A DNA stretch of 64,000 nucleotides from Myxococcus xanthus (GTDB taxonomy: Bacteria > Myxococcota > Myxococcia > Myxococcales > Myxococcaceae). The stretch is taken from contig NZ_FNOH01000017.1 in the NCBI RefSeq assembly GCF_900106535.1, forward strand, positions 1 to 64,000, read 5' to 3'. Under the pieces are notes generated by a model. The model made no database searches and was not told the origin of the DNA. It saw nothing but the letters and a program-made list of their open reading frames with translations. Of the stretch, positions 1-64,000 are shown piece by piece. The position numbers were made by a program, and so were the translations under genes. Positions within the stretch are counted from its first letter, which is position 1. The number at the start of each line of letters is the position of its first letter.

Positions 1-8
1 CTCGCTCA

Positions 9-28
9 CCCCGCTGAAACGGGGCTTT
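9..28 (+). terminator. possible short terminator hairpin
   Basis: CCCCG and CGGGG pair around a 6-nt loop and are followed by CTTT. The stem is only 5 bp, and the gene it would terminate lies before the window start, so the call is weak. Confidence 0.35.
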
Positions 29-287
29 GTCAGTGGGCTTCACCGCAGGGGTCTCCCCTGTCGGCGCCACCCCAGCTATGCGGCCTTGACCTGTTACCGC
101 CTCGGGACTTTCACCCTACGGGTCCATGAGTTCCTCCAGGCATCACACAACTTCCCTGACACACGGGGTCCCCTCCCCTGGCGGGCGGCTGGCCCGAGGC
201 CGCCTGCCCCCTCACGTCCTTCCTGCCCCGGCGCGCGGTGGCGTCTCCACCCAGGCAGCCTTAATTCAAGTCAGGGGAGGCGCATCC
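29..287. other. intergenic region, nothing recognised
   Basis: The 260 bases before the first gene contain open frames but none with recognisable protein content. A purine-rich Shine-Dalgarno (AGGGGAGG, about 272-279) at the end serves the hydrolase that follows. No RNA gene is evident. Confidence 0.5.
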
Positions 288-1562
288 ATGACCAGCCATC
301 TCGTGCTCGTGCCCGGCTTCGGTGGATTTGATGCACTGGGCTCGCTCCGCTACTACCACGGCGTGACGGAAGTGCTTCAGGCTGGTGACGACGAGCGGCC
401 CGTCCACTACTTCACCAACCTGCCCACGGCGAGCGTCCAGACGCGGGCCCAGGCGCTCCAGTCGTGGCTGTCCGAACTGCGGAATCGAAGGGCGATAGCG
501 CCGGAAGATGAAATCCATCTGGTCGGCCATTCGACGGGTGGCCTGGACCTCCGCCAGTTGCTCATCAACCTCCGGAACCAGCAGGCGCAGAAATGTGCGG
601 ACAGCCCGCTCCCGCTGCTCAAGCAGCTCCGTACCGTGCAGTTCATCTCGACGCCCCACCAGGGAACCGCGCTCGCGCACCGGCTGGGCAACTCCCGCCC
701 ACAGGTGCTCGCGTCCCGCCTGTTCCTGCGCGTGCTGTACGAGGGTACGCGCGGACTGAGAGGCGTGGGGCTGGGGGTCCTCGGGCGCGCACTCATGACC
801 TTGAGTCCCAGGCAGCAGACGGCCGACTGGATCGACGCCATCATCGACACCCTGGTGCGTTGCTACTCCCGGGAGGCGAGCCTCCCGCGTGCTACCGCGC
901 GCGGCACCTACTTCGACCTGCTGCGCTGGCTGCTTCACATGACCAGCGACTTCGCCGTCATCACCGACCTGGACCCAGCTCCCGCCTCCCCGGCGCCCCC
1001 GAGTCCGGCCCATGCCGGGGATGCAGAACTCGCTGCGGAGGCGGCCTTCATCGAGGAGCACCACATCCAGGTCCGCTCCATCGTAACGGTCGCGCCCCCC
1101 AGCAAGGCCTGGCCACCCACCTTGTTCAAGGTGCTGCACGCGCTGACTGCCTTCAATCCTCCGCAACGGCTGCGGCGCACGCGCGAACTCCACGAACTCT
1201 GGACCAGCAAGCACCAGGTGCTGCGTCCCACCGACAACGATGGCATCGTCAACTCCGTCTCCCAGGTCTGGCCGGACGAGGCCCGCAGCTACCTGCTCCA
1301 GGGCGATCATGCGGACGTCATCGGGCACTTCAGCGCGCAATGCCCACCGTCCCAGGCCAGTGTCGCGGCCACCACGTTCCGCCAGTACGACCTGCTGAAC
1401 TCCCCCGCGGGCTTCGATCAACGGCGGTTCATCAGGCTCTGGAAGGACATCGGCCGCTTCACGGCCAGCCAGCAACACCGGGAAGCAACGGCGCCTCGGC
1501 CGCGCGGTGGAGCGCGCATCCACCACATCGGGAGCGCGCCGCCGCACCGAGCGGACTCGTGA
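288..1562 (+). CDS. alpha/beta hydrolase, lipase-like
   Basis: A 424-residue protein with a lipase-type nucleophile elbow, HLVGHSTGG, at about residues 78-86. It begins with a hydrophobic strand, LVLVPGFGG, typical of the oxyanion-hole region of alpha/beta hydrolases. The ATG at 288 is chosen over an upstream in-frame ATG at 126 because AGGGGAGG lies just before it and the upstream residues are low complexity. A later aspartate and a histidine (for example in LLQGDHADVIGHF near residue 340) could complete the triad. No signal peptide is seen, so it is probably cytoplasmic. The substrate cannot be named; esterase, lipase or PHB-depolymerase-like roles are all possible. The next gene's frame overlaps its 3' end, but that gene's real start is downstream. 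Confidence 0.75.
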   Translation: MTSHLVLVPGFGGFDALGSLRYYHGVTEVLQAGDDERPVHYFTNLPTASVQTRAQALQSWLSELRNRRAIAPEDEIHLVGHSTGGLDLRQLLINLRNQQAQKCADSPLPLLKQLRTVQFISTPHQGTALAHRLGNSRPQVLASRLFLRVLYEGTRGLRGVGLGVLGRALMTLSPRQQTADWIDAIIDTLVRCYSREASLPRATARGTYFDLLRWLLHMTSDFAVITDLDPAPASPAPPSPAHAGDAELAAEAAFIEEHHIQVRSIVTVAPPSKAWPPTLFKVLHALTAFNPPQRLRRTRELHELWTSKHQVLRPTDNDGIVNSVSQVWPDEARSYLLQGDHADVIGHFSAQCPPSQASVAATTFRQYDLLNSPAGFDQRRFIRLWKDIGRFTASQQHREATAPRPRGGARIHHIGSAPPHRADS

Positions 1563-1719
1563 ACCCGGCCGCGGAGCCCCCACACAGCGTCGTCTGGAGC
1601 ACCGCCCCCCACACACCCGGACGATTCAATCCACCGCTGCCATTCCCATGATGGCGGGGCCACGGCCCCCGGCCGAAGCGGTTCGTCTGACAGGGGCTGT
1701 GACGGTCATGGGAGGGGTG

Positions 1720-3723
1720 ATGAGTGGAATGGATGAGATGGAGGGGACCGTCCAACCCGTCGCGGGCGTGTCCACTGGCGTGCCCCGTCCGGCCGCCGCG
1801 CGGCGAATCAAACCGGTCGCGAAGTCCACGCTCCGGCCCTTCCGCCGCACCGTCGCCTCGCGGGCCCTTTCTGGAGTCTTCTCCGGGCTCAACCGCGTCA
1901 TTGCCTGGCACCGGCTGCCGAAGTTCCTGGGCCTGCTCAACCTGATACCCATCCGCGACGAGCTGCGGGCAAAGAACCTCTACGACACCACACACCTGCC
2001 CTCCACCCAGGCTCCCGAGCCCCCCACGTGGGATCCGGAACTGGCCACCCGGCGCGCCTCGGACGGAACGTACAACGACCTCTCGAATCCCCGGATGGGC
2101 GCCGCGGGAACGAGGTTCGGCCGTAACGTCCCGCTTGAGAACGCCTGGCCCGAGCCCGAGCCGGCGCTGCTGGAGCCGAGCCCCCGCGTCATCAGCAACC
2201 GGCTGCTCGCGCGCCAGTCGTTCGTTCCGGCCACCTCGCTCAATCTGCTGGCCGCAGCGTGGATTCAATTCATGACCCACGACTGGTTCGACCATGGCTC
2301 GCCCAAGCGTGGCGGCGAGTTCAAGGTCCCCCTGGACAAGGAGCGCGGCGACTCCTGGTCCGAGGACCCCATGCGAATCCGCCGCACGCCCGAGGACCCC
2401 ACCCGCATCCCCGGTGCCAAGGACGGCCCGCCCACGTACATCAACCAGCACTCACAATGGTGGGATGCCTCACAGATTTATGGAAGCAACGAGGAGGAGA
2501 CGCGCGCCCTGCGCTGCACGGACGATGAGGACGGCGGCCAGCGTCGAGGCAAGCTCATCCTCACCGGCGAAGGGCTGGAGGCGCAGCTCCCGGTAGACCC
2601 CAATACCCACCTGCAGAAGTCCGGGGTGACGCACAACTGGTGGATTGGCCTGAGCCTGCTGCATACGACGTTCGCCAAGGAGCACAACGCCATCGTGGAC
2701 CGGCTGCGGCTGGAGTTTCCCGACTGGAATGGCGACCGGCTCTTCCACACGGCCCGCCTCATCAACACGGCGTTGATGGCGAAAATCCACACCATTGAGT
2801 GGACGCCGGCGATCCTCGCGCATCCCACGACTGAGACCGCCCTCAACACCAACTGGTGGGGCCTGGTCGGCCAACGGGTGACCCGGCTGTTCGGGAGGAT
2901 GAGCCGCAGCGAGCTCATCAGCGGCATCCCCGGGAGCGAGGTGAACCACCACGGCGTCCCCTTCGCGCTGACCGAGGAGTTCGTGGCCGTCTACCGCATG
3001 CACTCGCTGATACCCGACACGATGCGACTGCACCGGATGCGGGATGGCGTCCAGGTGCGCGAGGTGGCGATGGTGGACCTCGCCGGCCCCAACACGCTGA
3101 AAGCCCTCGAAGACGGGCTCACCATGGTGGACCTCTGCTACTCCTTCGGTATCAGCCACCCCGGCGCGCTCGTGCTGCACAACTACCCCGCCTTCCTGCG
3201 CGACCTCCACCGGCAGGATCCGGACGGCGCCGAGTCCCGCGTGGACCTGGCATCCATCGACGTGATGCGCGACCGGGAGCGCGGCGTGCCTCGCTACAAC
3301 GCCTTCCGCAAGCTGATGCACCTCCAGCCGGCCCGCTCCTTCAAGGACATCACCCGTAACGAGCAGTGGGCCCGGGAGCTGCGTGAGGTCTATGGCCACG
3401 TGGACCGCGTGGACCTGATGGTGGGCATGCTCGCCGAAGACCCGCCCAGGGGTTTTGGCTTCAGCGACACGGCCTTCCGCGTCTTCATCCTCATGGCCTC
3501 GCGCCGGCTGGCGAGCGACCGCTTCTTCACCAACGACCAGAACGTCAACCTCTACACTCAGCCCGGGATGGCGTGGCTCAACGAGAACACCATGGCCAGC
3601 GTGCTGCTGCGCCACTACCCGGGACTCGCCCCCGCGCTCCGCCAGACACGGAATGCATTCGCCCCCTGGGAGCCGGTGAGCATGGTGGCCACGGAGCCCC
3701 CGGCGGGAAGCCTCCTTCACTGA
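1720..3723 (+). CDS. animal-type heme peroxidase, fatty acid alpha-dioxygenase-like
   Basis: A protein of about 667 residues resembling plant pathogen-inducible oxygenases (alpha-DOX) and related cyclooxygenase-fold peroxidases. Visible hallmarks are the distal heme region FMTHDWFDHG and the proximal segment AVYRMHSLIPDT, where the Tyr would form the catalytic radical and the His would ligate heme. A further family block is GVPRYNAFR. By family knowledge it would oxygenate fatty acids at the alpha carbon; the exact substrate is unproven. The frame is open from 1507, but GGAGGGG just upstream of the ATG at 1720 favours that start (1708 and 1729 are alternatives). The first 60 residues are basic and weakly conserved. 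A perfect hairpin follows the stop, then the stub of an Old Yellow Enzyme gene that may once have been its partner. Confidence 0.85.
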   Translation: MSGMDEMEGTVQPVAGVSTGVPRPAAARRIKPVAKSTLRPFRRTVASRALSGVFSGLNRVIAWHRLPKFLGLLNLIPIRDELRAKNLYDTTHLPSTQAPEPPTWDPELATRRASDGTYNDLSNPRMGAAGTRFGRNVPLENAWPEPEPALLEPSPRVISNRLLARQSFVPATSLNLLAAAWIQFMTHDWFDHGSPKRGGEFKVPLDKERGDSWSEDPMRIRRTPEDPTRIPGAKDGPPTYINQHSQWWDASQIYGSNEEETRALRCTDDEDGGQRRGKLILTGEGLEAQLPVDPNTHLQKSGVTHNWWIGLSLLHTTFAKEHNAIVDRLRLEFPDWNGDRLFHTARLINTALMAKIHTIEWTPAILAHPTTETALNTNWWGLVGQRVTRLFGRMSRSELISGIPGSEVNHHGVPFALTEEFVAVYRMHSLIPDTMRLHRMRDGVQVREVAMVDLAGPNTLKALEDGLTMVDLCYSFGISHPGALVLHNYPAFLRDLHRQDPDGAESRVDLASIDVMRDRERGVPRYNAFRKLMHLQPARSFKDITRNEQWARELREVYGHVDRVDLMVGMLAEDPPRGFGFSDTAFRVFILMASRRLASDRFFTNDQNVNLYTQPGMAWLNENTMASVLLRHYPGLAPALRQTRNAFAPWEPVSMVATEPPAGSLLH

Positions 3724-3750
3724 GCCGGGGTCACCACTCGTTCCAGGGGG

Positions 3751-3776
3751 CGGGGGCCGGACCACTCCGGCCCCCG
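3751..3776. terminator. perfect 10-bp GC hairpin
   Basis: CGGGGGCCGG and CCGGCCCCCG flank a 6-base loop, 28 bases after the peroxidase stop. There is no T-tract, so it may act as a Rho-assisted or mRNA-stabilising hairpin rather than a classical terminator. Confidence 0.55.
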
Positions 3777-3792
3777 CGGGCAGGAGACTTCC

Positions 3793-3917
3793 ATGCCATT
3801 CGGCACGATATTTCGAGAGCTGAAGTTCCCGAGCGGCCTGCGCGTGAAGAATCGCATCTTCCGCTCCAACGTCTCTGGCCGGTTCGACAACTACAACGGC
3901 ACGGGGACCCAGACCAC
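3793..3917 (+). pseudogene. 5' fragment of NADH:flavin oxidoreductase (Old Yellow Enzyme family)
   Basis: The first 41 codons read like the start of an OYE-family protein: LKFPSGLRVKNRIFRSN, then SGRFDNYNGTGTQT. Family similarity stops at about 3917, where a normal enzyme would continue for more than 350 residues into the FMN barrel. The frame stays open to 4233 but the rest is antisense to the glycosyltransferase gene and has no OYE features. A ribosome site (CAGGAG) and an ATG are intact, so a short peptide could still be made. I infer deletion or insertion at about 3917 removed the body of the gene, with the peroxidase left as its orphaned neighbour. Confidence 0.7.
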
Positions 3918-4012
3918 GCAGCCTGGAGTCCCTCGCGCCGTGGCCAGCCTTGCACGCGCAGTGGACAGTCCCGGTGCTCCAGAGTCGCTCGCCCCCTCCA
4001 GCTTCCGAGACT

Positions 4013-5515
4013 TCACTCAGAAGCACGCCGCCAGAAGAGCCCTTCTCGCACGAAGTGCTCATGGACCCAGCGCTCGCTGGCGGAGGACAGCTGCCATTCG
4101 CCACGTCCCTCAAGGACCAGGATGTCACAGCGCGCAAGCATGGGGAGCATCGTCCGCTGCGAGCGCTCATCCTCGAAAGCGGCTCCTGCGTGAGCGAAGC
4201 GCCCGGGGGTGCCCAGTGCATCATTCAGCATGAGGCCATAGGGGTCGACGAGGATGGGAGTCCCCTCTGGGATTCCGGGAAGCCGCCCGGCGGCGATTGC
4301 CCACGCCGGTTCGAAGGTGCAAAGGGCTGAATCCGGGGGGACGGAGGCCCGGAGTGAGCTCCCGAGCGTGAGCAGGAAACGGTCTCGCTGATTCGCAGAG
4401 CGGATAGCCGCCGGCAGCGGTGAGAGTGCGATGAGCATCACCGTGGCGGTGACGAGCGCGGCTTGCGTGCGCGAGCGCGTGTCCGCCCAGCTCAACACGA
4501 CGGAGGCCCCCAACCCCGCGAGGACCGCCATGGTAGGCGCCAGGTTGGCGTTGTACTGGGCCCAATAGCTCTTCGACGACAAGAAGGTCACGAGCGTCAG
4601 AACCCAGGCGGCCGCGAAGAGTCGCTCGGCGACGGCCTCCCTTCGACGAGTTCGGGCCAGGGCCACGACCAAGCCCCATACACAGAGGACGGAGAAGCCC
4701 ATGCGCCCGTCTCCCAGAACCATGAGAAGCCGGCGCCAGACATCTGACTCGCCATCGGGAGGGCGGAGCAACTGGAACCGAAGAAGGCCATCGAGCATCG
4801 CGGCGGGGGCGAGCGCGAAGAAGGGGCCCAGCCAGACCAGCCCCACGGCTGCCGCGACAAGCACGACCCGTAGGGCACGCCGTCCCTGGCCCTCCATGCC
4901 GCGAGCCCACACCGCGGCGATGACCCAAGCGCCGGCTGTCAGTTTGATGGCGCACGCGGTGGCAAGAAGGGCTCCGGCCAGCAGATCCCCCTTCCACCGT
5001 GAGACATCAGCCCCATGCCGCAGCCAAACCCATGCCATGCCAAGACAGGCGAGGTTGAGCAGTGGCTCCAGGAAGGGCCCACGCTCGGTGGCGGCCGCTT
5101 CTGGGAAGACGGCATAGGCGAGCGCGGCCACGACGCCTGCCCTGACTCCCCATTGCTCCTGAGCAATGCGTCCGCACAGGAGCGTGCTCAGTGCCCCGAT
5201 CCCGGGGACGAGCCAACGGACCACTGCGAATGCCAGCGCTGCGTCGAAGCCACGTGCGAGCGCGGCCACCGGCGCCAGCAACATGGCAATCCCAGGAGGG
5301 TGGACGAAGAAGTAGTCACGGTAGGGCAATACACCATGGGAAAGAAGTGCGGCGGCACTGAAATAGACGCCCTCGTCGTAGTCCACGGCATGCCCGAAAG
5401 CGCCTCCCCGGTGGAAGAAGCCCGCGATGCGCAGCAGCCATGCACCTGAAGCGATGAGCACCAGGGGCCACCAGGACAGGTGGAGACGGGGCGTGGAGAG
5501 ATTCGAAGAACGCAC
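4013..5515 (-). CDS. membrane glycosyltransferase, GT39/ArnT-like (GT-C fold)
   Basis: A 500-residue polytopic membrane protein. After a first membrane segment comes HAVDYDEGVYFSAA, whose acidic Asp-Glu pair matches the first-loop catalytic motif of GT-C enzymes such as ArnT and PMT. It is followed by the family-like PYRDYFFVHPPG and around ten hydrophobic stretches. GT-C enzymes use polyprenyl-phosphate sugars and act on the outer face of the inner membrane. Translation starts at a GTG with no strong Shine-Dalgarno. The gene is convergent with the OYE stub and isolated from other polysaccharide genes, so the acceptor (lipid A, glycan or protein) is unknown. Confidence 0.75.
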   Translation of the reverse strand: MRSSNLSTPRLHLSWWPLVLIASGAWLLRIAGFFHRGGAFGHAVDYDEGVYFSAAALLSHGVLPYRDYFFVHPPGIAMLLAPVAALARGFDAALAFAVVRWLVPGIGALSTLLCGRIAQEQWGVRAGVVAALAYAVFPEAAATERGPFLEPLLNLACLGMAWVWLRHGADVSRWKGDLLAGALLATACAIKLTAGAWVIAAVWARGMEGQGRRALRVVLVAAAVGLVWLGPFFALAPAAMLDGLLRFQLLRPPDGESDVWRRLLMVLGDGRMGFSVLCVWGLVVALARTRRREAVAERLFAAAWVLTLVTFLSSKSYWAQYNANLAPTMAVLAGLGASVVLSWADTRSRTQAALVTATVMLIALSPLPAAIRSANQRDRFLLTLGSSLRASVPPDSALCTFEPAWAIAAGRLPGIPEGTPILVDPYGLMLNDALGTPGRFAHAGAAFEDERSQRTMLPMLARCDILVLEGRGEWQLSSASERWVHEHFVREGLFWRRASE

Positions 5516-5935
5516 CCGGACACGCGTACTAAAGGCATCCCGGTGTGTCGAGAAGGCACAAGTCAGTTCATGCAGCGCACATCGCCAGTCGAACTCCTGA
5601 CTTGACTCACTGAATCATCCGGAGACATGACTCTTTTTAATACTGACAGGTCCCGTGTGTGGCGCTTCAGGAGTCCACATTCATGGGGAGTGCCCATGCA
5701 CAGCCGATGCATCGGCCTCGTCCTTGCGTGTCTCATTCAAGGAGCCTGCTCACTGACAACCCTCGTCCGCTTCTCCGTCCAGGAGATTCGACGCCTGTTG
5801 CTGGCACTCTGGCGACGCACGCTCCCATCAGTCGCCTCCCTCCTCCACTGGAGTCACTGGCGACGTCACTCCCAAGCCGTCGCCAGGCAATGCCACGACC
5901 GGGGACGCGGCACCAGACTCAAACTACAACTGTAG
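5516..5935. other. intergenic region with one doubtful small ORF
   Basis: A plus-strand frame at 5627-5935 (102 codons) has a good ribosome site (CCGGAGAC before ATG) and an internal hydrophobic stretch, GLVLACLIQGAC, that resembles a poor lipobox. The remainder is arginine- and histidine-rich with no family likeness. Its end coincides with the truncated edge of the IS remnant, so the composite may be accidental. Confidence 0.3.
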
Positions 5936-6068
5936 GTTCTCCGCCTCTCGCAGAATGCGGACCATCTGCTCCTCGGTAAACCTGCTCTTCCTCACGACCG
6001 ACCGGCCTCCTCGCCGCGAGGACGCTCTCACGCTTCAACGGGTCCGAAAATGGGGGGAGCAAACCATC
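5936..6068 (-). mobile_element. IS3-family insertion sequence remnant: one terminus plus start of orfA
   Basis: On the minus strand a GTG codon (5995-5993), preceded by GAGGAGG, starts a peptide beginning VRKSRFTEEQMVRILREAE. This is the typical N-terminus of the IS3/IS407-group transposase OrfA helix-turn-helix. It is cut after about 21 codons, near 5936. Upstream of it lies TTTGCTCCCCCCATTTTCGG (minus strand, ending near 6066), like the terminal sequence of this IS group. Only one end is left, 30 bases from the stop of the Mo-oxidoreductase gene, so it marks the edge of a rearranged or imported segment. Confidence 0.75.
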
Positions 6069-6098
6069 GAGGAGCGCGCCCATTCCTTCGCACCCGAC

Positions 6099-7889
6099 TC
6101 AGATCGACTGACGATACCCGAAGAACTCGTGATCTTCATCGTAGCCGCCGTAGCCGCCTCCCACTTCGAAGAAGTCAGCGACGAACTCGATGCCGGCAAT
6201 CCACTTCACTTGCTTGAAGCCGAGCTGGACCTCGTTGCGCAGGCGAAGCGGCGCCCCGTGGCCGTAAGAAAGCGGCTCGCCGTTCATGTCATAGGCGAGC
6301 ATCGTGAGCTGATAGTGCATCTGCGCGATGGGATGCGCGTCGTAGTAGCGGCCGCCGTCGGAACCGTCGCCGAGCGAGTAGAACACGACCCATTTCGCGT
6401 CGGGCTTCGGCCTGACCAGCTCGAGGAGGGTCTGCATCGAGACGCCGCCCCACTTGGCGACACCGGACCAGCCCTGGATGCAGAAGTGCTGCGTGATCTG
6501 CTCGTGGCGCGGCATGGCGCGCAGCTCGTCGAGGCTCAGCTCGACCGGATTCTCGACGAGCCCGTGAATTCGTAGCCGGTAATCGGCGAAGTGGTTGTCG
6601 AAGAGCGCGCGGTACTCCGGCGTCTCGGGGTACTTGCCGTTGTGCCAGAAGTACGGCGAGATGTCCTTGTCCGTGTAGGTCCCTGGCTTGGCGTCGAGGT
6701 GCTCGAAGAGCCGCTGGGCCGGGCCGATCAGCGAATACCCGACGCGTTGCACGACCCGCGGATGTCGCAGCGTGAACGGCGTGGCCGCCACCCACGCGAT
6801 CACGACGACCGCCATGGAGACAGCGAAGATGCCAAACCCGACCCAATCGTTGGCGTCGGTCCCCGCGTACACGTGGTTCAAGTTTCGCAGCAGGCCGGTC
6901 GCGAAGACCATGGTGACATGGATGAAGGTGAAGAGGATGAACCAGCACAGGACGAGAAAGTGCAGGGAGCGCGCGGTCTGGATGCTGAGCCGCTTGCTGA
7001 TGCCGTGGAACCGGGTCGAAAGCGCTGGCGACATGCCGAGCCCGGTCATGAGCGCGAGCGGCGCCGCGATGAAGACCGTGATGAAGTAGGCGATGATCTG
7101 GAGGCCGTTGTACGCGACCCAGCCATCGTTCTGAGGCCAGCGCAGGGAGAGGTACTGGAGCAGAGCAGACGCGGCGTCGGGGAACACCTGCCAGTTCGTC
7201 GGGACGATGCGGCGCCACTCTCCGGTCGCGAAGAGCAGCACGTAGAAGACGAGTCCGTTCGCCAGCCACAACATATCGATCCCGAGGTGCCACCAGCGGG
7301 CCAGCCCGATTGAGTGGCGGATGCCCGGAAGCCCAAGATGTTTGGGCAGCGTGAGGGAGTCCTGCTTGGCGGTCCAGAGCGGCAGGTCCGGCACCTGCTT
7401 CTGCATCCGGAGCCACTCTTTTCCCGGCGTCGAGTGCCGGGTCCAGTACAGCCGGGGATGGTCGGCGAGGATCTGGAGGCCCGCGCGAATGATGAAGATG
7501 AGGAAGAACAAGTTCAGAAAATGCTGGGCGCGCAACCAGACCGGCATCGGCGTGGCAAACGCGGTTGCGAACCCGGTCCCGGGATGCCGGTGGATGAACC
7601 CTTCGACCGCGGGGAGCCCGCGCAGATACTGCGCTACGGCGACCCCGAACAGGAGAAGCCCCCAACCGATCGGGAGCAGCCAGACCAGGTTGAACCAACG
7701 GTTCGCGCCGATTCGCAGGCGAGGGGCGATACCGAAGGCGGCCGGAATGGAGCCGGCCCAGGTCTTCGGATCGACGACGTCCTCGCCCTTGGTGAGGCGC
7801 TCTCGCAGCTCCTTCACCAGCTCCGGTGAGACGCGGTCGGCTCCAGAGGGCGGCGGTGGCGTGGCGGTCGGTTTCGGTGGGTCTGCCAT
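6099..7889 (-). CDS. fusion of cytochrome b561-like membrane domain and sulfite-oxidase-type molybdopterin oxidoreductase
   Basis: A 596-residue protein with two parts. Residues about 60-390 contain several membrane helices with histidines (for example RHSIGLARWWHLGIDMLW and SLHFLVLCWFILFTFIH) typical of cytochrome b561/YedZ-like heme domains. Residues about 410-596 are an oxidoreductase molybdopterin-binding domain (YedY/sulfite oxidase fold): HFCIQGWSG carries the conserved cysteine that would bind molybdenum, followed by WGG, YYDAHPI and GAPLRLR. In E. coli the equivalent MsrP and MsrQ functions are separate polypeptides, and here both lie in one chain with the heme part first. No Tat signal is visible, so how the catalytic domain reaches its compartment is unclear. 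Start ATG has CAGGAG upstream. It lies 107 bases downstream of the sdh operon on the same strand. Confidence 0.85.
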   Translation of the reverse strand: MADPPKPTATPPPPSGADRVSPELVKELRERLTKGEDVVDPKTWAGSIPAAFGIAPRLRIGANRWFNLVWLLPIGWGLLLFGVAVAQYLRGLPAVEGFIHRHPGTGFATAFATPMPVWLRAQHFLNLFFLIFIIRAGLQILADHPRLYWTRHSTPGKEWLRMQKQVPDLPLWTAKQDSLTLPKHLGLPGIRHSIGLARWWHLGIDMLWLANGLVFYVLLFATGEWRRIVPTNWQVFPDAASALLQYLSLRWPQNDGWVAYNGLQIIAYFITVFIAAPLALMTGLGMSPALSTRFHGISKRLSIQTARSLHFLVLCWFILFTFIHVTMVFATGLLRNLNHVYAGTDANDWVGFGIFAVSMAVVVIAWVAATPFTLRHPRVVQRVGYSLIGPAQRLFEHLDAKPGTYTDKDISPYFWHNGKYPETPEYRALFDNHFADYRLRIHGLVENPVELSLDELRAMPRHEQITQHFCIQGWSGVAKWGGVSMQTLLELVRPKPDAKWVVFYSLGDGSDGGRYYDAHPIAQMHYQLTMLAYDMNGEPLSYGHGAPLRLRNEVQLGFKQVKWIAGIEFVADFFEVGGGYGGYDEDHEFFGYRQSI

Positions 7890-7996
7890 TTCACGGGCTC
7901 CTGAGCGGCGACTCGGCTTCGCGCGGCTCCCCTAGAGCGAGAGCGAACCGCCTCCTCTGCATGAGTTGCACATCGGCAGGCATCGCTGCGTTGACC

Positions 7997-9496
7997 TCAA
8001 TGGTGCGACTCCGGCGCGATTAGAAGGCTTCGCCGTGGCCCAGCGTCGGCGGCATGAATGAGGCCTCGGGCCAAGAGCGCGCTACCGAGCGAGCAGAAAT
8101 ACAAATACCCACGCTGCTCGCCGAAGCGGCGGATCAGGCGCTCGAGAGCAGGTCCCGGCTCGACATGCATCAATCCCGAGAGCCCGCGAATGACCCCGAC
8201 ATCGCCCTCCGGGAACACGTCCAGCCGGCCCAAGCCGCGCAGGAGAACCAAGGCCGCGCTCCAGGGGCCAATACCGTGAAGCCCAGTGAGCATCCGCATC
8301 GCCTCGGCGCTGCTCATTTGCGAGAGCATGGCCTCTGTCACATCGCCCGCTTGGATGGCGGCGGCGGCCGCGCGGAGCGCCTCGGCCTTCCTCGCGCTCA
8401 AGCCACAGGAGCGAATCGCGTCGAGCCGCGCCTCGGCGAGCGCAGCAGCAGTAGGAAAGGCGTACCGTACTTGCCCCTCGTGCGGCAAGAACCGGCCGAA
8501 GCGCGCTACCAAACGGCGAACGACTGCGACCCCGGCGTCCAGGCTGACCTGCTGGAACGGGATGACGTTCGCGAACGTCTCGAAGAGGCTGGGGAACCGT
8601 GGCGGCCGCATACCGCGCAGCGCCCGCACAATGGGGCCGAGCTTGCGCTCGGATTGGAGCAGCCGATCGAGCGGCTCCGGGTCCACATCGAGTCCGAGCC
8701 CCCGCCGCAACACCCGAGAGATCTCGGCATGCGCGCCGCGCGAGTCATCCCCATCGAGCACGCGGAACCGGACCTGCGGCTCGTCCACCGTCCCCTGATT
8801 CGAGACCTCGACCAGCACGAAGCCATCGGAGACCGTGAGCGCTCGCAGGTACCGTCCGCCCTCCCAGACGTCGACGAGGTTCGTCGGCCGCCGCTGCAGT
8901 ACGCGCACGGTCGCCTCGAGGTGAAACGGCGCGCGCGTATCGAGGGATGAGCCGAGGCCCGCCGGATACGTGAGCCGCGTGCCATCGACATGAGCGAAGT
9001 CGGTCATCCGGTGCGGCGTCGACCGGGTTCGGCTGGTGATGTGCTCGACCTGCGCGCCGCGAACTGTCAGGGCGTCTGCGACCAGGGAGCGATGGCAACG
9101 CCAGGGCACGGCTTCGGCGCACATCAACGCTACCGTGCCTTCCGCGACCAGCTCACGCAGCTCGGCCAGCCCAGACTCGAACGCGTCCGTCAGCATGTAG
9201 TCCGCGTACCCGCGGAAGCTCGCATTGCGCCACCCCGTGTTCGGTGAGTCACCCCGCGCGTGCCGCAGCCCTCCGAGCGCGGGGAGATGGACGTAACGGA
9301 GGTGATGCCGGCGAAGCGCGGAGCGAAGCGCCTCGCTTTCGAATTGCGGATTGTGGCGCGAGCGCGGGATCGTCCTGATATCAACCACCGTGGAGACGCC
9401 GAACGGTCGAAGGAGCGCGATGAGCTCGTCGAGCGTTCGCGTCGAGTGGCCAACGGTATAGAGTTGGAGGCCTTGCCAGCTCTTTGCCCCGCGCAT
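7997..9496 (-). CDS. DUF488 domain fused to AlkA-type DNA-3-methyladenine glycosylase
   Basis: A 499-residue two-domain protein. Residues about 10-165 are a DUF488 domain: YTVGHSTRTLDELIALL, the VVDIRTIPRSRHNPQF block, and later ALMCAEAVPWRCHRSLVAD, with the conserved Cys/Arg residues of that family. Residues about 190-480 are a DNA-3-methyladenine glycosylase II (AlkA) fold. The helix-hairpin-helix is LHGIGPWSAALVLLRGLG, followed by FPEGDVGV, whose Asp is at the position of the AlkA catalytic Asp. It should excise alkylated purines; the role of DUF488 is unknown. The start is the ATG before MRGAKSW, 18 bases after the cupin stop, so it is the last gene of the sdh operon. Its reading frame is continuous with no frameshift at the junction. 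Confidence 0.9.
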   Translation of the reverse strand: MRGAKSWQGLQLYTVGHSTRTLDELIALLRPFGVSTVVDIRTIPRSRHNPQFESEALRSALRRHHLRYVHLPALGGLRHARGDSPNTGWRNASFRGYADYMLTDAFESGLAELRELVAEGTVALMCAEAVPWRCHRSLVADALTVRGAQVEHITSRTRSTPHRMTDFAHVDGTRLTYPAGLGSSLDTRAPFHLEATVRVLQRRPTNLVDVWEGGRYLRALTVSDGFVLVEVSNQGTVDEPQVRFRVLDGDDSRGAHAEISRVLRRGLGLDVDPEPLDRLLQSERKLGPIVRALRGMRPPRFPSLFETFANVIPFQQVSLDAGVAVVRRLVARFGRFLPHEGQVRYAFPTAAALAEARLDAIRSCGLSARKAEALRAAAAAIQAGDVTEAMLSQMSSAEAMRMLTGLHGIGPWSAALVLLRGLGRLDVFPEGDVGVIRGLSGLMHVEPGPALERLIRRFGEQRGYLYFCSLGSALLARGLIHAADAGPRRSLLIAPESHH

Positions 9497-9514
9497 CGAC
9501 TTTCTACCCCTCTC

Positions 9515-9874
9515 TCATGGGCTCTTCCATCCGAGCGTGAGCAGGAACGCGCTCTCCTCGATCGCCTCCACGTCATGGCGCAGGCCTTTCTCGAGGACGA
9601 GCAAACGCCCGAACGGCAGCTCCACAGTCTTGTCGGGCAGGCGAAGTCGCACGTGCCCGGAGAGCGCGTGGACCGACACGGTTTCGCTGGCGCGATGCTC
9701 CGCCATCCGTGCGCCGGCCTTCATCACGATGAGGACGATGCGCAGGTCGGGCTCGCGCACCAGAGTCCGCGCCGTGTGTCCCTCCCGCTGGTAGGCGTCT
9801 TCTCGCCGCATTTCACGCTCGACTGCCGCCAGGTCGAACGTTGCTCCGCCTACGGGATGTATCGGTTGGGTCAT
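9515..9874 (-). CDS. small cupin-domain protein
   Basis: A 119-residue protein with a single cupin barrel: LVREPDLRIVLIVMKAGARMAEHRA, then SVHALSGHVRLRL and LVLEKGLRHDVEAIEES. Metal-ligand histidines of motif 1 are partly replaced (only AEH is present), while RHDV could supply the motif 2 histidine, so metal binding is uncertain. Its ATG overlaps the sdhB stop codon (ATGA), indicating translational coupling, and the DUF488-AlkA gene follows. Similar proteins are annotated only as cupins of unknown function. A ligand or redox-sensing role within the operon is inference. Confidence 0.8.
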   Translation of the reverse strand: MTQPIHPVGGATFDLAAVEREMRREDAYQREGHTARTLVREPDLRIVLIVMKAGARMAEHRASETVSVHALSGHVRLRLPDKTVELPFGRLLVLEKGLRHDVEAIEESAFLLTLGWKSP

Positions 9875-10683
9875 GCCGTTCCTCCTCTTTCCGGGTCTTG
9901 GCTCTGGGCGTCCGCCTCAGGCTCGCGCCACACTTCGCGTTGGGATGCGATCGATGCCCGGAGCCATTCATGGTTCATGAGCGCGATGGCATCGATGCTG
10001 ATCGACTTCGGGCACGCCGCCTGGCACTCGCCGTGCCAGGTGCAGTTGCCAAAGCCCTCCTCATCCATGCGCGCGACCATGGAGAGCACCCGCCGCTCCC
10101 GCTCCGGCCGCCCCTGAGGCAGGAGCGCCAGGTGAGAGACCTTCGCGCCGGTGAAGAGCGCGGCCGAGGCGTTCGGGCAGGCGGCGACGCAGGCCCCACA
10201 GCCGATGCAAGCCGCGGCGTCCATCGCCCCGTCGGCGTTCTGTTTCGAGACGGCCCGCGTGCTCGCCTCGGGCGCGGCCCCCGTTGGCACCGAGATGAAC
10301 CCGCCAGCGCCGATGATTCGGTCGAGCGCGCTGCGATCGACGATGAGATCCTTGAGCACAGGAAACGCCCGCGCGCGCCAGGGCTCGATCACCAGCAGCG
10401 CGCCGTCCGGAAAGCGGCGCATGTGGAGCTGACACACCGCCGCGCCGCCGAGGGGACCATGCGCCGCGCCATTGATCATCACGCCGCACGTCCCGCAGAT
10501 GCCCTCGCGACAGTCGCTCTCGAACGCGACCGGGGCCTCGCCTTTGGCGGCGAGTTGCTCGTTCAGGACATCGAGCATCTCGAGAAAGGACATGTCGGCG
10601 GTGATGTCAGACACCTCGTAACGGCGGAAGGCGCCCAGGGACCGCGGCCTCTCCTGTCTCCAGATCTGCAGAACGAAGCGCAC
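9871..10683 (-). CDS. sdhB: succinate dehydrogenase/fumarate reductase iron-sulfur subunit
   Basis: A 270-residue protein carrying all three iron-sulfur cluster motifs. The N-terminal [2Fe-2S] ligands are in SDCREGICGTCGVMING plus a later AVCQLH. The [4Fe-4S]/[3Fe-4S] ligands are in CIGCGACVAACP and CTWHGECQAACP. It relays electrons from the flavoprotein to the membrane cytochrome b. It starts with GTG after AAGGAG. It is unusual in being separated from sdhA by an AhpD-like gene, and it overlaps the following cupin gene by 4 bases. The set resembles the menaquinone-linked type with a single cytochrome b subunit. Confidence 0.92.
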   Translation of the reverse strand: MRFVLQIWRQERPRSLGAFRRYEVSDITADMSFLEMLDVLNEQLAAKGEAPVAFESDCREGICGTCGVMINGAAHGPLGGAAVCQLHMRRFPDGALLVIEPWRARAFPVLKDLIVDRSALDRIIGAGGFISVPTGAAPEASTRAVSKQNADGAMDAAACIGCGACVAACPNASAALFTGAKVSHLALLPQGRPERERRVLSMVARMDEEGFGNCTWHGECQAACPKSISIDAIALMNHEWLRASIASQREVWREPEADAQSQDPERGGTA

Positions 10684-10761
10684 GCTGTTCTCCTTCCCCC
10701 TTCGCCCACGAGCGCCTCGGTATGGAGGTACTCGTCGCGCGGGTGTTCAGCAGATTGCCCA

Positions 10762-11235
10762 TCACGGATGCGCCGCCGCGCGGGCCGGCGGTTGGTAGCT
10801 GCCGGGCACGGAGCGGAACGGGATGGCGATCCGGTTCCAGCCGTTGATGGTGATGACCGCCATCGTGAGGCTGACGAGCTCTTCTTCGCTGAAGTGTTGG
10901 CGCACGCGGTCGTACAGCTCATCCGTGACATCGTTCTGCGAGATGAGCGTCAGCGCTTCCGTCCATTCGAGCGCGGCGCGCTCGCGTTCAGTGTAGAACG
11001 GCGTCTCGCGCCAGGCCGACAGCCCGTAGAGCCGCTGCTCGGTTTCCCCGGCGACGCGAGCGTCCTTCGTGTGCATGTCGATGCAGTAGGCGCAGCCGTT
11101 GAGCTGCGACGCGCGAGTCTTGACCAGATCGAGCAGGGGGTGCTCGAGCCCACAGTTGCGGACGAAGCGTTCCAATCCGAGCATCGCCTGGTAGGCGCTG
11201 GATGATTTCTGGGGGAAATCGAGTCGCTGTTCCAT
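10762..11235 (-). CDS. AhpD-like / carboxymuconolactone decarboxylase-family protein
   Basis: A 157-residue protein with the AhpD-family redox motif LNGCAYCIDMHTKDA, containing the CxxC pair and the downstream His that act in peroxidase-type chemistry. The following helix-rich segment, ERERAALEWTEALTLIS, is also typical of the family. A good ribosome site (AGGAG) precedes the ATG. It sits between sdhA (83 bases upstream) and sdhB (78 bases downstream) on the same strand. Such an insertion in an sdh operon is atypical and suggests a peroxide or organic-hydroperoxide role linked to the enzyme's electron leakage (inference). Confidence 0.88.
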   Translation of the reverse strand: MEQRLDFPQKSSSAYQAMLGLERFVRNCGLEHPLLDLVKTRASQLNGCAYCIDMHTKDARVAGETEQRLYGLSAWRETPFYTERERAALEWTEALTLISQNDVTDELYDRVRQHFSEEELVSLTMAVITINGWNRIAIPFRSVPGSYQPPARAAAHP

Positions 11236-11318
11236 GTCGAAGGTCTCCTATCGGTTCCGGCGGCAGAGGGTGCGCGGACGGCTGCGCACCCAGGACCGGG
11301 CCGCCTTTCGGGTCGTGC

Positions 11319-13232
11319 TCATTTGTAGCTCCTGGTCTCCGCCGCGACCGACTCGAAGGAGAGTGGCTCCTTGTGGAGCGCGGGAGGTCGATCCTGGCCG
11401 CGGTATTCCCATACCGACACATGGCAGAAGTGCTCGTCATCTCGGCGCGCCTCACCTTCCGCCGTTTGAAACTCCTCGCGGAAGTGCGCTCCGCACGATT
11501 CGCGCCGCTCGAGCGCGTCGCGGCACATCAGCTCCGCGAGCTCGTAGTAATCGGCGAGCCGCCCTGCTCGCTCGAGCGAGTCGTTCAGCTCGATGCCGGT
11601 GTCCGGCAGCCGGAGATCTCGCTCGAAGTCGCCCTGAAGCGCCTGGATGCTCTCGAGCGCGGAGGACAGCCCGCGCTCGCTGCGCGCCATGCCGCATTGT
11701 TCCCAGAGGAGGCTACCCAGCGCGCGGAAGTGGTCCTCGACGGTTCGCGTGCCTCGCGAGGCGAGCAGGCGCTCGAGCTTTGCCTGCACGATGCGCTCGG
11801 CGTCTCGAAACGCGGGATGGTCAAGGTCGACCGACCCTGGCCCGAAACGCGCCAGCTCGGCCGCGATGGTGTTCGGGACGATGAAGTAGCCATCGGCGAG
11901 CCCCTGCATGAGGGCGCTCGCGCCGAGGCGGTTCGCGCCGTGGTCGGAGAAGTTCGCCTCGCCGAGCACGTAGAGGCCCGGCAGGGTGCTGCGCAGGTCG
12001 TAGTCCACCCAGAGCCCGCCCATGGTGTAGTGGACGGCGGGGTAGATCCGCATCGGCGCCCGGTACGGGTGCTCGCCCGTGATGCGCTCGTACATCTCGA
12101 GGACGTTCCCGTAACGTTCGCGAATGGTACCGGCCCCGAGACGCTCAATGGCATCACCGAGGTCCAGATACACGCCGCGCCCGCCGGGGCCAACGCCCCT
12201 GCCCTGGTCACAGATTTCCTTGGCCGAGCGCGAGGCGATGTCACGCGGCGCGAGGTTGCCGTAGGTTGGGTACCGCCGCTCGAGGAAGTAGTCCCGTTCG
12301 CTCTCCGGGATATCGCGCGGTGTCCGCTGGTCCCCCTTGAGCTTCGGCACCCAGACACGCCCGTCATTGCGCAAGGACTCGCTCATCAGGGTGAGCTTCG
12401 ACTGATGAGGCCCGCTGACGGGGATGCAGGTCGGATGGATCTGCGTGAAGCAAGGGTTGGCGAAGCCGGCGCCCCTTCGGTACGCGCGCCAGATCGCGGT
12501 CGCGTTCGAGCCTCGCGCGTTGGTCGAGAGATGGTAGATGTTGCCGTAGCCTCCTGTCGCGAGGATCACAGCATCGCCGGCGAACGCCCTCAGCTCGCCC
12601 GTCCGGAGGTCGCGCGCGATGATTCCCCGCGCCCGTCCGTCGACCATGACGAGATCGAGCATTTCGGTCCTCGGATGCATGCGAACCTGGCCCGCGCTGA
12701 TTTGCCGCTCGAGCGCCTGGTAGGCGCCGAGGAGAAGTTGCTGCCCAGTCTGTCCACGCGCATAGAAGGTGCGCGAGACGAGCGCGCCCCCGAAAGAGCG
12801 TGTGGCGAGGAGCCCTCCATATTCGCGGGCGAAAGGGACTCCCTGGGCCACGCATTGGTCGATGATGCGGTTGCTCACCTGGGCAAGCCTGTAGACATTC
12901 GCCTCGCGGGAGCGGAAGTCGCCGCCTTTCAGCGTGTCGTAGAACAGCCTCCACACGCTGTCGCCGTCGTTGCGGTAGTTCTTCGCGGCATTGATGCCGC
13001 CCTGCGCGGCGATGCTGTGCGCGCGCCTCGGCGAGTCGTGAAAGGAGAAGCAGTGCACACGGTAGCCAAGCTCGGCGAGCGTCGCCGCGGCCGAAGCCCC
13101 CGCCAGCCCGGAGCCAACCACGAGCAGTGTGTACTTGCGCCGGTTGCTCGGACCAACCAGGCGTCCTTCGCGCAGTCGGCGCTCCCACTTTTGCTCGAGC
13201 GGCCCGCTCGGAATCCTCGCGCCGAGATCCAT
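11319..13232 (-). CDS. sdhA: succinate dehydrogenase/fumarate reductase flavoprotein subunit
   Basis: A 637-residue flavoprotein. The dinucleotide-binding motif is [29 protein letters not shown] includes the His that covalently binds FAD. Substrate-site and family blocks include [26 protein letters not shown] and [14 protein letters not shown]. It oxidises succinate or reduces fumarate at the cytoplasmic face. The start at 13232 ([10 protein letters not shown]) fits the family and directly follows sdhC, whose stop begins at 13235; an open frame continues upstream but only as antisense-type sequence. The C-terminal region resembles long type-B enzymes. The sdhC-sdhA-sdhB order is interrupted by the AhpD-like gene. 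Confidence 0.93.
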
Positions 13233-13234
13233 GG

Positions 13235-13936
13235 CTAGCGCACACCTCCGAGCCAGATCGTGAGCGGAATGCTGCTGAAGCCGCCCCAGAGCACCAGGGC
13301 GAGGATCCACGCAACCGGTCGCCGTTTCGGCCGAGGCGAGGGGCGCGACCTCCCGAGGCTCCGCAGCGAGGCCCATGCACCGTGCCAGACATGCATCCCG
13401 ACGAAGGCCAGCGCGCCGAGATAGATGGCCACCACCCAGGGGACGCGGAAGCCCTCCACGACGTTGTGGTAGACGTCATGCTTCTCGAACGGCACCGGCG
13501 CGATGGTCCCAGTGGTCAGATGGAGAATGTGGAAGACGATGAACCCCGCGAGCACGACGCCCGTGAGGCGCATCGTCCGAGCGGGCACGGTCGTGGATCG
13601 TGGCCTGAGTCGGCGGTAAGCCACCGGGCGCGCGAAGCGGTCACGATTCCAGAGCAGCGCCGCCGCGCCGATGTGGATGACGGCGGAGGCAAGGAGCACC
13701 GCGCGAGCGGCCCACAGGAGCGGGGGCTCCCGAACGAGAAACGCGGAGTACTCGTTGAGGGCATCCCGCCCTCGGTAAACGAGGAGATTGCCGAGCAGGT
13801 GGAAGACGAGGAACACGACCAGCACGATGCCAGTCGCTGCCATCAGCACCTTCAGCCCGACCGTGGACCGCCACGGATGCCGGCGTCGCGAGGCGTCCTG
13901 CGGGCGGTCTTCATTGAACTCACCGATGGACTGCAT
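13235..13936 (-). CDS. sdhC: succinate dehydrogenase/fumarate reductase cytochrome b subunit
   Basis: A 233-residue membrane protein with five hydrophobic segments, matching the cytochrome b558 subunit of type-B enzymes. Histidines suited to two hemes occur in [37 protein letters not shown] and MHVWHGAW. It anchors SdhAB and transfers electrons to or from menaquinone. An upstream AGGGGAG precedes the ATG. It is the first gene of the operon, and its promoter should lie in 13937-14030. Confidence 0.88.
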
Positions 13937-14150
13937 GCGCTCCCCTTCGCAAGGCTCGGCAGCCCGTGACGCGCGGGCGGCTCCAGCGGCTGGCGAACAT
14001 CAATCATCCGGCACCTTCCGCAGGCGTTGGTCCGCGCCCCTGGAAAAGAGGTGAGTTGGGCACGTAGCCCACTCACTGCAAGCCCAACGCCCCGTATGTC
14101 CCGCGAGTGCACAACGCCCATGTCGAGTCTGCGACGTAGGTGTGGCGTAG

Positions 14151-14482
14151 CGCCTCATCGAGCGCGATTTGAACGTCACAAAAGAGGCCGCACGAGCGCT
14201 GCGAGAACTCTCGGGCGACGATGCCCACCGCGTCCCCTGCTTCATGCGCTACATGCACGGCCTTTCCTTGAAGGTGGGACCTCGGTGAACCTCAAGACGC
14301 TCGACTTCAAGGGCGCCAACGGCAAGACCATCGCCGTGCCGACGAGCCCCGCGTCCATCGACATCACCTCCAAGCTGACGACCTGCGCCGCCGACGCCGC
14401 ACCAGTTCCAGGTTTCGAGAAACGCCCGCGACAGGCCCGTCCCCGAGACTTCCGGTGGCGGGCCTTTTCGTGTCAGGATTGA
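14151..14482 (+). pseudogene. two overlapping coding remnants of unknown family
   Basis: From 14151 an open frame without a start encodes a 45-residue piece (contains LNVTKEAARALRELSGDDA) ending with TGA at 14286-14288. A second frame begins at the overlapping GTG (14285), encoding LKTLDFKGANGKTIAVPTSP and then losing protein-like character near 14400. The GTGA overlap is what a real coupled gene pair looks like, which suggests the 3' end of one gene and the 5' end of the next survived a deletion. Neither family is recognised. Confidence 0.35.
14434..14468 (+). terminator. weak stem-loop with T-run
   Basis: GGCCCG and CGGGCC pair across a 19-base loop and are followed by TTTT. It lies upstream of the 14567 lipoprotein gene and could terminate transcription from the remnants before it. 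Confidence 0.4.
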
Positions 14483-14566
14483 ATGAGCAACCGGTGCACG
14501 CGTCGATGCGTCACTCCGCCGGGCTTCACCAGCGCGGACCCATTCCCCTACCTAGGAGCAAACCTC

Positions 14567-15310
14567 ATGAAGCGGCTCATCCAGGGACTGTCCCTGACGT
14601 CTCTGTGTCTCTCTCTGGCGGCTTGTGGTGCCAACAAGTACTACACGCTGCCCGTCGACTCGCATGACGCCTCGACGACCAAGACGTCCATCGGCGTCTG
14701 CGCCCTGGAGAGCGGTCTCGAGTCGCAGTCCATGGACAACACGGCCATCGCCGTCACCTACGATGCGACCTCCACGATGTATTACCGTTACAATGGGAAG
14801 GACGCGTACACCTTCCAGGTCTCCGTGGACGACAAGCAGGTTCCTCCGGAGGAGCTGGAAGCGAAGCTCGCCACGGTGCGCAAGAAGGGCGAGGAGCTGT
14901 ACCTCTGCGCCCAGGACCGCATCAACCCGCGCTTCGTCGCCGCCCCTACCCACGCGCCCGCGCAGACGAACGTCACCATCAACCTGAACGCCCCGGACGC
15001 GAACTCGCGGGACTCCCTGTCCGCTGGCGCGTCGGTGTCGACGAACACGAACACGGCCTCTGCCTCGACGACGTCATCCTCCGCGTCAGTGGACCTGGGC
15101 GAGGGCACCTGCGCCCGCGCCGTAGACTGCTATGCGCGGCTGGCCAAGACGGTCTGCGAGGGCGCGCAGGACTGCAGCTTCAAGGTGGAGATGTCTGGCA
15201 ACGACGAGGCGAGCTGCCGTGACGCGCTGCTCCGCGTCCCGGACCTGATTCAGCCGTTCAAGATGATTCGCCCCAACCTCTCCGCGCCGGCCGTCTGCCG
15301 CGCCGAGTAG
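14567..15310 (+). CDS. lipoprotein of unknown function
   Basis: A 247-residue protein with a clear type II signal: basic MKRLIQG, a hydrophobic core, and lipobox SLAAC. The start at 14567 is preceded by TAGGAG; the frame is open for 28 codons upstream but those residues are not signal-like. The mature part has a Ser/Thr/Ala/Asn-rich linker (about residues 150-185), then a C-terminal domain with four cysteines (CARAVDCYARL, VCEGAQDCSFK) that may form disulfides. No family is recognised. Confidence 0.75.
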   Translation: MKRLIQGLSLTSLCLSLAACGANKYYTLPVDSHDASTTKTSIGVCALESGLESQSMDNTAIAVTYDATSTMYYRYNGKDAYTFQVSVDDKQVPPEELEAKLATVRKKGEELYLCAQDRINPRFVAAPTHAPAQTNVTINLNAPDANSRDSLSAGASVSTNTNTASASTTSSSASVDLGEGTCARAVDCYARLAKTVCEGAQDCSFKVEMSGNDEASCRDALLRVPDLIQPFKMIRPNLSAPAVCRAE

Positions 15311-15323
15311 TCCGCTGGAACAG

Positions 15324-15353
15324 CCCGCCTCCGGTGCCGTGCCGGAGCGCGGG
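15324..15353. terminator. bidirectional hairpin between convergent genes
   Basis: CCCGC-TCCGG and CCGGA-GCGGG pair with one-base bulges, between the convergent lipoprotein and hflX genes. It probably serves both directions. Confidence 0.5.
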
Positions 15354-15430
15354 CGTCAGGGGCCTCCGGTTTCCCGGCCCGTGAGGCAGGCGGAGTGGAC
15401 GACCTTCGCTGGGGTGGCCCCAGAGAAGGC

Positions 15431-16861
15431 CTATTCCTGGAACGACTGGGTGAGCTTCGCGATGGCCCCTGGAAGGCCCCGCACGCGCAGCCGGCTGCCG
15501 CTCTCGTCGTAGGCCTGGGACACCACCGTGGTGTGCTCGTACACCTCGCTGATGCGCCCCTGCCGGGAGTAGGGAATCACCAGGTCTGCCTCCACCATCG
15601 AGGACTCGAAGAAGGCGATGATGTTCTTGCGCAGCATCGCCACGTCGTCCGGCAGGTGCGCGGAGAGCAGCAAGGCGTCCGGGTGCTTCGCGAGCAGCGC
15701 TTCCTTCGCCGCCGCGTCCAGCCGGTCCGCCTTGTTGAAGAGAAGCTTGCTCGGGACGGCGTCCGCGCCGATATCCCGGAGCACCGTGCGGGTGACCTCC
15801 AACTGCGCGGCCCACGTGGGGTCCGACGCATCCACCACATAGAGCAGCAGTGACGCTTCCAGGGCCTCGTCCAGCGTGGAGCGGAAGGACGCGACCAGGT
15901 CGTGCGGCAGCTTCTGGATGAAGCCCACCGTGTCGGAGACCAGGATGCGCGGACGGGTCTCCGGCTGCATCGCGCGCACCGTGGTGTCGAGCGTGGCGAA
16001 GAGCTGGTCCGCGACCAGCACCGTGCTGCCCGTCAACGCACGCATCAGCGAGGACTTGCCCGCGTTCGTGTAGCCCACCAATGCCACCCGCAGCAGGTCC
16101 CTTCGCGCGTAGCGGCGGTGGTCCTGGTCCTTCTGGATGGCCGCCAGGCCCTCGCGCAACTCCGCCAGCCGGTCGCGAATCTTGCGGCGGTCCAGCTCCA
16201 GCGCCGAGTCCCCCGCGCCACGCCCCTGCTGCCGCTCGCGGCCTCCGGTGGATTCGCGCAGCCGGGGGGCCAGGTAGTTGAGCCGGGCGATCTCCACCTG
16301 CATCCGCGCTTCATGGCTCTTCGCGTGCCGGTGGAAGATGTCGACAATCACGCCCGCGCGATCCAGCACCATCGCGCCGGTGGCCTTCTCCAGGTTGCGC
16401 AGCTGGCCGGGAGACAGCTCGTGGTCCACGACCACCACGGTGGGCCGGGGCTCCGCCTTGTCGTCTTCTTCCGAAGGCGGAGGCAGCAGCGCGTCCTCCG
16501 TCTCCACGCCGTCGGCCTCCTCTTCGACAACCTCGTCCTCGGAGTCGGGCTCCGTGTTGGCGGCGGCCTCCCACTTCTCGCGGGCCTTGGACGTCCGGTC
16601 GCTCGCTCCGGATGCAATCACGCCCGAGCCTCCGGTGAGGGCCGCCAGCTCCTTGAGCTTGCCCGTCCCGAGCACCGTGCCCGTGGCCAGCCGCGTCCGC
16701 TTCTGGGACACGGTCGCCACCGTGTCATACCCCAGCGTGTGCACCAGCCGGCGCAGCTCCGCGAAGTCCGCGGCGTGCTCTTCGTCCGAGACGCCCGGAA
16801 GCTGGACACCGACGAGGACGGCACGCAGACGCTCAGGGAATGTGGAAATCGCCATGCGCAT
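15431..16861 (-). CDS. hflX: ribosome-associated GTPase HflX
   Basis: A protein of about 476 residues. The HflX N-terminal domain is followed by the glycine-rich linker STGGRERQQGRGAGD and a GTPase domain with G1 VGYTNAGKSSL, G3 DTVGFIQKLP and G4 FNKADRL. HflX binds the 50S subunit and rescues or splits stalled ribosomes under stress. An acidic insertion (SEDEVVEEEADGVETED, about residues 100-120) is longer than in enterobacterial HflX. The frame is open far upstream, but MRMAISTF at 16861 fits the family N-terminus and avoids overlap with the divergent helicase gene. No strong Shine-Dalgarno is visible. Confidence 0.9.
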   Translation of the reverse strand: MRMAISTFPERLRAVLVGVQLPGVSDEEHAADFAELRRLVHTLGYDTVATVSQKRTRLATGTVLGTGKLKELAALTGGSGVIASGASDRTSKAREKWEAAANTEPDSEDEVVEEEADGVETEDALLPPPSEEDDKAEPRPTVVVVDHELSPGQLRNLEKATGAMVLDRAGVIVDIFHRHAKSHEARMQVEIARLNYLAPRLRESTGGRERQQGRGAGDSALELDRRKIRDRLAELREGLAAIQKDQDHRRYARRDLLRVALVGYTNAGKSSLMRALTGSTVLVADQLFATLDTTVRAMQPETRPRILVSDTVGFIQKLPHDLVASFRSTLDEALEASLLLYVVDASDPTWAAQLEVTRTVLRDIGADAVPSKLLFNKADRLDAAAKEALLAKHPDALLLSAHLPDDVAMLRKNIIAFFESSMVEADLVIPYSRQGRISEVYEHTTVVSQAYDESGSRLRVRGLPGAIAKLTQSFQE

Positions 16862-17030
16862 GCTCGTAACACGTCGGGCCGTCCCGCGACGGGGCGAGTC
16901 CACGCCCCCCGCCCCCCTCGGGGTCCGGGCGACACCTTGCCTGGATGGAGAGGGGGGTAGGAATTCCGGGGGCGGACCTCCCGGGCAGGGTAGGCTTCCG
17001 CGTCCTCGCGCTACCCAAGGCTTCCATCCC

Positions 17031-18302
17031 ATGACATTCGCTTCGCTCGGCCTGTCGGACGCGCTCACCCGCGCCGTGGCCGGACTCGGATACGACGAAC
17101 CCACGCCGGTGCAGCGCGCGACCATCCCCGTGGTCCTGCGAGGTGGCGACGTCTGGGCTTCGGCGAAGACGGGCTCAGGGAAGACCGCCGCGTTCCTGCT
17201 GCCCATCCTGGAAGCCCTGCGGGCACGTCCCGGAGGGTCGGTCCGACCGGTGCGGGCCTTCATCCTGGTGCCCACGCGGGAACTCGCCGCGCAGATCGTC
17301 GATTCAATCCAGCGGTACGGCCAACACCTGAAGAAGCCGCTGAAGACCTGCCTCGCGGTCGGTGGCGTCTCCGCCAACCCGCAGATGCTGGCGCTGCGGG
17401 GCGGCGCGGACATCGTCGTGGCCACGCCCGGCCGCGCGCTGGACCTGGTGCATCAAAACGCGCTCCGGCTGGACCAGGTGGAGACGCTGGTGCTCGACGA
17501 GGCCGACCGGCTGTTCTCGTTGGGCTTCGCCGATGAGCTCAACAGCCTGCTGGCGCTGCTGCCCACGCGCCGCCAGAACCTGTTGTTTTCCGCCACCTTC
17601 CCGCCCGCGGTGCGGAAGTTCGCGGAGCAGTTGCTGCACGAGCCCACGCGCATCGACGTCGATGACGGGGAGCTGCCCTCGACGGAGTTCATCCTCCAGC
17701 GAGCCCTCCAGGTGGATGTGCCCCGGCGCACGATGCTGCTGCGGCACCTGTTGGAAACACATGCGTGGAGCCATGTGCTCACGTTCGTGGCCAGTCGCTA
17801 CACGGCGGACCATGTCGCCCTGAAGCTGAACCGCGCCGGCATCGTCGCGACGTCATTGCATGGGGAACTCAGCCAGGGCGCGCGCACGCGGGCGCTCGCG
17901 GACTTCAAGGCGAAGCGCGTGCGCGTGCTCGTGGCCACGGACGTCGCCGCTCGCGGCCTGGACATCGCGCAGCTGCCGGCGGTCGTGAACTACGACCTGC
18001 CCCGTTCGACCGCGGACTACGTGCATCGCATCGGCCGCACGGGGCGCGCGGGCGACAAGGGCGTGGCGATCAGCTTCGTCAGCGCGGGCACCGAAGCCCA
18101 CTTCCGACTCATCGAGAAACGCCACCAGCTCGACCTCCCGCGCGAGCAGGTGCCGGGCTTCGAGCCGACGGAAGAGGTCTCGACGACCACGCCGCCCCGG
18201 GATCCAAACGGCGGAGTGAAGGGTCGGCGCAAGAGCAAGAAGGACAAGCTGCGCGAAGCCGCCGCTGCCGCCGCCACTCGCCCTCCGAAGCAAGGGCCGT
18301 AG
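17031..18302 (+). CDS. DEAD-box RNA helicase, RhlE-like
   Basis: A 423-residue protein with all core motifs: the Q-motif YDEPTPVQRATIP, Walker A AKTGSGKTAAF, DEAD in LVLDEADRLFSLGF, SAT in LLFSATFPP, and motif VI YVHRIGRTGRAG. The C-terminus is short and basic (KGRRKSKKDKLREAAA). It would remodel RNA in ribosome assembly or mRNA decay. The ATG at 17031 begins the conserved segment MTFASLGLSD; the longer open frame upstream is antisense to hflX. It is divergent from hflX. Confidence 0.93.
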   Translation: MTFASLGLSDALTRAVAGLGYDEPTPVQRATIPVVLRGGDVWASAKTGSGKTAAFLLPILEALRARPGGSVRPVRAFILVPTRELAAQIVDSIQRYGQHLKKPLKTCLAVGGVSANPQMLALRGGADIVVATPGRALDLVHQNALRLDQVETLVLDEADRLFSLGFADELNSLLALLPTRRQNLLFSATFPPAVRKFAEQLLHEPTRIDVDDGELPSTEFILQRALQVDVPRRTMLLRHLLETHAWSHVLTFVASRYTADHVALKLNRAGIVATSLHGELSQGARTRALADFKAKRVRVLVATDVAARGLDIAQLPAVVNYDLPRSTADYVHRIGRTGRAGDKGVAISFVSAGTEAHFRLIEKRHQLDLPREQVPGFEPTEEVSTTTPPRDPNGGVKGRRKSKKDKLREAAAAAATRPPKQGP

Positions 18303-18515
18303 CGGCTCCTGCTCCCGCGTGTCCAGCAAGGCCACGTGCGATTTCGCGGCCGTCAATGAGGATGCCACCCTTCCCTCCCCGGGCGCTCCCGCTGGAACGC
18401 ACGCGTCGCATGAACGGAAAGCCGAGGAGGGCTCAGAAACCCGAGGGCGAAGCCGGTAGCGTGTCCGGAATCCCGCGAGGCCCCTGCCCCGTGGCCTGGA
18501 CCGGAGGAACGCCCC

Positions 18516-19424
18516 GTGCGTCGTGATGTCGCCGTGCTGCTGGAGAACGCCCCGCCGCGGCGCCGGGCCCTGTCAGAAGCGGCGTTCGTGTTCCTCGCCG
18601 TCCTCGGGCCCTCGTCGGCGGGCCCCGCGGGTCGGGTCGTCCTGGCCGTGCTCGCGGTCGCGCTGCTCGCCTGGGGACTGGCCCTGCTGCGCCCCTGGGA
18701 GGCCACGCGCGCAGGCGCCTGGCTGGGCGTCCTGGGGCTCCTGGTGGCGCTGGGCGGCACGGGCGCGGGCGCCTGGGTCGCCACCGCGGCGGAGCAGGAG
18801 AAGGGCATCTCCCTGTCCATGGCGCCCCTGTGCATCCGCGCACTGGGGATGATCCTGCTGGTGGCGGTGCTGGTGTGGCGCGACAGACAAGGGCCCGCGC
18901 AGGTAGGGCTGGCGCGCGAGGGCTGGGCGAAGGAGCTGCTGCTCGGCGTACCGGTGCTCGTCGCCACCTACGCGGTGCACATCGCCGCGTCGGTGCCCAT
19001 GGCGGCCGTCGCCGTGGCGTTGAAGCTGGCCGACAAGGAGATGCTGGCGCGCAAGGGCCTGGCCACCGCGCTCATCGACACCGGCCTGGACGTGCCCGCC
19101 TTCGCGGCCATCATGGTGCTGGTGACAGGCTTCGAGGAGTTCGTCTTCCGGGGCTTCCTCGTGCCCCGCCTGCGCGTGGTGATGGGCCGCTGGGTGCCCG
19201 CGGTGCTGGTCGCGGCCGTGCTGTTCTCCGTGGGCCACTTCTACGAAGGCACGCTCGCCGTCTTCCAGACCTTCGTGATGGGGGCCTGGTTCGGGTTCGT
19301 CTTCTGGTTCCGGGGACGCCTGCTGCCCCTGGTTGTCGCGCACGCGGCCTTCAACACCATCAGCTTCGCGCTGGTGATGTGGCTGTCGAAGTCAGGCTAC
19401 CTGGACAAGCTGCCGCCGCTTTGA
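18516..19424 (+). CDS. CPBP-family intramembrane metalloprotease
   Basis: A 302-residue polytopic membrane protein with about eight hydrophobic segments and the CPBP (Abi/Rce1) signature. Motif 1 is TGFEEFVFRGFL with the catalytic EE and Arg, motif 2 is SVGHFYEGTL, and motif 3 is VAHAAFNTISF. The start is GTG at 18516 with CCGGAGGA upstream. CPBP proteases cleave within the membrane, and in bacteria some process signalling peptides or protect against self-produced bacteriocins. No bacteriocin gene is nearby, so the substrate is unknown. Confidence 0.88.
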   Translation: MRRDVAVLLENAPPRRRALSEAAFVFLAVLGPSSAGPAGRVVLAVLAVALLAWGLALLRPWEATRAGAWLGVLGLLVALGGTGAGAWVATAAEQEKGISLSMAPLCIRALGMILLVAVLVWRDRQGPAQVGLAREGWAKELLLGVPVLVATYAVHIAASVPMAAVAVALKLADKEMLARKGLATALIDTGLDVPAFAAIMVLVTGFEEFVFRGFLVPRLRVVMGRWVPAVLVAAVLFSVGHFYEGTLAVFQTFVMGAWFGFVFWFRGRLLPLVVAHAAFNTISFALVMWLSKSGYLDKLPPL

Positions 19425-19496
19425 GGGTAAGCCAGACGCGGAGGACGGCGACGGGAGGCGGAGTGCCTCCCACCGCGAGCCCACGCGGTGTAGGGT

Positions 19497-20408
19497 GTGC
19501 GAGTGCTGCTCAACGACGGCTATGTGTATCGCGAGAAGCTCGGGCGCCGACCGGGCAGCAGCGCGCTCGCCCATATGACGGACAAGTATCGTCACTCCTC
19601 GGAGGAGGAGTGGCGGGCACGCTTCGCGCGGGGCGAGGTGCGACTCGACGACGTCACCGCCGACGGCTCGGAGCCGCTGAGGCCGGGGCAGTGGCTGTGC
19701 TGGCACCGCCCGCCATGGGAGGAGGCGGACACTCCGCAGTCCTTCGAGCTCGTGTACGAGGACGCGGAGTTGGTCGTCGTGGTGAAGCCGAGCGGACTGC
19801 CGACCCTGCCCTCGGGAGGCTTCCTGAAGAACACCCTGCTCTCCTTCGTCCAGGCACGATGGCCCGAGGCGGTTCCCATGCACCGCCTGGGACGCGCGAC
19901 GTCGGGCCTCGTGCTCTTCACCCGCACCCGCGACGCAGCCGCGCGCCTGGCGAGCGATTGGCGCGAGGGCCGCGTGCACAAGCGCTACCGCGCACTCTCC
20001 CAGGGACTCGCCGCCCAGGAGTCCTACGACATCCGCGCGCCCATCGGGTTGGTGCCCCATCCGCGGCTGGGCGAAGTCCATGGTGCCAGTGCGCGGGGAA
20101 AACCCTCTCACAGCACGGCCCGGGTGCTGGAGCGGCGCACCGAGCACACCCTCTTCGAGGTGGACATCCACACGGGGCGCTCCGAGCAGATCCGCATCCA
20201 CCTCGCCTTCATCGGCCACCCGCTCGTGGGTGACCCGCTCTTCGCCGTGGGCGGCCTGCCGCTGGCGGAGAACCCCGGCCTGCCCGGAGACGGCGGCTAT
20301 CTGCTGCACGCGGAGTCGCTCACCTTCCAGCACCCGCGCTCGGGCGAGCACGTTCAGCTTCAGGCGCCAGCCCCGCTCGAGCTCCGCGTCCAGGACTCCT
20401 GGCGGTAG
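19497..20408 (+). CDS. RluA-family pseudouridine synthase homologue with altered active site
   Basis: A 303-residue protein of the RluA family. It has an S4-like N-terminal segment, the block [17 protein letters not shown], the active-site region [14 protein letters not shown] (residues 128-141), KRYRALSQG, and the family block [23 protein letters not shown]. In characterised members the active-site motif is HRLD-x-x-TSG with a catalytic Asp; here Gly132 occupies that position, read directly from CACCGCCTGGGACGC. It may be inactive, act as an RNA-binding protein, or use another residue. The start codon is GTG. It lies 72 bases after the CPBP gene and could be cotranscribed. Confidence 0.85.
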
Positions 20409-20432
20409 CGCCCGGGCTCATCCCTCGAGCCA

Positions 20433-20530
20433 CGCGCACGGACAGTGGGGAGGAAGCAGGCCATGGCCGAAAAGAGCAACGACGTGGTTGGCATTTGACG
20501 TGAAGCACTTCCCTGGCATGCAGCACTCCC
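20433..20530. repeat. dispersed repeat, copy A
   Basis: About 98 bases that recur in inverted orientation at 54085-54183, at roughly 85 percent identity by eye. The best block is GGGGAGGAAGCAGGCCATGG, and others are GACGTGAAGCACTTCCC and GCAGCACTCC. The copies differ by small indels, so no frame is preserved. It is intergenic, right after the pseudouridine-synthase-like gene. Confidence 0.8.
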
Positions 20531-20623
20531 TTCATAGGCCTCTCATGTGGGCACCCTGCATCTCCCGGTGAGGGAGGCGTCTATCCATGGCAAGCTCCTC
20601 CGCGAGTCCTCCGAGAGCCCACC

Positions 20624-21187
20624 ATGGCAAATGCATCCTCTCGCCCTTCCCCGCTGCTGAGTCGCCCATCCCTGAAGCGCGTCCGGGATGCCGCCAACTT
20701 GCTGGCCTCGCTCGCACCGGGCGTGCTGTTCGTGATGGCGCTGCTGGTGGTGTCTCAGCAGACGCGATTCTCCTGGCTCGCCGAGCCCCTCCACTACCCC
20801 TGGGAGTTCTGGGTGGTGGGGCTGGCCGGAACGACGGCGACAGCGGCCGGCGTGGCGGACTGGCGCTACCACCGCGTGGCCCGGCTCCGAGTCGGGCCAA
20901 GGGAGCACCAGGCGGAGTTCCTGGCCCTGGCTGGCGGAGGACTCCCGCTGTTCCTTTTGATGTGCGCCGCGTCGGTGGCGCACAGGCCCCAGATGTATCT
21001 GCTCCCCGTGCTCGTCGTCCTCATCGGGACGGTGGCCCTCATCTGCTACGACGAGTTCGTCTTTCACCGTCGGCGGTGCGACCGGTGGGAGGCCCTGCTG
21101 CACCGGACGCTGCTCGCCGGCCATGCGGCGGCCTTCCTCGCGTGGGCGCATTTCTGCTTCGTCCGTGAGAATCTTCGTGGCGGATAG
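20624..21187 (+). CDS. integral membrane protein of unknown function
   Basis: A 187-residue protein with about four hydrophobic segments (LASLAPGVLFVMALLVV, WVVGLAGTTATAAGVAD, LPLFLLMCAASVA, YLLPVLVVLIGTVALI) and a His-containing last one (LLAGHAAAFLAWAHFCF). No family is recognised. Its 3' end overlaps the next gene by 23 bases, so three genes from 20624 to 22576 look like one coupled operon. Confidence 0.75.
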   Translation: MANASSRPSPLLSRPSLKRVRDAANLLASLAPGVLFVMALLVVSQQTRFSWLAEPLHYPWEFWVVGLAGTTATAAGVADWRYHRVARLRVGPREHQAEFLALAGGGLPLFLLMCAASVAHRPQMYLLPVLVVLIGTVALICYDEFVFHRRRCDRWEALLHRTLLAGHAAAFLAWAHFCFVRENLRGG

Positions 21188-21740
21188 CCCATCCTCGTCA
21201 TGGCAGCGAGGCACCGAGTTGCTGAAGCGCGCGGCCTGCCTCTACGACGCCCCCGGCTCGGTGCTCGCCGACGAGGCACGAGGCGCATGGCGAACGGGCT
21301 TCACTGGCGGCGCGGCGTGGATGGCGAACGGTCTGGCCCTGGTACGAGGTCAGCCCGCGGCCACCGTGCCGCCCAACGTGGGTCGATGGGGCGCCCTCAA
21401 GTACGGTGGCGCACTGCTCTCCGCAGGAGTCGCCGGAGGGTTCGCATCCGGACTCGGGGCACCTCTCGCGGTGGCGCTCGTAGTGGCGGGGCTCGCGTTC
21501 TATGCCGCTGAGGCCCAGGGGCTCTTCCTGTTCCCACTGCTGTTGGATGGCACGGAGCATCCTTGGCGAAGCGGACGCGCCCTGCTCCGCCGGGCAGGCG
21601 GTACGCCGAGCGCCATGGGAACGGTGCTCATGCTGGCCGGGGTGATGTTGCTCGGAGGGGTGGTAGGACGCGGATGGCTCCGCTGTTGGTGTCTGGGCTG
21701 TCTCGCGGTCGTGCTCTGGTACGAGGATCTACGAACGTGA
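21165..21740 (+). CDS. hydrophobic protein of unknown function, middle gene of operon
   Basis: A 191-residue protein starting at GTG (VRIFVADSPSSSW) inside the end of the preceding gene. It has a soluble-looking N-terminus (TELLKRAACLYDAPGSVLADE) and about four membrane segments, including YGGALLSAGVAGGFASG and LAVALVVAGLAFYAA. No family is recognised. Its stop overlaps the GTG of the kinase-like gene (GTGA), so it is translationally coupled to it. The membrane location suggests it works together with the flanking membrane protein. Confidence 0.7.
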   Translation: MRIFVADSPSSSWQRGTELLKRAACLYDAPGSVLADEARGAWRTGFTGGAAWMANGLALVRGQPAATVPPNVGRWGALKYGGALLSAGVAGGFASGLGAPLAVALVVAGLAFYAAEAQGLFLFPLLLDGTEHPWRSGRALLRRAGGTPSAMGTVLMLAGVMLLGGVVGRGWLRCWCLGCLAVVLWYEDLRT

Positions 21741-22576
21741 GCCGCGCGCGGTCCCTCCCGGAGTGCTGGAACCACGGACTCGCCCTCGCGATGGACGCGG
21801 TGCGCATCAACACGGTGTCCCTGGAAGTCCGGCGAGGCGTCTCCCTCTGGCACAAGCAGCGACGCCTCGGCATGGGTGCGGTCATCGCCGTAGGCAATGT
21901 CTTCCTGCACCTGTCGCGCAGCCGCATCCGGATGCATCCTTCAGTCTCACGCTGGCGAGGTCGGGAGTTGGCCTCCTTCGCGCTCCTGCACCCGGGCCGC
22001 CTTGCCGAGCCTTGTGGCGGACGCGCGGTTGTCCTGGAGGCCCTTCCAGGAGAGCGCCTCGACCGGCTGCTCCAGCAAGGTCGACTCACGCCGAACATCA
22101 TGGAGGCCGCCGCGAGGGAATTGCACCGGGCCCACGGCCTGACGCTACCCGGCGCCTCCCGGGCATGGTCCCATGGGGACGTCCACCTGAAGAACCTCCT
22201 CTATGACGAGGTCAAGCAGCGCGCTTGGCTCATCGACTTCGAGACGGAACACGACACCAGCCTCGACGCCAGCGAACGGCATGCGGACGACCTCCTCGTA
22301 CTCCTGCTGGACCTGAGAGGACGCGCGCCGCTGGAGCAAGCTCGCTCCCTGGCGGAGGCATTCCTCCGCGCGTACCCGGAGCAGACAGTCCGGCGGGAAC
22401 TGACGTCTCGCCTTTGTCCACCCCGAGGACTGGAGCGGGCACTCTGGAAGAGCCGCTCCCATCACCTCCCCGACGAGGCCCTCATCGACTGGCTGGAGTA
22501 CCTGCAAGCAGCGGTCGAGCCCCGACTCAAGAAGGGGCACGTACCGGGCAAGGTCGTCAGCCTGCCTCCAGCCTGA
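21737..22576 (+). CDS. kinase-like protein (LPS kinase/APH superfamily)
   Basis: A 279-residue protein with a protein-kinase-like catalytic core: HGDVHLKNLLYD (catalytic loop, D and N at the expected places) followed by AWLIDFETEHD (metal-binding DFE instead of DFG). A Lys in the N-terminal lobe and the Glu-rich helix around VVLEALPGE could serve ATP binding. Such folds occur in lipopolysaccharide kinases, RIO-like kinases and aminoglycoside phosphotransferases; the position beside two membrane proteins fits a cell-envelope substrate (inference). Its GTG start overlaps the preceding stop by 4 bases. Confidence 0.72.
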   Translation: MSRARSLPECWNHGLALAMDAVRINTVSLEVRRGVSLWHKQRRLGMGAVIAVGNVFLHLSRSRIRMHPSVSRWRGRELASFALLHPGRLAEPCGGRAVVLEALPGERLDRLLQQGRLTPNIMEAAARELHRAHGLTLPGASRAWSHGDVHLKNLLYDEVKQRAWLIDFETEHDTSLDASERHADDLLVLLLDLRGRAPLEQARSLAEAFLRAYPEQTVRRELTSRLCPPRGLERALWKSRSHHLPDEALIDWLEYLQAAVEPRLKKGHVPGKVVSLPPA

Positions 22577-22795
22577 GAGAACGGCTCGCGCCGCGCCAGG
22601 AAGGTAGCGCTCTCCAGCACTCTGGCGAAGCACGAGCCCGCGGTGAGCGTGAGACTGGGACGCGGCTCCGTGCTTCACCGCTGGCTTCGTGGGCTGGCGC
22701 GGAGGTGAGGGGCATCCTGCTCGTGGCGTCCCGGATGGACGATGACAGTTGCCCTCGGGTAGACGCTGTCGCCGGAGTTCACATCAGGAGCGCGT

Positions 22796-24586
22796 GTGCG
22801 AATCCAGGGGTTGCGGGGGCTGGCGGCTCGAATCGATGCCGCTGGGGCCTCTCAGAAGAAGTGGTCCGCCGGTCGATTGGAAGGGCAGTCCCTCCCGGTA
22901 GGAGAGCTCCTCCAAGAGCTGCAGCGGCGTCCCTTGTTCGACGTGTCGACCCTCATCTGCCCTATCGAGCTGAGCTGCGCCGTGCCGGAGGCGGACGCTC
23001 CGGCGCAGCGCGCGATGCTCGAGGCGCTGCTCGATTGGACCCTGCGGCTCGGGGGGCGTGGAGAGCTGGCGGAGTTCACCCTCGACGGCGAGGTGCGGTG
23101 CTTCCTCTGGGAGGGAAAGAAACGCGCGCTCCCGGTGGCTCACTCCGACCGCCGCGTGAAGACCGACTTCGTCATGCTGCAGAAGCACTGCCGGGAAGCG
23201 GCGCTGAAGTACGTGCCACGCAAGGCCACCGTGTTGCGCTGCGCGTGTGGCACAGCCACCGCTCCGACCGCCGTGGCATGCGTGAGCTGCGAGCGGGACT
23301 TCACCGCGCCGATTGGCGCCGAGTCACGTCCCGAAGACGATGAGTCCCTGCGGCTGCTGCGCACCCGGCTGGTGAAGCTGAACATTCCGCTTCCCAAGAA
23401 CGACGTCTTCTTCGCCAACGTGTTCCGGCCGCGCAACGCGTTCGAGGCGCTGACGTACGAGGAGCTGCTGCCCAGGTTCGAGTTCGAAACGACGGACCCT
23501 CGTGAGCTGCGCCGACGCATCGAGCTGCTCACGGAGGTGGAGACCTGGCCGAAGCGCTACTCGCCGCCGGGGCTGCTGGATGAGTCGAGCTTCGCCTCGT
23601 GGTGCGCGTCCCTGCAAACGCTGACGAAGCCCTCGGCGCGCAAGCCCCTGGAGCGGCTGGCTCGGGAGCAAGGGCATCGGTTCAAGGAGATAGCGGCCGT
23701 GGCTCCCTGGGCTCCCGGGTGGCTCGCGGCGAGGGATGTCAGCGGGAGCTCGGTTCCAGGTTCGTACAGGTTCGAGCAGGTCAAGCAGGCCCTGGATTTC
23801 CTCCGGCGCCTCGCGGGGGCAAAGGTGGCGCTCTCCGCCGAGCTCCTGGGGGTGCTCCAGCACATCGCGCCTGACCTGGTCACCGAGAAGGAGCAGAAGC
23901 TGCACGAGAAGGAGTTGGACCGCCGTGCCCTGAGTGACGGCACGGGCTTCGGGGACTACCTGAAGCGGCGGAGCGCGAAGGCGAAGTCGCAAGCCCATGC
24001 GCTCGCGGCGGTGCTCGCGGAGGCGGGGAGTCCGGACGCGAAGGGCTCCGCGCCGAGCGCACGCGTGAACCTGGCGCGCGCCGTCGTCGAATGGCTGGTG
24101 GAGGGGCGCCGGCCCGAGCTGGAGGACGTCGAGGGCGACTGGCTGGTGGAGCAACTCGAGGCGCTCAAGCGCGCGAAGCGCTTGCCGAAAGCCATCCTCG
24201 AGAGCGCGGAGCGGGCCCGCCTCCACCCCGCGCCCTTCGGGCTCACGGGCGCGCGCTGCTGGGACGCCCAGCCGGGTCGCCTCTCCGCCGCGGACCTGAA
24301 GGCCCGGGCTGCCTGCCCCGAGTGCAACCGGCGCGTGAAGCCGAGCCGCGTACTCCACATTCCCTCGCTCGACGCTGGGATGGAGGCGCGCACCGTGCGC
24401 CTCTACGAGTGCGAGCCTTGTGACAGGTCCTTGCTGTTCGCCCGCGCGGTGAAGCCAGCGCGCGCCCCGAAGACGCCCGCGCGTGCCTTCGTCGAGTACC
24501 GGGACGCCGCCGCGCTGAAGAAGCCGTTTCCCAAGGGCTTCGTGCCGTGGCGGTACGAGCGCTTCCTCACGCGTCAACACGAGTGA
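22796..24586 (+). CDS. large protein with two putative zinc ribbons, unknown function
   Basis: A 596-residue protein. Residues 149-165 hold CACG...CVSC, and near residues 506-546 lies CPEC...CEPC; each is a four-cysteine zinc-ribbon pattern. Between them is a long helical, charged region (for example EKEQKLHEKELDRRALSD). No enzyme motif is seen. The start is GTG with CAGGAG upstream. An in-frame reading continues directly past its TGA for 73 more codons of protein-like sequence, described separately. Possibly a nucleic-acid-binding or scaffold protein peculiar to myxobacteria; this is a guess. Confidence 0.65.
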   Translation: MRIQGLRGLAARIDAAGASQKKWSAGRLEGQSLPVGELLQELQRRPLFDVSTLICPIELSCAVPEADAPAQRAMLEALLDWTLRLGGRGELAEFTLDGEVRCFLWEGKKRALPVAHSDRRVKTDFVMLQKHCREAALKYVPRKATVLRCACGTATAPTAVACVSCERDFTAPIGAESRPEDDESLRLLRTRLVKLNIPLPKNDVFFANVFRPRNAFEALTYEELLPRFEFETTDPRELRRRIELLTEVETWPKRYSPPGLLDESSFASWCASLQTLTKPSARKPLERLAREQGHRFKEIAAVAPWAPGWLAARDVSGSSVPGSYRFEQVKQALDFLRRLAGAKVALSAELLGVLQHIAPDLVTEKEQKLHEKELDRRALSDGTGFGDYLKRRSAKAKSQAHALAAVLAEAGSPDAKGSAPSARVNLARAVVEWLVEGRRPELEDVEGDWLVEQLEALKRAKRLPKAILESAERARLHPAPFGLTGARCWDAQPGRLSAADLKARAACPECNRRVKPSRVLHIPSLDAGMEARTVRLYECEPCDRSLLFARAVKPARAPKTPARAFVEYRDAAALKKPFPKGFVPWRYERFLTRQHE

Positions 24587-24808
24587 CATCCGCTCGCGCT
24601 TCAAATCGGCGGGCTGCCGCTGCTCCCGGAGGAGCATGACCCTGCCCTGGACATGGACCTGCGGTGTGGTCATCCCTTCGTCCGCGTGCGCTTCCACACG
24701 CATACGTTGGACCTTCAGCCGGGGTTCGGGGGCGGTGCAGTCGTGGGCGGGGTGTGCCTGACGCCCGGATGCAAGAAGCCGGATGTCCGGAACGTGCGCG
24801 ACGACTGA
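24587..24808 (+). pseudogene. in-frame coding remnant after the zinc-ribbon gene
   Basis: Immediately after the TGA at 24584-24586 the same frame stays open to a TGA at 24806-24808. It encodes plausible protein such as GGLPLLPEEHDPALDMDL, HPFVRVRFHTHTLDLQPG and VCLTPGCKKPD. No ordinary start codon with a ribosome site precedes it. It could be the 3' end of another gene joined here by deletion, or an extension of the upstream gene cut by a recent nonsense mutation. Ligand-like Cys and His residues hint at metal binding. Confidence 0.35.
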
Positions 24809-25125
24809 ATTCCCGCGGGAGCGGAGTGCTGCTGGCGCACAGCGCCTCGGGGAGCGCCCCTGAGAAGGCGGAGTATTTCGTCCGAGTGAATTTGTCAGCC
24901 GACCACGCCGAAGTGGCGCTTTACCGTCGAGAAGCTCATGGCCCACTTCCTTCATTGGAATGCCCCGGCCGATACCGTTGGCCCGTGTTCGCCGGAGGAG
25001 GTCATGCGCATCAGCGATACCGCGCGACCACTGACTCAGCTCATGGAGGTGCCAGTGCTTGCGGAGGGGCTCCGCGTCAGCGCATGGCGAGATTCGCATG
25101 GGCCACAACGCGAAGCTGAACGAGA
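24809..25125. other. intergenic, possible decayed coding pieces
   Basis: A frame across 24830-24990 reads like protein for a stretch (KAEYFVRVNLSADHAEVALY). An ATG at 25003 with a strong GGAGGAGG site starts MRISDTARPLTQLMEVPVLA but soon runs into the next gene. Neither is recognised, and no transposase or RNA signature was found. Confidence 0.3.
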
Positions 25126-25725
25126 ATGCCCAGCATGCCACGCCCCGAAGACATCATGCGTCATTACGATGCCGACCCAGGCGAGAACCCCTGGGTAAAA
25201 GGAAAGCCCGCTCCTGAGAAAGTTGCAGTCGCTCCCTATGATGCCGGATGGCCGACGCGCTACGCGGAGCTTGCCGTGGCCATCCAGGGTGTGATGGGCG
25301 CATCGGCCATGCAGGTCGAGCACGTCGGCTCGACCGCCGTGCCGGGCCTTTCCGCCAAGCCCATCATCGACATCGACCTCATCGTCGCCGACCCCACGCG
25401 CGAGGACGACTATGTGCCTGCCCTCGAGAGCCTGGGCTACGACCTCATCATCCGCGAGCCGTCCTGGCATCAGCACCGCTGCCTGCGGCTCGCCGCGCCA
25501 CGCGTGAACCTGCATGTGTTCGGCCCGGACTGCCCCGAGGTGATTCGCCACCTCATGTTCCGCGACTGGCTGCGCGAGCACGACGACGACCGGCAGCGCT
25601 ACGCGGCGGTCAAGTACACCTCCGCCGAAGGCATGGACGATGTGATGGAATACAACCGCCGAAAGGAGCCGGTGATCCGCGACCTCTACGCGCGGATCTT
25701 TCGCGCGGCGGGCTGGATTCGCTGA
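25126..25725 (+). CDS. GrpB-family (UPF0157) protein, nucleotidyltransferase-like
   Basis: A 199-residue protein with the full GrpB pattern: VAVAPYDAGWPTRYAEL, VEHVGSTAVPGLSAKPIIDID (GS and paired Asp as in nucleotidyltransferases), HRCLRL, and NLHVF with the downstream RDWLREH. The molecular role of the family is not established. The start at MPSMPRPEDIM is uncertain; later in-frame Met codons (MRHYDADPG) are possible. It appears to be monocistronic. Confidence 0.85.
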   Translation: MPSMPRPEDIMRHYDADPGENPWVKGKPAPEKVAVAPYDAGWPTRYAELAVAIQGVMGASAMQVEHVGSTAVPGLSAKPIIDIDLIVADPTREDDYVPALESLGYDLIIREPSWHQHRCLRLAAPRVNLHVFGPDCPEVIRHLMFRDWLREHDDDRQRYAAVKYTSAEGMDDVMEYNRRKEPVIRDLYARIFRAAGWIR

Positions 25726-25904
25726 GGCGCGGCGCGTGCCGGTCGTCGTGGTGTTCGCCAGGCTCCGCCGAATTGAACCGCCCCCAAGCTCCTGGCCGGG
25801 CGAGACTGACCGGAAGCCCTGCTCTTGATCGTACAGAAAGCAGTGCTCCGCCTCCCCCAAACAATCGCCGTAGAGGAACTGCGTCTCATCCGCATCGCGG
25901 AGGC

Positions 25905-26579
25905 TCAGAAGTGTCCCATCACCCCGACGAGCCCACCGCCTCGAGTCAGGCCCAGCACCGGAGCAGCCTGGGCTTCCGGCAGCTCGGCGCGCGCTGTCCC
26001 GCGCGAAGGGCTCGGCGATCGCGAAAGCCAGTAGCCCGTGAACGAACCGATGAGAGGAGTGACCAGCATCCCGACGGTGCCAATCCTCGCCACGCGATCG
26101 TGGCGGCTGGTCGTGAGCAAGGCGAATGGAACCGCTCCCAGTGCGGCGCCCAGGAAGGTGGGGCCGAAGTTGCCCCTCCCGTTGAACTTGTCCCCCGTCA
26201 GGTAGATGGCGAGCGACGTTCCGAGCGCGGTCCCCAGGCTCATTGGAATGGCGAACGCGAATGTGTCTCCGCAGCGCGTCAGCGGGCAATCGCTATCCAG
26301 CACTGCGCCGACCAATCCTCCCACCAGCGTGCCAGTGAAGAGCCCAACGCCACCCAGGAGCGTCCCGACGACCAGGTGCCCTCCAAGTGAGTAGTCATCA
26401 TCCGCCGCCACCCCGGAGCCCTGCATCGGCGAGGCTGTGGGCGGCGACTCGGTAGAGGACTGTGACGCCATGTCCACGGGAGGCTCGCGGACTTCCTCCT
26501 TGGAAAGCCCCTGTCCTCGCGCCAGCAACGGCATCCACACCAGCCCCATGACCAGGACGCGCATCAGACGAGCCATCAT
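25905..26579 (-). CDS. secreted, glycine-rich membrane protein of unknown function
   Basis: A 224-residue protein with a signal peptide (RVLVMGLVWMPLLARG), a Ser/Pro-rich linker, then several small-residue-rich hydrophobic segments (LVVGTLLGGVGLFTGTLVGGLVGAVL, split as shown by glycine spacing). Two cysteines in SDCPLTRCGD could form a disulfide. GGAGG lies 7 bases before the ATG at 26579, which decides the start over an upstream in-frame ATG. No family is recognised; an outer-membrane or glycine-zipper-type structure is possible. Confidence 0.65.
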   Translation of the reverse strand: MMARLMRVLVMGLVWMPLLARGQGLSKEEVREPPVDMASQSSTESPPTASPMQGSGVAADDDYSLGGHLVVGTLLGGVGLFTGTLVGGLVGAVLDSDCPLTRCGDTFAFAIPMSLGTALGTSLAIYLTGDKFNGRGNFGPTFLGAALGAVPFALLTTSRHDRVARIGTVGMLVTPLIGSFTGYWLSRSPSPSRGTARAELPEAQAAPVLGLTRGGGLVGVMGHF

Positions 26580-27087
26580 CTCAATACCTCCGCTCAACGA
26601 GGAAACGAAGGACTTCGCTTCACGCACCCTGGGCGGAGGTGGCCTTCATGAAAGGAATGCGGGCACGTCGGAGCAGGCTCCCCCACCGTCCGCCCTGGAC
26701 ACCATGCGATGAGACCATGGTTGCTGTGACGGAGTCGTGACGGCGCCACGCGGCCTCCGGACAGGATGAACGTCACGGTGCTGCACAGTTGGCCGAAGTC
26801 CACGCAGGAGAACCGTCACTCCAGTCATTGACGTCACTGACCAGTCGCCGCATCAGGCGCAGAGGGGGCAGTCGTAGACGCGCGGCGCGATGACCGCGCC
26901 ACAGGAGGGACTCGGCAGGGGCCTTCTCCGAATGTCCGGCTCCTGGCACGCCATGGGTGCGTCCGCACATGGAGAGGCACGAGCGTCGCTCTGGGTGAAA
27001 TCTCGAGACTCCCCAAACAATCCAAGAATCTTGGAAGGGTGAAGCAACTCCACCGGGGAAGTCGCGAGAATGGGTGTAGGAGCTTCC
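26580..27087. other. intergenic region, no secure gene
   Basis: It holds promoters for the two divergent genes. A minus-strand frame ending at 26853 finishes with CGAVIAPRVYDCPLC, a zinc-ribbon-like pattern, but its start overlaps the LysM gene and it lacks a ribosome site. I leave it unannotated. Confidence 0.4.
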
Positions 27088-27738
27088 ATGTCCAACTACC
27101 GCATCCGTCCCAACGATACCCTCTCCGGCCTGGCGGCCCGTTTCGGCACCACGGTGGAGAAGCTGGCCCGTGACAACAACATCACGAACCCCGACCTCAT
27201 CTACGCGGGGAACACGCTGCGCATCGGGCACTCCGGTCGTGACAGCTTCGACGCCGGAGGCGGCCGTCAGGGCGTTCGCGGTGGAGGCCCCTCTGGTGGC
27301 GTGAGCGGTGGAGCGGACGTCGGCGGCCCGACGGGCGCGGGGCCCAGCAACGCGTCTGACGCGATGCGTCGACTGGCGGATGCGGCCCGCTCGGCGGCCA
27401 TGGGCATGGGCGGCTACAACAGCCAGGGCCTGTGCGCCACGGGCGTCAGCCGGGCCATCCGCAATTCCCTGGGCATTGGCGTGTCGGGCAACGGCAACCA
27501 GATTGACAACAACCTCCCGCGCGACAAGTTCAAGCAGGTCAACATGTCGCTGGAGGAGGCGCTGAAGATTCCGGGCCTCGTCCTCACCTGGGAGAGCACC
27601 TCCACGCGCCTGGGCAGCATCTACGGCCACACGGCCGTCACCCTGGGTGATGGTCACTCGTCCGCGAGCGACTTCATCGAGCGCAACACGACCAACAGCG
27701 GGCGCACGGGCTTCAAGGTCTTCATGCCCATCGTGTAG
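27088..27738 (+). CDS. LysM-domain protein with papain/NlpC-like C-terminal half
   Basis: A 216-residue protein. Residues about 3-47 form a LysM domain (YRIRPNDTLSGLAARFGTT, ending NTLRIG) that binds peptidoglycan or chitin. A Gly/Ser-rich linker (residues 50-95) leads to a C-terminal domain containing GYNSQGLCATGVSRAI and YGHTAVTLGDG. These look like the Cys and His of an NlpC/P60 or CHAP-type peptidase, though the match is only by motif. The ATG at 27088 has TAGGAG upstream and six codons of frame before it are ignored. No signal peptide, so export would need another route or it is released by lysis. Confidence 0.75.
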   Translation: MSNYRIRPNDTLSGLAARFGTTVEKLARDNNITNPDLIYAGNTLRIGHSGRDSFDAGGGRQGVRGGGPSGGVSGGADVGGPTGAGPSNASDAMRRLADAARSAAMGMGGYNSQGLCATGVSRAIRNSLGIGVSGNGNQIDNNLPRDKFKQVNMSLEEALKIPGLVLTWESTSTRLGSIYGHTAVTLGDGHSSASDFIERNTTNSGRTGFKVFMPIV

Positions 27739-27764
27739 TGCCTGCTGCGCAGAAGGCATCCCTG

Positions 27765-27798
27765 GAAGCCCCTGGCCCTGTAGAGGGTCGGGGGCTTC
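27765..27798 (+). terminator. imperfect hairpin after LysM gene
   Basis: GAAGCCCC-CCCT and AGGG-GGGGCTTC pair around GTAG, beginning 27 bases after the stop. There is no long T-run. The remaining sequence to 28169 holds nothing I can identify. Confidence 0.5.
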
Positions 27799-28169
27799 GT
27801 CGTTTCCAGCGGAGGGAAAACGCGGGACGTGCGCTGCGTCCCATTCGCAGATGCAGGGCTTGAGGTTCGCCTCGCCTTCGAGCCCCTCGCTGAACCGGCC
27901 CCGGACGACAAAGGGAGCGACACAGCCGGCTTCGACAATCATCGTGGCCCAAAGCCGCTCCATTTCCTGGGAAGACACCGGGAGGAAGCGTGTCGAAGGT
28001 ACCCCAGGGGAAACACGGAGAGCGCCCGGGTGTGTCAGGCCTGAGCGCCACCAGCTCCACCGCTGGGGTCATCGATGAGCGAGTGGATGCGCGCAGATTG
28101 CCCACGAAGAGAATGGCTTTGCTGTTACCCTTCCCTCGCTTCCCCCGCGAGCAAAGGAGTCATTGCACG

Positions 28170-28781
28170 ATGCGATTCTTCAAAATGTCTGTCTATCTTT
28201 GTACCGCTGTTCTCTTCCCTGCCTGCGGCGGAGAGGATGGGGTGACCGGGCAGGACGACGCGCTGGCGCAGCAAGAGTCAGCGGTGTCATCCGTGTCGCT
28301 TGACGGATGCATCTACAGCATCTCCGCGTACCCGCAGCCGAACGTGACGCCGACTGTCTATGACGTCAAGCTCTTCCGCCAGCCCATCCCGACGTGTGTG
28401 TATGGTTACGGCAGCGTGACCCTGGGCACGTCCATCGTCTATGAGCCGACGCGATCCGTGGCGGGGAACGCGCTGGGAATCGCCGCGAGCTACACCAAGA
28501 AGTCGAGCCTCAGCGGCAGCGCGCCCATCACCCTCAGCGTGCACCACGTGGACCCGGCCACACTGACCGTCATCCGGAGCAGCGGCTTGGGCGTCTTCCT
28601 GGGGGCGGGCAACATCGTGTCGGAGAACGTGGCGATTGCCGCGGACGGCACCACGGTAACCGTCTCGGGCTCGAAGACCGGCGTCATCTCGGGAGAGAGC
28701 GGCAGCGGGAGCCACTACACAGCGAGGTATCCGGACTTCTTCACCAGCACCACGCCGCCGACGATCATGGCGTTCCCGTGA
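28170..28781 (+). CDS. lipoprotein of unknown function
   Basis: A 203-residue protein with a type II signal: MRFFKMSVYLCTAVLF then lipobox FPACGG. The mature part is rich in beta-type sequence (Ser, Thr, Val, Tyr) with alternating hydrophobic residues and only two more cysteines, suggesting a beta-sandwich. AAGGAG lies 10 bases before the ATG; the frame upstream of it is not coding. No family is recognised. Confidence 0.7.
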   Translation: MRFFKMSVYLCTAVLFPACGGEDGVTGQDDALAQQESAVSSVSLDGCIYSISAYPQPNVTPTVYDVKLFRQPIPTCVYGYGSVTLGTSIVYEPTRSVAGNALGIAASYTKKSSLSGSAPITLSVHHVDPATLTVIRSSGLGVFLGAGNIVSENVAIAADGTTVTVSGSKTGVISGESGSGSHYTARYPDFFTSTTPPTIMAFP

Positions 28782-28817
28782 GACCTCGCCTCGCACCTCG
28801 GGCCACGTGAGGTTTGG

Positions 28818-28849
28818 GGCGGGAGAAACCTCGTTCGAGGACTCCCGCC
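28818..28849. terminator. two-step hairpin between convergent genes
   Basis: GGCGGGAG and CTCCCGCC form the outer stem, and CCTCG with CGAGG form an inner stem. It lies between the convergent lipoprotein genes and suits bidirectional termination. Confidence 0.6.
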
Positions 28850-28942
28850 TCAAGGCTCGGCCTGCTCCAGACAAGGGCATCGTGCGAGGCTCCGGTGTCT
28901 CACCCTCGACGCCTTGGCCGCTTCAGGAGCAGGCCCGGGCCC

Positions 28943-30262
28943 TCAATTCCAGAGCTCCCGCGAGAGCAGGTCCACCATCGCGACGGCGACCTCCGGTTCG
29001 GGCAGCCCCAGCGCCCGCAGGAGCGCCGCATCGGTCGGCGCGGAGACCTCCTCACGCAGCGCCGCCACCGCCCGCTGACGTGCAGCGCGCACCGCCTCTT
29101 GCTCGGCGGACGGCAGTCGCTCTACCGCCCAACGGTCGATGGCCCAGGACAGGTCCGCGTGCCGGGTCTCGTCCTCGGCGATACGGACCATCGCCTCGCG
29201 CACCTCGTCGTCCTCCGCGTGCAGGGCCTGATGGTGAGCCAGCAGCGCGCCGTACGTCTCGCGCACGCAGCCCTCCACCGCGTTGTCCAGCGCCACCTCG
29301 TTCAGCGGCCTGGGCGGGAGCGGCGCCACCACCGCGCGCGCAGGCGTCGCGCCATGACGACGCGCCAGTCGTCCACACACCTCCGTGTGAGCCACCTCAT
29401 CGAGTGCGCTGCGCAGCGCCGCCTGCTGAAGCTCGACCGCCGCGCCATGGAGCGCCAGTTCGTCCCGCAGCCTCAAGAAGGCCGTGATGGAGGCCTCCTC
29501 CAGGTGGGCAATGAGCGCGAAGTGCTGCCCCAGCTCATCCGCGCATGCAATCGAGCCATCCGAGCGGAGTCCCGCGGGCCTGCGCCCCACGGTGCACCCC
29601 TTCGTGCCCCGCTCCAGGATGCGGGTCTGCTTCACGTGCACCTCGCCCGAGGGTGTCACCTCCAGCAGATACTGCGTCAGGTTGGAGCCCTCTCCACACG
29701 CAAACCCCTTCGAGGCGACGACGTTGAAGGTCCCGTCCGCGTTGGCCTTCACCGCGCCTTTCTCCAACTCGGTGCAGCTCAGGTCGTAGCCCCCCGCGAA
29801 GACCTGGAGCAGCGCCTCCTGAGAGGTGTCGATGTCGCCCAGGAAGGCCTGGAGCGCCTCTTGAGAGGTGTGGGCCTCCACCGCATCCCCTCGCGTCGTC
29901 ACGAGGTAGAACGCGTAGCAGTCCGGATCGCAGCGGGAGCGAAACCCCTCCTCGGAGGAGAGGGCCTCGAGCTCCGCGTTACACGCCACCGGCTGCGTGG
30001 CGGTCTCGCACGGCGTCCCCGAGGAGACGAGGGTCTGCTGCCGGGGCGTGGTGTACAGGTCGGCGATGAGCTTCATCGCGACGAAGTCCGTCTGTGTCGC
30101 GGGAGACAGCCCTCGGACCGACAGTCTTCCATTATCGCAGGTGGGGGAAGTGTAGCCTTCCAGGGAGATATCCCCACTGCCACAACCGGTGAGCAGCAGC
30201 GGGGACGCCAGTGATGCACTCAGCGCTCGAGCGAAGAGCCGACGCAGTTGATCCGAGTTCAA
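28943..30262 (-). CDS. lipoprotein with C-terminal ferritin-like domain
   Basis: A 439-residue protein with a lipobox in SPLLLTGCGSG. Residues about 30-240 form a cysteine-containing domain of unknown type. Residues about 245-420 are helical and contain the ferritin-like metal pattern: HLEEAS, ALDEVAHTEVCG and ARIAEDETRHADLSWAID in the order E...ExxH...ExxH-like. This would hold a di-iron site on the outside of the cell, an unusual place for one. The 354-residue protein at 55975-57039 shares the HASVPAF/EDEGRHADLAW version of the same domain. Confidence 0.75.
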   Translation of the reverse strand: MNSDQLRRLFARALSASLASPLLLTGCGSGDISLEGYTSPTCDNGRLSVRGLSPATQTDFVAMKLIADLYTTPRQQTLVSSGTPCETATQPVACNAELEALSSEEGFRSRCDPDCYAFYLVTTRGDAVEAHTSQEALQAFLGDIDTSQEALLQVFAGGYDLSCTELEKGAVKANADGTFNVVASKGFACGEGSNLTQYLLEVTPSGEVHVKQTRILERGTKGCTVGRRPAGLRSDGSIACADELGQHFALIAHLEEASITAFLRLRDELALHGAAVELQQAALRSALDEVAHTEVCGRLARRHGATPARAVVAPLPPRPLNEVALDNAVEGCVRETYGALLAHHQALHAEDDEVREAMVRIAEDETRHADLSWAIDRWAVERLPSAEQEAVRAARQRAVAALREEVSAPTDAALLRALGLPEPEVAVAMVDLLSRELWN

Positions 30263-30656
30263 GTAGCACTCCTCTTTAGGAACGACCTCGCCCTCGATAG
30301 CAATGACGGTGCCAGGAGCGCTTCATTCGAGGAACCCGGGGTCGCCGGCTGAAATATTTCGGTGTTTTCCATGAGCGTACTCAAAAACCTGATGCACTGG
30401 GTGTCCCAGTTTGCCCAGGTCGCGCGGTAGCGGCGTCCAAGCGGGCTCAACATGACGCCACCCTCGCGCTGGCATGGCGCCTCCGCGGGAGGCGGCCCAC
30501 CTCAGGTGCTCGCACCGGCTGGCAGTACGCCGCCTCGCTCGCCTTTCGCATGCTCCGTGTAATGCCCGGGCGGGACGAGACCTGATGACTGCATAGCGCG
30601 AGCGTTCGAGTCCGAAACCGTGGGCTCGAGCGCTTCCCACAGCAGGAGATCCATCC
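30263..30656. other. intergenic region, nothing recognised
   Basis: It lies between divergently oriented genes and must contain both promoters. A short minus-strand frame (30259-30453) encodes GRRYRATWANWDTQCIRFL but has no family likeness. No repeat or RNA gene was seen. Confidence 0.45.
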
Positions 30657-31265
30657 TTGTCCCGTATCGAGTCACTCCTCCGTCTCGCCGCCCGTGCCGA
30701 CCGCATCGGAATGAACGTCCTTCGCGCCGGCCTGATCGTCGTCCTCGTCTGGATTGGCTCGCTCAAGGTCGCCGAATACGAAGCCGACGGCATCGTCCCG
30801 TTCGTGGCCAACAGCCCGGTCATGAGCTTCGTCTATGCGTACGACGCCCCCGAATACCGGCAGCATATGAATGCCGAAGGCGCGCTCGTTCCCGCCAACC
30901 GCGCATGGCACGAGGCGAACGGGACCTATGGGTTCTCCTACCTGCTCGGCGGCGTGATCGTGCTATTCGGCCTGCTCATCGCCGCCCATTGGTGGCGCCC
31001 GGAGCTCGGCGCGATTGGCAGCGCCCTCGTGATCGGCATGTCGGTAGTAACGCTCTCTTTTCTCGTCACCACACCTGAGAGCTGGGTGCCGGCGCTCGGC
31101 GACGCCCACCACGGCTTTCCGTGGCTGAGCGGCCGCGGGCGGCTGGTGGTCAAGGATGCAATCATGATTGGCGCCGCCATCGTCACCATGGCCGATTCCG
31201 CGCGGGTCTGGCTGGCGCAGCGCAAGCCGCAGCCGGCCGAGCAGTTCCACCGCGCCGCCGCCTGA
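30657..31265 (+). CDS. DUF417 family inner membrane protein (YkgB/RclC-like)
   Basis: A 202-residue protein with four membrane segments: VLRAGLIVVLVWIGSLKVAEYEADGI, the SYLLGGVIVLFGLLI stretch, a VVTLSFLVTTPESW segment and a C-terminal one. The pattern GSLKVAEYEADGIVPFVANSP is the DUF417 hallmark. In E. coli RclC (YkgB) belongs to the reactive-chlorine-resistance operon. It starts with TTG at 30657 after CAGGAG. It is convergent with the ECF sigma gene, only 5 bases apart. Confidence 0.88.
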   Translation: MSRIESLLRLAARADRIGMNVLRAGLIVVLVWIGSLKVAEYEADGIVPFVANSPVMSFVYAYDAPEYRQHMNAEGALVPANRAWHEANGTYGFSYLLGGVIVLFGLLIAAHWWRPELGAIGSALVIGMSVVTLSFLVTTPESWVPALGDAHHGFPWLSGRGRLVVKDAIMIGAAIVTMADSARVWLAQRKPQPAEQFHRAAA

Positions 31266-31270
31266 GAGCG

Positions 31271-31801
31271 CTACTCCTCCATGCACGCGCGGAGTTCACG
31301 CTTCGCGCGATGCAAGAGCACCGCGACGTTGCCAGGTGTGGTGCCAAGGAGATCCGCCACACGGACACCCGGCTGATCCTCGAGGAGGCGCAGCGTCACC
31401 ACCTGGCGCTGCACTGCGGCGAGCTTCTCCACGCATTGGAAGGCGAGCACATGCGCCTCGGCATGCGCGATGAGCGAATCGACGCTCTCCCGATCGTCGG
31501 CCAGGCTCTCGACCACTTCGCTGTCGCTGAGATGCGGCCGCGCGAGTTCGTGGCGCCGCCTCCTGTTCCGCGAGTGGTTGCGCACGAGGATCGCAAGGAG
31601 GTTGCGGCTGTCGTCCTCCTCGTACGCGAGCTTCCGCGCGTGGGGCAGGCCGAGGAAGGTCGCGAAGGCGTCCTGGACCGCGTCGAGCGCGTCGTCGGCG
31701 AGCAGGCCCTCGTTTCGAGCCACCGCCGCGAGCGCGCCGCGATGGTCGCGCACCAGGCTGGTGACCCAGGAAAAGAACCCCTTCTCGTCGTTGCGCTCCA
31801 T
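31271..31801 (-). CDS. ECF sigma factor-like protein (sigma-70 family)
   Basis: A 176-residue protein with sigma-2-like VARNEGLLADDALDAVQDAF and a region with LLAILVRNHSRNRRRRHE. Its sigma-4-like C-terminus is QRQVVTLRLLEDQPGVRVADLLGTTPGNVAVLLHRAKREL, cited here in two overlapping halves of the helix-turn-helix. The start MERNDEKG has AAGGAG 6 bases before it. No anti-sigma gene is adjacent; regulation may be by the C-terminus or by transcription. Codon use (many TCG, GAG, CTC runs) is like the sdh island. Confidence 0.8.
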   Translation of the reverse strand: MERNDEKGFFSWVTSLVRDHRGALAAVARNEGLLADDALDAVQDAFATFLGLPHARKLAYEEDDSRNLLAILVRNHSRNRRRRHELARPHLSDSEVVESLADDRESVDSLIAHAEAHVLAFQCVEKLAAVQRQVVTLRLLEDQPGVRVADLLGTTPGNVAVLLHRAKRELRACMEE

Positions 31802-32010
31802 CTCCAGCTCCTTCCAGCGGCAGATCCGGCAAGCAACCGTCGCCCCCCGGCGAAGCTTCCTGCACGCCTTTCGTTGCGTCGAAAGGGCGCAACGTAGCCG
31901 ATGCGCCGATGCGCATTCCACCCAACTTCCTGACGGCGACTACTTCCGCGGCTGCGCCGACAAGGCCGCGTGCAACCGCAACCGCGCCGAGGCAGACGCC
32001 ACGCACAGGG

Positions 32011-32445
32011 AGCATCGCCTGTGGCTACTTCGTCTCCACGGTGCTGCGGGACGCCGGCTTCCGTGTCGAGCGCACGCAAATGGCCCAGCAGCGCGCCGAG
32101 TACATCGTGAAGGCGCTGGCACCTCCGAAGAAAATCTGGAGGTTTCGCAACCGCCCCGTGTCCGGGGTCCTCGACAGTGTGAGGCGCGCCGGCGAGGGGC
32201 TCTACGTCGTCGGGCTCGACTACCACGTCGGGTTCCTCTGGAACGACAGCGCGCGGGTGTGGATGTGTCACGCGTCCTACCTGCGCGAAGCCACGGTCGT
32301 CTGCGAGGACGCGCTCACCTCCCCCGCGATGGTGTCGCGCTACCACGTCGTCGGGAAGTTGCTTGAGAACCGGATGATGGACGCCTGGCTGGAAGGACAG
32401 GTGCTCCCCGTCTTCATCCCGTCGGGGCAGGAGCCGACCGACTGA
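32011..32445 (+). pseudogene. 5'-truncated NlpC/P60-like or amidase-type domain
   Basis: The recognisable protein begins abruptly at SIACGYFVSTVLRDAGF, which looks like the catalytic-Cys helix of a papain-fold peptidase, and later gives YHVGFLWND with the likely catalytic His. The N-terminal part of such a protein and its start are absent; the 34 codons of open frame before 32011 are low complexity. The truncation lies just upstream of the divergent ECF gene, so that DUF417/ECF pair may have been inserted here. Confidence 0.55.
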
Positions 32446-32665
32446 GCTTCGGGTGGTGAAAGAGAGACTCTGGCTCACGATTACGCCGATGTCCGCCCCG
32501 ATGCTCCGACCGAGGGGCGCGATTTTCCGCGCGCTGCGAGGTGCCTCGAGCCACGCAGAGCTGTCGATTGCCTTCAGCGGGCAAACCGCCCTCCCCCGCC
32601 GACGCGCACCTCCGCGCCGAGGCGCATGAGGCCGCGGCGCGGAGGCAGTCGTCACAGCGAAGCTG

Positions 32666-34114
32666 CTACGGCATGGGCCGCGAGCTCGCCGACGGCGCGG
32701 ACGGAACCGCGGGCCAGCCATTGGGCCACGTGATTGCATCCACGAGCATCACCCGCGCCGTGTGGGCGCTGTTCCACGCGTGGTAGACCATGTACATGTC
32801 ACCGCGCGGTCCGGTGACGACGGAGTTGTGTCCCGGCCCCACCCAGCCACCACCCGTCTTGAGAATCGGCGAGCCCAGCTTGGTGTACGGGCCCAGCGGG
32901 CTCGTCGCCCGCGCGACGCCCACGGCGTAGGTGCTGTTGTAGTACGCGTTACCGCTATAGAAGAGGTAGTAGTAGCCGCCCCGAGCGACGACCCACGGCG
33001 CCTCGACGACTCCGCCCTCCCACGAGAGGTTGTTGCTGATGAGCGTCTGGCGCGAGCCCACCAGCGACAGGCCATCCGCTGACAGCGCCTGCCCGTAGAT
33101 GGGCGTCGGCCGCCCCACCGCATTGCCGTCCGCCTTCCACACCAGGTAGGGCGCCCCGGTGGTGCTCGTGAAGAAGGTGGCGTCAATCATCCCCATCGCG
33201 GTGTCATGCACGAGCGGCCGGCCGATGTCCGTGAAGGGCCCGAGCGCGCTCGCCGACGTCGCCGCGCCGATGGACAGCTTCCCGTTCGAGTGCCGCGCGG
33301 TGAAGTAAGCGATGTAGCGCGTCCCCACCTTGTGGATTTCCGGCGCCCAGAAGTCTCCCGTCGCCCAGGTGGGCTTCGACGCCGACGGGAAGATGGAGCC
33401 CGCGCTCGTCCACGTCACCAGGTCCGTCGACGTGCGCAGGGAGAACGCATTCGCCGCGCCGCCAGACGTGCACGCGGCGACGTACCGCGTCCCATCATAG
33501 ATGACGCCCGGGTCCGCGCAATCCACGGGGACCACCGGGTTCCGGTACAGGCCGCCGCACCCCGTGTAGCGGAAGGACATGCCGCACGCGCCCGTGCCGC
33601 TGAAGTACGGCCGCCACCCGTTGGAGAGCACCGCGTACGAGTTGCTGCCCTCGTTCGTGCAGGCCCGGTCCCAGAACACGCGCCCACTCACGTCGTCGTA
33701 CTGCGATGGGTGTCCCGACGGGTGCAGCCACGACGCGGCATAGGTGACGCGCGTCGAGCACGCGGTGGCCCCGGCACAGTCCGTGTCGAGCGCCATGACA
33801 CACGCGTTGTTGCCGGTGAAGTACGGCCGCCAGCCGTTCGAGAGCACCGCATACGAGTTGCTGCCCTCGTTGATGCAGGTGCCATCCCACGTCACCAAAC
33901 CACTCGCGATGTCGTACTGCGCGGTGTGCCCCGAGGGGCGAATCCACCTCTCGCCGTAGGTGATGCGAGTGCTGCACGCGAGCGACGCGCCAGCGGTGCC
34001 TGCCGGAGCCTCCTCCGCGAGCGGTGTGTCGTTGCGCTCGTCGCCACAACCGGATGCAAAGGCAGAGACGGCGCACACCACCGTGAGCGCCAGGATGCGA
34101 GGGAACTTCCTCAT
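32666..34114 (-). CDS. glycoside hydrolase family 43 lipoprotein with tandem N-terminal repeat
   Basis: A 482-residue protein with a lipoprotein signal (ALTVVCAVSAFASGC). Residues about 40-100 and 103-165 are two copies of a domain with THYG-like TRITYGERW / TRVTYAASW, the HPSGH-type motif and identical NEGSNSYAVLSNGWRPYF. From about 180 a GH43 five-blade propeller follows. DPGVIYDG carries the base Asp, GMIDATFF the second Asp, and EGGVVEAPWVV the acid Glu. It would cleave arabinose- or xylose-containing polysaccharides outside the cell. GGAGG precedes the ATG at 34114. Confidence 0.88.
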   Translation of the reverse strand: MRKFPRILALTVVCAVSAFASGCGDERNDTPLAEEAPAGTAGASLACSTRITYGERWIRPSGHTAQYDIASGLVTWDGTCINEGSNSYAVLSNGWRPYFTGNNACVMALDTDCAGATACSTRVTYAASWLHPSGHPSQYDDVSGRVFWDRACTNEGSNSYAVLSNGWRPYFSGTGACGMSFRYTGCGGLYRNPVVPVDCADPGVIYDGTRYVAACTSGGAANAFSLRTSTDLVTWTSAGSIFPSASKPTWATGDFWAPEIHKVGTRYIAYFTARHSNGKLSIGAATSASALGPFTDIGRPLVHDTAMGMIDATFFTSTTGAPYLVWKADGNAVGRPTPIYGQALSADGLSLVGSRQTLISNNLSWEGGVVEAPWVVARGGYYYLFYSGNAYYNSTYAVGVARATSPLGPYTKLGSPILKTGGGWVGPGHNSVVTGPRGDMYMVYHAWNSAHTARVMLVDAITWPNGWPAVPSAPSASSRPMP

Positions 34115-34284
34115 GGAACCACCTCCAGATGGAGGGGCACGAGTTAACACGAAATACCAGCAAAACAAGAAATACAAACCCTCTGCACCCTGCCCCATGT
34201 CCTTCAGTCGACCAGAGACAACATCACTTGAACCTCCACCCGCATGAGCACCGGGACACGCACGCCTGGCGCGCTACCTATTCA

Positions 34285-34640
34285 ATGGGGCCGCCGGAGC
34301 CGCCCTCGGACGAGCGGCCGAAGCGCCGCATGCACGACGATGCCCCCCAACACGGACGCCAGCCGAAAGCCCCAATCCCCGGCGCGGTCTAGAAAGCCCA
34401 GCAGCGGGGATCGCGTAGATGGCGGGGATGGACGGCGTCGCGAGCGGGTGCGCGACCACGGCCCAGCCCGTGTAGGCCGGCAGGCGCCACTCGAGCGGGA
34501 ACTCCGTCCGGTGCGTCGGCTGCATCACGCCCGCTAGCGGCAGGGGCGTGACACCATCCGCGGTGAAGTCGAAGGCCCCCACCTCCACCGCGCGGCCCAC
34601 GGCGGCTGACCTGGAAGCCGCATTCGGCATCCCCCCGAAC
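34285..34640 (-). pseudogene. frameshifted membrane-protein C-terminus
   Basis: On the minus strand, protein-like sequence reads VEVGAFDFTADGVTPLPLAG, then LPAYTGWAVVAHPLATPSIPAIYAIP. At about 34,390 the meaning shifts to another frame, giving DWGFRLASVLGGIVVHAALR and then RLRRPH with a stop. The two frames joined would be a membrane C-terminus. No N-terminus is present next to it. Family unknown. Confidence 0.4.
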
Positions 34641-34702
34641 ATCTGTTCGACCTGGGCTGGAGCGCGCAACACGTCATCCGCACCGTCTATGATTGTCCGG
34701 AC

Positions 34703-35674
34703 ATGCTCCCTTCCAGAGTCTTTCTTCTCATTCCTCTCATCATCCTCTTCGGTGTGTCCAGCGCGTGGGCACAGCCATACGAGCGTACACAATACGAAGG
34801 GCTGGAGCTGTGCCGTGGTGACAGGACCGTGACCTATGCGATGACCACCTCGGGTGGCCACCCGACCGCTGAAGAAAGGGCCGCGGTCACCGCCGCGTTC
34901 AACACCTGGAACCAGGCCGTGGCCAGTTGCTCGGACCTGGTGTTCACACCCGGCGAGGATGTGCCCCATCCCGCACCGCGACCTCTCGACGGGAAGATGC
35001 TGGTGACCTTCCGCCAGGTGAACTGCCCGGACATCGTCCCCGATGACGATGCCTGCTGGCAGAATGAATCGTGTCACGACAAGTATGACTGTTGGCCCTT
35101 CGCGCCAAGGGACGTCGTCGATGAGACGAGCTATTTCCGGGTGTCCACCGGTGAGATTCTCGGCACCGAGATCAGCCTCAACAACAGCAATGGCATGCTC
35201 ACCACGCTGGACGGTCCCCCCTGCGACGAGGGAGTCATCGAGCCCGGCTGCGTCATCGGAGATGTCCAGAGCCTGGTGACACGCTCCATCGGCGAGGGGC
35301 TGGGGCTCGCCCTGCTGACACGCACCGATTCCACGATGTCTCGTGTCCTGCCATGGGGCGATACGCAGAAGCGCATCATCGACCCAGGTACGCTCCAAGG
35401 CATCTGCGAGACCTACCCTCGAGGGCTGCCAACCCCCGGGTGCATCATCTCAACGGATGGCGGCGTCCCGGATGGAGGGGACGGCGTCCCGTCCGGCGAT
35501 GGTGGCGTGCAGGAGGCTGACGGTGGTGTCCCGGACGCTGGTGACAGCGTCCCTGACGGCGATGGCGGCGCTCCGTCCAAGTCTGGCTGCACCACCACCT
35601 CCTCGGTGCCACTCCTCGGAGCGCTCATGCTCCTGCTGGGGGCTCGACGCACTCGCCAACGCTCACGGGGCTGA
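34703..35674 (+). CDS. secreted matrixin-like pseudo-metalloprotease with MYXO-CTERM-like tail
   Basis: A 323-residue protein: signal peptide (FLLIPLIILFGVSSAWA), a metzincin-like domain, an Asp/Gly/Pro linker of repeated DGGVPD-type units, and a C-terminus (SGCTTTSSVPLLGALMLLLGARR) with Cys, hydrophobic segment and Arg cluster as in MYXO-CTERM sorting signals. In the matrixin fold the zinc site is HExGHxLGLxH; here residues 194-204 read RSIGEGLGLAL, so all three His and the Glu are gone, though the DSTM Met-turn segment remains. It is probably displayed on the cell surface but not a protease. Six-plus cysteines suggest disulfides. Confidence 0.72.
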   Translation: MLPSRVFLLIPLIILFGVSSAWAQPYERTQYEGLELCRGDRTVTYAMTTSGGHPTAEERAAVTAAFNTWNQAVASCSDLVFTPGEDVPHPAPRPLDGKMLVTFRQVNCPDIVPDDDACWQNESCHDKYDCWPFAPRDVVDETSYFRVSTGEILGTEISLNNSNGMLTTLDGPPCDEGVIEPGCVIGDVQSLVTRSIGEGLGLALLTRTDSTMSRVLPWGDTQKRIIDPGTLQGICETYPRGLPTPGCIISTDGGVPDGGDGVPSGDGGVQEADGGVPDAGDSVPDGDGGAPSKSGCTTTSSVPLLGALMLLLGARRTRQRSRG

Positions 35675-35688
35675 ACACGGGCACGAGG

Positions 35689-36061
35689 TTGCCGCTCCAG
35701 ATGACGGACGGGTTCTGGCAAGGCTGGACGGTGGCCTACAACGGCGCGGGCACCGTCTATCCCGCGACGGCCCCCGGGACACGTTCTTCATCGGCACCAA
35801 CGAAGGAGCGACGGACTCGCTGGTGCAGGTCACACCTGACGCGGGTGAACACGTCCACCGCGAATGTCCTGCTTGAGCAGCCCCGCGAAAGTCCACTTGC
35901 GGCGTCCTGGCCTTCCTCGGCTCCTGCCTCGCCGCCCCCTGGAGCACCATCCTCGCCTCCTCCTCGCCCGCTTGGGGGAGCACGGCGCGACAGGAGGTCC
36001 CCGGCGTGCCCCCATCGCCGATCCCATCGCGTCGACGAGGAGGCTGGGCGAGAATCGGGCC
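35689..36061 (+). pseudogene. decayed coding remnant and gap
   Basis: From 35689 a frame reads MTDGFWQGWTVAYNGAG, then after about 35780 the sense moves to another frame (TFFIGTNEGATDSLVQVTPDA). One or two frameshifts appear to have broken a secreted beta-rich protein. The rest of the gap up to 36061 shows no gene. Confidence 0.35.
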
Positions 36062-36580
36062 ATGCCGATCCTGCCGAAAGAGCGAGACCCGAGGCTGATC
36101 ACGATTCGTCGTGGCGGGAGCCTGACCGACGAGGACCACCACCTGCTCGCGGAGTGGGCTGCCCTCTGCGCGGAGCACGTCCTGCCCTTCTTCGAGAACG
36201 CGTGCCCGGAGGACGCGCGCCCCCGAGATGCCATCGCCGTGGGACGAGCGTGGATCAGGGGCGAAGTGCGGATGCGTGACGCCCACCAAACCGCGTTCGT
36301 GGCCAACGCCGCGGCTCGAGGGTTGCCTGACCCGGCCAGGTTCGCGGCTCTCGCGGCAGGCCAGGCGGTGGCCGTCGCCCACGTCGCTGCGCACTACTTG
36401 GGCGCGGCAGCGTACGCCATCCGGGCCGCCGCCGCTTCGGTCGCCGTGGGTAAGGCGGAAGGGGCCCGTCTGCAGGAGCTCGGATGGCAGCGGGAACGGC
36501 TCCCCGCCACCCTCCGAGAGCTGGTCCTCGAAGACCAGCGGACGCGGAACGACATCTGCTGGGGCGTCTTCACCGGGTGA
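36062..36580 (+). CDS. Imm5-like putative immunity protein
   Basis: A 172-residue, alanine-rich helical protein. The pattern LLAEWAALCAEHVLPFFENACPEDARPRDAI, shown here as two linked helices, and AVAHVAAHYLGAAAYAIRAA match the Imm5-like family by eye. Such proteins are predicted immunity partners of polymorphic toxins. No toxin gene adjoins it, only remnants, so it may be an orphan. The ATG at 36062 starts the conserved region; upstream frame is not coding. Confidence 0.65.
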   Translation: MPILPKERDPRLITIRRGGSLTDEDHHLLAEWAALCAEHVLPFFENACPEDARPRDAIAVGRAWIRGEVRMRDAHQTAFVANAAARGLPDPARFAALAAGQAVAVAHVAAHYLGAAAYAIRAAAASVAVGKAEGARLQELGWQRERLPATLRELVLEDQRTRNDICWGVFTG

Positions 36581-36820
36581 CGCAGGCCCGAGACTTCACG
36601 CATTCGCGGTGCCGGGCCGGATTGCGGCCGCCGGGAAGCCCGAGGAGCCGTACGGCCCGGTGAGAACGTGCGCCACCACCAGACGCTGGCCGTGCGCCTG
36701 GACGAAGTGCTCCGCCTCCACAGCGAGTTGGTGATGCGCGAGCGGCTGACGGTGCGGCGGGCGCGAACACCGGCTCGCGGCGATTCAGGAGGCGACGAGG
36801 TCCACCGCAATGAGACCAAC

Positions 36821-37000
36821 GGCGCGGGGCGCGAGCTCGAGGCCGAGACGCCCGTGGGGGCCACGGTGGTGCTGGACTACAACCGGGCCTACAACCCCAC
36901 TTGTGCCTTCTCCGCCTACAGCCTGTGCCCGCTGTCGCCGCGCCAGAACCGGCTTCCCTTGCGCGTGCCGGCAAGCGAGAAACGCCCGCAGAGTCAGTGA
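36821..37000 (+). pseudogene. C-terminal fragment of a DUF1684 protein
   Basis: The frame from about 36821 to the TGA at 36998-37000 encodes ETPVGATVVLDYNRAYNPTCAF, given here in overlapping parts, then CPLSPRQNRLPLRVPASEK. This is the conserved C-terminus of DUF1684 proteins. The N-terminal two-thirds is missing; the sequence before it (36590-36820) resembles nothing I recognise. Confidence 0.65.
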
Positions 37001-37034
37001 GCGCCGCGTCTCCCCTTCCGCTGTCGGAGGTCTG

Positions 37035-37775
37035 ATGATGAAGCCCCTGCACCTCGCCGTGCTCCGGATGCTGCCCGCGCTCTGTCTCGCGTGTGCCCAC
37101 CCGCCCCAGGCGCCCCGCGAGGCGCCGGTTGCTGCACCCGCGCTCACCTACGAGACCTACACCGTCGGAGCAGGCGAGCCCGAGGCGATGCTCGTCGCGC
37201 TGCACTACTCCGGGTCCACACCCGGGTTCTGGAGGCCGCTGCTCGAGGACTGGCGCACCCCGACCCGCGTCGTGCTTCCGCGCGGCCCGCACCCGCGCAG
37301 GGAGGGCTTCACCTGGTTCGCCGCCGGCCACGAGCAGAAGGTGACCGCGGAGAAGACCGCCGATGTGGCGCAGATGGCCGCGCGGCTCGCAGAGCTCATC
37401 CGCGAGCTGCGCGCCGCACACCCCCGCATCCGCCGCGTCGCCGTGACGGGCTTCTCCTACGGCGGAGACCTCGCCTGGGCGCTCGCGCTGCGCCACCCGG
37501 AGCAGGTGGATGTCGCGGTGCCCATGGGCTCGCGCTTGCTCGGAGACCCCACGCCCGGTGCACCGGCCACGCGGCGCGTGTGGGTGCTGCAAGGCGAAGT
37601 CGACCCCATCATCACTGCCCCGCAGACCGCGGCGCGCGTGGACGCACTGAAGGCAGCCGGTGTCCCCATCGACGTGAAGGTCTACCCTGGCCTCGGCCAC
37701 GACTTCTCACCGCAGCTCATCGAAGACTGGCGCACCTTCCTGCAGCAGCAGCTGCGCACGGAGGCGCAGCGATGA
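37035..37775 (+). CDS. alpha/beta hydrolase lipoprotein, phospholipase/carboxylesterase-like
   Basis: A 246-residue protein with a lipoprotein-like start (MLPALCLACAH). The nucleophile elbow is VTGFSYGGDLAWAL, the acid is in LQGEVDPIITAPQ, and the His is in YPGLGHDFSPQL, giving a complete triad in the dienelactone hydrolase / Abhydrolase_2 order. CGGAGG precedes the ATGATG start pair. It overlaps the GST gene by ATGA, so the two are coupled. Substrate unknown; membrane-anchored esterase is likely. Confidence 0.8.
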   Translation: MMKPLHLAVLRMLPALCLACAHPPQAPREAPVAAPALTYETYTVGAGEPEAMLVALHYSGSTPGFWRPLLEDWRTPTRVVLPRGPHPRREGFTWFAAGHEQKVTAEKTADVAQMAARLAELIRELRAAHPRIRRVAVTGFSYGGDLAWALALRHPEQVDVAVPMGSRLLGDPTPGAPATRRVWVLQGEVDPIITAPQTAARVDALKAAGVPIDVKVYPGLGHDFSPQLIEDWRTFLQQQLRTEAQR

Positions 37776-38539
37776 CGTGGACCCTGGTTGGCGAGGCCGC
37801 TTCTCCCTGGTCCGAAAAGGCCCGCTGGGCGCTGGACCACCACCGCCTCGCGTATGCGTACCGCGAGCACTACCCGCTCATCGGCGAACTCTCGCTGCGG
37901 CTGCGGGCGCGGCGGCTGAAGGGCCGCGTGAGCACGCCCATGCTGCTCACGCCCGAAGGCCCGCTCATCGACTCCTTCCACATCGCCCGCTACGCGGACG
38001 CGCACGGCAGCGCGCCCACGCTCTTTCCGGCCGAGCACGCCGAGGAGATCGCCGCCTGGAACGCCCGCAGCGAGGCCGCGCTCGGCGCGGCGCGAGTGCG
38101 CTACCTCGACCGGCTCGCGAACGACCGCGCCGCGAAGCTGGAGCAGCAGCCACCCGCCTTCCCTGGTTTCGTGCGCCAGCTCTCGGTGCCCGCGGTGGAC
38201 CTCGCCATGACCTTCCTGCGCAGGAAGTACGGGATGCCGGACAGCACGGCGGCGGAGGCCACGCTGGTATTCGAGTTGGAGGCGCTGCAGCGTGCGCTCG
38301 CGGGCGGCAAGCGCCACCTCGTCGCGAACCGCCTCACCTACGCGGACCTCGCGATGGCGGTGACGCTGCAGTTCGTGTCACCCGTGGACGGCGGGCACAT
38401 CGCGGTAGGCCCCGCCACGCGCGCGGCGGGCATCCACCCACAACTGTGCGCGCGCTATCCGGACATCGTCGCCTGGCGCGACGCGCTCTACGCGCGGCAC
38501 CGGCGCAGCGAGCAGCCCGCCGAGCCCGTCCAGGAGTAG
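37772..38539 (+). CDS. glutathione S-transferase family protein
   Basis: A 255-residue protein with a thioredoxin-like N-terminal domain: WTLVGEAASPWSEKARWALDHHRL, where SPWSEK is the active-site position with Ser in place of a typical Cys or Tyr. VSTPMLLTPEGPLIDSFHIARY carries the cis-Pro and glutathione-binding Ser. The C-terminal half is helical. It is coupled to the esterase gene. Detoxification or a role in an ester-linked pathway are both possible. Confidence 0.8.
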   Translation: MTWTLVGEAASPWSEKARWALDHHRLAYAYREHYPLIGELSLRLRARRLKGRVSTPMLLTPEGPLIDSFHIARYADAHGSAPTLFPAEHAEEIAAWNARSEAALGAARVRYLDRLANDRAAKLEQQPPAFPGFVRQLSVPAVDLAMTFLRRKYGMPDSTAAEATLVFELEALQRALAGGKRHLVANRLTYADLAMAVTLQFVSPVDGGHIAVGPATRAAGIHPQLCARYPDIVAWRDALYARHRRSEQPAEPVQE

Positions 38540-38556
38540 CGTGCCTGCCCCCACCT

Positions 38557-39588
38557 TCAGCGTCCGGCGTCGAAGCCCTCGAGCACGCCGGCCACGTTGA
38601 GGCCGAGGTCCTCCACCGCGTAGCCGCCCTCCTGCACGAACACCGTGGGCAGCCTCAACTGCGCGAGGCGCCGGCCCATGAGAGGGAAGTGCTCGCGCTC
38701 GAGCGCGAAGGCGCTGATGGGGTCTCCCACGTAGGTGTCCACGCCCAGCGACACCACCAGCGCATCCGGGCCGAAGCGGGCCACGGCGTCCAGCGCGGAG
38801 TCGAGCGCGGCGCTGTACTGCGCCCAGGTGGTGCCGCGCGGCAGCGGGAAGTTGTGGGTGAAGCCCTCGCCGGCGCCGGCCCCGCGTTCGTCGGCGTAGC
38901 CGAGGAAGTAGGGGTACTCCGTCTCCGGCGTGCCGTGCAGCGAGACGACGAGTACGTCGGCGCGCTCCCAGAAGATGTCCTGGGTGCCGTTGCCGTGGTG
39001 GTAGTCCACGTCCAGCACCGCCACGCGCGCGCAGCCGCGCTCGCGCAGGTGCTGCGCCGCCAGCGCCGCGTTGTTGAGGAAGCAGTAGCCGCCGTAGGTG
39101 GAGTGACCCGCGTGGTGCCCCGGAGGTCGGCACAGCGCGTAGGCGCTGCGCTCCCCCTCCGCCACCCAGGCCGCGGCCGTCAGCGCGCACTGCGCGGCGG
39201 CGAAGGCGGCGTCCCAGGTGCCCTGGACGATGGGCGTTCCGGCGTCGAAGGCGTAGTAGCCCATCTGTCCGTTGATGCCGGAGGGCAGGTGGTCGCGGCG
39301 CATGCCCCGCGCCGGAAAGCCGCTCGGCAGCATGAAGCCCTGCTTGCCGATGGCCCTCCACTGCGCGTGCGCGGTGCGCAGGAACTCCACGAAGCCGGCG
39401 TCGTGCACGCCCCACAGCGACTCCAGTCCGAAGGCCTGCGGCTCGCTCACCTCCAGGCCGGCCTGCCTCACCGCCTGCAGGATGAAGTCCGCGCGCGCGG
39501 GCATCTCGAAGCAGGGCACCAGCTCACCTCGGTGCAACTCCATGCCGCCGTCGTGAAGGGCGTGCCGCGGGGAATGAACGACTCGCAT
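38557..39588 (-). CDS. histone deacetylase family protein (acetylpolyamine amidohydrolase-like)
   Basis: A 343-residue class II HDAC-fold enzyme. Catalytic and zinc-site blocks are visible: CRPPGHHAGHSTYGG, VLDVDYHHGNGTQDIF, LVVSLGVDTYVGDP and FVQEGGYAV. It probably deacetylates acetylpolyamines or other small acetyl-amines. The start MRVVHSPRHALHDGG fits the family; seven codons of frame upstream are ignored. It is convergent with the GST gene. Confidence 0.88.
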   Translation of the reverse strand: MRVVHSPRHALHDGGMELHRGELVPCFEMPARADFILQAVRQAGLEVSEPQAFGLESLWGVHDAGFVEFLRTAHAQWRAIGKQGFMLPSGFPARGMRRDHLPSGINGQMGYYAFDAGTPIVQGTWDAAFAAAQCALTAAAWVAEGERSAYALCRPPGHHAGHSTYGGYCFLNNAALAAQHLRERGCARVAVLDVDYHHGNGTQDIFWERADVLVVSLHGTPETEYPYFLGYADERGAGAGEGFTHNFPLPRGTTWAQYSAALDSALDAVARFGPDALVVSLGVDTYVGDPISAFALEREHFPLMGRRLAQLRLPTVFVQEGGYAVEDLGLNVAGVLEGFDAGR

Positions 39589-39661
39589 CGGAATGGCTCC
39601 AGGTTGCACGTGCGCCGTGCCAGCACAAGACGTTACAGGACCTTCGTAACGATGGCGTGAC

Positions 39662-39784
39662 GCGCTCAGCCGGGTACTCGCCCGCCGGGAGGTCCAGCTT
39701 CTTCACGAAGCCGAGCACGTCCGTAGAGAACGCGAGGGCCTTGGCCTGCTCCTCCATGAGCACGCCGCTCAGCGTCACCTTCAT
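39662..39784 (-). pseudogene. 5' fragment of a VOC (glyoxalase/bleomycin resistance) protein
   Basis: The first 41 codons read MKVTLSGVLMEEQAKALAFS, then TDVLGFVKKLDLPAGEYPAER. This is the first beta-alpha-beta unit of VOC-family proteins. After that the sequence is unrelated, so about two-thirds of the gene is lost. The frame begins upstream at 39820, but the family start is at 39784. Confidence 0.65.
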
Positions 39785-39892
39785 CGCCACCTCCGAGTGG
39801 TGGGATCGCCCTTCTCTCATCGGCCGGAAAGTGGCGCCGCGTCAGCCGCTGCCTCTAGGGTTCCCCGCACCTGCTTCCCGAGGACCCTCGCC

Positions 39893-40330
39893 ATGACGCT
39901 CACGACCGCCCTGCTCCTGCTCACCCTCGGCGCCGCGCCGGCCCAGCCCGCCGCGAAGAAGTTCGAGTTCGACAGGCACTACCTCGTCCTACTCGAGCGA
40001 GTACCTGGCGCCAAGAAGCTGCCGGAGGCCGAGCTGGCGCAGCTGCAGAAAGAGCACCTCGCGCACCTCACGCGCATGGGGGAGAGCGGCAAGATGGTGC
40101 TCGCGGGCCCCTTCGATGAGCAGGACGACGTGGGCATGCGCGGCGCGTGCATCTACCGCACCGCCACCAAGGCGGAGGCGAAGCAACTCGCCGAGCAGGA
40201 CCCGATGGTAAAGGCGGGCCGGCTGAAGGTGCAGGTCATGGCCTGGTACACGGAGAAGGGCTACCTGGCGTTCCCCAAGGCCCCACCCGTCGAGGATGCC
40301 AAGGACGTGGCAAAGGACGCGGGCAAGTAG
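39893..40330 (+). CDS. secreted YCII-domain protein
   Basis: A 145-residue protein with a signal peptide (LTTALLLLTLGAAPA). The mature domain has the YCII pattern: HYLVLLERVPGAKKL, LAHLTRMGESGKMVLAGPFD and KAGRLKVQVMAWY, a ferredoxin-like fold with the conserved His and Asp. YCII proteins are thought to bind small molecules or have dehalogenase-like activity; an exported one is uncommon. Its C-terminus is Asp/Lys-rich. Confidence 0.75.
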   Translation: MTLTTALLLLTLGAAPAQPAAKKFEFDRHYLVLLERVPGAKKLPEAELAQLQKEHLAHLTRMGESGKMVLAGPFDEQDDVGMRGACIYRTATKAEAKQLAEQDPMVKAGRLKVQVMAWYTEKGYLAFPKAPPVEDAKDVAKDAGK

Positions 40331-40485
40331 CGCCCACGCAGGCGGGCCACCTCCGCCCCGCCCCCGCTCCACTCGCGGTGTCCTCTCCCTCCTCGGTCCC
40401 TGCCCGCCCCGGCCCGGGGCGCCATGCTCGCTTCCTCTGCTCCCGCTTCGGGAAGCGCCTGACCCAAGAGCAGAATCCGGGCAGA

Positions 40486-41289
40486 ATGGCGCGCATGCAC
40501 ATGAGCGCCCTGTTGATGGTGGCACTGCTCGCGGCTCCTGCCCAGCCGCTCACGTGGAAGGTGACAGGAGCGGACGTCACGTTCGAGATGTCCGCGAAGG
40601 ACCTACGCGCCCTGCGCGATGGCAAGGAGGTGTTCGGCCTGCAGTCACGCCAGGCAGACTTCCTCTCCAACTTCAAGGCCGAGGAGGGCACCAACACCTT
40701 CGGCTGGGAGGGCTCCCAGTCCTTGAAGGTGCTGTCGGTGGTGGGCCCCTGGGTGAGCTACGAGAATTCGGACTCGGGCTTCACCGGGGGCGCGCACCCG
40801 TACGCGAGCACGTCCTACGTCACCGAGGACGTGACGAAGCCCAAGGGCGCCTTCTCGCTGCTGAGCGTGTTTCCCGAGAAAGACGTGGTCGCGGCGCTCA
40901 AGGCGGACCGCTTCATCCGCAAGCACATCCATGATGAGGCGGCGTTCAAGGACGCCAGGACGGTGGATGCGCTGATGCAGAGCCTGGAGCCCGGCGAGGA
41001 CTGCGTGGGCTTCGACTCAGGTGGGCTCGAGTCCGTGAAGCGCTCGGTCGCGTTCCACCACATCGAGGGTAACAAGGTCGCCGTGCGCATCTCGTTCGGC
41101 TACGCCGCCGAGGCGTGCCGGGGGCGGAGCTTCGTGGTGGGCGTGCTGTTGACCATCTCCGCGGAACTGCGGCCAGCGCTCAAGCGCGCGGCCCGGCGGG
41201 AAGAGGGCTTCCTGATGAAGGATGCGAAGGCGGTGAAGGCCCCTTCCGTGCACTTCACGTGGGAGTCGCCCGAACCGAAGCAGGAGTGA
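40486..41289 (+). CDS. secreted protein, DUF3298-like
   Basis: A 267-residue protein with a signal peptide (SALLMVALLAAPAQP). The middle, SGFTGGAHPYASTSYVTED followed by FSLLSVFPEKDVVAALK, matches the DUF3298/RsiV-type extracellular domain pattern (GGAH, then a strand and helix). Three cysteines are present. Function unknown; the RsiV relatives bind lysozyme, but there is no transmembrane anchor here. Start may also be the Met at 40495. Confidence 0.7.
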   Translation: MARMHMSALLMVALLAAPAQPLTWKVTGADVTFEMSAKDLRALRDGKEVFGLQSRQADFLSNFKAEEGTNTFGWEGSQSLKVLSVVGPWVSYENSDSGFTGGAHPYASTSYVTEDVTKPKGAFSLLSVFPEKDVVAALKADRFIRKHIHDEAAFKDARTVDALMQSLEPGEDCVGFDSGGLESVKRSVAFHHIEGNKVAVRISFGYAAEACRGRSFVVGVLLTISAELRPALKRAARREEGFLMKDAKAVKAPSVHFTWESPEPKQE

Positions 41290-41324
41290 GTGAGTCGGGA
41301 GAGCACCCTGGCGCCAGCCCTCGG

Positions 41325-41665
41325 CGAGGCAGTCCAGGTCCCTGGCGGTCGGAAGCGGAGCTGCTCCAGGCCCGCGCGCATGTCCTCGACGTCACGGTGG
41401 CCGTAGACGCCAGCCGTAACGGTGGTCGAGGAGTACCCGAGGATGCGCTGCACCACCGCCAGCGGCGCACGTCAGCCTTGGGAGCGTGCTCGACGTGTCC
41501 ACAGCGGCGGCACTTGTCGACTCCCCCTCGACAAGCTGGGCCCGGTTCATCGCTGACCGGAGCAACGCGGCAAGGTCCACGTACGGCCGTGGCGAACAGC
41601 ACCGCCACTCGGGAGGCACCTGGGCAAGCACCGGCGCTACCTCCTCGGCCTTGAGAAAGGACGAG
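41325..41665 (-). pseudogene. decayed tyrosine recombinase (integrase)
   Basis: On the minus strand, EEVAPVLAQVPPEW (about 41663-41610) matches the start of the catalytic domain of myxobacterial tyrosine recombinases. FATAVRG follows only after a frame change. The C-terminal part (41456-41330) gives VQRILGYSSTTVTAGVYGHR, with the LGHSS box altered to LGYSS and the nucleophilic Tyr in VYGH. The middle region with the first catalytic Arg cannot be found intact. It is a dead integrase, next to the DUF3175 gene. Confidence 0.65.
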
Positions 41666-41673
41666 GCATCGCA

Positions 41674-42033
41674 TCAGGCGGGTGGTGTGCCCTTCGTCGG
41701 CCGGCCGTAGAGTCTCCGAAGCTCATCCTTGGCTTGCTCGAGGGCCTGCCGCCTTTCCGGCGTCAGGCCGCGGCCCGCTCGGTTTTCGAAGAACGTGAGC
41801 ATCGACATGGCGGACTGGAAAGGTGAAGCCTTCCGTCGGCTGCTTTGTTCCGCCGAGCGTTTCAGTGAGCGGGCCATGTCTTTCGGGCCCCGCGTGAAGA
41901 CTCCCTCTTCGAGGTCGAGCGCGTTGCTTCGCTCCGTCACGTCGCGGGACCATCGGCGTTCCTGCTGGCCTTCACCCGGCTCGCGCTGGTGACGCGCGGG
42001 CCTCGGGGCTCGCTGAGACGGCGGAGTGGGCAT
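41674..42033 (-). CDS. DUF3175 family protein
   Basis: A 119-residue basic protein. Conserved blocks of the family are RWSRDVTERSNALDLEEGVF, ARSLKRSAEQSSRRKASPF, SAMSMLTFFENRAGRGL and LEQAKDELRRLYGR. The family is widespread in Proteobacteria with unknown function. The ATG at 42033 avoids a long arginine-rich upstream frame. It may have been carried with the neighbouring dead integrase. Confidence 0.75.
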   Translation of the reverse strand: MPTPPSQRAPRPARHQREPGEGQQERRWSRDVTERSNALDLEEGVFTRGPKDMARSLKRSAEQSSRRKASPFQSAMSMLTFFENRAGRGLTPERRQALEQAKDELRRLYGRPTKGTPPA

Positions 42034-42604
42034 CCCGGGCGTTTCCGGTGACTTCGAACCGCGGCCCGCGACCTCTGCCTGGGTCGGGCGTGCCCGCCGG
42101 GATGTTCCCTTGCTTGTGCTCACGTCCAAGGACTCCGGAATGCGGTGTCGCCTCGGAGCACACGGGCCGCGCGGCCCGTGGCCTCCAAGCAGACGATGCG
42201 AGGTGGGTTGGCTGGTGTCGCCGGGTCCTGGACGTTGCGTCCCTCGTCCCGGCACCAGCAGGCCACACCCCGTCTGTCGTGATGCTGTTCATGGCATGAG
42301 GCGTCGACAGGCTCAAGGTTCCGCGCGGCGCTGGAGCGGCCGACTCACGAGGGCCTTCGGAAGCGGCTGCCTGGCTCGTCGGCCCGCTCGCTCAATGCGG
42401 TTCACGCCTCGCGAGGAGCCCACGCCAGCGTCGGCCGCGGGCACTCCGATGGCTTGCCGCAGCATGAGAGGTGATTGTTTTTGTCACTTCTCTGCCGAGC
42501 GCATATCGCGAATCGCTCGCTTCACCGTCGGCCGGACGCGTCGCGCTCGCGATCGGCTGGGGCGAGCAGCCCCGCGACCGCGAGCGCACGGAACGCCGGG
42601 GCGC
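42034..42604. other. gene-free gap with one inverted repeat
   Basis: Nothing coding is recognised. GAGAGGTGA (42466-42474) and TCACTTCTC (42484-42492) form a hairpin with one wobble pair around a T-rich loop; function unknown. The gap is bounded by the DUF3175 gene and a secreted-protein gene. Confidence 0.4.
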
Positions 42605-43525
42605 TTACGGGGTCGGCGGCACGATCTCGCGTGCCGAGGGGTAGGCGAAGTCGACCCGCCGCCAGCCATCCACGCGGAACGTCGTCTCCAAGCCGGCCCA
42701 CGTGGCCGCCCGATTGTAGTGACCGGTGCTCTCGCCGTCGCGGTCGTGCCATTCGGTGAAGAGCCGGAACTCGTTACGCGGCGTGCCGGAGGCGTCGAAG
42801 GGATTGGTGTCGAGGAACAGCAGGTTTCGGGTGCCGCCCTCGACCAGATACGAGACCACCTTCACGCCGAGCCAGCGGCCTTCCTGCAGCTGGTAGTCGA
42901 AGTAGGGCGTGAGCGAGAGGTGGTCGTAGGTCGGGTGGTCGAGCTCGCGGTAGGCCTGGGGCGAGACGCCGCCGAACGGGACGTCCATGCCGACGCAGCT
43001 CGAGCGCGCTACCTCGGGCTTCGTGTGCTGGCCGCCGCGCATCTTCCAGGACATGGAGTGGTGCGTGCCGTTGTCCTCGTGGACGCGCACGTAGACGGTG
43101 GCCTCGAAGTTCAGGAGATCGTCGGGGCTGCCGATGAAGCCGTTCTCAATGGCGCCGTCACGCCAGGTGAAGGACTGCTCGCCGCCGCTGGGACGGAGGT
43201 GGAGCCGCACCGTCTTTCCGGCGGGCTTGCCGCTCGCGTACGTGACGCGGTGGCCTGGGGTCGACCAGTAGGGGACGCCGGCTTCGAGGCCGGGCGTGGC
43301 CTCGTCGCCTTTCATGTTGAAGAATGGCTCGGAGTCGGAGGGGTCGCCGTCGCCGAGGTAGAAACTGCTGCCGGAGGGCTCGGAGGGGAACAACATCCCC
43401 ACTCCGTCCGGACCGACCTCCGCCACGGGAGCGGGAGGAGTGGCCGGGGCGGCGAGCGCCGGAGCGGCGGTGCCAATGACAAGCGCGGAGATGAACGAAG
43501 CTCTGAAGAAGTTTGGGATCGTCAT
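42605..43525 (-). CDS. secreted protein of unknown function
   Basis: A 306-residue protein with a signal peptide (FISALVIGTAAPALAAP). The mature domain is beta-rich with conserved-looking aromatic and acidic stretches (YWSTPGHRVTYASG, TYDHLSLTPYFDYQLQEG, FRLFTEWHDRDGESTGHYN), like a jelly-roll polysaccharide lyase or carbohydrate-binding protein. I cannot name the family. No Shine-Dalgarno stands out. Confidence 0.65.
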   Translation of the reverse strand: MTIPNFFRASFISALVIGTAAPALAAPATPPAPVAEVGPDGVGMLFPSEPSGSSFYLGDGDPSDSEPFFNMKGDEATPGLEAGVPYWSTPGHRVTYASGKPAGKTVRLHLRPSGGEQSFTWRDGAIENGFIGSPDDLLNFEATVYVRVHEDNGTHHSMSWKMRGGQHTKPEVARSSCVGMDVPFGGVSPQAYRELDHPTYDHLSLTPYFDYQLQEGRWLGVKVVSYLVEGGTRNLLFLDTNPFDASGTPRNEFRLFTEWHDRDGESTGHYNRAATWAGLETTFRVDGWRRVDFAYPSAREIVPPTP

Positions 43526-43834
43526 GGGCGGCAGGAACCGCGTGCAGTGACGAGATCATCCCGAACGGGGGGCGGCGGAGCGTGCGGGTAGATGAGCACG
43601 CGGCTCTATGCGCGGAGCCCGTGCTTGAGAGCGTGAGGTGTGAAAGAGGCCGTCGGTTCCTCTTAGCTTTTCCACTCACAGTATGGATTTCACTGGCGCG
43701 CGGGCCCCCTGTGGCTAATCTCTGCCACGGCCAGCACCGGGTTCGTACGACTGCGCCACAGCGACGAGGTGGGCGCGAAAGCGCTGGTTCGCTGCCCCGG
43801 GCCCCTCGCCATCCCAACCATCAGGAGTCCCTAC

Positions 43835-45109
43835 TTGTCGACCCAGTCGCCTGAGCGATCCAACCTCCGTCCCTCCTCCGAGCTGCGCAGTGCCAGCCGA
43901 AGCGCGCGCGCCGCACTTCTTCTTGCTGCCGTCATGCACCTGGCAACGGCCAGCACGGCGTTCGCCGCGCCTTCGGTCGCGAACAAGAGCCCCGCCAAGG
44001 TCGATATCCAGACGGTCGAAGTCAAGATGAAGAGCATCACCAAGAAGTTCGAGAGGTCGGACTGGAAGGACCCCAATACTCTCGATGAGATCGCGAAATT
44101 GCTCGATGACGTCGAGACCCGCATCGCTCGCATCAAGGAGAAGGACAAGGATTGGGACACCTCGAGCTTCGAGACCTTCTTCTCGGAGTCCACCGCGAAG
44201 TGGAAGAAGGCGAGCGAGGAGGTGAACGCGGCCCACGGCGAGATGCAGCTCGACCTGGAGCGCCGCGCGCGGTTCACGACCATCGGTGATCGCCACGGCG
44301 CCGCCATCCAGGCCGGGCTCATGGCCCTCGACGGCCAGGTGCGAGGCGCGCTCGGGCATGTCCGGGAGGACATGGGGGCGATCCTCGCGCTCCCCGCCCT
44401 CGCCAAGGAGTGCGAAGACCGCCAGTACCCGACGATTCAGAAGTACTACGAGGACGAAGGGCGCGCGAAGCAGCCGAAGGTGGTCTGCGAGCTCGCTGGG
44501 AACCATCAGAAGATCGCCGAAACCTACGTGTCGCTCGCGGCGAAGGCGCGCCTCGAGGATCAGCTCAAGGTCGACCAGGAGGCGCTCACCGCGCTCGAGC
44601 AGGATGGCGCGCTCTCCAACGTCTGGCTCGCGCGCTTCAAGAATCCCGCCGCGCACGCCAAGCAGGTCGCCAGCGAGTTCGCCGAGCTCACTGCCTCGGC
44701 GAGCGTGACCATCGGCGCCGATCACTTCAAGCCGCTCGAGGTCCAGGCGAAGAAGTTCAAGGAGGTACTGGCCGCCGCGGTCCGGGTTGATCGCTTCCCC
44801 AAGGTCTGGTCGACGAACGACGCGAAGCTCAACGGCTCGGTCTCCGGGCAGGTCAAGTCCTTCGGCGGCACGCTGGTGAAGCTCCGCACCTCCGGCACGA
44901 CGATGGTCGAGAAGAACGACCTCGGCATCCCGCTCGCGCAGTCGACCCGTGGCGCGGCGCTCGTGCGCGTCGCGAGCGACGGCGGGTTCTGCCGGCTCTA
45001 CGACGACGTGGGCTTCTCGGGGACCTACAAGGGTGGAGGGGCCTATGCCCCGCTCTCCTACTCCTCGGGGATCGAAGATGAGTTCAAGGTGACGGTCTGC
45101 TCGAAGTAG
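43835..45109 (+). CDS. secreted helical protein of unknown function
   Basis: A protein of about 424 residues with a signal peptide (ARAALLLAAVMHLATASTAFA). The mature part is almost all helical and Lys/Glu-rich (for example ETRIARIKEKDKDWDTSSF), with a short beta-type C-terminus holding the cysteines GGFCRLY and VTVCSK. It starts with TTG at 43835 after CAGGAG. The codon style (many GAG, CTC, TCG) resembles Polyangia-like genes more than its neighbours, suggesting transfer (inference). Confidence 0.6.
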   Translation: MSTQSPERSNLRPSSELRSASRSARAALLLAAVMHLATASTAFAAPSVANKSPAKVDIQTVEVKMKSITKKFERSDWKDPNTLDEIAKLLDDVETRIARIKEKDKDWDTSSFETFFSESTAKWKKASEEVNAAHGEMQLDLERRARFTTIGDRHGAAIQAGLMALDGQVRGALGHVREDMGAILALPALAKECEDRQYPTIQKYYEDEGRAKQPKVVCELAGNHQKIAETYVSLAAKARLEDQLKVDQEALTALEQDGALSNVWLARFKNPAAHAKQVASEFAELTASASVTIGADHFKPLEVQAKKFKEVLAAAVRVDRFPKVWSTNDAKLNGSVSGQVKSFGGTLVKLRTSGTTMVEKNDLGIPLAQSTRGAALVRVASDGGFCRLYDDVGFSGTYKGGGAYAPLSYSSGIEDEFKVTVCSK

Positions 45110-45135
45110 CGAGCACACCGACGACGCCCGTCGAT

Positions 45136-45162
45136 GCGGTCCGGCGCCTCGAACCGGACCGC
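45136..45162. terminator. perfect 9-bp hairpin
   Basis: GCGGTCCGG and CCGGACCGC with a 9-base loop, 27 bases after the stop of the helical protein gene and facing a convergent lipoprotein gene. Confidence 0.55.
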
Positions 45163-45310
45163 TCGCCGTCGTCTCGCCGCGCCGAAGGATCGGGCCGCGA
45201 GGTGAAGGACGCCGGCGCCCGGGAGAGGAGAGGCCCTTCTCCCGCGCCAGGTGGCGTCAGAGCGGGCATTTCATGGCGAGAGTCTGACGCGTGCCTTCCC
45301 GGTGGGAGAC

Positions 45311-45640
45311 CTAGTCGATGACGATTTCGCAGCCAGGGAGGCAGTACTGGACGTTGATGAGCGTGCGCGTGCCCGTCATGTTGGACTGACAGGCGGCGTA
45401 CTGGGTCGAAGGCTTCCCGGGCTTGCGCGTGGTACCGCACTTCATCGTACAGGCCTGCACGTTCTCGACCCAGTAGATGAGGTCTCCGTTCGGGCATTGC
45501 GGCGGAACGCCCAGGCCCTGCTCGACGGTGGCGGGAGCCTCACCCTCGGGGACGTCCAGGGAGGCGTCTCCGCCTCCGCAGGCGATGAGCGAGAGGGAAA
45601 GCGCGGCGGCCCATGAAGCGGCGAGGCGGGAGGCATTCAT
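45311..45640 (-). CDS. small lipoprotein, cysteine-rich
   Basis: A 109-residue protein: signal with lipobox SLSLIACGGG, then a short Ala/Glu/Pro linker and a C-terminal domain with six cysteines (PPQCPNGDLIYW, CTMKCG, YCLPGC). It is preceded by GGAGCC 6 bases before the ATG. Divergent from the large repeat protein at 45907. Family unknown. Confidence 0.7.
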   Translation of the reverse strand: MNASRLAASWAAALSLSLIACGGGDASLDVPEGEAPATVEQGLGVPPQCPNGDLIYWVENVQACTMKCGTTRKPGKPSTQYAACQSNMTGTRTLINVQYCLPGCEIVID

Positions 45641-45906
45641 GCAAGGCTCCTTTCGGATGGGGAAGCCCGAGATGATGAATCACCCCTTCCTCGCGCTGAA
45701 GCACGCACCAGGTGTGGCGCGCCAGGGCGGCCCCATCCGGTGTTCCGAGGTGTCCTCCAGGCCCAGGTGTCGCGCGGGAGGTGTCACCCCAGCGGTGGGC
45801 GCCGAAGCGTCGGATTTCCTCCGGGGGGCTGCCCTCCAGGGCAGTTGGCGTCCGCCACCGGGGGTCTCACCGTCACCGGGTTTCGGGCAGGCGAGGGAGT
45901 GTGCAC

Positions 45907-47406
45907 ATGCGCGTCGGGTTCTGGTGGGTCCTGGCTGGCCTGGGGTTGGCGGGTCTGGGGTGCGGTGAGTCCGTGGATGCGGCGGCAGTGGATGCGGTGA
46001 AGGAGACCTCGGAGGTGCCAGTGCAGGCCCTGGCCTGCGCGCCGCCGGGCGCCGTCTACAAGGTGAAGGACGTCCTGCCGCCGGGTGTGCCGGTGCCTTC
46101 CAACGCCTTGCCGGTCCCCGACTGGCTGACGAACGCGGAGGGCACGCTCTTCTTCGTGGTCGACCTCTTCGACGGCCCCGGCGTCCTGTGGCGCAGTGAC
46201 GGCACCTCCGTGGGCACCGTGCCTGTGAAGGAGTTCCCCGTGATTGCGGGGACCTACCGCGACTTCTCGCCGCTCGTCGCGGTGGGGACTCGCGTCTTCT
46301 TTCTGGTGAAGGACCCCGTGGTCGGACGGGAACTGTGGGTCAGCGATGGCACTGAGGCGGGCACGCGGCTCGTGCGGGACTTCGCGCCAGGCCCCGCCAG
46401 TGACGACCTGATGCTCTTCGCTTCGGTGGGGGATGTGCTGACCTTCTTCCGCCGACCGGCCTCGAGGGGGCCGCTGGAGCTGTGGCGCTCGGACGGGACT
46501 GAGGTGGGAACGTTCCGCTTGGTGACCTTCGGCGCGCAGGACTCGTTTGAGTCGGGGGTGCCCCCGGTCGCGGGAGCGCTGCTGTTCACCCTGCACGACG
46601 CGGCGAATGGCACCTACCTGTGGCGGACGGATGGCACGGCGGCGGGGACCACGGTCGTCAAGCGGCTGGACGCAGATCTGGTCTGGACGCAGGGCACGGC
46701 CGTCACTGCGACGGGCCTGAGCGTGTTTTCCTTCTACGATGAAGGCCCCATCACGGAGGTGTGGCGGACGGATGGCACGCCGGGCGGCACGGTGCGCCTG
46801 GACTCCTTCGGCGGCTACGTGAGGTTGCTGGGCGCGCTGGGTGGGTATGTCTACGTGGCCTCTGGCACCGCGGGCGGCTCCGCGTTGAAGCTCTCCCGCC
46901 TGTCGCTCGCGGGCGGTGGCAAGGCGACGGCGACGTGGCTGCCCAACCGCTACGCGGGCCAGCCCGACGCGCGGCCCTACGTCGAGTACTCGGCGGTCGC
47001 GGGCGGGAAGCTCTACGTGTCCATGGCCATTGGCACCTCGGGGCCCGCGCCGCGCGAAGTGGGCCTCTGGGTGACGGATGGCACGGAAGCGGGGACACGG
47101 GAGCTCAGCCGGGGGCTCTTCACCGGCGACGAGAACTACTCGCCGCTCTTCGACACCGGTGCCGGGACGCTGCTCTTCAGCGCGGACGGCGGCGAGACGG
47201 GGTTGGAGCCCTGGGTGACGGACGGCACGCCCGGACGGACGGGGCTGGTCGCGGACCTCTCTCCGTTGGGGGGCTCCAACCCACAGTCCTTCACCCGGGT
47301 GGGCAGCACCCTCTTCTTCCGGGCCCGCTCTGACACGCGAGGCAACGCGCTGTGGGCCATGCCCGCCACCGTGGCCTGTCCCACGCAGGAAGTCCACGCC
47401 CGCTGA
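45907..47406 (+). CDS. ELWxxDGTxxGT-repeat lipoprotein
   Basis: A 499-residue protein with a lipobox (AGLGLAGLGCG). About seven repeats of the type ELWVSDGTEAGT / LWRTDGTAAGT / VWRTDGTPGGT occur across the length, as in hyalin- or beta-propeller-like surface proteins of Bacteroidetes and myxobacteria. The ATG at 45907 starts the signal; the 65 codons of frame before it are not signal-like. Binding or adhesion is plausible. Confidence 0.8.
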   Translation: MRVGFWWVLAGLGLAGLGCGESVDAAAVDAVKETSEVPVQALACAPPGAVYKVKDVLPPGVPVPSNALPVPDWLTNAEGTLFFVVDLFDGPGVLWRSDGTSVGTVPVKEFPVIAGTYRDFSPLVAVGTRVFFLVKDPVVGRELWVSDGTEAGTRLVRDFAPGPASDDLMLFASVGDVLTFFRRPASRGPLELWRSDGTEVGTFRLVTFGAQDSFESGVPPVAGALLFTLHDAANGTYLWRTDGTAAGTTVVKRLDADLVWTQGTAVTATGLSVFSFYDEGPITEVWRTDGTPGGTVRLDSFGGYVRLLGALGGYVYVASGTAGGSALKLSRLSLAGGGKATATWLPNRYAGQPDARPYVEYSAVAGGKLYVSMAIGTSGPAPREVGLWVTDGTEAGTRELSRGLFTGDENYSPLFDTGAGTLLFSADGGETGLEPWVTDGTPGRTGLVADLSPLGGSNPQSFTRVGSTLFFRARSDTRGNALWAMPATVACPTQEVHAR

Positions 47407-47433
47407 TGCACCGCGATGTGCGAGGCTGGGGCC

Positions 47434-47985
47434 ATGTCCCCGGAGGTCCTCGCGCTCCTGCTCCAGAACCGCCAGCGCTTCCTCGCCTTCCTGACCCCAC
47501 ACGTCGGGAGCGTCGAGGCGGCGGAGGAGGTGCTCCAGGCCGCGCTGCTCAAGAGCGTGGAACGCGGGAGCACCCTGCGTGAGGAGGAGCGGGCGGTGGC
47601 CTGGTTCTACCGCCTGCTTCGCAACGCGCTCATCGACCGCTACCGGCACGAGCAGCGCCAGGGGCGCGCCCTGCGGGCCTTCGCCGAGGAGAGCCCCCTG
47701 TCCACCGAGGACGCGGCGGAACTGGAGCGGACCGTCTGCGCCTGTGTCTCCACGCTCACCACCACCCTGAAGCCGGAGTACTCCGACGCGCTCCAGCGGG
47801 TGGACCTGGACGGGCAGACCCTGGCGGAGTTCGCGGAGGCAGCCGGCATCACCCACACCAACGCGAAGGTGCGCCTCCACCGGGCCCGGCAGGCGCTGGG
47901 CCGGAGGCTGGAGCAGGCGTGCGGAACCACTTGCTGCCGCAAGGGCTGCGTGGACTGCCCCTGCGAGGAGGCGGGCGGACTGTAA
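47434..47985 (+). CDS. CorE-like ECF sigma factor with Cys-rich C-terminus
   Basis: A 183-residue ECF sigma factor. Sigma-2 includes EAAEEVLQAALLKSV and AWFYRLLRNALIDRYRH, and sigma-4 includes LAEFAEAAGITHTNAKVRLHRARQ. Two cysteine features mark the CorE family: CAC (102-104) in the linker and a Cys-rich tail (163-177: C, CC, C, C, C). In Myxococcus xanthus CorE and CorE2 such cysteines sense metals directly (copper for CorE; cadmium and zinc for CorE2), without an anti-sigma factor. The cation-efflux gene lies 55 bases downstream. Start chosen at 47434, where GAGG is 8 bases away. Confidence 0.82.
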   Translation: MSPEVLALLLQNRQRFLAFLTPHVGSVEAAEEVLQAALLKSVERGSTLREEERAVAWFYRLLRNALIDRYRHEQRQGRALRAFAEESPLSTEDAAELERTVCACVSTLTTTLKPEYSDALQRVDLDGQTLAEFAEAAGITHTNAKVRLHRARQALGRRLEQACGTTCCRKGCVDCPCEEAGGL

Positions 47986-48040
47986 CCGGGGCCCAGGCGC
48001 GTCGTCAGGAGGGAGAACTGGAACGAAGGAGCCGTTCTCC

Positions 48041-48988
48041 ATGGCGGGACACTCGCACTCCCACTCGCACTCCCACTCGCACTCTCACGGACACGGGCAC
48101 GCGCACGCCGCGCCCGATTCGCACAGCCGGGCCTTCATGCTCGGCATCGGTCTCAACCTGGCCTTCGTCGGCGTCGAAGCCACGTATGGCATCCTGTCCG
48201 GCTCGCTCGCCCTGCTGGCGGATGCGGGGCACAACCTGAGTGACGTGCTGGGGCTCGTCCTCGCCTGGGGGGCCAGCGTCCTGGGCCGGCGCAAGGCGAC
48301 GGAGCGCCATACCTACGGCTTCCGGAGCGCCACCATCCTGGCCGCGCTGCTCAACGCCCTGTTGCTGCTGGTCGCGGTGGGGGGCATGGGCTGGGAGGCG
48401 GTGCGGCGGCTGGGGCAGCCCGCCACCGTGTCCAGCTTCACCATCATGTCGGTGGCGGGCATGGGCATCGTTGTCAACGCGGCCACGGCGCTGCTCTTCT
48501 GGAAGGGCCGCGAGCGCGACCTCAACATCCGAGGCGCCTTCCTCCACCTGGCCGCTGACGCGGCCGTGTCGCTGGGCGTCGTCCTGGCGGGTCTCCTCAT
48601 CTACTACACGGGTTGGGCGTGGCTGGACCCGGTGGTGACGCTGGTCATCGCGGGCCTCATCTTCGTGGGGACGTGGGGGCTGCTCAAGGACTCCGTCAAC
48701 CTCGCGCTCCAGGCGGTGCCGGGACACATCGACGTGCGTCAGGTGCGCGAGCGGCTCGTTCAGACTCCAGGGGTGTCCGAGGTCCATGACCTGCACGTCT
48801 GGGCCATGAGCACCACCGAGGCCGCGCTCACCGCGCACCTCGTCATGCGGGAGCCGCGGCTGGACGACGCCTTCCTCGACGACGTGAAGCGGCGGCTCCA
48901 TGACGAGTTCGGCATCGAGCACATCACGCTCCAGGTGGAGGAGGGAGCGCTCACGGGTTGCTGCCAGCTCGCGTTCGAGCCTGCCTGA
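48041..48988 (+). CDS. cation diffusion facilitator (zinc/cadmium/cobalt efflux)
   Basis: A 315-residue transporter. The N-terminus is a His-rich tract of HS repeats, and six membrane segments follow. Metal-site motifs are LLADAGHNLSDVLGL (helix II) and HLAADAAVSLGVV (helix V), and the cytoplasmic domain ends with a typical HDLHVWAMS strand. It exports divalent cations in exchange for protons. Close spacing to the CorE-like factor suggests the two are coregulated. The C-terminus has an extra CC (TGCCQLAF). Confidence 0.9.
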   Translation: MAGHSHSHSHSHSHSHGHGHAHAAPDSHSRAFMLGIGLNLAFVGVEATYGILSGSLALLADAGHNLSDVLGLVLAWGASVLGRRKATERHTYGFRSATILAALLNALLLLVAVGGMGWEAVRRLGQPATVSSFTIMSVAGMGIVVNAATALLFWKGRERDLNIRGAFLHLAADAAVSLGVVLAGLLIYYTGWAWLDPVVTLVIAGLIFVGTWGLLKDSVNLALQAVPGHIDVRQVRERLVQTPGVSEVHDLHVWAMSTTEAALTAHLVMREPRLDDAFLDDVKRRLHDEFGIEHITLQVEEGALTGCCQLAFEPA

Positions 48989-49030
48989 CGCGGCGGCCCG
49001 GAGCCGGCCGTGGTGCCCACGGGCGTGAAG

Positions 49031-49061
49031 CCCCGGCCTCTGCTTGGAGCGGAGGCCGGGG
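49031..49061 (+). terminator. 10-bp hairpin after CDF gene
   Basis: CCCCGGCCTC and GAGGCCGGGG pair over an 11-base loop, 43 bases past the stop. No T-run. Confidence 0.5.
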
Positions 49062-49097
49062 GGACAGGACGCGCCCGGCCCCGGCTCCATTGGGTGC

Positions 49098-49220
49098 TCA
49101 GGCACGCCGGGTGTCGTGCTTCACGGGGCACGTCTTGGGGAAGGTGCCCAGCGAGTCAGCGGTGTAGCCATTCGGGTCGCTGCGGATGTTGGGGCGCTGC
49201 CCGCAGTGGCGCTCCCTTCC
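49098..49220 (-). pseudogene. 40-codon C-terminal remnant
   Basis: On the minus strand a frame without a start reads CGQRPNIRSDPNGYTADSLG then TFPKTCPVKHDTRRA and a TGA. Residue pattern is protein-like but unrecognised; an in-frame stop precedes it. The rest of 48989-49450 holds nothing. Confidence 0.3.
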
Positions 49221-49450
49221 TCACGACCTGCCCGACTGGCAGAGCGTCTACCACGACTCACGACAGCAGCCACCGATTCGAGTCCGCTGGGAAATCCGAC
49301 ACGCGTGCCTCACGGACGGTCCGGGCCCCGACGAAGGCGCTGGGGTTCGGTCCACCCCGCGTCATTGTCCACGCACGCCGGAACGATGTGGCTCGCAAGG
49401 GCCGTGCGCCTACCGTTGCGCGACCTTTCAACCAACAAAGGGGCAGCCTG

Positions 49451-52153
49451 ATGTTCCATCCGTGGCGTCTTGCCTTTCTCGCTGCCTGGGCCTCGTTATC
49501 GATCGCCCAGGCACAACCAGCCTCCGTGGGACAATGGACCCCCGTCCAGAAGTGGCCGTACTCCGCGGTCCACACCCACGTGCTCCCCACCGGGAAAGTG
49601 ATGTTCTTCTCCGAGTTCGGGGACGGCGACACCCCCACGCTCTGGGACCCGCAGACCAACGTCCTCACCACGCTGCCCAAGGCGGGCTTCAACATCTTCT
49701 GCGCGGGCCATGCCTTCATGCCGGATGGCCGGCTGCTCGTGGCCGGTGGCCACATCACGAATGACTCTGGCCTGCCCTACGCCGCCATCTTCGACCCCTT
49801 CAAGCTCACCTGGACGCGGCTGCCGAACATGAACGCCGGCCGCTGGTACCCCACCGTCACCACGCTCCCCAATGGGGACATGCTGGTGATTGGCGGCGCC
49901 AAGGAAGACACGACCAAGAACCTGATTCCCCAAGTCTGGCAGACGTCGAAGAACTCCTGGCGCAACCTGACGGGTGCGAGCTTGGAGCTCATGTACTACC
50001 CGTGGATGTTCGTGACGAGCACGGGAAAGACGCTCATGGCGGGGTACTGGAAGCCCGCGCGGTACCTCGACACGAATGGCACCGGCGCCTGGACCTCCGG
50101 GCCTCGCACCAACTACGCCCGCAGCCGCAACGCGGGCAGCGCGGTGATGTATGACGACGGCAAGGTGCTGATCACCGGTGGCGACAATCCCCCCACCAAC
50201 AACGTGGAGGTTCTCGACCTCAACGCCGCGAAGCCCGCCTGGCGCACCGTGCGGCCCATGCGCTACGTGCGCCGCCAGCACAACAGCACCGTGCTCCCGG
50301 ACGGCACGGTGCTCGTCACCGGCGGCCACAGCGGCCCCGGCACCGACAACCCCAACTTCCCCCGCCTGGAGACGGAGCTGTGGAACCCCGTCACCGAGCA
50401 GTGGTCGGTGCTGGCGCCCGCGTCGGCCTATCGCGGCTATCACTCCACCACCGTGCTGTTGCCGGACGGACGCGTGCTGTCCGCGGGCAGCCGCTACGTC
50501 AAGACGATGCAGGTCTTCTCCCCGCCGTATCTCTTCAATGGCCCGCGCCCCACCATCACCTCCGCGCCCGCGTCCATCGCCTATGGAGAGACCTTCCGCG
50601 TCAACACCCCCGAGGCGGCCAGCATCACCATGGCGTCCTGGGTTCGCCTGGGCTCCGTCACCCACGCCTTCGACGAGAACCAGCGATTCATGAAGCTGCG
50701 CTTCACCGCCAGCGGCGGGGGGCTCAACGTCGTCGCGCCGCCCAACCCGAACGTGGCGCCGCCTGGCCACTACATGCTGTTCCTGCTCAACGCGAAGAAG
50801 GTGCCGTCGGTCGCGAAGATCATCCGCATCGGCGGAGGAGGCACGACGCCGCCCCCGACGGACCCTCCTCCCAACCCCGGCTTCACCGCGGTGGCCTTCG
50901 GCTCCGAGTGGAAGTACGACGACCGCAACGTCGACCCGGGCTCCGCCTGGACGTCTTCGGGCTTCAGCGACGCGTCCTGGAAGAAGGGCCCGGCCCAGCT
51001 CGGCTATGGCGAGACGGACGAGGCGACGGTGCTGAAGAAGACGACGCCGGCGCAGCCCACCGTCTACTTCCGCCGCAAGTTCACCGTCCACGGCATGGTG
51101 GAGCAGGCCACGCTCCAGGTGATTCACGACGATGGCGTGGCGGTGTTCCTCAATGGCACCCAGGTGTTCTCCAAGTATGTCGGCTCTACCGCGCACTCGG
51201 CCTATGCCTCCGGCACAGCTTCCGACAACACCTTGAGCCAAACGACCGTCTCCGGCGCCCGCTTCGTGATGGGGGAGAACACGCTGGCCGTCATGGTGAA
51301 GCAGGCGAACGCCACCTCCAGTGACCTGTCCTTCGACCTTGAGCTGAAGGTGACCACCGACGGCATGCAGCACGATGCCCTCTTCATGGAGAGCCCCAAC
51401 GGCGGCGAGACGCTGCGCCCGGGCAACGTCCAGATGCTCCAGTGGATGACCCACGGCGCGGGCGTCGACAACGTCCGGGTGGAGTTCTCGCCCGACGACG
51501 GGGCCAACTGGACCCTGGTCGACCAGGGTGTCCCCAACATCGACTTCTATGAGTGGACGGTGCCGAACACCGTGACGTCCAAGGGCGTGCTGCGAATCTC
51601 GGACGCCTCGCGTCCGGACATCGACGACCGCACGGACCTGCCCTTCACCATCTCCCGGACGCCCCAATTCCAGGCCATCGCCTTCGGCGAGTACTGGAAG
51701 TTCGATGACAGCAACGTGAACCCGGACATGCAGTGGACGTCGGTCAACTTCGACGACGACGCATGGCGCTCGGGCCCCGCGAAGCTCGGCTATGGGGACG
51801 GGGACGAGCACACCGTGCTCAACAAGACGACACCCCTCCAGCCGAGCGTCTACTTCCGCAAGAAGCTCACGCTCGGCGAGGCCATCCGCACCGCCAAGCT
51901 CCGCGTGCTGCATGACGACGGCGTGGCCATCTGGGTGAACGGGAAGCTCGTCTACTCGCGGTACGCCGACAACGGTCTCGGCCATGGCACCTTCGCCAGC
52001 CGCGTGTTGAAGGACGCCGTCATCAGCACGGCCAGGTTCGACGGCTCTGCCTTCGTCGTGGGGGAGAACATCATCGCGGTGATGGTGAAGCAGGCCAACG
52101 CGGAGTCGAGCGACGTGGCGTTCGACCTCGAACTGAACCTCGAAGCGAAGTAG
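49451..52153 (+). CDS. secreted galactose-oxidase-like copper radical oxidase with repeated beta domains
   Basis: A 900-residue protein with a signal peptide (FLAAWASLSIAQA). The first 470 residues form a Kelch propeller plus E-set domain like galactose oxidase. Cys84 (in FCAGHAF) and Tyr133 (RWYPT) match the Tyr-Cys cofactor, Tyr330-His331 (GYHSTTVLLPDG) and His405 (THAFDENQ) match the copper ligands. So the active site looks complete. Two copies of a domain beginning AFGSEWKYDD / AFGEYWKFDD (about 480-600 and 735-900) flank a KNH/Ser-Thr-rich-like domain (SPNGGETLRPGNVQMLQW). It would oxidise primary alcohols, giving aldehyde and peroxide. Confidence 0.87.
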   Translation: MFHPWRLAFLAAWASLSIAQAQPASVGQWTPVQKWPYSAVHTHVLPTGKVMFFSEFGDGDTPTLWDPQTNVLTTLPKAGFNIFCAGHAFMPDGRLLVAGGHITNDSGLPYAAIFDPFKLTWTRLPNMNAGRWYPTVTTLPNGDMLVIGGAKEDTTKNLIPQVWQTSKNSWRNLTGASLELMYYPWMFVTSTGKTLMAGYWKPARYLDTNGTGAWTSGPRTNYARSRNAGSAVMYDDGKVLITGGDNPPTNNVEVLDLNAAKPAWRTVRPMRYVRRQHNSTVLPDGTVLVTGGHSGPGTDNPNFPRLETELWNPVTEQWSVLAPASAYRGYHSTTVLLPDGRVLSAGSRYVKTMQVFSPPYLFNGPRPTITSAPASIAYGETFRVNTPEAASITMASWVRLGSVTHAFDENQRFMKLRFTASGGGLNVVAPPNPNVAPPGHYMLFLLNAKKVPSVAKIIRIGGGGTTPPPTDPPPNPGFTAVAFGSEWKYDDRNVDPGSAWTSSGFSDASWKKGPAQLGYGETDEATVLKKTTPAQPTVYFRRKFTVHGMVEQATLQVIHDDGVAVFLNGTQVFSKYVGSTAHSAYASGTASDNTLSQTTVSGARFVMGENTLAVMVKQANATSSDLSFDLELKVTTDGMQHDALFMESPNGGETLRPGNVQMLQWMTHGAGVDNVRVEFSPDDGANWTLVDQGVPNIDFYEWTVPNTVTSKGVLRISDASRPDIDDRTDLPFTISRTPQFQAIAFGEYWKFDDSNVNPDMQWTSVNFDDDAWRSGPAKLGYGDGDEHTVLNKTTPLQPSVYFRKKLTLGEAIRTAKLRVLHDDGVAIWVNGKLVYSRYADNGLGHGTFASRVLKDAVISTARFDGSAFVVGENIIAVMVKQANAESSDVAFDLELNLEAK

Positions 52154-52471
52154 TCACCTCGCGGCCCCGGATGTGCCTCTGAGCACCTTTACCGCTTTGA
52201 CCATGTCCGGGGCCAGCGCCTCGTGGGGGAGGCTGGAGAACCCCAGCCGCCCGCTGACGCCCACACGCGCCGTCCTCTCACTCATCGGCTCCTTCCTGGC
52301 CGCTGCCTGGGGCCCCCTCCCCTCCTCACCTCCTGCTTGGGGGAGCCCCTGGCCCACGGGCTCCGTGGAGGGTGACGCCTCCTCGGGAGCGCCGCACGCC
52401 ACCAGCGCCCCCATGGGGACGGTACTCATCGAAGGAACAAAGACACGACGAAGCAAGGGTCCATGCGACAC
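52154..52471 (-). CDS. possible small lipoprotein
   Basis: A 105-codon frame with a lipobox-like start (VPMGALVACGAPEE) preceded by only a short basic segment. No ribosome site stands out. The rest is Gly/Glu/Ala-rich. May be a pseudogene or chance frame. Confidence 0.35.
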   Translation of the reverse strand: MSHGPLLRRVFVPSMSTVPMGALVACGAPEEASPSTEPVGQGLPQAGGEEGRGPQAAARKEPMSERTARVGVSGRLGFSSLPHEALAPDMVKAVKVLRGTSGAAR

Positions 52472-52866
52472 GAATGGCCTCCAAGAGCATCACGTCACGA
52501 CGGACGGAGTGAGAACGGACACAGGCGCGAAGACGGCGGCAGACGGACGGTCAGGGCTTGGACCTGGCCGGCATTCCCCTCCGTACCTGCTCGTTACCAA
52601 GTCACCCCGAAAACGGGTTGATGCCCTGGCCTGCCTACGGGCCCAAAGCCCTCTCTGACGCGTCAACCCCCGTGCCAGCCCATGCCTCCTGACGTGTCAG
52701 GCCCGCGCTGGTGACAGCGCCTCGAGCCCCATTCCATCCGATTCCAGAGCAGACGCCCTGAGCAGTGAAGACTCTCTCCTCCTGGTCCCTCACTTGCACT
52801 CCCACGACTCGCGGAGAAGCCCCCAAGCATCCGCAGTCCCCGTTCGAGACAATGGAGAGAGTGAGC
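52472..52866. other. intergenic, nothing recognised
   Basis: No protein-like frame beyond short shadows. The repeat protein's ribosome site (GGAGAG) lies at the end. Confidence 0.45.
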
Positions 52867-53847
52867 ATGAGAGGTCTTTCGCAATTGACCGCGCGTTGTG
52901 CTGGGTTGTGGGTGTTGGCCGCCGCCCCCGCGTGGGCGCAGCAGCAGGAAGAGGTCTGGCTCGACACCCGGAGCGCCGCTCCTGTGATGAGCCAGATGGT
53001 GCTGAAGCAGGGATGGCCGCATCTCGTCACGATGCAGGGCACCTTCAACGTGTGGGGGAACAACATCGTCCCGGGCCCACAGTCAGGCCAGCCCGAGCCC
53101 GCGCCGATGTTCCCAAGCCCGGGCGTCACCAACCGCAACGTCGGCTTCGACCCTGAGTTCGTCTTCGCGGGCGTGAAGCCCCCGGCGGTCGCTCCGCTCA
53201 GGGCGAGCTTCATCCAGCTCAGCCTCGACGGAGGAAAGACCTGGGCGCATCCGGCCTCCACGGCGGACTTCAACGCGGCCGAGCACAAGTATGGCTATGA
53301 GGTGACGGGCGGGGAGTCCGCGCTACAGGTGCGCATCGCCGACAAGCCCGTCACCGACAACTCCGGGCGCTTGAAGATTGTCGTGGTGCCCGCCGAGGAG
53401 CTGTGGCTGAACACCCGGAGCGCCGCCCCCGTTCCCAGCAAGCAGGTGCTCCAGAAGGGCAAGCCCTACCGTGTCACGATGCAGGGCACCTTCAACGTGT
53501 GGGGGAACAACATCGTCCCGGGCCCGCAGTCAGGCCAGCCCGAGCCCGCGCCGATGTTCCCGAGCCCGGGCGTCACCAATCGCAACGTCGGCTTCGATCC
53601 TGAGTTCGCCTTCGCGGGCGTGAAGCCCCCGGCGGCCGCTCCCCTCAGGATGAGCGCCGTCCAGGTCAGCCTCGACGGAGGAAAGACCTGGAAGCACCCG
53701 GCCTCCACGGCGGACTTCAACGCGGCCGAGCACAAGTACACCTACGACCTGACGGGAGAGGACGCGCCCCTGCAGGTGCGCTTCGCGGACTCGCCTGTCA
53801 ACGACAACTCCGGGCTCGTGCGAATTCTCGTGCTGCCCGGAGCCTGA
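52867..53847 (+). CDS. secreted two-repeat protein of unknown function
   Basis: A 326-residue protein with a signal peptide (CAGLWVLAAAPAWAQ) followed by two repeats of about 145 residues. The segments TMQGTFNVWGNNIVPGPQSG and FDPEF with AGVKPPA, SLDGGKTW and HPASTADFNAAEHKY occur in both. The DNA of the two copies is nearly identical over long runs, so the duplication is recent or kept alike by gene conversion. Each repeat starts with WLDTRSAAPV / WLNTRSAAPV. Family unknown. Confidence 0.75.
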   Translation: MRGLSQLTARCAGLWVLAAAPAWAQQQEEVWLDTRSAAPVMSQMVLKQGWPHLVTMQGTFNVWGNNIVPGPQSGQPEPAPMFPSPGVTNRNVGFDPEFVFAGVKPPAVAPLRASFIQLSLDGGKTWAHPASTADFNAAEHKYGYEVTGGESALQVRIADKPVTDNSGRLKIVVVPAEELWLNTRSAAPVPSKQVLQKGKPYRVTMQGTFNVWGNNIVPGPQSGQPEPAPMFPSPGVTNRNVGFDPEFAFAGVKPPAAAPLRMSAVQVSLDGGKTWKHPASTADFNAAEHKYTYDLTGEDAPLQVRFADSPVNDNSGLVRILVLPGA

Positions 53848-53868
53848 TGCACCCGCTCCAGGAATGAC

Positions 53869-53903
53869 GCGAAGCCGCCCGGACGACCCAAGGGCGGCTT
53901 CGC
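53869..53903 (+). terminator. perfect 11-bp hairpin
   Basis: GCGAAGCCGCC and GGCGGCTTCGC pair over a 13-base loop, 21 bases after the repeat-protein stop. Confidence 0.65.
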
Positions 53904-54084
53904 GGCGAATCAGGCGAGCGCCCTACGGAACCCTGGCCCAGGTCGAAGTCGAGCCCTGGCAATACTGCGTCAGCCAATTCCCATCCCCGCCGACGGCAGA
54001 CTTGCCTTGAACGAGGTGTCAGCCTTCAGGACGGCGAGAGCGGCTCGGCGTACCACGGCGAGGTTCTGAGCGCCTGGGCCCTTG

Positions 54085-54183
54085 TGGAGTGCTGCACGCA
54101 GGGGAAGTGCTTCACGTCGAAGGCCCAGCCACGCCGTTGCTCTTGCCGGCCATGGCCTGCTTCCTCCCCGCTGTCCGTGCGTG
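54085..54183. repeat. dispersed repeat, copy B
   Basis: Inverted relative to copy A at 20433-20530. Shared blocks include CCATGGCCTGCTTCCTCCCC and GGGAAGTGCTTCACGTC. It lies in a gene-free stretch (53904-54683) that also contains the tRNA-like relic; no intact gene is seen there. Confidence 0.8.
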
Positions 54184-54499
54184 AATCGCACAAGGACGCT
54201 GCCCGCTGCCTCACTCGAGGCACCACCTGGCGCGGGCGCCAGCCCCACCAGGAGGCTGTCGAGTCCCTCGACCAGATAGGTGTGAACAAGGCACATCGGC
54301 ACGCTCGACGCGCCCGTCGTAGGTGCCCCCGTAGACTCCTGCCGTCCACGGCTACCTGCTGCACTCCGCTCGAAGGCAGCGCGCGCCGTGCCGCCACATC
54401 CCTCATCCAGACCGCCCCCCGTCCCCTGCGCAGTACCAGTCTTTTCCGCAGGTTGCGAGCCAATGACAGGGCCTGCGAGCCCCTGCCAACCCGCCCCAC

Positions 54500-54546
54500 C
54501 CCGGCTCATGACCGATGGGTCCCTGGTTCGAATCCAGGAGGGCCCA
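54500..54546 (+). other. tRNA 3'-half relic with CAT anticodon (possible att site)
   Basis: The geometry is that of a tRNA from the anticodon loop on: loop CTCATGA (54505-54511), 3' anticodon stem, 5-base variable loop, T-stem CCTGG / loop TTCGAAT / CCAGG (54522-54538), then AGGGCCC and A. The anticodon CAT fits Met or Ile(CAT). Only three anticodon-stem pairs form and no D-arm can be drawn, though GGGCC at 54469 sits at about the right distance for the 5' acceptor strand. Best read as a tRNA pseudogene or the duplicated 3' end left by an integrative element. Confidence 0.6.
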
Positions 54547-54692
54547 CTTCCCTCCGCGCCTGGGAAGTCTTTCCTGAGGTGTCTGGCGATTGAGCGAACT
54601 TCACTCGCAGCCGAAGAGAAGGATACGTCCAGTATGGAGTCATCCAGACCGGTGCGGTTGTTGATACCCGGCCAGCGGTTACAGTGCGCGCC

Positions 54693-55937
54693 ATGCACGC
54701 TTCCTGGAAGCGCAACACAGCCCTTTTCCTGGGCAGCCAGGCCCTCTCTTTACTCGGCTCCTCCCTGGTGCAGTACGCGCTCCTGTGGCAGGTGACGCTG
54801 CAGACACGCTCGAGCGTCATGATGACGCTCTACATCGTGGCCGGCTTCCTGCCCACGTTCATCCTCTCGCCTTTCGCGGGCGTCTGGGCGGACCGGTACG
54901 ACCGCCGCAAGCTCATCGTCCTCGCCGATGCGATGATTGCGCTGGTGACCCTGGCGCTGGCCGTGGTGTTCACCTTGCGCGGCACGGAGCTGTGGCTCTT
55001 CTTCCTGGCCGCGGCGATCCGCTCCGTGGGGACGGCCGTTCAACAGCCGGCGGTGGGCGCGCTGCTGCCGCAGTTGGTGCCCGAAGACCAGTTGATGCGG
55101 GTCAACAGCATCCAGGGCACCCTCCACTCGGTCAACATGTTGGGGGCGCCCGCGCTCGCCGGCTTCCTCATGTCCGTGGCCCCCCTGCAGGTGCTCTTCT
55201 ACATCGACGTGGTGACAGCGGCCCTGGCCATCGCCCTGGTGACGCTCTTCGTCCAGGTCAAGCCGCGTCCCCGCGCGCCGGAGCAGGAGGGGGCCTCGCA
55301 GCTGACGGAGATCCAAGACGGCTTCCGCTACATCCGCGGCCACGCGCACCTGGTGCCGTTCTTCGGCTACCTGGGATTCATCATGGTCCTCATCACTCCG
55401 GCCGCATTCCTCACGCCGCTGCAGACGGCGCGAAGCTTCGGGGAAGAGGTGTGGAGGTTGACGGCCATCGAAATGGTCTTCTCGGTGGGCATGATGTTGG
55501 GGGGCGCCGCGCTCGCGGCGTGGGGCGGCTTCAGCAGCCGCATGCGGACGATGGTCACATCCAACCTCATCATGGGTGCGTGCACCGTGGCCCTCGGCGT
55601 GGTGCCTCACTTCGGGGTGTACCTGGCGGCCATGGGGATCTTCGGCGTGGCGCTACCGCTCTACAACACGCCCGCCATGGTGATGCTCCAGGAGCGCGTG
55701 GAGCCGGCCTACCTGGGCCGAGTCTTCAGCGTGATGACCATGCTCTCCACCGCGCTGATGCCGATGTCCATGCTGTTCTTCGGGCCCCTGGCAGAAGTGG
55801 TCTCCATCGAGCGGCTCCTGCAGGTCACCGGCGTGCTGGTGATCCTCCTCGGACTGCTCACGCCGCTACACCGTCGGCTGATGTCCTTCGGTGAGCCCAA
55901 GAGCCCCCCAGTTCAATCCCAGGAACTGGCCAGTTGA
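54693..55937 (+). CDS. MFS transporter
   Basis: A 414-residue protein with 12 predicted membrane segments. The MFS loop 2-3 signature is PFAGVWADRYDRRKLIVLAD and a second, weaker copy is at the half-repeat. It resembles MFS_3/macrolide-efflux-type exporters. An in-frame GTG at 54684 is an alternative start. No regulator adjoins it; substrate unknown. Confidence 0.85.
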   Translation: MHASWKRNTALFLGSQALSLLGSSLVQYALLWQVTLQTRSSVMMTLYIVAGFLPTFILSPFAGVWADRYDRRKLIVLADAMIALVTLALAVVFTLRGTELWLFFLAAAIRSVGTAVQQPAVGALLPQLVPEDQLMRVNSIQGTLHSVNMLGAPALAGFLMSVAPLQVLFYIDVVTAALAIALVTLFVQVKPRPRAPEQEGASQLTEIQDGFRYIRGHAHLVPFFGYLGFIMVLITPAAFLTPLQTARSFGEEVWRLTAIEMVFSVGMMLGGAALAAWGGFSSRMRTMVTSNLIMGACTVALGVVPHFGVYLAAMGIFGVALPLYNTPAMVMLQERVEPAYLGRVFSVMTMLSTALMPMSMLFFGPLAEVVSIERLLQVTGVLVILLGLLTPLHRRLMSFGEPKSPPVQSQELAS

Positions 55938-55974
55938 AGGTGAGAGGGGCACCACCTCCCACGCCGCACACCGG

Positions 55975-57039
55975 TCAGTAGCGCGGCGCGGCCTCCATGG
56001 GCACCGCGTCCCGCGAAGACGAAGCGGGCGCCCCCTGGAAGTCACTGGGGCGGTGCCGCATCGAGAGGTTCGACGGCGCCAGCAGCGCCTCCGCCCGGGC
56101 GCGCGTCCGCTCGATGCACACCGCCATCAGTCGCCCCAGTTCCACCTGAGGCAGGACGCCGTTTCGCGCGAGGAAGTCCTCGTCGACGCCTGGGATGCGA
56201 GGGAGCGCGGGCGTCTGCTGCGACTCCAGCGCCAAGAGGGCCTGGCGCAACGCGTCCTTCGCATTCCGGCCGCCCCGCTTCAGGGCGAAAGCGATGACGT
56301 CCCAGGCCAGGTCCGCGTGCCGCCCCTCATCCTCGGAGATGACCGACAAGGTCTCCCGCACGACAGGGTCTGAGGCCCGCCTCGCGCCTTCGCCCGCGAC
56401 CAGGGAGGCCATCCCCTCGGCCAGACATCCATCCAGTAGCGAACCGCGCACCAGCCGGGCCCAGGTATCTCCCGAATCCATCGGGGCAGGCTGCGTACTT
56501 CCCTGTCCAAGCTCCGGAATCGTTCCCGCCGTCCAGCCTACCCCCGAGTAGGCGCTGGCGAGCGCGAAGCACCGCCTGGCATGACGAATCTCATCCAGCG
56601 CCGCCAGGTGACAGTCCTCCAGGAGCTCCGAGGGCGCCCCCAACGCGGAGAGCTTGAGCGACAACTTCGAGAAGGCGGGAACGGACGCATGCTCCAGGCC
56701 CGCTGAGTACATCCATACCTCCCCGAGCACCGTTCGCTGCCAGGGTGTGAGCCCCGAAACATCCGGAACGGCGTCATCCGCCCAGCCCGCCCCCAGCGCC
56801 CGGCGAGCTACGCGCGTTCGTCCACGCAAGCGAAGGACCCTCCCCTTCGAAAAGTTGGTGGAGCTGATCAGGTGGACGAGCCAAGCCAGACCTCCCACCG
56901 TCACAGCGGTGCCGAGTGCCATGATGCCTCCGAGGACCCTCATGACCCGGGGCTGGTGCTTCTGGAGCATGAGGATGAGTCCCCCCACGAAAGCCCCCAC
57001 GAACAGGAGGACAACGAGAATCACAGTCACTGCAGCCAT
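55975..57039 (-). CDS. membrane-anchored ferritin-like domain protein
   Basis: A 354-residue protein with two N-terminal membrane segments (VTVILVVLLFVGAFVGGLIL and LGTAVTVGGLAWLVHL). The rest is a helical domain with the ferritin-like metal motif: EHASVPAFSKLSLKL, AALDEIRHARRCF and VISEDEGRHADLAWDVI. The spacing of Glu and ExxH elements parallels the lipoprotein at 28943-30262. The start MAAVTVIL is chosen because the frame upstream is low quality. It is likely to face the periplasm or cytoplasm as a di-iron oxidase-like or scaffold protein; unclear. Confidence 0.7.
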   Translation of the reverse strand: MAAVTVILVVLLFVGAFVGGLILMLQKHQPRVMRVLGGIMALGTAVTVGGLAWLVHLISSTNFSKGRVLRLRGRTRVARRALGAGWADDAVPDVSGLTPWQRTVLGEVWMYSAGLEHASVPAFSKLSLKLSALGAPSELLEDCHLAALDEIRHARRCFALASAYSGVGWTAGTIPELGQGSTQPAPMDSGDTWARLVRGSLLDGCLAEGMASLVAGEGARRASDPVVRETLSVISEDEGRHADLAWDVIAFALKRGGRNAKDALRQALLALESQQTPALPRIPGVDEDFLARNGVLPQVELGRLMAVCIERTRARAEALLAPSNLSMRHRPSDFQGAPASSSRDAVPMEAAPRY

Positions 57040-57750
57040 GGCCAACCCTTTCGAGAGTCCGCGGCGACATGCCCCCGGTCTCACGAGTGTCGTCGGCAAT
57101 GCACCGAGAATGCCAGCGCCGTTGCGCCCTTCCGAGAAGCCCCGGGCGTGCAATGGGTGGCGCGGTCACAGCACACCTGTGCACGCCGCTACACGGTGGA
57201 CAAGGGCCGGTCGGGCGTATGCGGAGAGGGCGTCGTCGATCACCCCGCGCACGAGCCCTCCAACAGCGCGCTGGGGGTGAGTCCCATCTGAGACTGCTCG
57301 CCTCACGTTCAACGCACACACGCCATCACTCAACCGGCGGCGCACGGTCCTGTGCCTCGCCCAAACGAGGCTCGGCACACATCACGTCGACATCTTGGGT
57401 GCGCGTCCCGGTATGCGCCGCCAGATGGCGACACACACAACTCACATCTTGAGCTACTTCCCCTTCACGCCTTTGCGATAGCAGCTGCCCCAATCGGAAG
57501 GGCTGCAGCGGAATCGACCGGTCCACCCAACGGGTTCACGTTCCGGGCAGACATTCGCGATCAAACGTTCTTGCCTGACTTGAATCGCCCCAAAGATTGA
57601 CAGACTGGAGTCGCCACTCGCAATCTCGGCCCGTCGCTGTCATTGGCGACCCGGAGTGCGTCTGGGCATGAACGAGCGCAATGGATCGCGAACAGACGCG
57701 GATCGCCGGCCATCGCATCGTCCACGACGCGCAATGCCAAGGAGCATTTC
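57040..57750. other. long gene-free gap
   Basis: About 700 bases with only short shadow frames. A TTGACA at 57597-57602 could be part of the promoter for the chitinase-like gene, but no good -10 follows at 17 bases. Nothing else is recognised. Confidence 0.35.
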
Positions 57751-59352
57751 ATGTCGAAATCGAATCAGTCCGCGCCGACCCTTTCTCGCCGCAGCCTGTT
57801 ACCAACACTCGCCGCGCTCGCCCTGGCTGTCGCCGCGCCGGATGCCAGCGCGTACTCGGCGATCTACGGCGGCGGCCCGTTCTATTCCGGCGGGACCGCG
57901 GTGATGAACGACCTGCGCGGCTCGGGTTTCACCACGGTCATCCTGTGGAGCTTCCACATCGAGGAGAACGGTGACCTGATCTACAACGACATTCCAGTGG
58001 TCAAGAACGGCGCCTACATGGGCGACCCTGCCTGGCCGACCCGACTGGCCACACTGAAGACCGCGCCGACCTCGGTCAATCGCATCGAGGTGTCGATCGG
58101 TGCCTGGGGTGTTCCGGACTTCGAACGCATGATTCGACTGGTCAACGGCACCGCGCCCGGCTGCGGCACCACCATCGTCTGCGGGACCGGAAGCAACAGC
58201 ATCCTGTACAGGAACTTCCAGGCGCTGAAGGCCGCCACCGGCGCCGACGCCGTGAACTTCGACGACGAAAGCGCCTATGACCTGGCCCCAACCACGACCT
58301 TCAGCCAGATGCTCATCGGGATGGGTTACAAGATCACCTTCGCACCGTACACGCAGCAGACGTTCTGGCGGAACCTCAGGAACAACCTCGGCAGCGCCGT
58401 CGATAGAATCTACCTGCAAGTGTACGCCGGCGGCGCCGGCAACAACCCAGCGAGTTGGAACACCGCCATGGGCATGACTGTCGCCCCCGGCTTGTGGTCC
58501 AGGAATGGCAGCGGCTGCGCGTCGGGCGACAGCCCGGCCACGGTGCAGACCCGGATGAGCAACTGGAAGACCAGCGCCGGCATCAGCGGCGGCTTCATGT
58601 GGTTGTACGACGACATCCAGCAGTGCAGCGCGCAGGGGACGAGCGCGCAGTATGCGGCGGCAATCAACACCGCCGTCAGCGGCAACACCCCGCCGGTGGC
58701 GAACTTCGGTGTCACCGTCAGCGGCCTCACCGCGACCTTCAGTGATGCGTCCACCGACGCGGACGGAACCATCGCCTCGCGCAGTTGGAATTTCGGCGAC
58801 GGCAGCACCTCCACCGCGACCAACCCTTCACGCACCTATGCAAGCGCCGGCAACTACAACGTCACCCTGACCGTCACCGACAATGGCGGCGCCAGTCATA
58901 CGAAGTCCCAGGCGGTGTCCGTCGGTTCGGGCTACGCCAATCTGGCGTTGAACAGGCCCACCACCAGTTCAGCCCCCTGCAACAGCACCGAATCGGCCGC
59001 CAAGGCGGTCAACGGCAGCGTCTCGGGCGGCACCACCGACAAGTTCTGCTCACTGACCTCGCCGGCGTGGATACAGGTCGACCTCGGTACGGCGCAGACA
59101 GTCAGCAGCTTCACGCTCCAGCACGCGGGGGCGGGCGGTGAATCGACGGCCTGGAACAGCAGGGCATTCACCATCCAGACGTCGAGCAACGGCTCCACTT
59201 GGAGCACGCCCGTCACGGTGAGCAACAACACTGGCAGCACTTCGACCCATGCAATCACGGCGACGCCGGCGCGTTACATCCGGCTCAACGTGACGACGCC
59301 GACTCAGAACAGCGACCCAGCGACGCGAATCTACGAGTTCGAAGTTCGCTGA
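57751..59352 (+). CDS. secreted GH18-like hydrolase with PKD and F5/8C (CBM32) domains
   Basis: A 533-residue protein with a Tat-like or Sec signal (LSRRSLLPTLAALALAVAAPDASA, given here around the RR pair). The N-terminal domain has DAVNFDDESAYDL, resembling the GH18 DxxDxDxE motif with Asn for the middle Asp, and FMWLYDDIQQC. A PKD domain follows (FSDASTDADG...SWNFGDGS, about 345-425), then an F5/8 type C domain (NLALNRPTTSS...RIYEFEVR). Likely binds and cleaves chitin- or GlcNAc-type glycans. AAGGAG precedes the ATG. The composition is like Lysobacter-type enzymes (inference). Confidence 0.75.
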   Translation: MSKSNQSAPTLSRRSLLPTLAALALAVAAPDASAYSAIYGGGPFYSGGTAVMNDLRGSGFTTVILWSFHIEENGDLIYNDIPVVKNGAYMGDPAWPTRLATLKTAPTSVNRIEVSIGAWGVPDFERMIRLVNGTAPGCGTTIVCGTGSNSILYRNFQALKAATGADAVNFDDESAYDLAPTTTFSQMLIGMGYKITFAPYTQQTFWRNLRNNLGSAVDRIYLQVYAGGAGNNPASWNTAMGMTVAPGLWSRNGSGCASGDSPATVQTRMSNWKTSAGISGGFMWLYDDIQQCSAQGTSAQYAAAINTAVSGNTPPVANFGVTVSGLTATFSDASTDADGTIASRSWNFGDGSTSTATNPSRTYASAGNYNVTLTVTDNGGASHTKSQAVSVGSGYANLALNRPTTSSAPCNSTESAAKAVNGSVSGGTTDKFCSLTSPAWIQVDLGTAQTVSSFTLQHAGAGGESTAWNSRAFTIQTSSNGSTWSTPVTVSNNTGSTSTHAITATPARYIRLNVTTPTQNSDPATRIYEFEVR

Positions 59353-59362
59353 ACGGTCGGTA

Positions 59363-59400
59363 ACGAAGCCGGCCCTCGACACCACGAGGGTCGGCTTCGT
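59363..59400 (+). terminator. strong 16-bp hairpin
   Basis: ACGAAGCCGGCCCTCG and CGAGGGTCGGCTTCGT pair (one wobble) around a 6-base loop, 11 bases after the stop. Confidence 0.7.
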
Positions 59401-59449
59401 GCCTGTGCCTGCTCCAAGCAGGCATTGACGGGCCCCATCTACGCGGACA

Positions 59450-60418
59450 TCAGGGGCTGTACGTACACAAGCCGCCGCTGCAGTTCCGCCTGAACGCATA
59501 AGTGAAGTGATATCCGTCGCCGACCGCGTCCGTGACGTCCCATCGATGATTGCGGATGTAGTAATCGGTGCTGCCGCAGGCAACGAGTGGAGGACACGTC
59601 CAGTAGGTTCCGCTGTATTGGTGGAACGAAAACCATTCTCCGGCGGCAACGTTCCAGGCAGCTTTCACAGAAGACTCGTAGGACACCCAAAGCCCGACAG
59701 TCCCCCGATAGGGCGCGAGTTGGGTGAAGGATGTCTTGGCATCCGCGGCCGCCCAACCGTTGCCGGTCACATTGGACCAGCAGTCGAAGAAGTCCCCGCC
59801 CTTGTAGCAGACGCTGTCTCTCCAGAAGGGGCCGTCCGCGCTCGTCAGGGGTTGAGTCACGGACGAGAAGCCGTCTCTCCCCTGCTCCCCAAGGTCCGGT
59901 GCGAATCCCCCTGATGACTCCAGATGGGGAGCCGCTTCATCCCGCACGATGACTTGGGCATCATCAGGGACAGCACGGCGCGATTCGGCGCTGACCAACG
60001 CCGTGGGCGGCGTGGCGCCTTGCGTCAACTGGCGATAGAGTTCGACGGCGGAGTGCCTGGCAACATCACCGTCACGCAAGACACGTCCATCCGCTACGGG
60101 GCCACGCTCCACGACGAGGATGCCGCCGGGCTGCAAATCGTAGAATTCGATGAAGTGCTCCCGCGACACCTCGACACGAGCAAGCAGCTGATTGAGCTCA
60201 TCGAGCTTCGGCCGCAGTCGCCGCGAGGCCTCCATCGCGGCCGCCGGATCGGACTCATAGAGTCGGTCGATGTGCTGGAACGACAGTCGCGCTGCATTCA
60301 GCGAGGACGGGCTGAGATCGATTGGCGCTTGGGCCTCCCCGAGTCCGTCACCGCACCCTGCTGACACCAGGCCGGCCATCAGCAGAATCCCCAGCCGAAT
60401 CGTGCACTTGCTCTTCAT
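59450..60418 (-). CDS. lipoprotein of unknown function
   Basis: A 322-residue protein with lipobox LVSAGCGDG. Residues 30-150 are helical (RLRPKLDELNQLLARVEVSR); from about 200 a beta-rich domain with aromatic residues and four to six cysteines follows (VCYKGGDFFDCW, YWTCPPLVACG, RRNCSGGLC). AAGGAGG lies before the ATG. It is divergent from the LuxR regulator at 60552, which may control it. Confidence 0.7.
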   Translation of the reverse strand: MKSKCTIRLGILLMAGLVSAGCGDGLGEAQAPIDLSPSSLNAARLSFQHIDRLYESDPAAAMEASRRLRPKLDELNQLLARVEVSREHFIEFYDLQPGGILVVERGPVADGRVLRDGDVARHSAVELYRQLTQGATPPTALVSAESRRAVPDDAQVIVRDEAAPHLESSGGFAPDLGEQGRDGFSSVTQPLTSADGPFWRDSVCYKGGDFFDCWSNVTGNGWAAADAKTSFTQLAPYRGTVGLWVSYESSVKAAWNVAAGEWFSFHQYSGTYWTCPPLVACGSTDYYIRNHRWDVTDAVGDGYHFTYAFRRNCSGGLCTYSP

Positions 60419-60551
60419 GATGTATCCTCCTTGACTCCGGTTCCCAAACGATGTGCCGCGAAATGCCGCGCAAACCCTGACCTGAACATGCATTTATTGT
60501 AATTCACTAAAATTAGGGAGATGATCGGTCCGGCGCGAACCGGGAGGTCCC
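60419..60551. promoter_or_regulatory. AT-rich divergent promoter region
   Basis: A region of unusually high AT for this genome (TGCATTTATTGTAATTCACT and on to 60514), with TAAAAT at 60508-60513 as a possible -10 for the regulator. It separates divergent genes and probably holds both promoters. Confidence 0.45.
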
Positions 60552-61430
60552 ATGAGCGGCGGCACCCTTCGAAGCCCACAGGTTCATGCGCTCGTGAGAC
60601 TCATCAACGAGGCACATGAGCTGCCAGCGCGAGTGGCGACACGGTCCCGGCATCTCCTCGTCGGGCTGTGTCGCATTCTGGGCGCAGAGGCCGGAGCATG
60701 CGTCTTGGAGCGCGACTTCAGACCGGGAGGACATGACGGATTCACGGAGATCGTCCTGGAAGGGTGGAGCGGGAGCGCGGTGTCCGCGCTCGAGGCGCTC
60801 CGGAGGATGGGAAGTGCCTGCAACCCCGCCATACGCTCATTGATGGAGCGCGGCTCGGAGCCCGGCACCATCGTCACCGCGATGCGCCGGGAACTGGTGG
60901 AGGACTGGAGCTGGTATGGCGCCCCTTATGTCGAGCATCATCTGCGCCCCACGGGGCTCGATGACTCGGTGTATTCAAGCCAGTGGTCCGGGCTCCCGGG
61001 GGTGGTGCGGGGTATCGGAATCTACCGTGAGCGGGGCGGCCGCCCCTTCGACGCCGCGGACCGAGAGCTGCTGCATCTGTTCCACGCCGAGTGCGGAGCC
61101 ATGTTCGACCCACCAGGGTCCTCGAAGGTGGGAACGCCGTCAGGCTGGCTGGCGCCTCGCGAACGACAAACGTTGGAGTTGCTGCTTCAGGGACTCGGAG
61201 ACAAGCAGATCGCGGCTCGGCTCGGCATCAGTCGTTTCACCGTGAATCAGTACACGAAAACCCTCTACCGCCGCTTCGGAGTCCAGTCGCGGGCGGCGCT
61301 CATCGCACAGGTGCTCGCACGCGATGAGCCAGATGCCACGACTGCGCTCCCCTCACGGCAAGTCCCGCCAGATGGACACCCGAAGCTCGCACGTTCATCC
61401 GACGGGCAGGACCCGTCCAGGCGCTCTTGA
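60552..61430 (+). CDS. LuxR-family transcriptional regulator
   Basis: A 292-residue regulator with a C-terminal LuxR-type helix-turn-helix: LAPRERQTLELLLQGLGDKQ and IAARLGISRFTVNQYTKTLY. The N-terminal 200 residues form a GAF/PAS-like sensory domain without a phosphoacceptor pattern. GGGAGG precedes the ATG. A roughly 40-residue polar C-terminal tail is unusual. Confidence 0.85.
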   Translation: MSGGTLRSPQVHALVRLINEAHELPARVATRSRHLLVGLCRILGAEAGACVLERDFRPGGHDGFTEIVLEGWSGSAVSALEALRRMGSACNPAIRSLMERGSEPGTIVTAMRRELVEDWSWYGAPYVEHHLRPTGLDDSVYSSQWSGLPGVVRGIGIYRERGGRPFDAADRELLHLFHAECGAMFDPPGSSKVGTPSGWLAPRERQTLELLLQGLGDKQIAARLGISRFTVNQYTKTLYRRFGVQSRAALIAQVLARDEPDATTALPSRQVPPDGHPKLARSSDGQDPSRRS

Positions 61431-61479
61431 GACTCCGGCGCAGGGGGATGGATTCCCTCCTGCGCCTGGAAGCCCATGA

Positions 61480-61797
61480 CTACGGAGGAGGCAGCGGCTG
61501 CCAGTTCGGGTCGGGCCAGACGAAGGGGTTCCCACCTGAACCCAGGGCCGCGTTACCGAAGTAACGCTGGCAACCCGCGACGTTCTCCGGGCGCCCCAAC
61601 AGTTCCCAGAAGCCAGGACAGACGTCCCGAGGAATTCGGGTGCGGCAGTCCGTCATCGTCCGCTCACCCGCGTCAGGCTGCGCGTAATAGGCGCTCACGA
61701 AGTTCCAAGCGATGCGCTGGAGGGCCTGGACAGTCGCCGCGTTCGCGCCAGCAGGCCCCGGGGCGCCCTCATCCAGAATAGACTGAAAGCCACCAAT
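61480..61797 (-). pseudogene. start-less coding remnant
   Basis: A frame of 105 codons on the minus strand, opening right after a stop at 61800-61798, encodes protein-like DEGAPGPAGANAATVQALQ and CPGFWELLGRPENVAGCQRY. Only a GTG at 61698 could start it. In an overlapping frame GGAAAGG-ATG starts a peptide (MTELVAFSLFW), so a single frameshift could have broken a small gene. Family unknown. Confidence 0.4.
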
Positions 61798-61832
61798 TCA
61801 GTCATCCTTTCCCCCTCTCCAAGGAGGCACAA

Positions 61833-62120
61833 ATGAAGATGGGACACATCGCAGTGGGCTTCGTGGCCGGTCTCGTGTCCATGGTGGGCTGTGGTGGCCA
61901 GACGCAGGATGCGCCGGGCACGGACGTGGCAGCCGAGGGCCTCGAGCAATCCTGCGTGTATGCTTATTTCGAGTGTGGCTATCGCGGGCACCAGTATCCC
62001 TACGCCTGGCCGGCGACCTGCGCCGTCGGAATCCATACGCACCAACAGGCCTTTGCAGCCTGTCTCGCGGAATGCCCCTGGATGTGCGTCGACACGGGGG
62101 ACATCGGCACGGGGCCGTAG
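61833..62120 (+). CDS. small cysteine-rich lipoprotein
   Basis: A 95-residue protein with lipobox GLVSMVGCGG, an acidic linker, then a domain with six cysteines (CVYAYFECGYRG, ATCAVG, ACLAECPWMC). A strong AAGGAGG is 7 bases before the ATG. Similar small lipoproteins occur through the window. Confidence 0.75.
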   Translation: MKMGHIAVGFVAGLVSMVGCGGQTQDAPGTDVAAEGLEQSCVYAYFECGYRGHQYPYAWPATCAVGIHTHQQAFAACLAECPWMCVDTGDIGTGP

Positions 62121-62159
62121 TCAGAAATCTCTGTCATGGTCACTGGACTTGGGCCTTGA

Positions 62160-62186
62160 GAATCATGCGAACAACTCGCATGATTC
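62160..62186. promoter_or_regulatory. perfect 11-bp inverted repeat, likely operator
   Basis: GAATCATGCGA, spacer ACAAC, TCGCATGATTC, ending 16 bases before the ATG of the AraC-type regulator. A perfect palindrome at this place suggests autoregulation by a dimer; a weak stem-loop role is the alternative. Confidence 0.65.
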
Positions 62187-62202
62187 GCTCACAGCACGCG
62201 CC

Positions 62203-63015
62203 ATGATGCACACGATCTATCGGCCCCACGCACCTCTCGACAAGTTCGTGGACTTCTTCTGGGTGTCCGCCGGCTACGTCGCACGGGCGCCACGAGAACG
62301 TGTGCTGCCGTCGGGCTCGCAGTCCCTTATCGTCCCTCTCGGCGCCCTCCCACTGCGCGTCTACTCCAGTGACCAGACAGACGAGGCCGCTGAAATCCGG
62401 GGCGCGATCGTCACCGGCGCGAGAAGCAGCCCGCTGACCATCGCGGCCGTGGCTGGCCCGACCGCCGGTATCCACTTCAAGCCCGGCGGCGCGCGCGTCT
62501 TCTTCGACGTGCCCTGCAACGAATTCGCGGAACAAGCCATTTCGCTGGATGCGATATGGGGCGCGTCGGCGCACTCACTGCGCGAACGGATAATGGAGGC
62601 ATCCTCGCCGCGCGAGCGATTCCTGCTGCTGGAAGAACACCTCCTGCACCGACTGCGCCGGCCCGTCGAACCAGCGCCCGCGCTTCGTGCGGCGCTGGCC
62701 GCGTTCGAGGAACCCGACCTCACGTCGGTCGCTGAAGTCAATCGCCGCACGGGGCTCTCTCCCAAGCGCCTGTTGGCCCTGTTCCGCGAGGAAGTCGGCT
62801 TGAGTCCGAAGACGTACTGGCGCGTTCGACGGTTTCGAGCGGCGCTCCTCGACGTCGAACAGGGCGCCTTGCGTGGCGCCGCGGTGGCCGCCGAGCACGG
62901 GTACTTCGACCAGGCCCACTTCCTTCGCGAGTTCCGGTCGCTCGCCGGCTCAAGCCCCCGCGAGTACCTGGCAACGCGGGTCGAGGGCACCGACCACGTG
63001 GCGGTCTCCGGGTAA
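62203..63015 (+). CDS. AraC-family transcriptional regulator
   Basis: A 270-residue regulator. Residues 1-140 form a ligand-binding region of the DUF6597/cupin-like type (HAPLDKFVDFFWVSAGYV, PTAGIHFKPGGARVFFDVP). The C-terminal two helix-turn-helix units include VAEVNRRTGLSPKRLLALF and VAAEHGYFDQAHFLREFRSL. It begins at an ATGATG pair. The ABC exporter gene follows 145 bases later on the same strand and may be a target. Confidence 0.85.
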   Translation: MMHTIYRPHAPLDKFVDFFWVSAGYVARAPRERVLPSGSQSLIVPLGALPLRVYSSDQTDEAAEIRGAIVTGARSSPLTIAAVAGPTAGIHFKPGGARVFFDVPCNEFAEQAISLDAIWGASAHSLRERIMEASSPRERFLLLEEHLLHRLRRPVEPAPALRAALAAFEEPDLTSVAEVNRRTGLSPKRLLALFREEVGLSPKTYWRVRRFRAALLDVEQGALRGAAVAAEHGYFDQAHFLREFRSLAGSSPREYLATRVEGTDHVAVSG

Positions 63016-63160
63016 AAAGATCCAATCCGCGGCAGCTGTCCCGGCGTTTCCTAGGCGTCATGGAACCGAGTGAACGCCTCCCACAGCGCGTGCCGGCAGG
63101 CCCGGCATGGACGGAACGGTCGCACCCCAGCCGCAGGGGCCCCCACAAAGGGAGGCGAGC

Positions 63161-64000
63161 ATGAGCGCCGACTCCCCCGCCACGCGGGCCCAGGAACGCC
63201 CTCTCCGGGGCCTTGGTGCACTTCTCGGACCGCAGGGGCCGCTCGTCGCTGGGGCCGCGCTCGCGTCGACGTTGGCGGCGGCCCTCGCATTGGTGCCGTT
63301 CTTCGTCGTCGCACGCATGGCGACCTCGATTTACGCGACGCCGCCGGACCTCGACGCGGTTCGAGCGCTCGCCCTCCTCGCCGCGGGTGCGCTCGCGTTG
63401 CGTTACATCCTCGTCGCCGCCGCGAACATGCTGGCGCACGTCGCCGCGTTCCGCATCCTCCATGACCTGCGCGTGCGGCTCGCGAAGAAGCTCGGCGCCG
63501 TTCCACTTTCGTTTTTCAGCCGTCGTGGCGCGGGAGAACTGAAGAAGACACTGATGGACGACGTGAACCAGCTCGAGGCGTTCGTCGCTCATCACTTCCC
63601 GGATGCGGTCACCGCGCTCGTCGTCCCGCTCGCGACGGCCATCTCCCTCCTGTGGATTGACTGGCGCATGGCCCTTGCCAGCCTCGTGATGGCGCCGCTC
63701 GCCGTCATGGCGATGGCCGTCGCCATGCGCGAGGTCGGCAAGGCCCATCAACAGTGGAACGCGCTCCAGAGCCGGATGAACCGCTCGCTGCTCGAATACC
63801 TGCGGGGCATCCACGTCATCAAGACCTTCGGCCTGTCCGCGCGGCGCTTCAGCGACCTCTCAAGCTCCATCGAGGAAGGGCTCTCGTGGATGGAGGGTTT
63901 CATGCGCACCAACGGCCGTGGCTACGGTGCGTTCGGCGCGCTCATCGGCTCGAGCCTCGTCGTCCTCGTCCCCATGGGGGGTTGGCTCTACACGCGCGGC
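63161..64000 (+). CDS. ABC exporter, N-terminal part (runs off window)
   Basis: 280 codons are present and the gene continues past 64000. The frame has the transmembrane domain of an ABC exporter: several membrane segments (LVAGAALASTLAAALALVPFF, split at its small residues), FFSRRGAGELKKTLMDDVNQLE, and LLEYLRGIHVIKTFGLSARR. These coupling-helix and intracellular-loop patterns are typical of half-transporters such as those exporting siderophores or lipids. The ATPase part is outside the window. GGGAGG precedes the ATG. Confidence 0.85.
   Translation, partial: MSADSPATRAQERPLRGLGALLGPQGPLVAGAALASTLAAALALVPFFVVARMATSIYATPPDLDAVRALALLAAGALALRYILVAAANMLAHVAAFRILHDLRVRLAKKLGAVPLSFFSRRGAGELKKTLMDDVNQLEAFVAHHFPDAVTALVVPLATAISLLWIDWRMALASLVMAPLAVMAMAVAMREVGKAHQQWNALQSRMNRSLLEYLRGIHVIKTFGLSARRFSDLSSSIEEGLSWMEGFMRTNGRGYGAFGALIGSSLVVLVPMGGWLYTRG

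What the first reader, a model, noticed from the sequence alone, without database searches (positions are those of the whole stretch)
7997..9496. DUF488 domain fused to an AlkA-type glycosylase inside an sdh operon
The open frame joins a full DUF488 domain to a complete DNA-3-methyladenine glycosylase with its HhH and catalytic Asp. DUF488 has no assigned activity; a physical fusion to base-excision repair gives a concrete hint that it handles nucleic acid or alkylation/nitrosative damage. Placement as last gene of a succinate dehydrogenase operon adds a link to respiration.
Basis: partly seen in the sequence, partly recalled or inferred. Interest (0 to 1): 0.78.

Follow-up and report, generated by a model that had tools for sequence, protein, structure and literature searches.

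The report
DUF488 fused to AlkA-type DNA glycosylase
In a myxobacterium and a scattered set of other bacteria, a DNA-repair enzyme that cuts out damaged bases is joined in one protein to DUF488, a phosphatase-like domain with no demonstrated function, which suggests that DUF488 helps to finish the same repair.

Summary
Window 7997-9496 (-) is one 499-aa frame: DUF488, a short linker, then AlkA_N plus HhH-GPD with the catalytic Asp (D432). It is no assembly error: I found the same fusion in 16 distinct genomes (Myxococcus, Nannocystis and MAGs labelled Myxococcales, Deltaproteobacteria, Proteobacteria and Planctomycetaceae); candidate active-site residues of both halves are intact in 15 of 15 aligned. 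One relative carries the halves as two genes overlapping by GTGA; an Acidithiobacillus ferrooxidans plasmid carries DUF488-CMD-AlkA as consecutive genes. The fused DUF488s form one group (support 92), so one fusion event is likely.

The sdh link is weak: another gene (molybdopterin/cytochrome b561 oxidoreductase) follows 107 nt downstream, and outside Myxococcus the only sdh match beside a fusion is a relic (L069). More recurrent DUF488 partners are base-repair genes (UDG, MGMT-like, AlkA) within two genes in 8 of 23 annotated plasmid loci, DUF2945, and that oxidoreductase.

The predicted DUF488 structure resembles Cys-phosphatases and diphthine-synthase-like methylases (Z 7-8, middling). Best reading: a two-step base-excision factor in which AlkA removes the base and DUF488 processes the resulting sugar-phosphate end. 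The chemistry is inferred, not shown. Known families, new combination.

The parts
7997..9496 (-). DUF488-AlkA fusion gene, 499 aa
9068..9433 (-). DUF488 domain (residues 22-143)
   Evidence: Pfam PF04343, 118.6 bits
9119..9121 (-). codon of C126, invariant Cys at the end of predicted strand 122-126, in the motif CAEAVPWRCHR
   Evidence: invariant in A2, A3 and A5; model DSSP
8933..8962 (-). linker (residues 179-188), 7-12 residues in 14 of 15 fusions, 76 in L072
8597..8947 (-). AlkA_N domain (residues 184-300)
   Evidence: Pfam PF06029
8156..8557 (-). HhH-GPD glycosylase domain (residues 314-447)
   Evidence: Pfam PF00730; whole AlkA half Z 31.3 to 2jhj_B
8201..8203 (-). codon of D432, the residue aligned with the second Asp of the FPADD segment of A. 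fulgidus AlkA (2jhj); its catalytic role in AlkA is recalled
6099..7889 (-). cytochrome b561-molybdopterin oxidoreductase, next gene, 107 nt downstream; 54% identical to the one beside DUF488 on a Bradyrhizobium plasmid
9515..9874 (-). cupin-like protein, 18 nt upstream; also near the fusions in L069 (72%) and L070 (41%)
   Evidence: (below Pfam cut-off)
10762..11235 (-). CMD/AhpD-like protein, 55% identical to the gene between DUF488 and AlkA on A. ferrooxidans pACF1
9871..10683 (-). sdhB, iron-sulphur subunit (context)
11319..13376 (-). sdhA flavoprotein (context); a 39% identical second copy lies elsewhere in the genome
13235..13936 (-). sdhC, b558-type cytochrome b subunit (context)

Best explanation
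The protein is a two-step base-excision-repair factor. The C-terminal AlkA half finds and excises alkylated or deaminated bases (D432), leaving an abasic site, as AlkA does. The N-terminal DUF488 half has a cysteine-phosphatase-like (rhodanese-phosphatase) fold with a nucleophile-like C126 and arginines (R136, perhaps R133) near the place of the phosphate-binding loop; it acts on the next intermediate of the same lesion, a phosphate or deoxyribose-phosphate at the abasic site or at the incised strand end, so that the blocked end is made ready for polymerase and ligase. Shown here: the fusion, its conservation, one probable origin, intact family residues in both halves, and neighbourhood of unfused relatives with base-repair genes. 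Predicted: the AlkA fold (strong match) and a phosphatase-like fold of DUF488 (middling match). Inferred: that DUF488 is an enzyme here, and that its substrate is the product of the glycosylase step.
For: Both domains over Pfam cut-offs in one frame. The same order in 16 distinct genomes; linker 7-12 aa in 14 of 15 aligned, no stops. In 15 fused and unfused DUF488s 35 residues do not vary; 34 of these are also invariant in the 15 aligned fusions (W89 is F in L072), including G16, H17, D39, R41, C126, E128 and W132-R136. D432 invariant in 15 of 15 fusions and aligned with an Asp of A. fulgidus AlkA. AlkA half Z 31.3, 282 residues, rmsd 2.4 to 2jhj_B; 29.6 to E. coli AlkA 1mpg. DUF488 model pLDDT 90.7; the 50 structural rows listed are, by title, Cys-phosphatases (KAP Z 8.0, PRL-3 7.9, SsoPTP 7.7, baculovirus RNA 5'-phosphatase 7.5) or methylases of the diphthine-synthase/tetrapyrrole kind (6.7-8.1; borosin enzymes put there from memory); C126 closes strand 122-126 before helix 136-145. 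Fused DUF488s form one group, SH-aLRT 92. Halves as adjacent genes: G143 (GTGA overlap) and A. ferrooxidans. Base-repair genes within two genes of DUF488 in 8 of 23 annotated plasmid regions; 8 of the 10 such genes among 406 listed neighbours lie in those 92 nearest slots (hypergeometric 1.6e-4; 5.9e-4 without the one region chosen for its AlkA; 2.4e-3 with one of three related Rhodococcus kept). In print: a DUF488 protein near RadC-like and UvrD genes on Methanoperedens plasmids (PMC9674854, passages).
Against: No tested activity of this DUF488 group came up in any call. The structural matches to phosphatases are middling (Z 7-8), which the tool warns may mean only a common arrangement; plain Foldseek has no match under E 0.001 and its list mixes phosphatases with PGAM5, KaiC, ATPases and others. 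R133, which would give a C-x6-R loop (PTPs have C-x5-R, recalled), is K or S in 3 of 27 rows of A5, all viral-contig sequences. Unfused myxobacterial DUF488s (54-65% identical) show a base-repair neighbour, by my queries, in 0 of 14 regions, so DUF488 does not need AlkA. The AlkA clade also lives without DUF488 (13 of 27 loci, three of them only partial matches; L066, sister of the window's AlkA, has probably lost it). The arrangement of the two domains is not known (pTM 0.69). The neighbour category was chosen after the fusion was known, and UDG and MGMT were added after I had seen some tables.
Confidence: 0.4

Rival explanations
1. DUF488 acts on a small molecule or nucleotide (for example a released damaged base, a nucleotide, an NAD/ADP-ribose derivative or another sugar phosphate), and is fused to AlkA because both belong to one alkylation/nitrosative stress response, not because they act on the same DNA molecule.
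For: CMD, carbonic anhydrase, cupin and molybdopterin oxidoreductase genes recur near DUF488 and are metabolic or detoxifying. NO- or nitrate-related genes lie in 6 of 23 plasmid regions (hcp, hemerythrins, DUF2249; NarK; NnrS; globin; trHb; nirK), 7 if a nitrite/sulfite reductase is counted. The related DUF4326 clade is predicted to process phosphates on ribose of ADP-ribose (PMC9503650, passages). AlkA removes nitrosation products xanthine and oxanine (PMC3788762, passage).
Against: A physical fusion with a short linker, held in genomes whose other neighbours differ, argues for action in one place; UDG and MGMT-like neighbours are DNA enzymes. No control was run for the NO category.
Confidence: 0.28
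2. DUF488 is a non-catalytic DNA- or partner-binding module that positions AlkA (lesion search, dimerisation, handing over to AP endonuclease).
For: Pfam names an 'inactive' DUF488 subclade, so non-catalytic use may exist in the family (a second DUF488 of this genome, L106, matches it with 147.7 bits).
Against: The fusion DUF488s keep the candidate active-site residues in 15 of 15, and show a lower dN/dS than the AlkA half between congeners (few changes).
Confidence: 0.17
3. The fusion is an accidental join of neighbouring genes with no functional meaning, kept by drift or as part of the sdh transcription unit.
For: Few genomes carry it (5 of 195 held phylum genomes); the AlkA clade also occurs alone.
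Against: Kept at 63-69% identity between lineages with family residues intact and in varying contexts; adjacent-gene versions in two other lineages.
Confidence: 0.08
4. A biological-conflict role: the DUF488 half belongs to candidate anti-phage systems and the glycosylase attacks modified phage DNA.
For: The DUF488 half matches PADLOC candidate models PDC-M45B (E 1e-32) and PDC-M19A (E 1e-18); a scan of viral contigs gave 12 with DUF488. I recall a 2023 paper predicting conflict roles for this clade.
Against: The neighbouring genes of the run that were scanned are metabolic, and three of them had no PADLOC match. A pattern scan of viral contigs found none with this AlkA clade.
Confidence: 0.07

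Closest known systems
AlkA, DNA-3-methyladenine glycosylase II (A. fulgidus AlkA 2jhj, E. coli AlkA 1mpg)
   Same: AlkA_N plus HhH-GPD, catalytic Asp aligned, Z 29.6-31.3 over 276-282 residues
   Different: 23-29% identical; scores 61.7 against the NCBIfam AlkA equivalog cut-off of 229; carries an N-terminal DUF488 domain
DUF488 (PF04343), subclades N3a/N3i (PF22751/PF22752)
   Same: 118.6 bits over the whole profile; C and CHR motif intact
   Different: below the N3a cut-off (22.5 versus 27 bits), so not placed in that subclade; fused to a glycosylase
A. ferrooxidans pACF1 DUF488-CMD-AlkA gene set
   Same: the same three families side by side (the window has CMD in the same run, with sdhB and the cupin between it and the fusion)
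   Different: separate genes; DUF488 49%, CMD 55% and AlkA 34% identical; lies among hcp, hemerythrin and Crp/Fnr genes
Cysteine phosphatases, some acting on RNA ends (baculovirus RNA 5'-phosphatase, mRNA capping enzyme), and tetrapyrrole/diphthine methylases
   Same: overall fold of the DUF488 model, Z 6.7-8.1
   Different: 7-15% identical in most rows; loop spacing C-x6-R if R133 is the loop Arg; no activity tested
Bifunctional glycosylases such as OGG1
   Same: HhH-GPD fold, Z about 25-26.5; idea of two repair steps in one protein
   Different: there the second step uses the same domain (recalled); here a second, unrelated domain is joined
Other DUF488 fusions: ParB-CTPase fold with DUF488-HTH in archaea (PMC12704722, passage)
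   Same: DUF488 joined to a nucleic-acid-related protein
   Different: CTP-binding partner, not a glycosylase

Membership tests
DUF488 (PF04343) | profile match over Pfam's gathering score | tested here: met
   118.6 bits versus 22.2
DUF488 (PF04343) | conserved Cys and CHR motif | tested here: met
   C126, E128, W132, C134-R136 invariant in A2, A3 and A5
DUF488-N3a 'active' subclade (PF22751) | profile match over cut-off | tested here: not met
   22.5 bits versus 27 for the fusion, 24.7 for the half
AlkA-type DNA glycosylase | AlkA_N and HhH-GPD over cut-off | tested here: met
   43.5 versus 26 and 45.6 versus 26.2 bits
AlkA-type DNA glycosylase | catalytic Asp after the hairpin | tested here: met
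   D432 aligned with the Asp of 2jhj, invariant in 15 of 15 fusions; its role is recalled
AlkA-type DNA glycosylase | AlkA fold | tested here: met
   predicted model, Z 31.3 and 29.6
E. coli AlkA equivalog (NF007641) | equivalog cut-off of 229 bits | tested here: not met
   61.7 bits
AlkA-type DNA glycosylase | base excision activity | not testable with these tools
   needs assay
Rhodanese-phosphatase superfamily | fold | tested here: inconclusive
   Cys-phosphatases and diphthine-synthase-like methylases fill the re-aligned list at Z 6.7-8.1, a middling range; plain Foldseek has nothing under E 0.001
Rhodanese-phosphatase superfamily | catalytic Cys at the end of the central strand, followed by a loop with Arg and a helix | tested here: inconclusive
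   C126 ends strand 122-126, helix 136-145, but no residue-by-residue superposition was available and R133 is not invariant
succinate dehydrogenase operon member | conserved linkage to sdh genes | tested here: not met
   of 14 fused loci, sdh matches only in L065 (near-copy of the window) and a 33-aa sdhB relic in L069; also present in G076

The most novel reading that the evidence does not exclude
DUF488 is a cysteine-dependent DNA-end-processing enzyme of base excision repair, and this fusion is a self-contained glycosylase plus end-cleaning enzyme; the unfused DUF488s beside UDG, MGMT-like and AlkA genes in alphaproteobacteria, actinobacteria and Acidithiobacillus do the same job in trans.
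Probability: 0.25. Interest if true: 0.8.

Novelty: new variant of a known kind. Interest (0 to 1): 0.52.

Why it matters
DUF488 occurs in bacteria, archaea and some phages, and no tested activity came up in any call here. A natural fusion to a glycosylase with well-known chemistry gives one purifiable protein, a small list of substrates (AlkA products and their incised ends) and two point mutants (C126, D432) that separate the steps. If the reading holds, it adds end-processing by a cysteine enzyme to bacterial base excision repair and gives a function to DUF488 genes that lie beside UDG and MGMT-like genes.

Tried and rejected
Assembly error or frameshift at the junction: rejected (16 genomes, continuous coding signal). 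Halves separate in all close relatives: rejected for two congeners (G076, G078), G047 and G138, but true of most relatives: of 96 family genomes searched 4, the window's included, have the full fusion, and 43 genomes have a 54-65% identical DUF488 without it; 38 of these were fetched and none has an AlkA match in the stretch held (1.5 kb each side as a rule, about 7 kb for most of 14 of them). The sdh link as a functional clue: rejected as main context. Viral origin: a scan gave 12 viral contigs with DUF488 and none with this AlkA clade; 8 phage records match the DUF488 half at about 35%. Solved relatives of the DUF488 half by sequence: only two chance-level matches, E 0.6-0.8. Standalone myxobacterial DUF488 neighbours: little shared context; among 10 sampled neighbours a SAM hydroxide adenosyltransferase, a histone-deacetylase-like protein, DUF1801, MFS, a methyltransferase and a signal peptidase, four without a Pfam match. 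Ten sampled neighbours of other fusions are mixed too: LPG synthase, NAD-binding, carbonic anhydrase, Glu dehydrogenase, desaturase, old-yellow-enzyme type, methyltransferase, molybdopterin oxidoreductase, histidine kinase, one without match. Literature: DUF488 with glycosylase, 0 papers; DUF488 with nitric oxide, 1 paper, seen in the listing only; DUF488 alone, 25 papers, listing, of which passages of two were read; DUF2945, 1 paper, listing. The library holds open-licence papers only. The Burroughs and Aravind 2023 paper was not held, so what I say of it is recalled.

The neighbour counts for the hypergeometric figures were counted by hand from the tables (23 regions with annotation); one search had no annotation and one search was an AlkA hit without annotation, both left out. 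The L097 resistance prediction was not counted as a gene. In the trees I dropped duplicate loci of the same genomes, two distant DUF488 loci (L049, L050) and matches under about 130 (DUF488) or 200 (AlkA) residues. The DUF488 tree is a quick one with many open forks; L077's AlkA lies in an unresolved fork.

Full report
What is there. The window lies in a 9.26-Mb genome whose nearest named relative at this locus is Myxococcus xanthus AM003. On the minus strand the genes run sdhC, sdhA, a CMD/AhpD-like gene, sdhB, a cupin-like gene, the fusion (7997-9496) and a cytochrome b561-molybdopterin oxidoreductase, with gaps of 83, 78, -4, 18 and 107 nt after sdhA; sdhC and the longest sdhA frame overlap by 142 nt, so the true sdhA start is probably inside. 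The fusion is one frame of 499 codons: DUF488 22-143, AlkA_N 184-300, HhH-GPD 314-447.

Is it real. The same protein is 95% identical in two congeners. A pattern scan of one genome for each of 84,980 species with the AlkA half gave 27 loci, of which 14 are fused to DUF488 in one frame (L065, L067-L077, L079, L085) and 13 are not, L089-L091 of these being partial matches (context). In 14 of 15 aligned fusions 7-12 residues separate the conserved TYP end of DUF488 from the APFHLEATVR start of AlkA; one (L072) has 76; none has a stop. In the held genomes of the phylum this AlkA clade is in 8 of 195 at E 1e-50: five fused, one split, two without DUF488 beside it (G139 within the stretch held; G110, where DUF488 lies about a million bases away). 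The phylum labels of the MAG loci are those of the records and may reflect binning.

How it arose. The 16 fused DUF488s form one group with SH-aLRT 92, beside a group of 38 unfused myxobacterial DUF488s (quick tree, many weak branches). In the AlkA tree the fused halves need two changes: L066, an AlkA without DUF488, sits firmly with the window's AlkA (100/99), and a search for DUF488 in its 8.2 kb found only chance-level matches, so DUF488 was probably lost there. In G143 the halves are two genes: DUF488 ends in GTGTGA and the AlkA frame can start at the GTG that shares GTGA with that stop. On A. ferrooxidans pACF1 DUF488 and CMD overlap by 1 nt and AlkA abuts CMD. An operon pair turned into a fusion is the simplest account; this is inference.

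Function of the AlkA half. Closest solved relative by sequence is A. fulgidus AlkA (E 8e-23), and the predicted model matches it with Z 31.3. D432 aligns with the second Asp of the FPADD segment. It is not an E. coli AlkA equivalog (61.7 bits versus 229). AlkA is described as removing 3-methyladenine and other alkylated bases, and nitrosation products such as xanthine and oxanine, leaving abasic sites (PMC3788762, passages seen; the source paper was seen only in reference lists). The genome has another AlkA-like gene (30%, L002) and a further HhH match (L003), so the fusion is an extra.

Function of the DUF488 half. Among 15 fused and unfused DUF488s, from bacteria of several phyla and one archaeal plasmid, 35 residues do not vary; 34 of them are also invariant in the 15 fusions, W89 being F in L072. 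In a wider set of 27 that includes viral-contig sequences G16, H17, D39, R41, C126, E128, W132 and C134-R136 stay invariant, while R133 is K or S in three viral rows. The model (pLDDT 90.7) has C126 at the end of a strand, a loop, then a helix. Re-alignment of Foldseek's list puts Cys-phosphatases and diphthine-synthase or tetrapyrrole methylases on top at Z 6.7-8.1; plain Foldseek has nothing under E 0.001, and its list also holds PGAM5, KaiC and ATPases. This agrees with the rhodanese-phosphatase placement that I recall from Burroughs and Aravind 2023, which could not be read; it is not proof. A related clade, DUF4326, is predicted to work on ribose phosphates (PMC9503650, passages). Printed nucleic-acid contexts of DUF488 that I saw: near RadC-like and UvrD genes on Methanoperedens plasmids (PMC9674854, passages) and in a CTP-binding ParB-fold protein with HTH (PMC12704722, passage).

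Neighbourhoods. Twenty-three annotated plasmid regions around DUF488 genes (about 41-62% identical to this one) were read. Base-repair genes within two genes: AlkA in Acidithiobacillus; UDG family in two Rhodococcus plasmids, Sphingobium and Agrobacterium; MGMT-like in Rhodococcus qingshengii, Arthrobacter and Rhodococcus opacus: 8 of 23. Of the 10 such genes among 406 listed neighbours, 8 lie in the 92 nearest slots (P 1.6e-4; 5.9e-4 without Acidithiobacillus, which was opened because of its AlkA; 2.4e-3 keeping one of three related Rhodococcus). Pfam confirms UDG or the MGMT DNA-binding domain for the three that I scanned. The Arthrobacter plasmid also has Ku and an ATP-dependent ligase within 8 kb. 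DUF2945, a 70-aa Tudor-like protein by Pfam, is the immediate neighbour in 7 of 23 and on two viral contigs. NO- or nitrate-related genes are in 6 of 23 regions, 7 with a nitrite/sulfite reductase; no control was run. Some regions, for example Haladaptatus, Natrinema, Roseomonas, Legionella and Streptomyces, show none of these.

The window's own neighbours fit that pattern better than sdh does. Its oxidoreductase is 54% identical along its length to the one beside DUF488 and DUF2945 in Bradyrhizobium; on plasmids this oxidoreductase lies about 0.5, 0.1 and 0.5 kb from DUF488 in Bradyrhizobium, Variovorax and Mesorhizobium loti, and at least 8 of its 25 records also carry DUF488, the other five 8-22 kb away (only 60 of 91 DUF488 records were listed, so this is a lower bound). 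Near other fusions it recurs in L068 (40%) and L069 (80%), the cupin in L069 and L070, CMD in L085 (1.4 kb off), and carbonic anhydrase, a Rhodococcus DUF488 neighbour, in three Nannocystis. CMD is common on plasmids in general (486 records), so its link is weaker. Of the fused loci read, sdh genes accompany the fusion in the window, G076 and G078/L065; L069 keeps a 33-residue sdhB relic before the oxidoreductase.

Against the reading: 0 of 14 regions around unfused myxobacterial DUF488s show a base-repair neighbour recognised by my queries, and those regions share little context. The DUF488 half also matches PADLOC candidate phage-defence models, so the family may have other uses.

Verdict. 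The fusion is real, sparse, conserved and probably of one origin. It makes DUF488's link to base repair concrete and testable; the sdh link should not be leaned on. Each part belongs to a known family and the general idea of a nucleic-acid role for DUF488 seems to be in print already (recalled), so this is a new variant of a known kind, of moderate interest.

Noticed in passing
L069:3094-3192: A 33-residue relic of an sdhB C-terminus (67% identical) just before the oxidoreductase-cupin-fusion block in another Myxococcales genome.
   Followed up: partly
L106 (G000 contig C5), L107 (G000 contig C30): Two further DUF488 genes in the same genome; L106 matches Pfam's 'inactive' DUF488-N3i subclade.
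   Followed up: partly
L092 (A. ferrooxidans pACF1): DUF488-CMD-AlkA sits between hemerythrin/DUF2249 genes and a Crp/Fnr regulator with hcp: looks like a plasmid-borne NO-stress set with DNA repair.
   Followed up: partly
window:7997-9496 DUF488 half: Matches PADLOC candidate phage-defence models PDC-M45B and PDC-M19A.
   Followed up: no
L101, L102 (Rhodococcus plasmids): Fic-family protein with VbhA-type antitoxin within a few kb of DUF488, in two differently arranged plasmids.
   Followed up: no
L116, L117 (viral contigs): DUF2945-DUF488 pairs on contigs classed as viral.
   Followed up: no
L104 (Gemmatirosa plasmid): An AlkA of a related clade beside a DUF2945 gene; no DUF488 match was seen there.
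   Followed up: no
window:11319-13376: sdhA here and a 39% identical second copy elsewhere in the genome (contig C10): two Sdh/Frd-type flavoproteins.
   Followed up: no
window:6099-7889: A cytochrome b561-molybdopterin (sulphite-oxidase type) single-chain oxidoreductase, up to 71% identical on Rhodococcus plasmids, that keeps company with DUF488; function unknown.
   Followed up: partly
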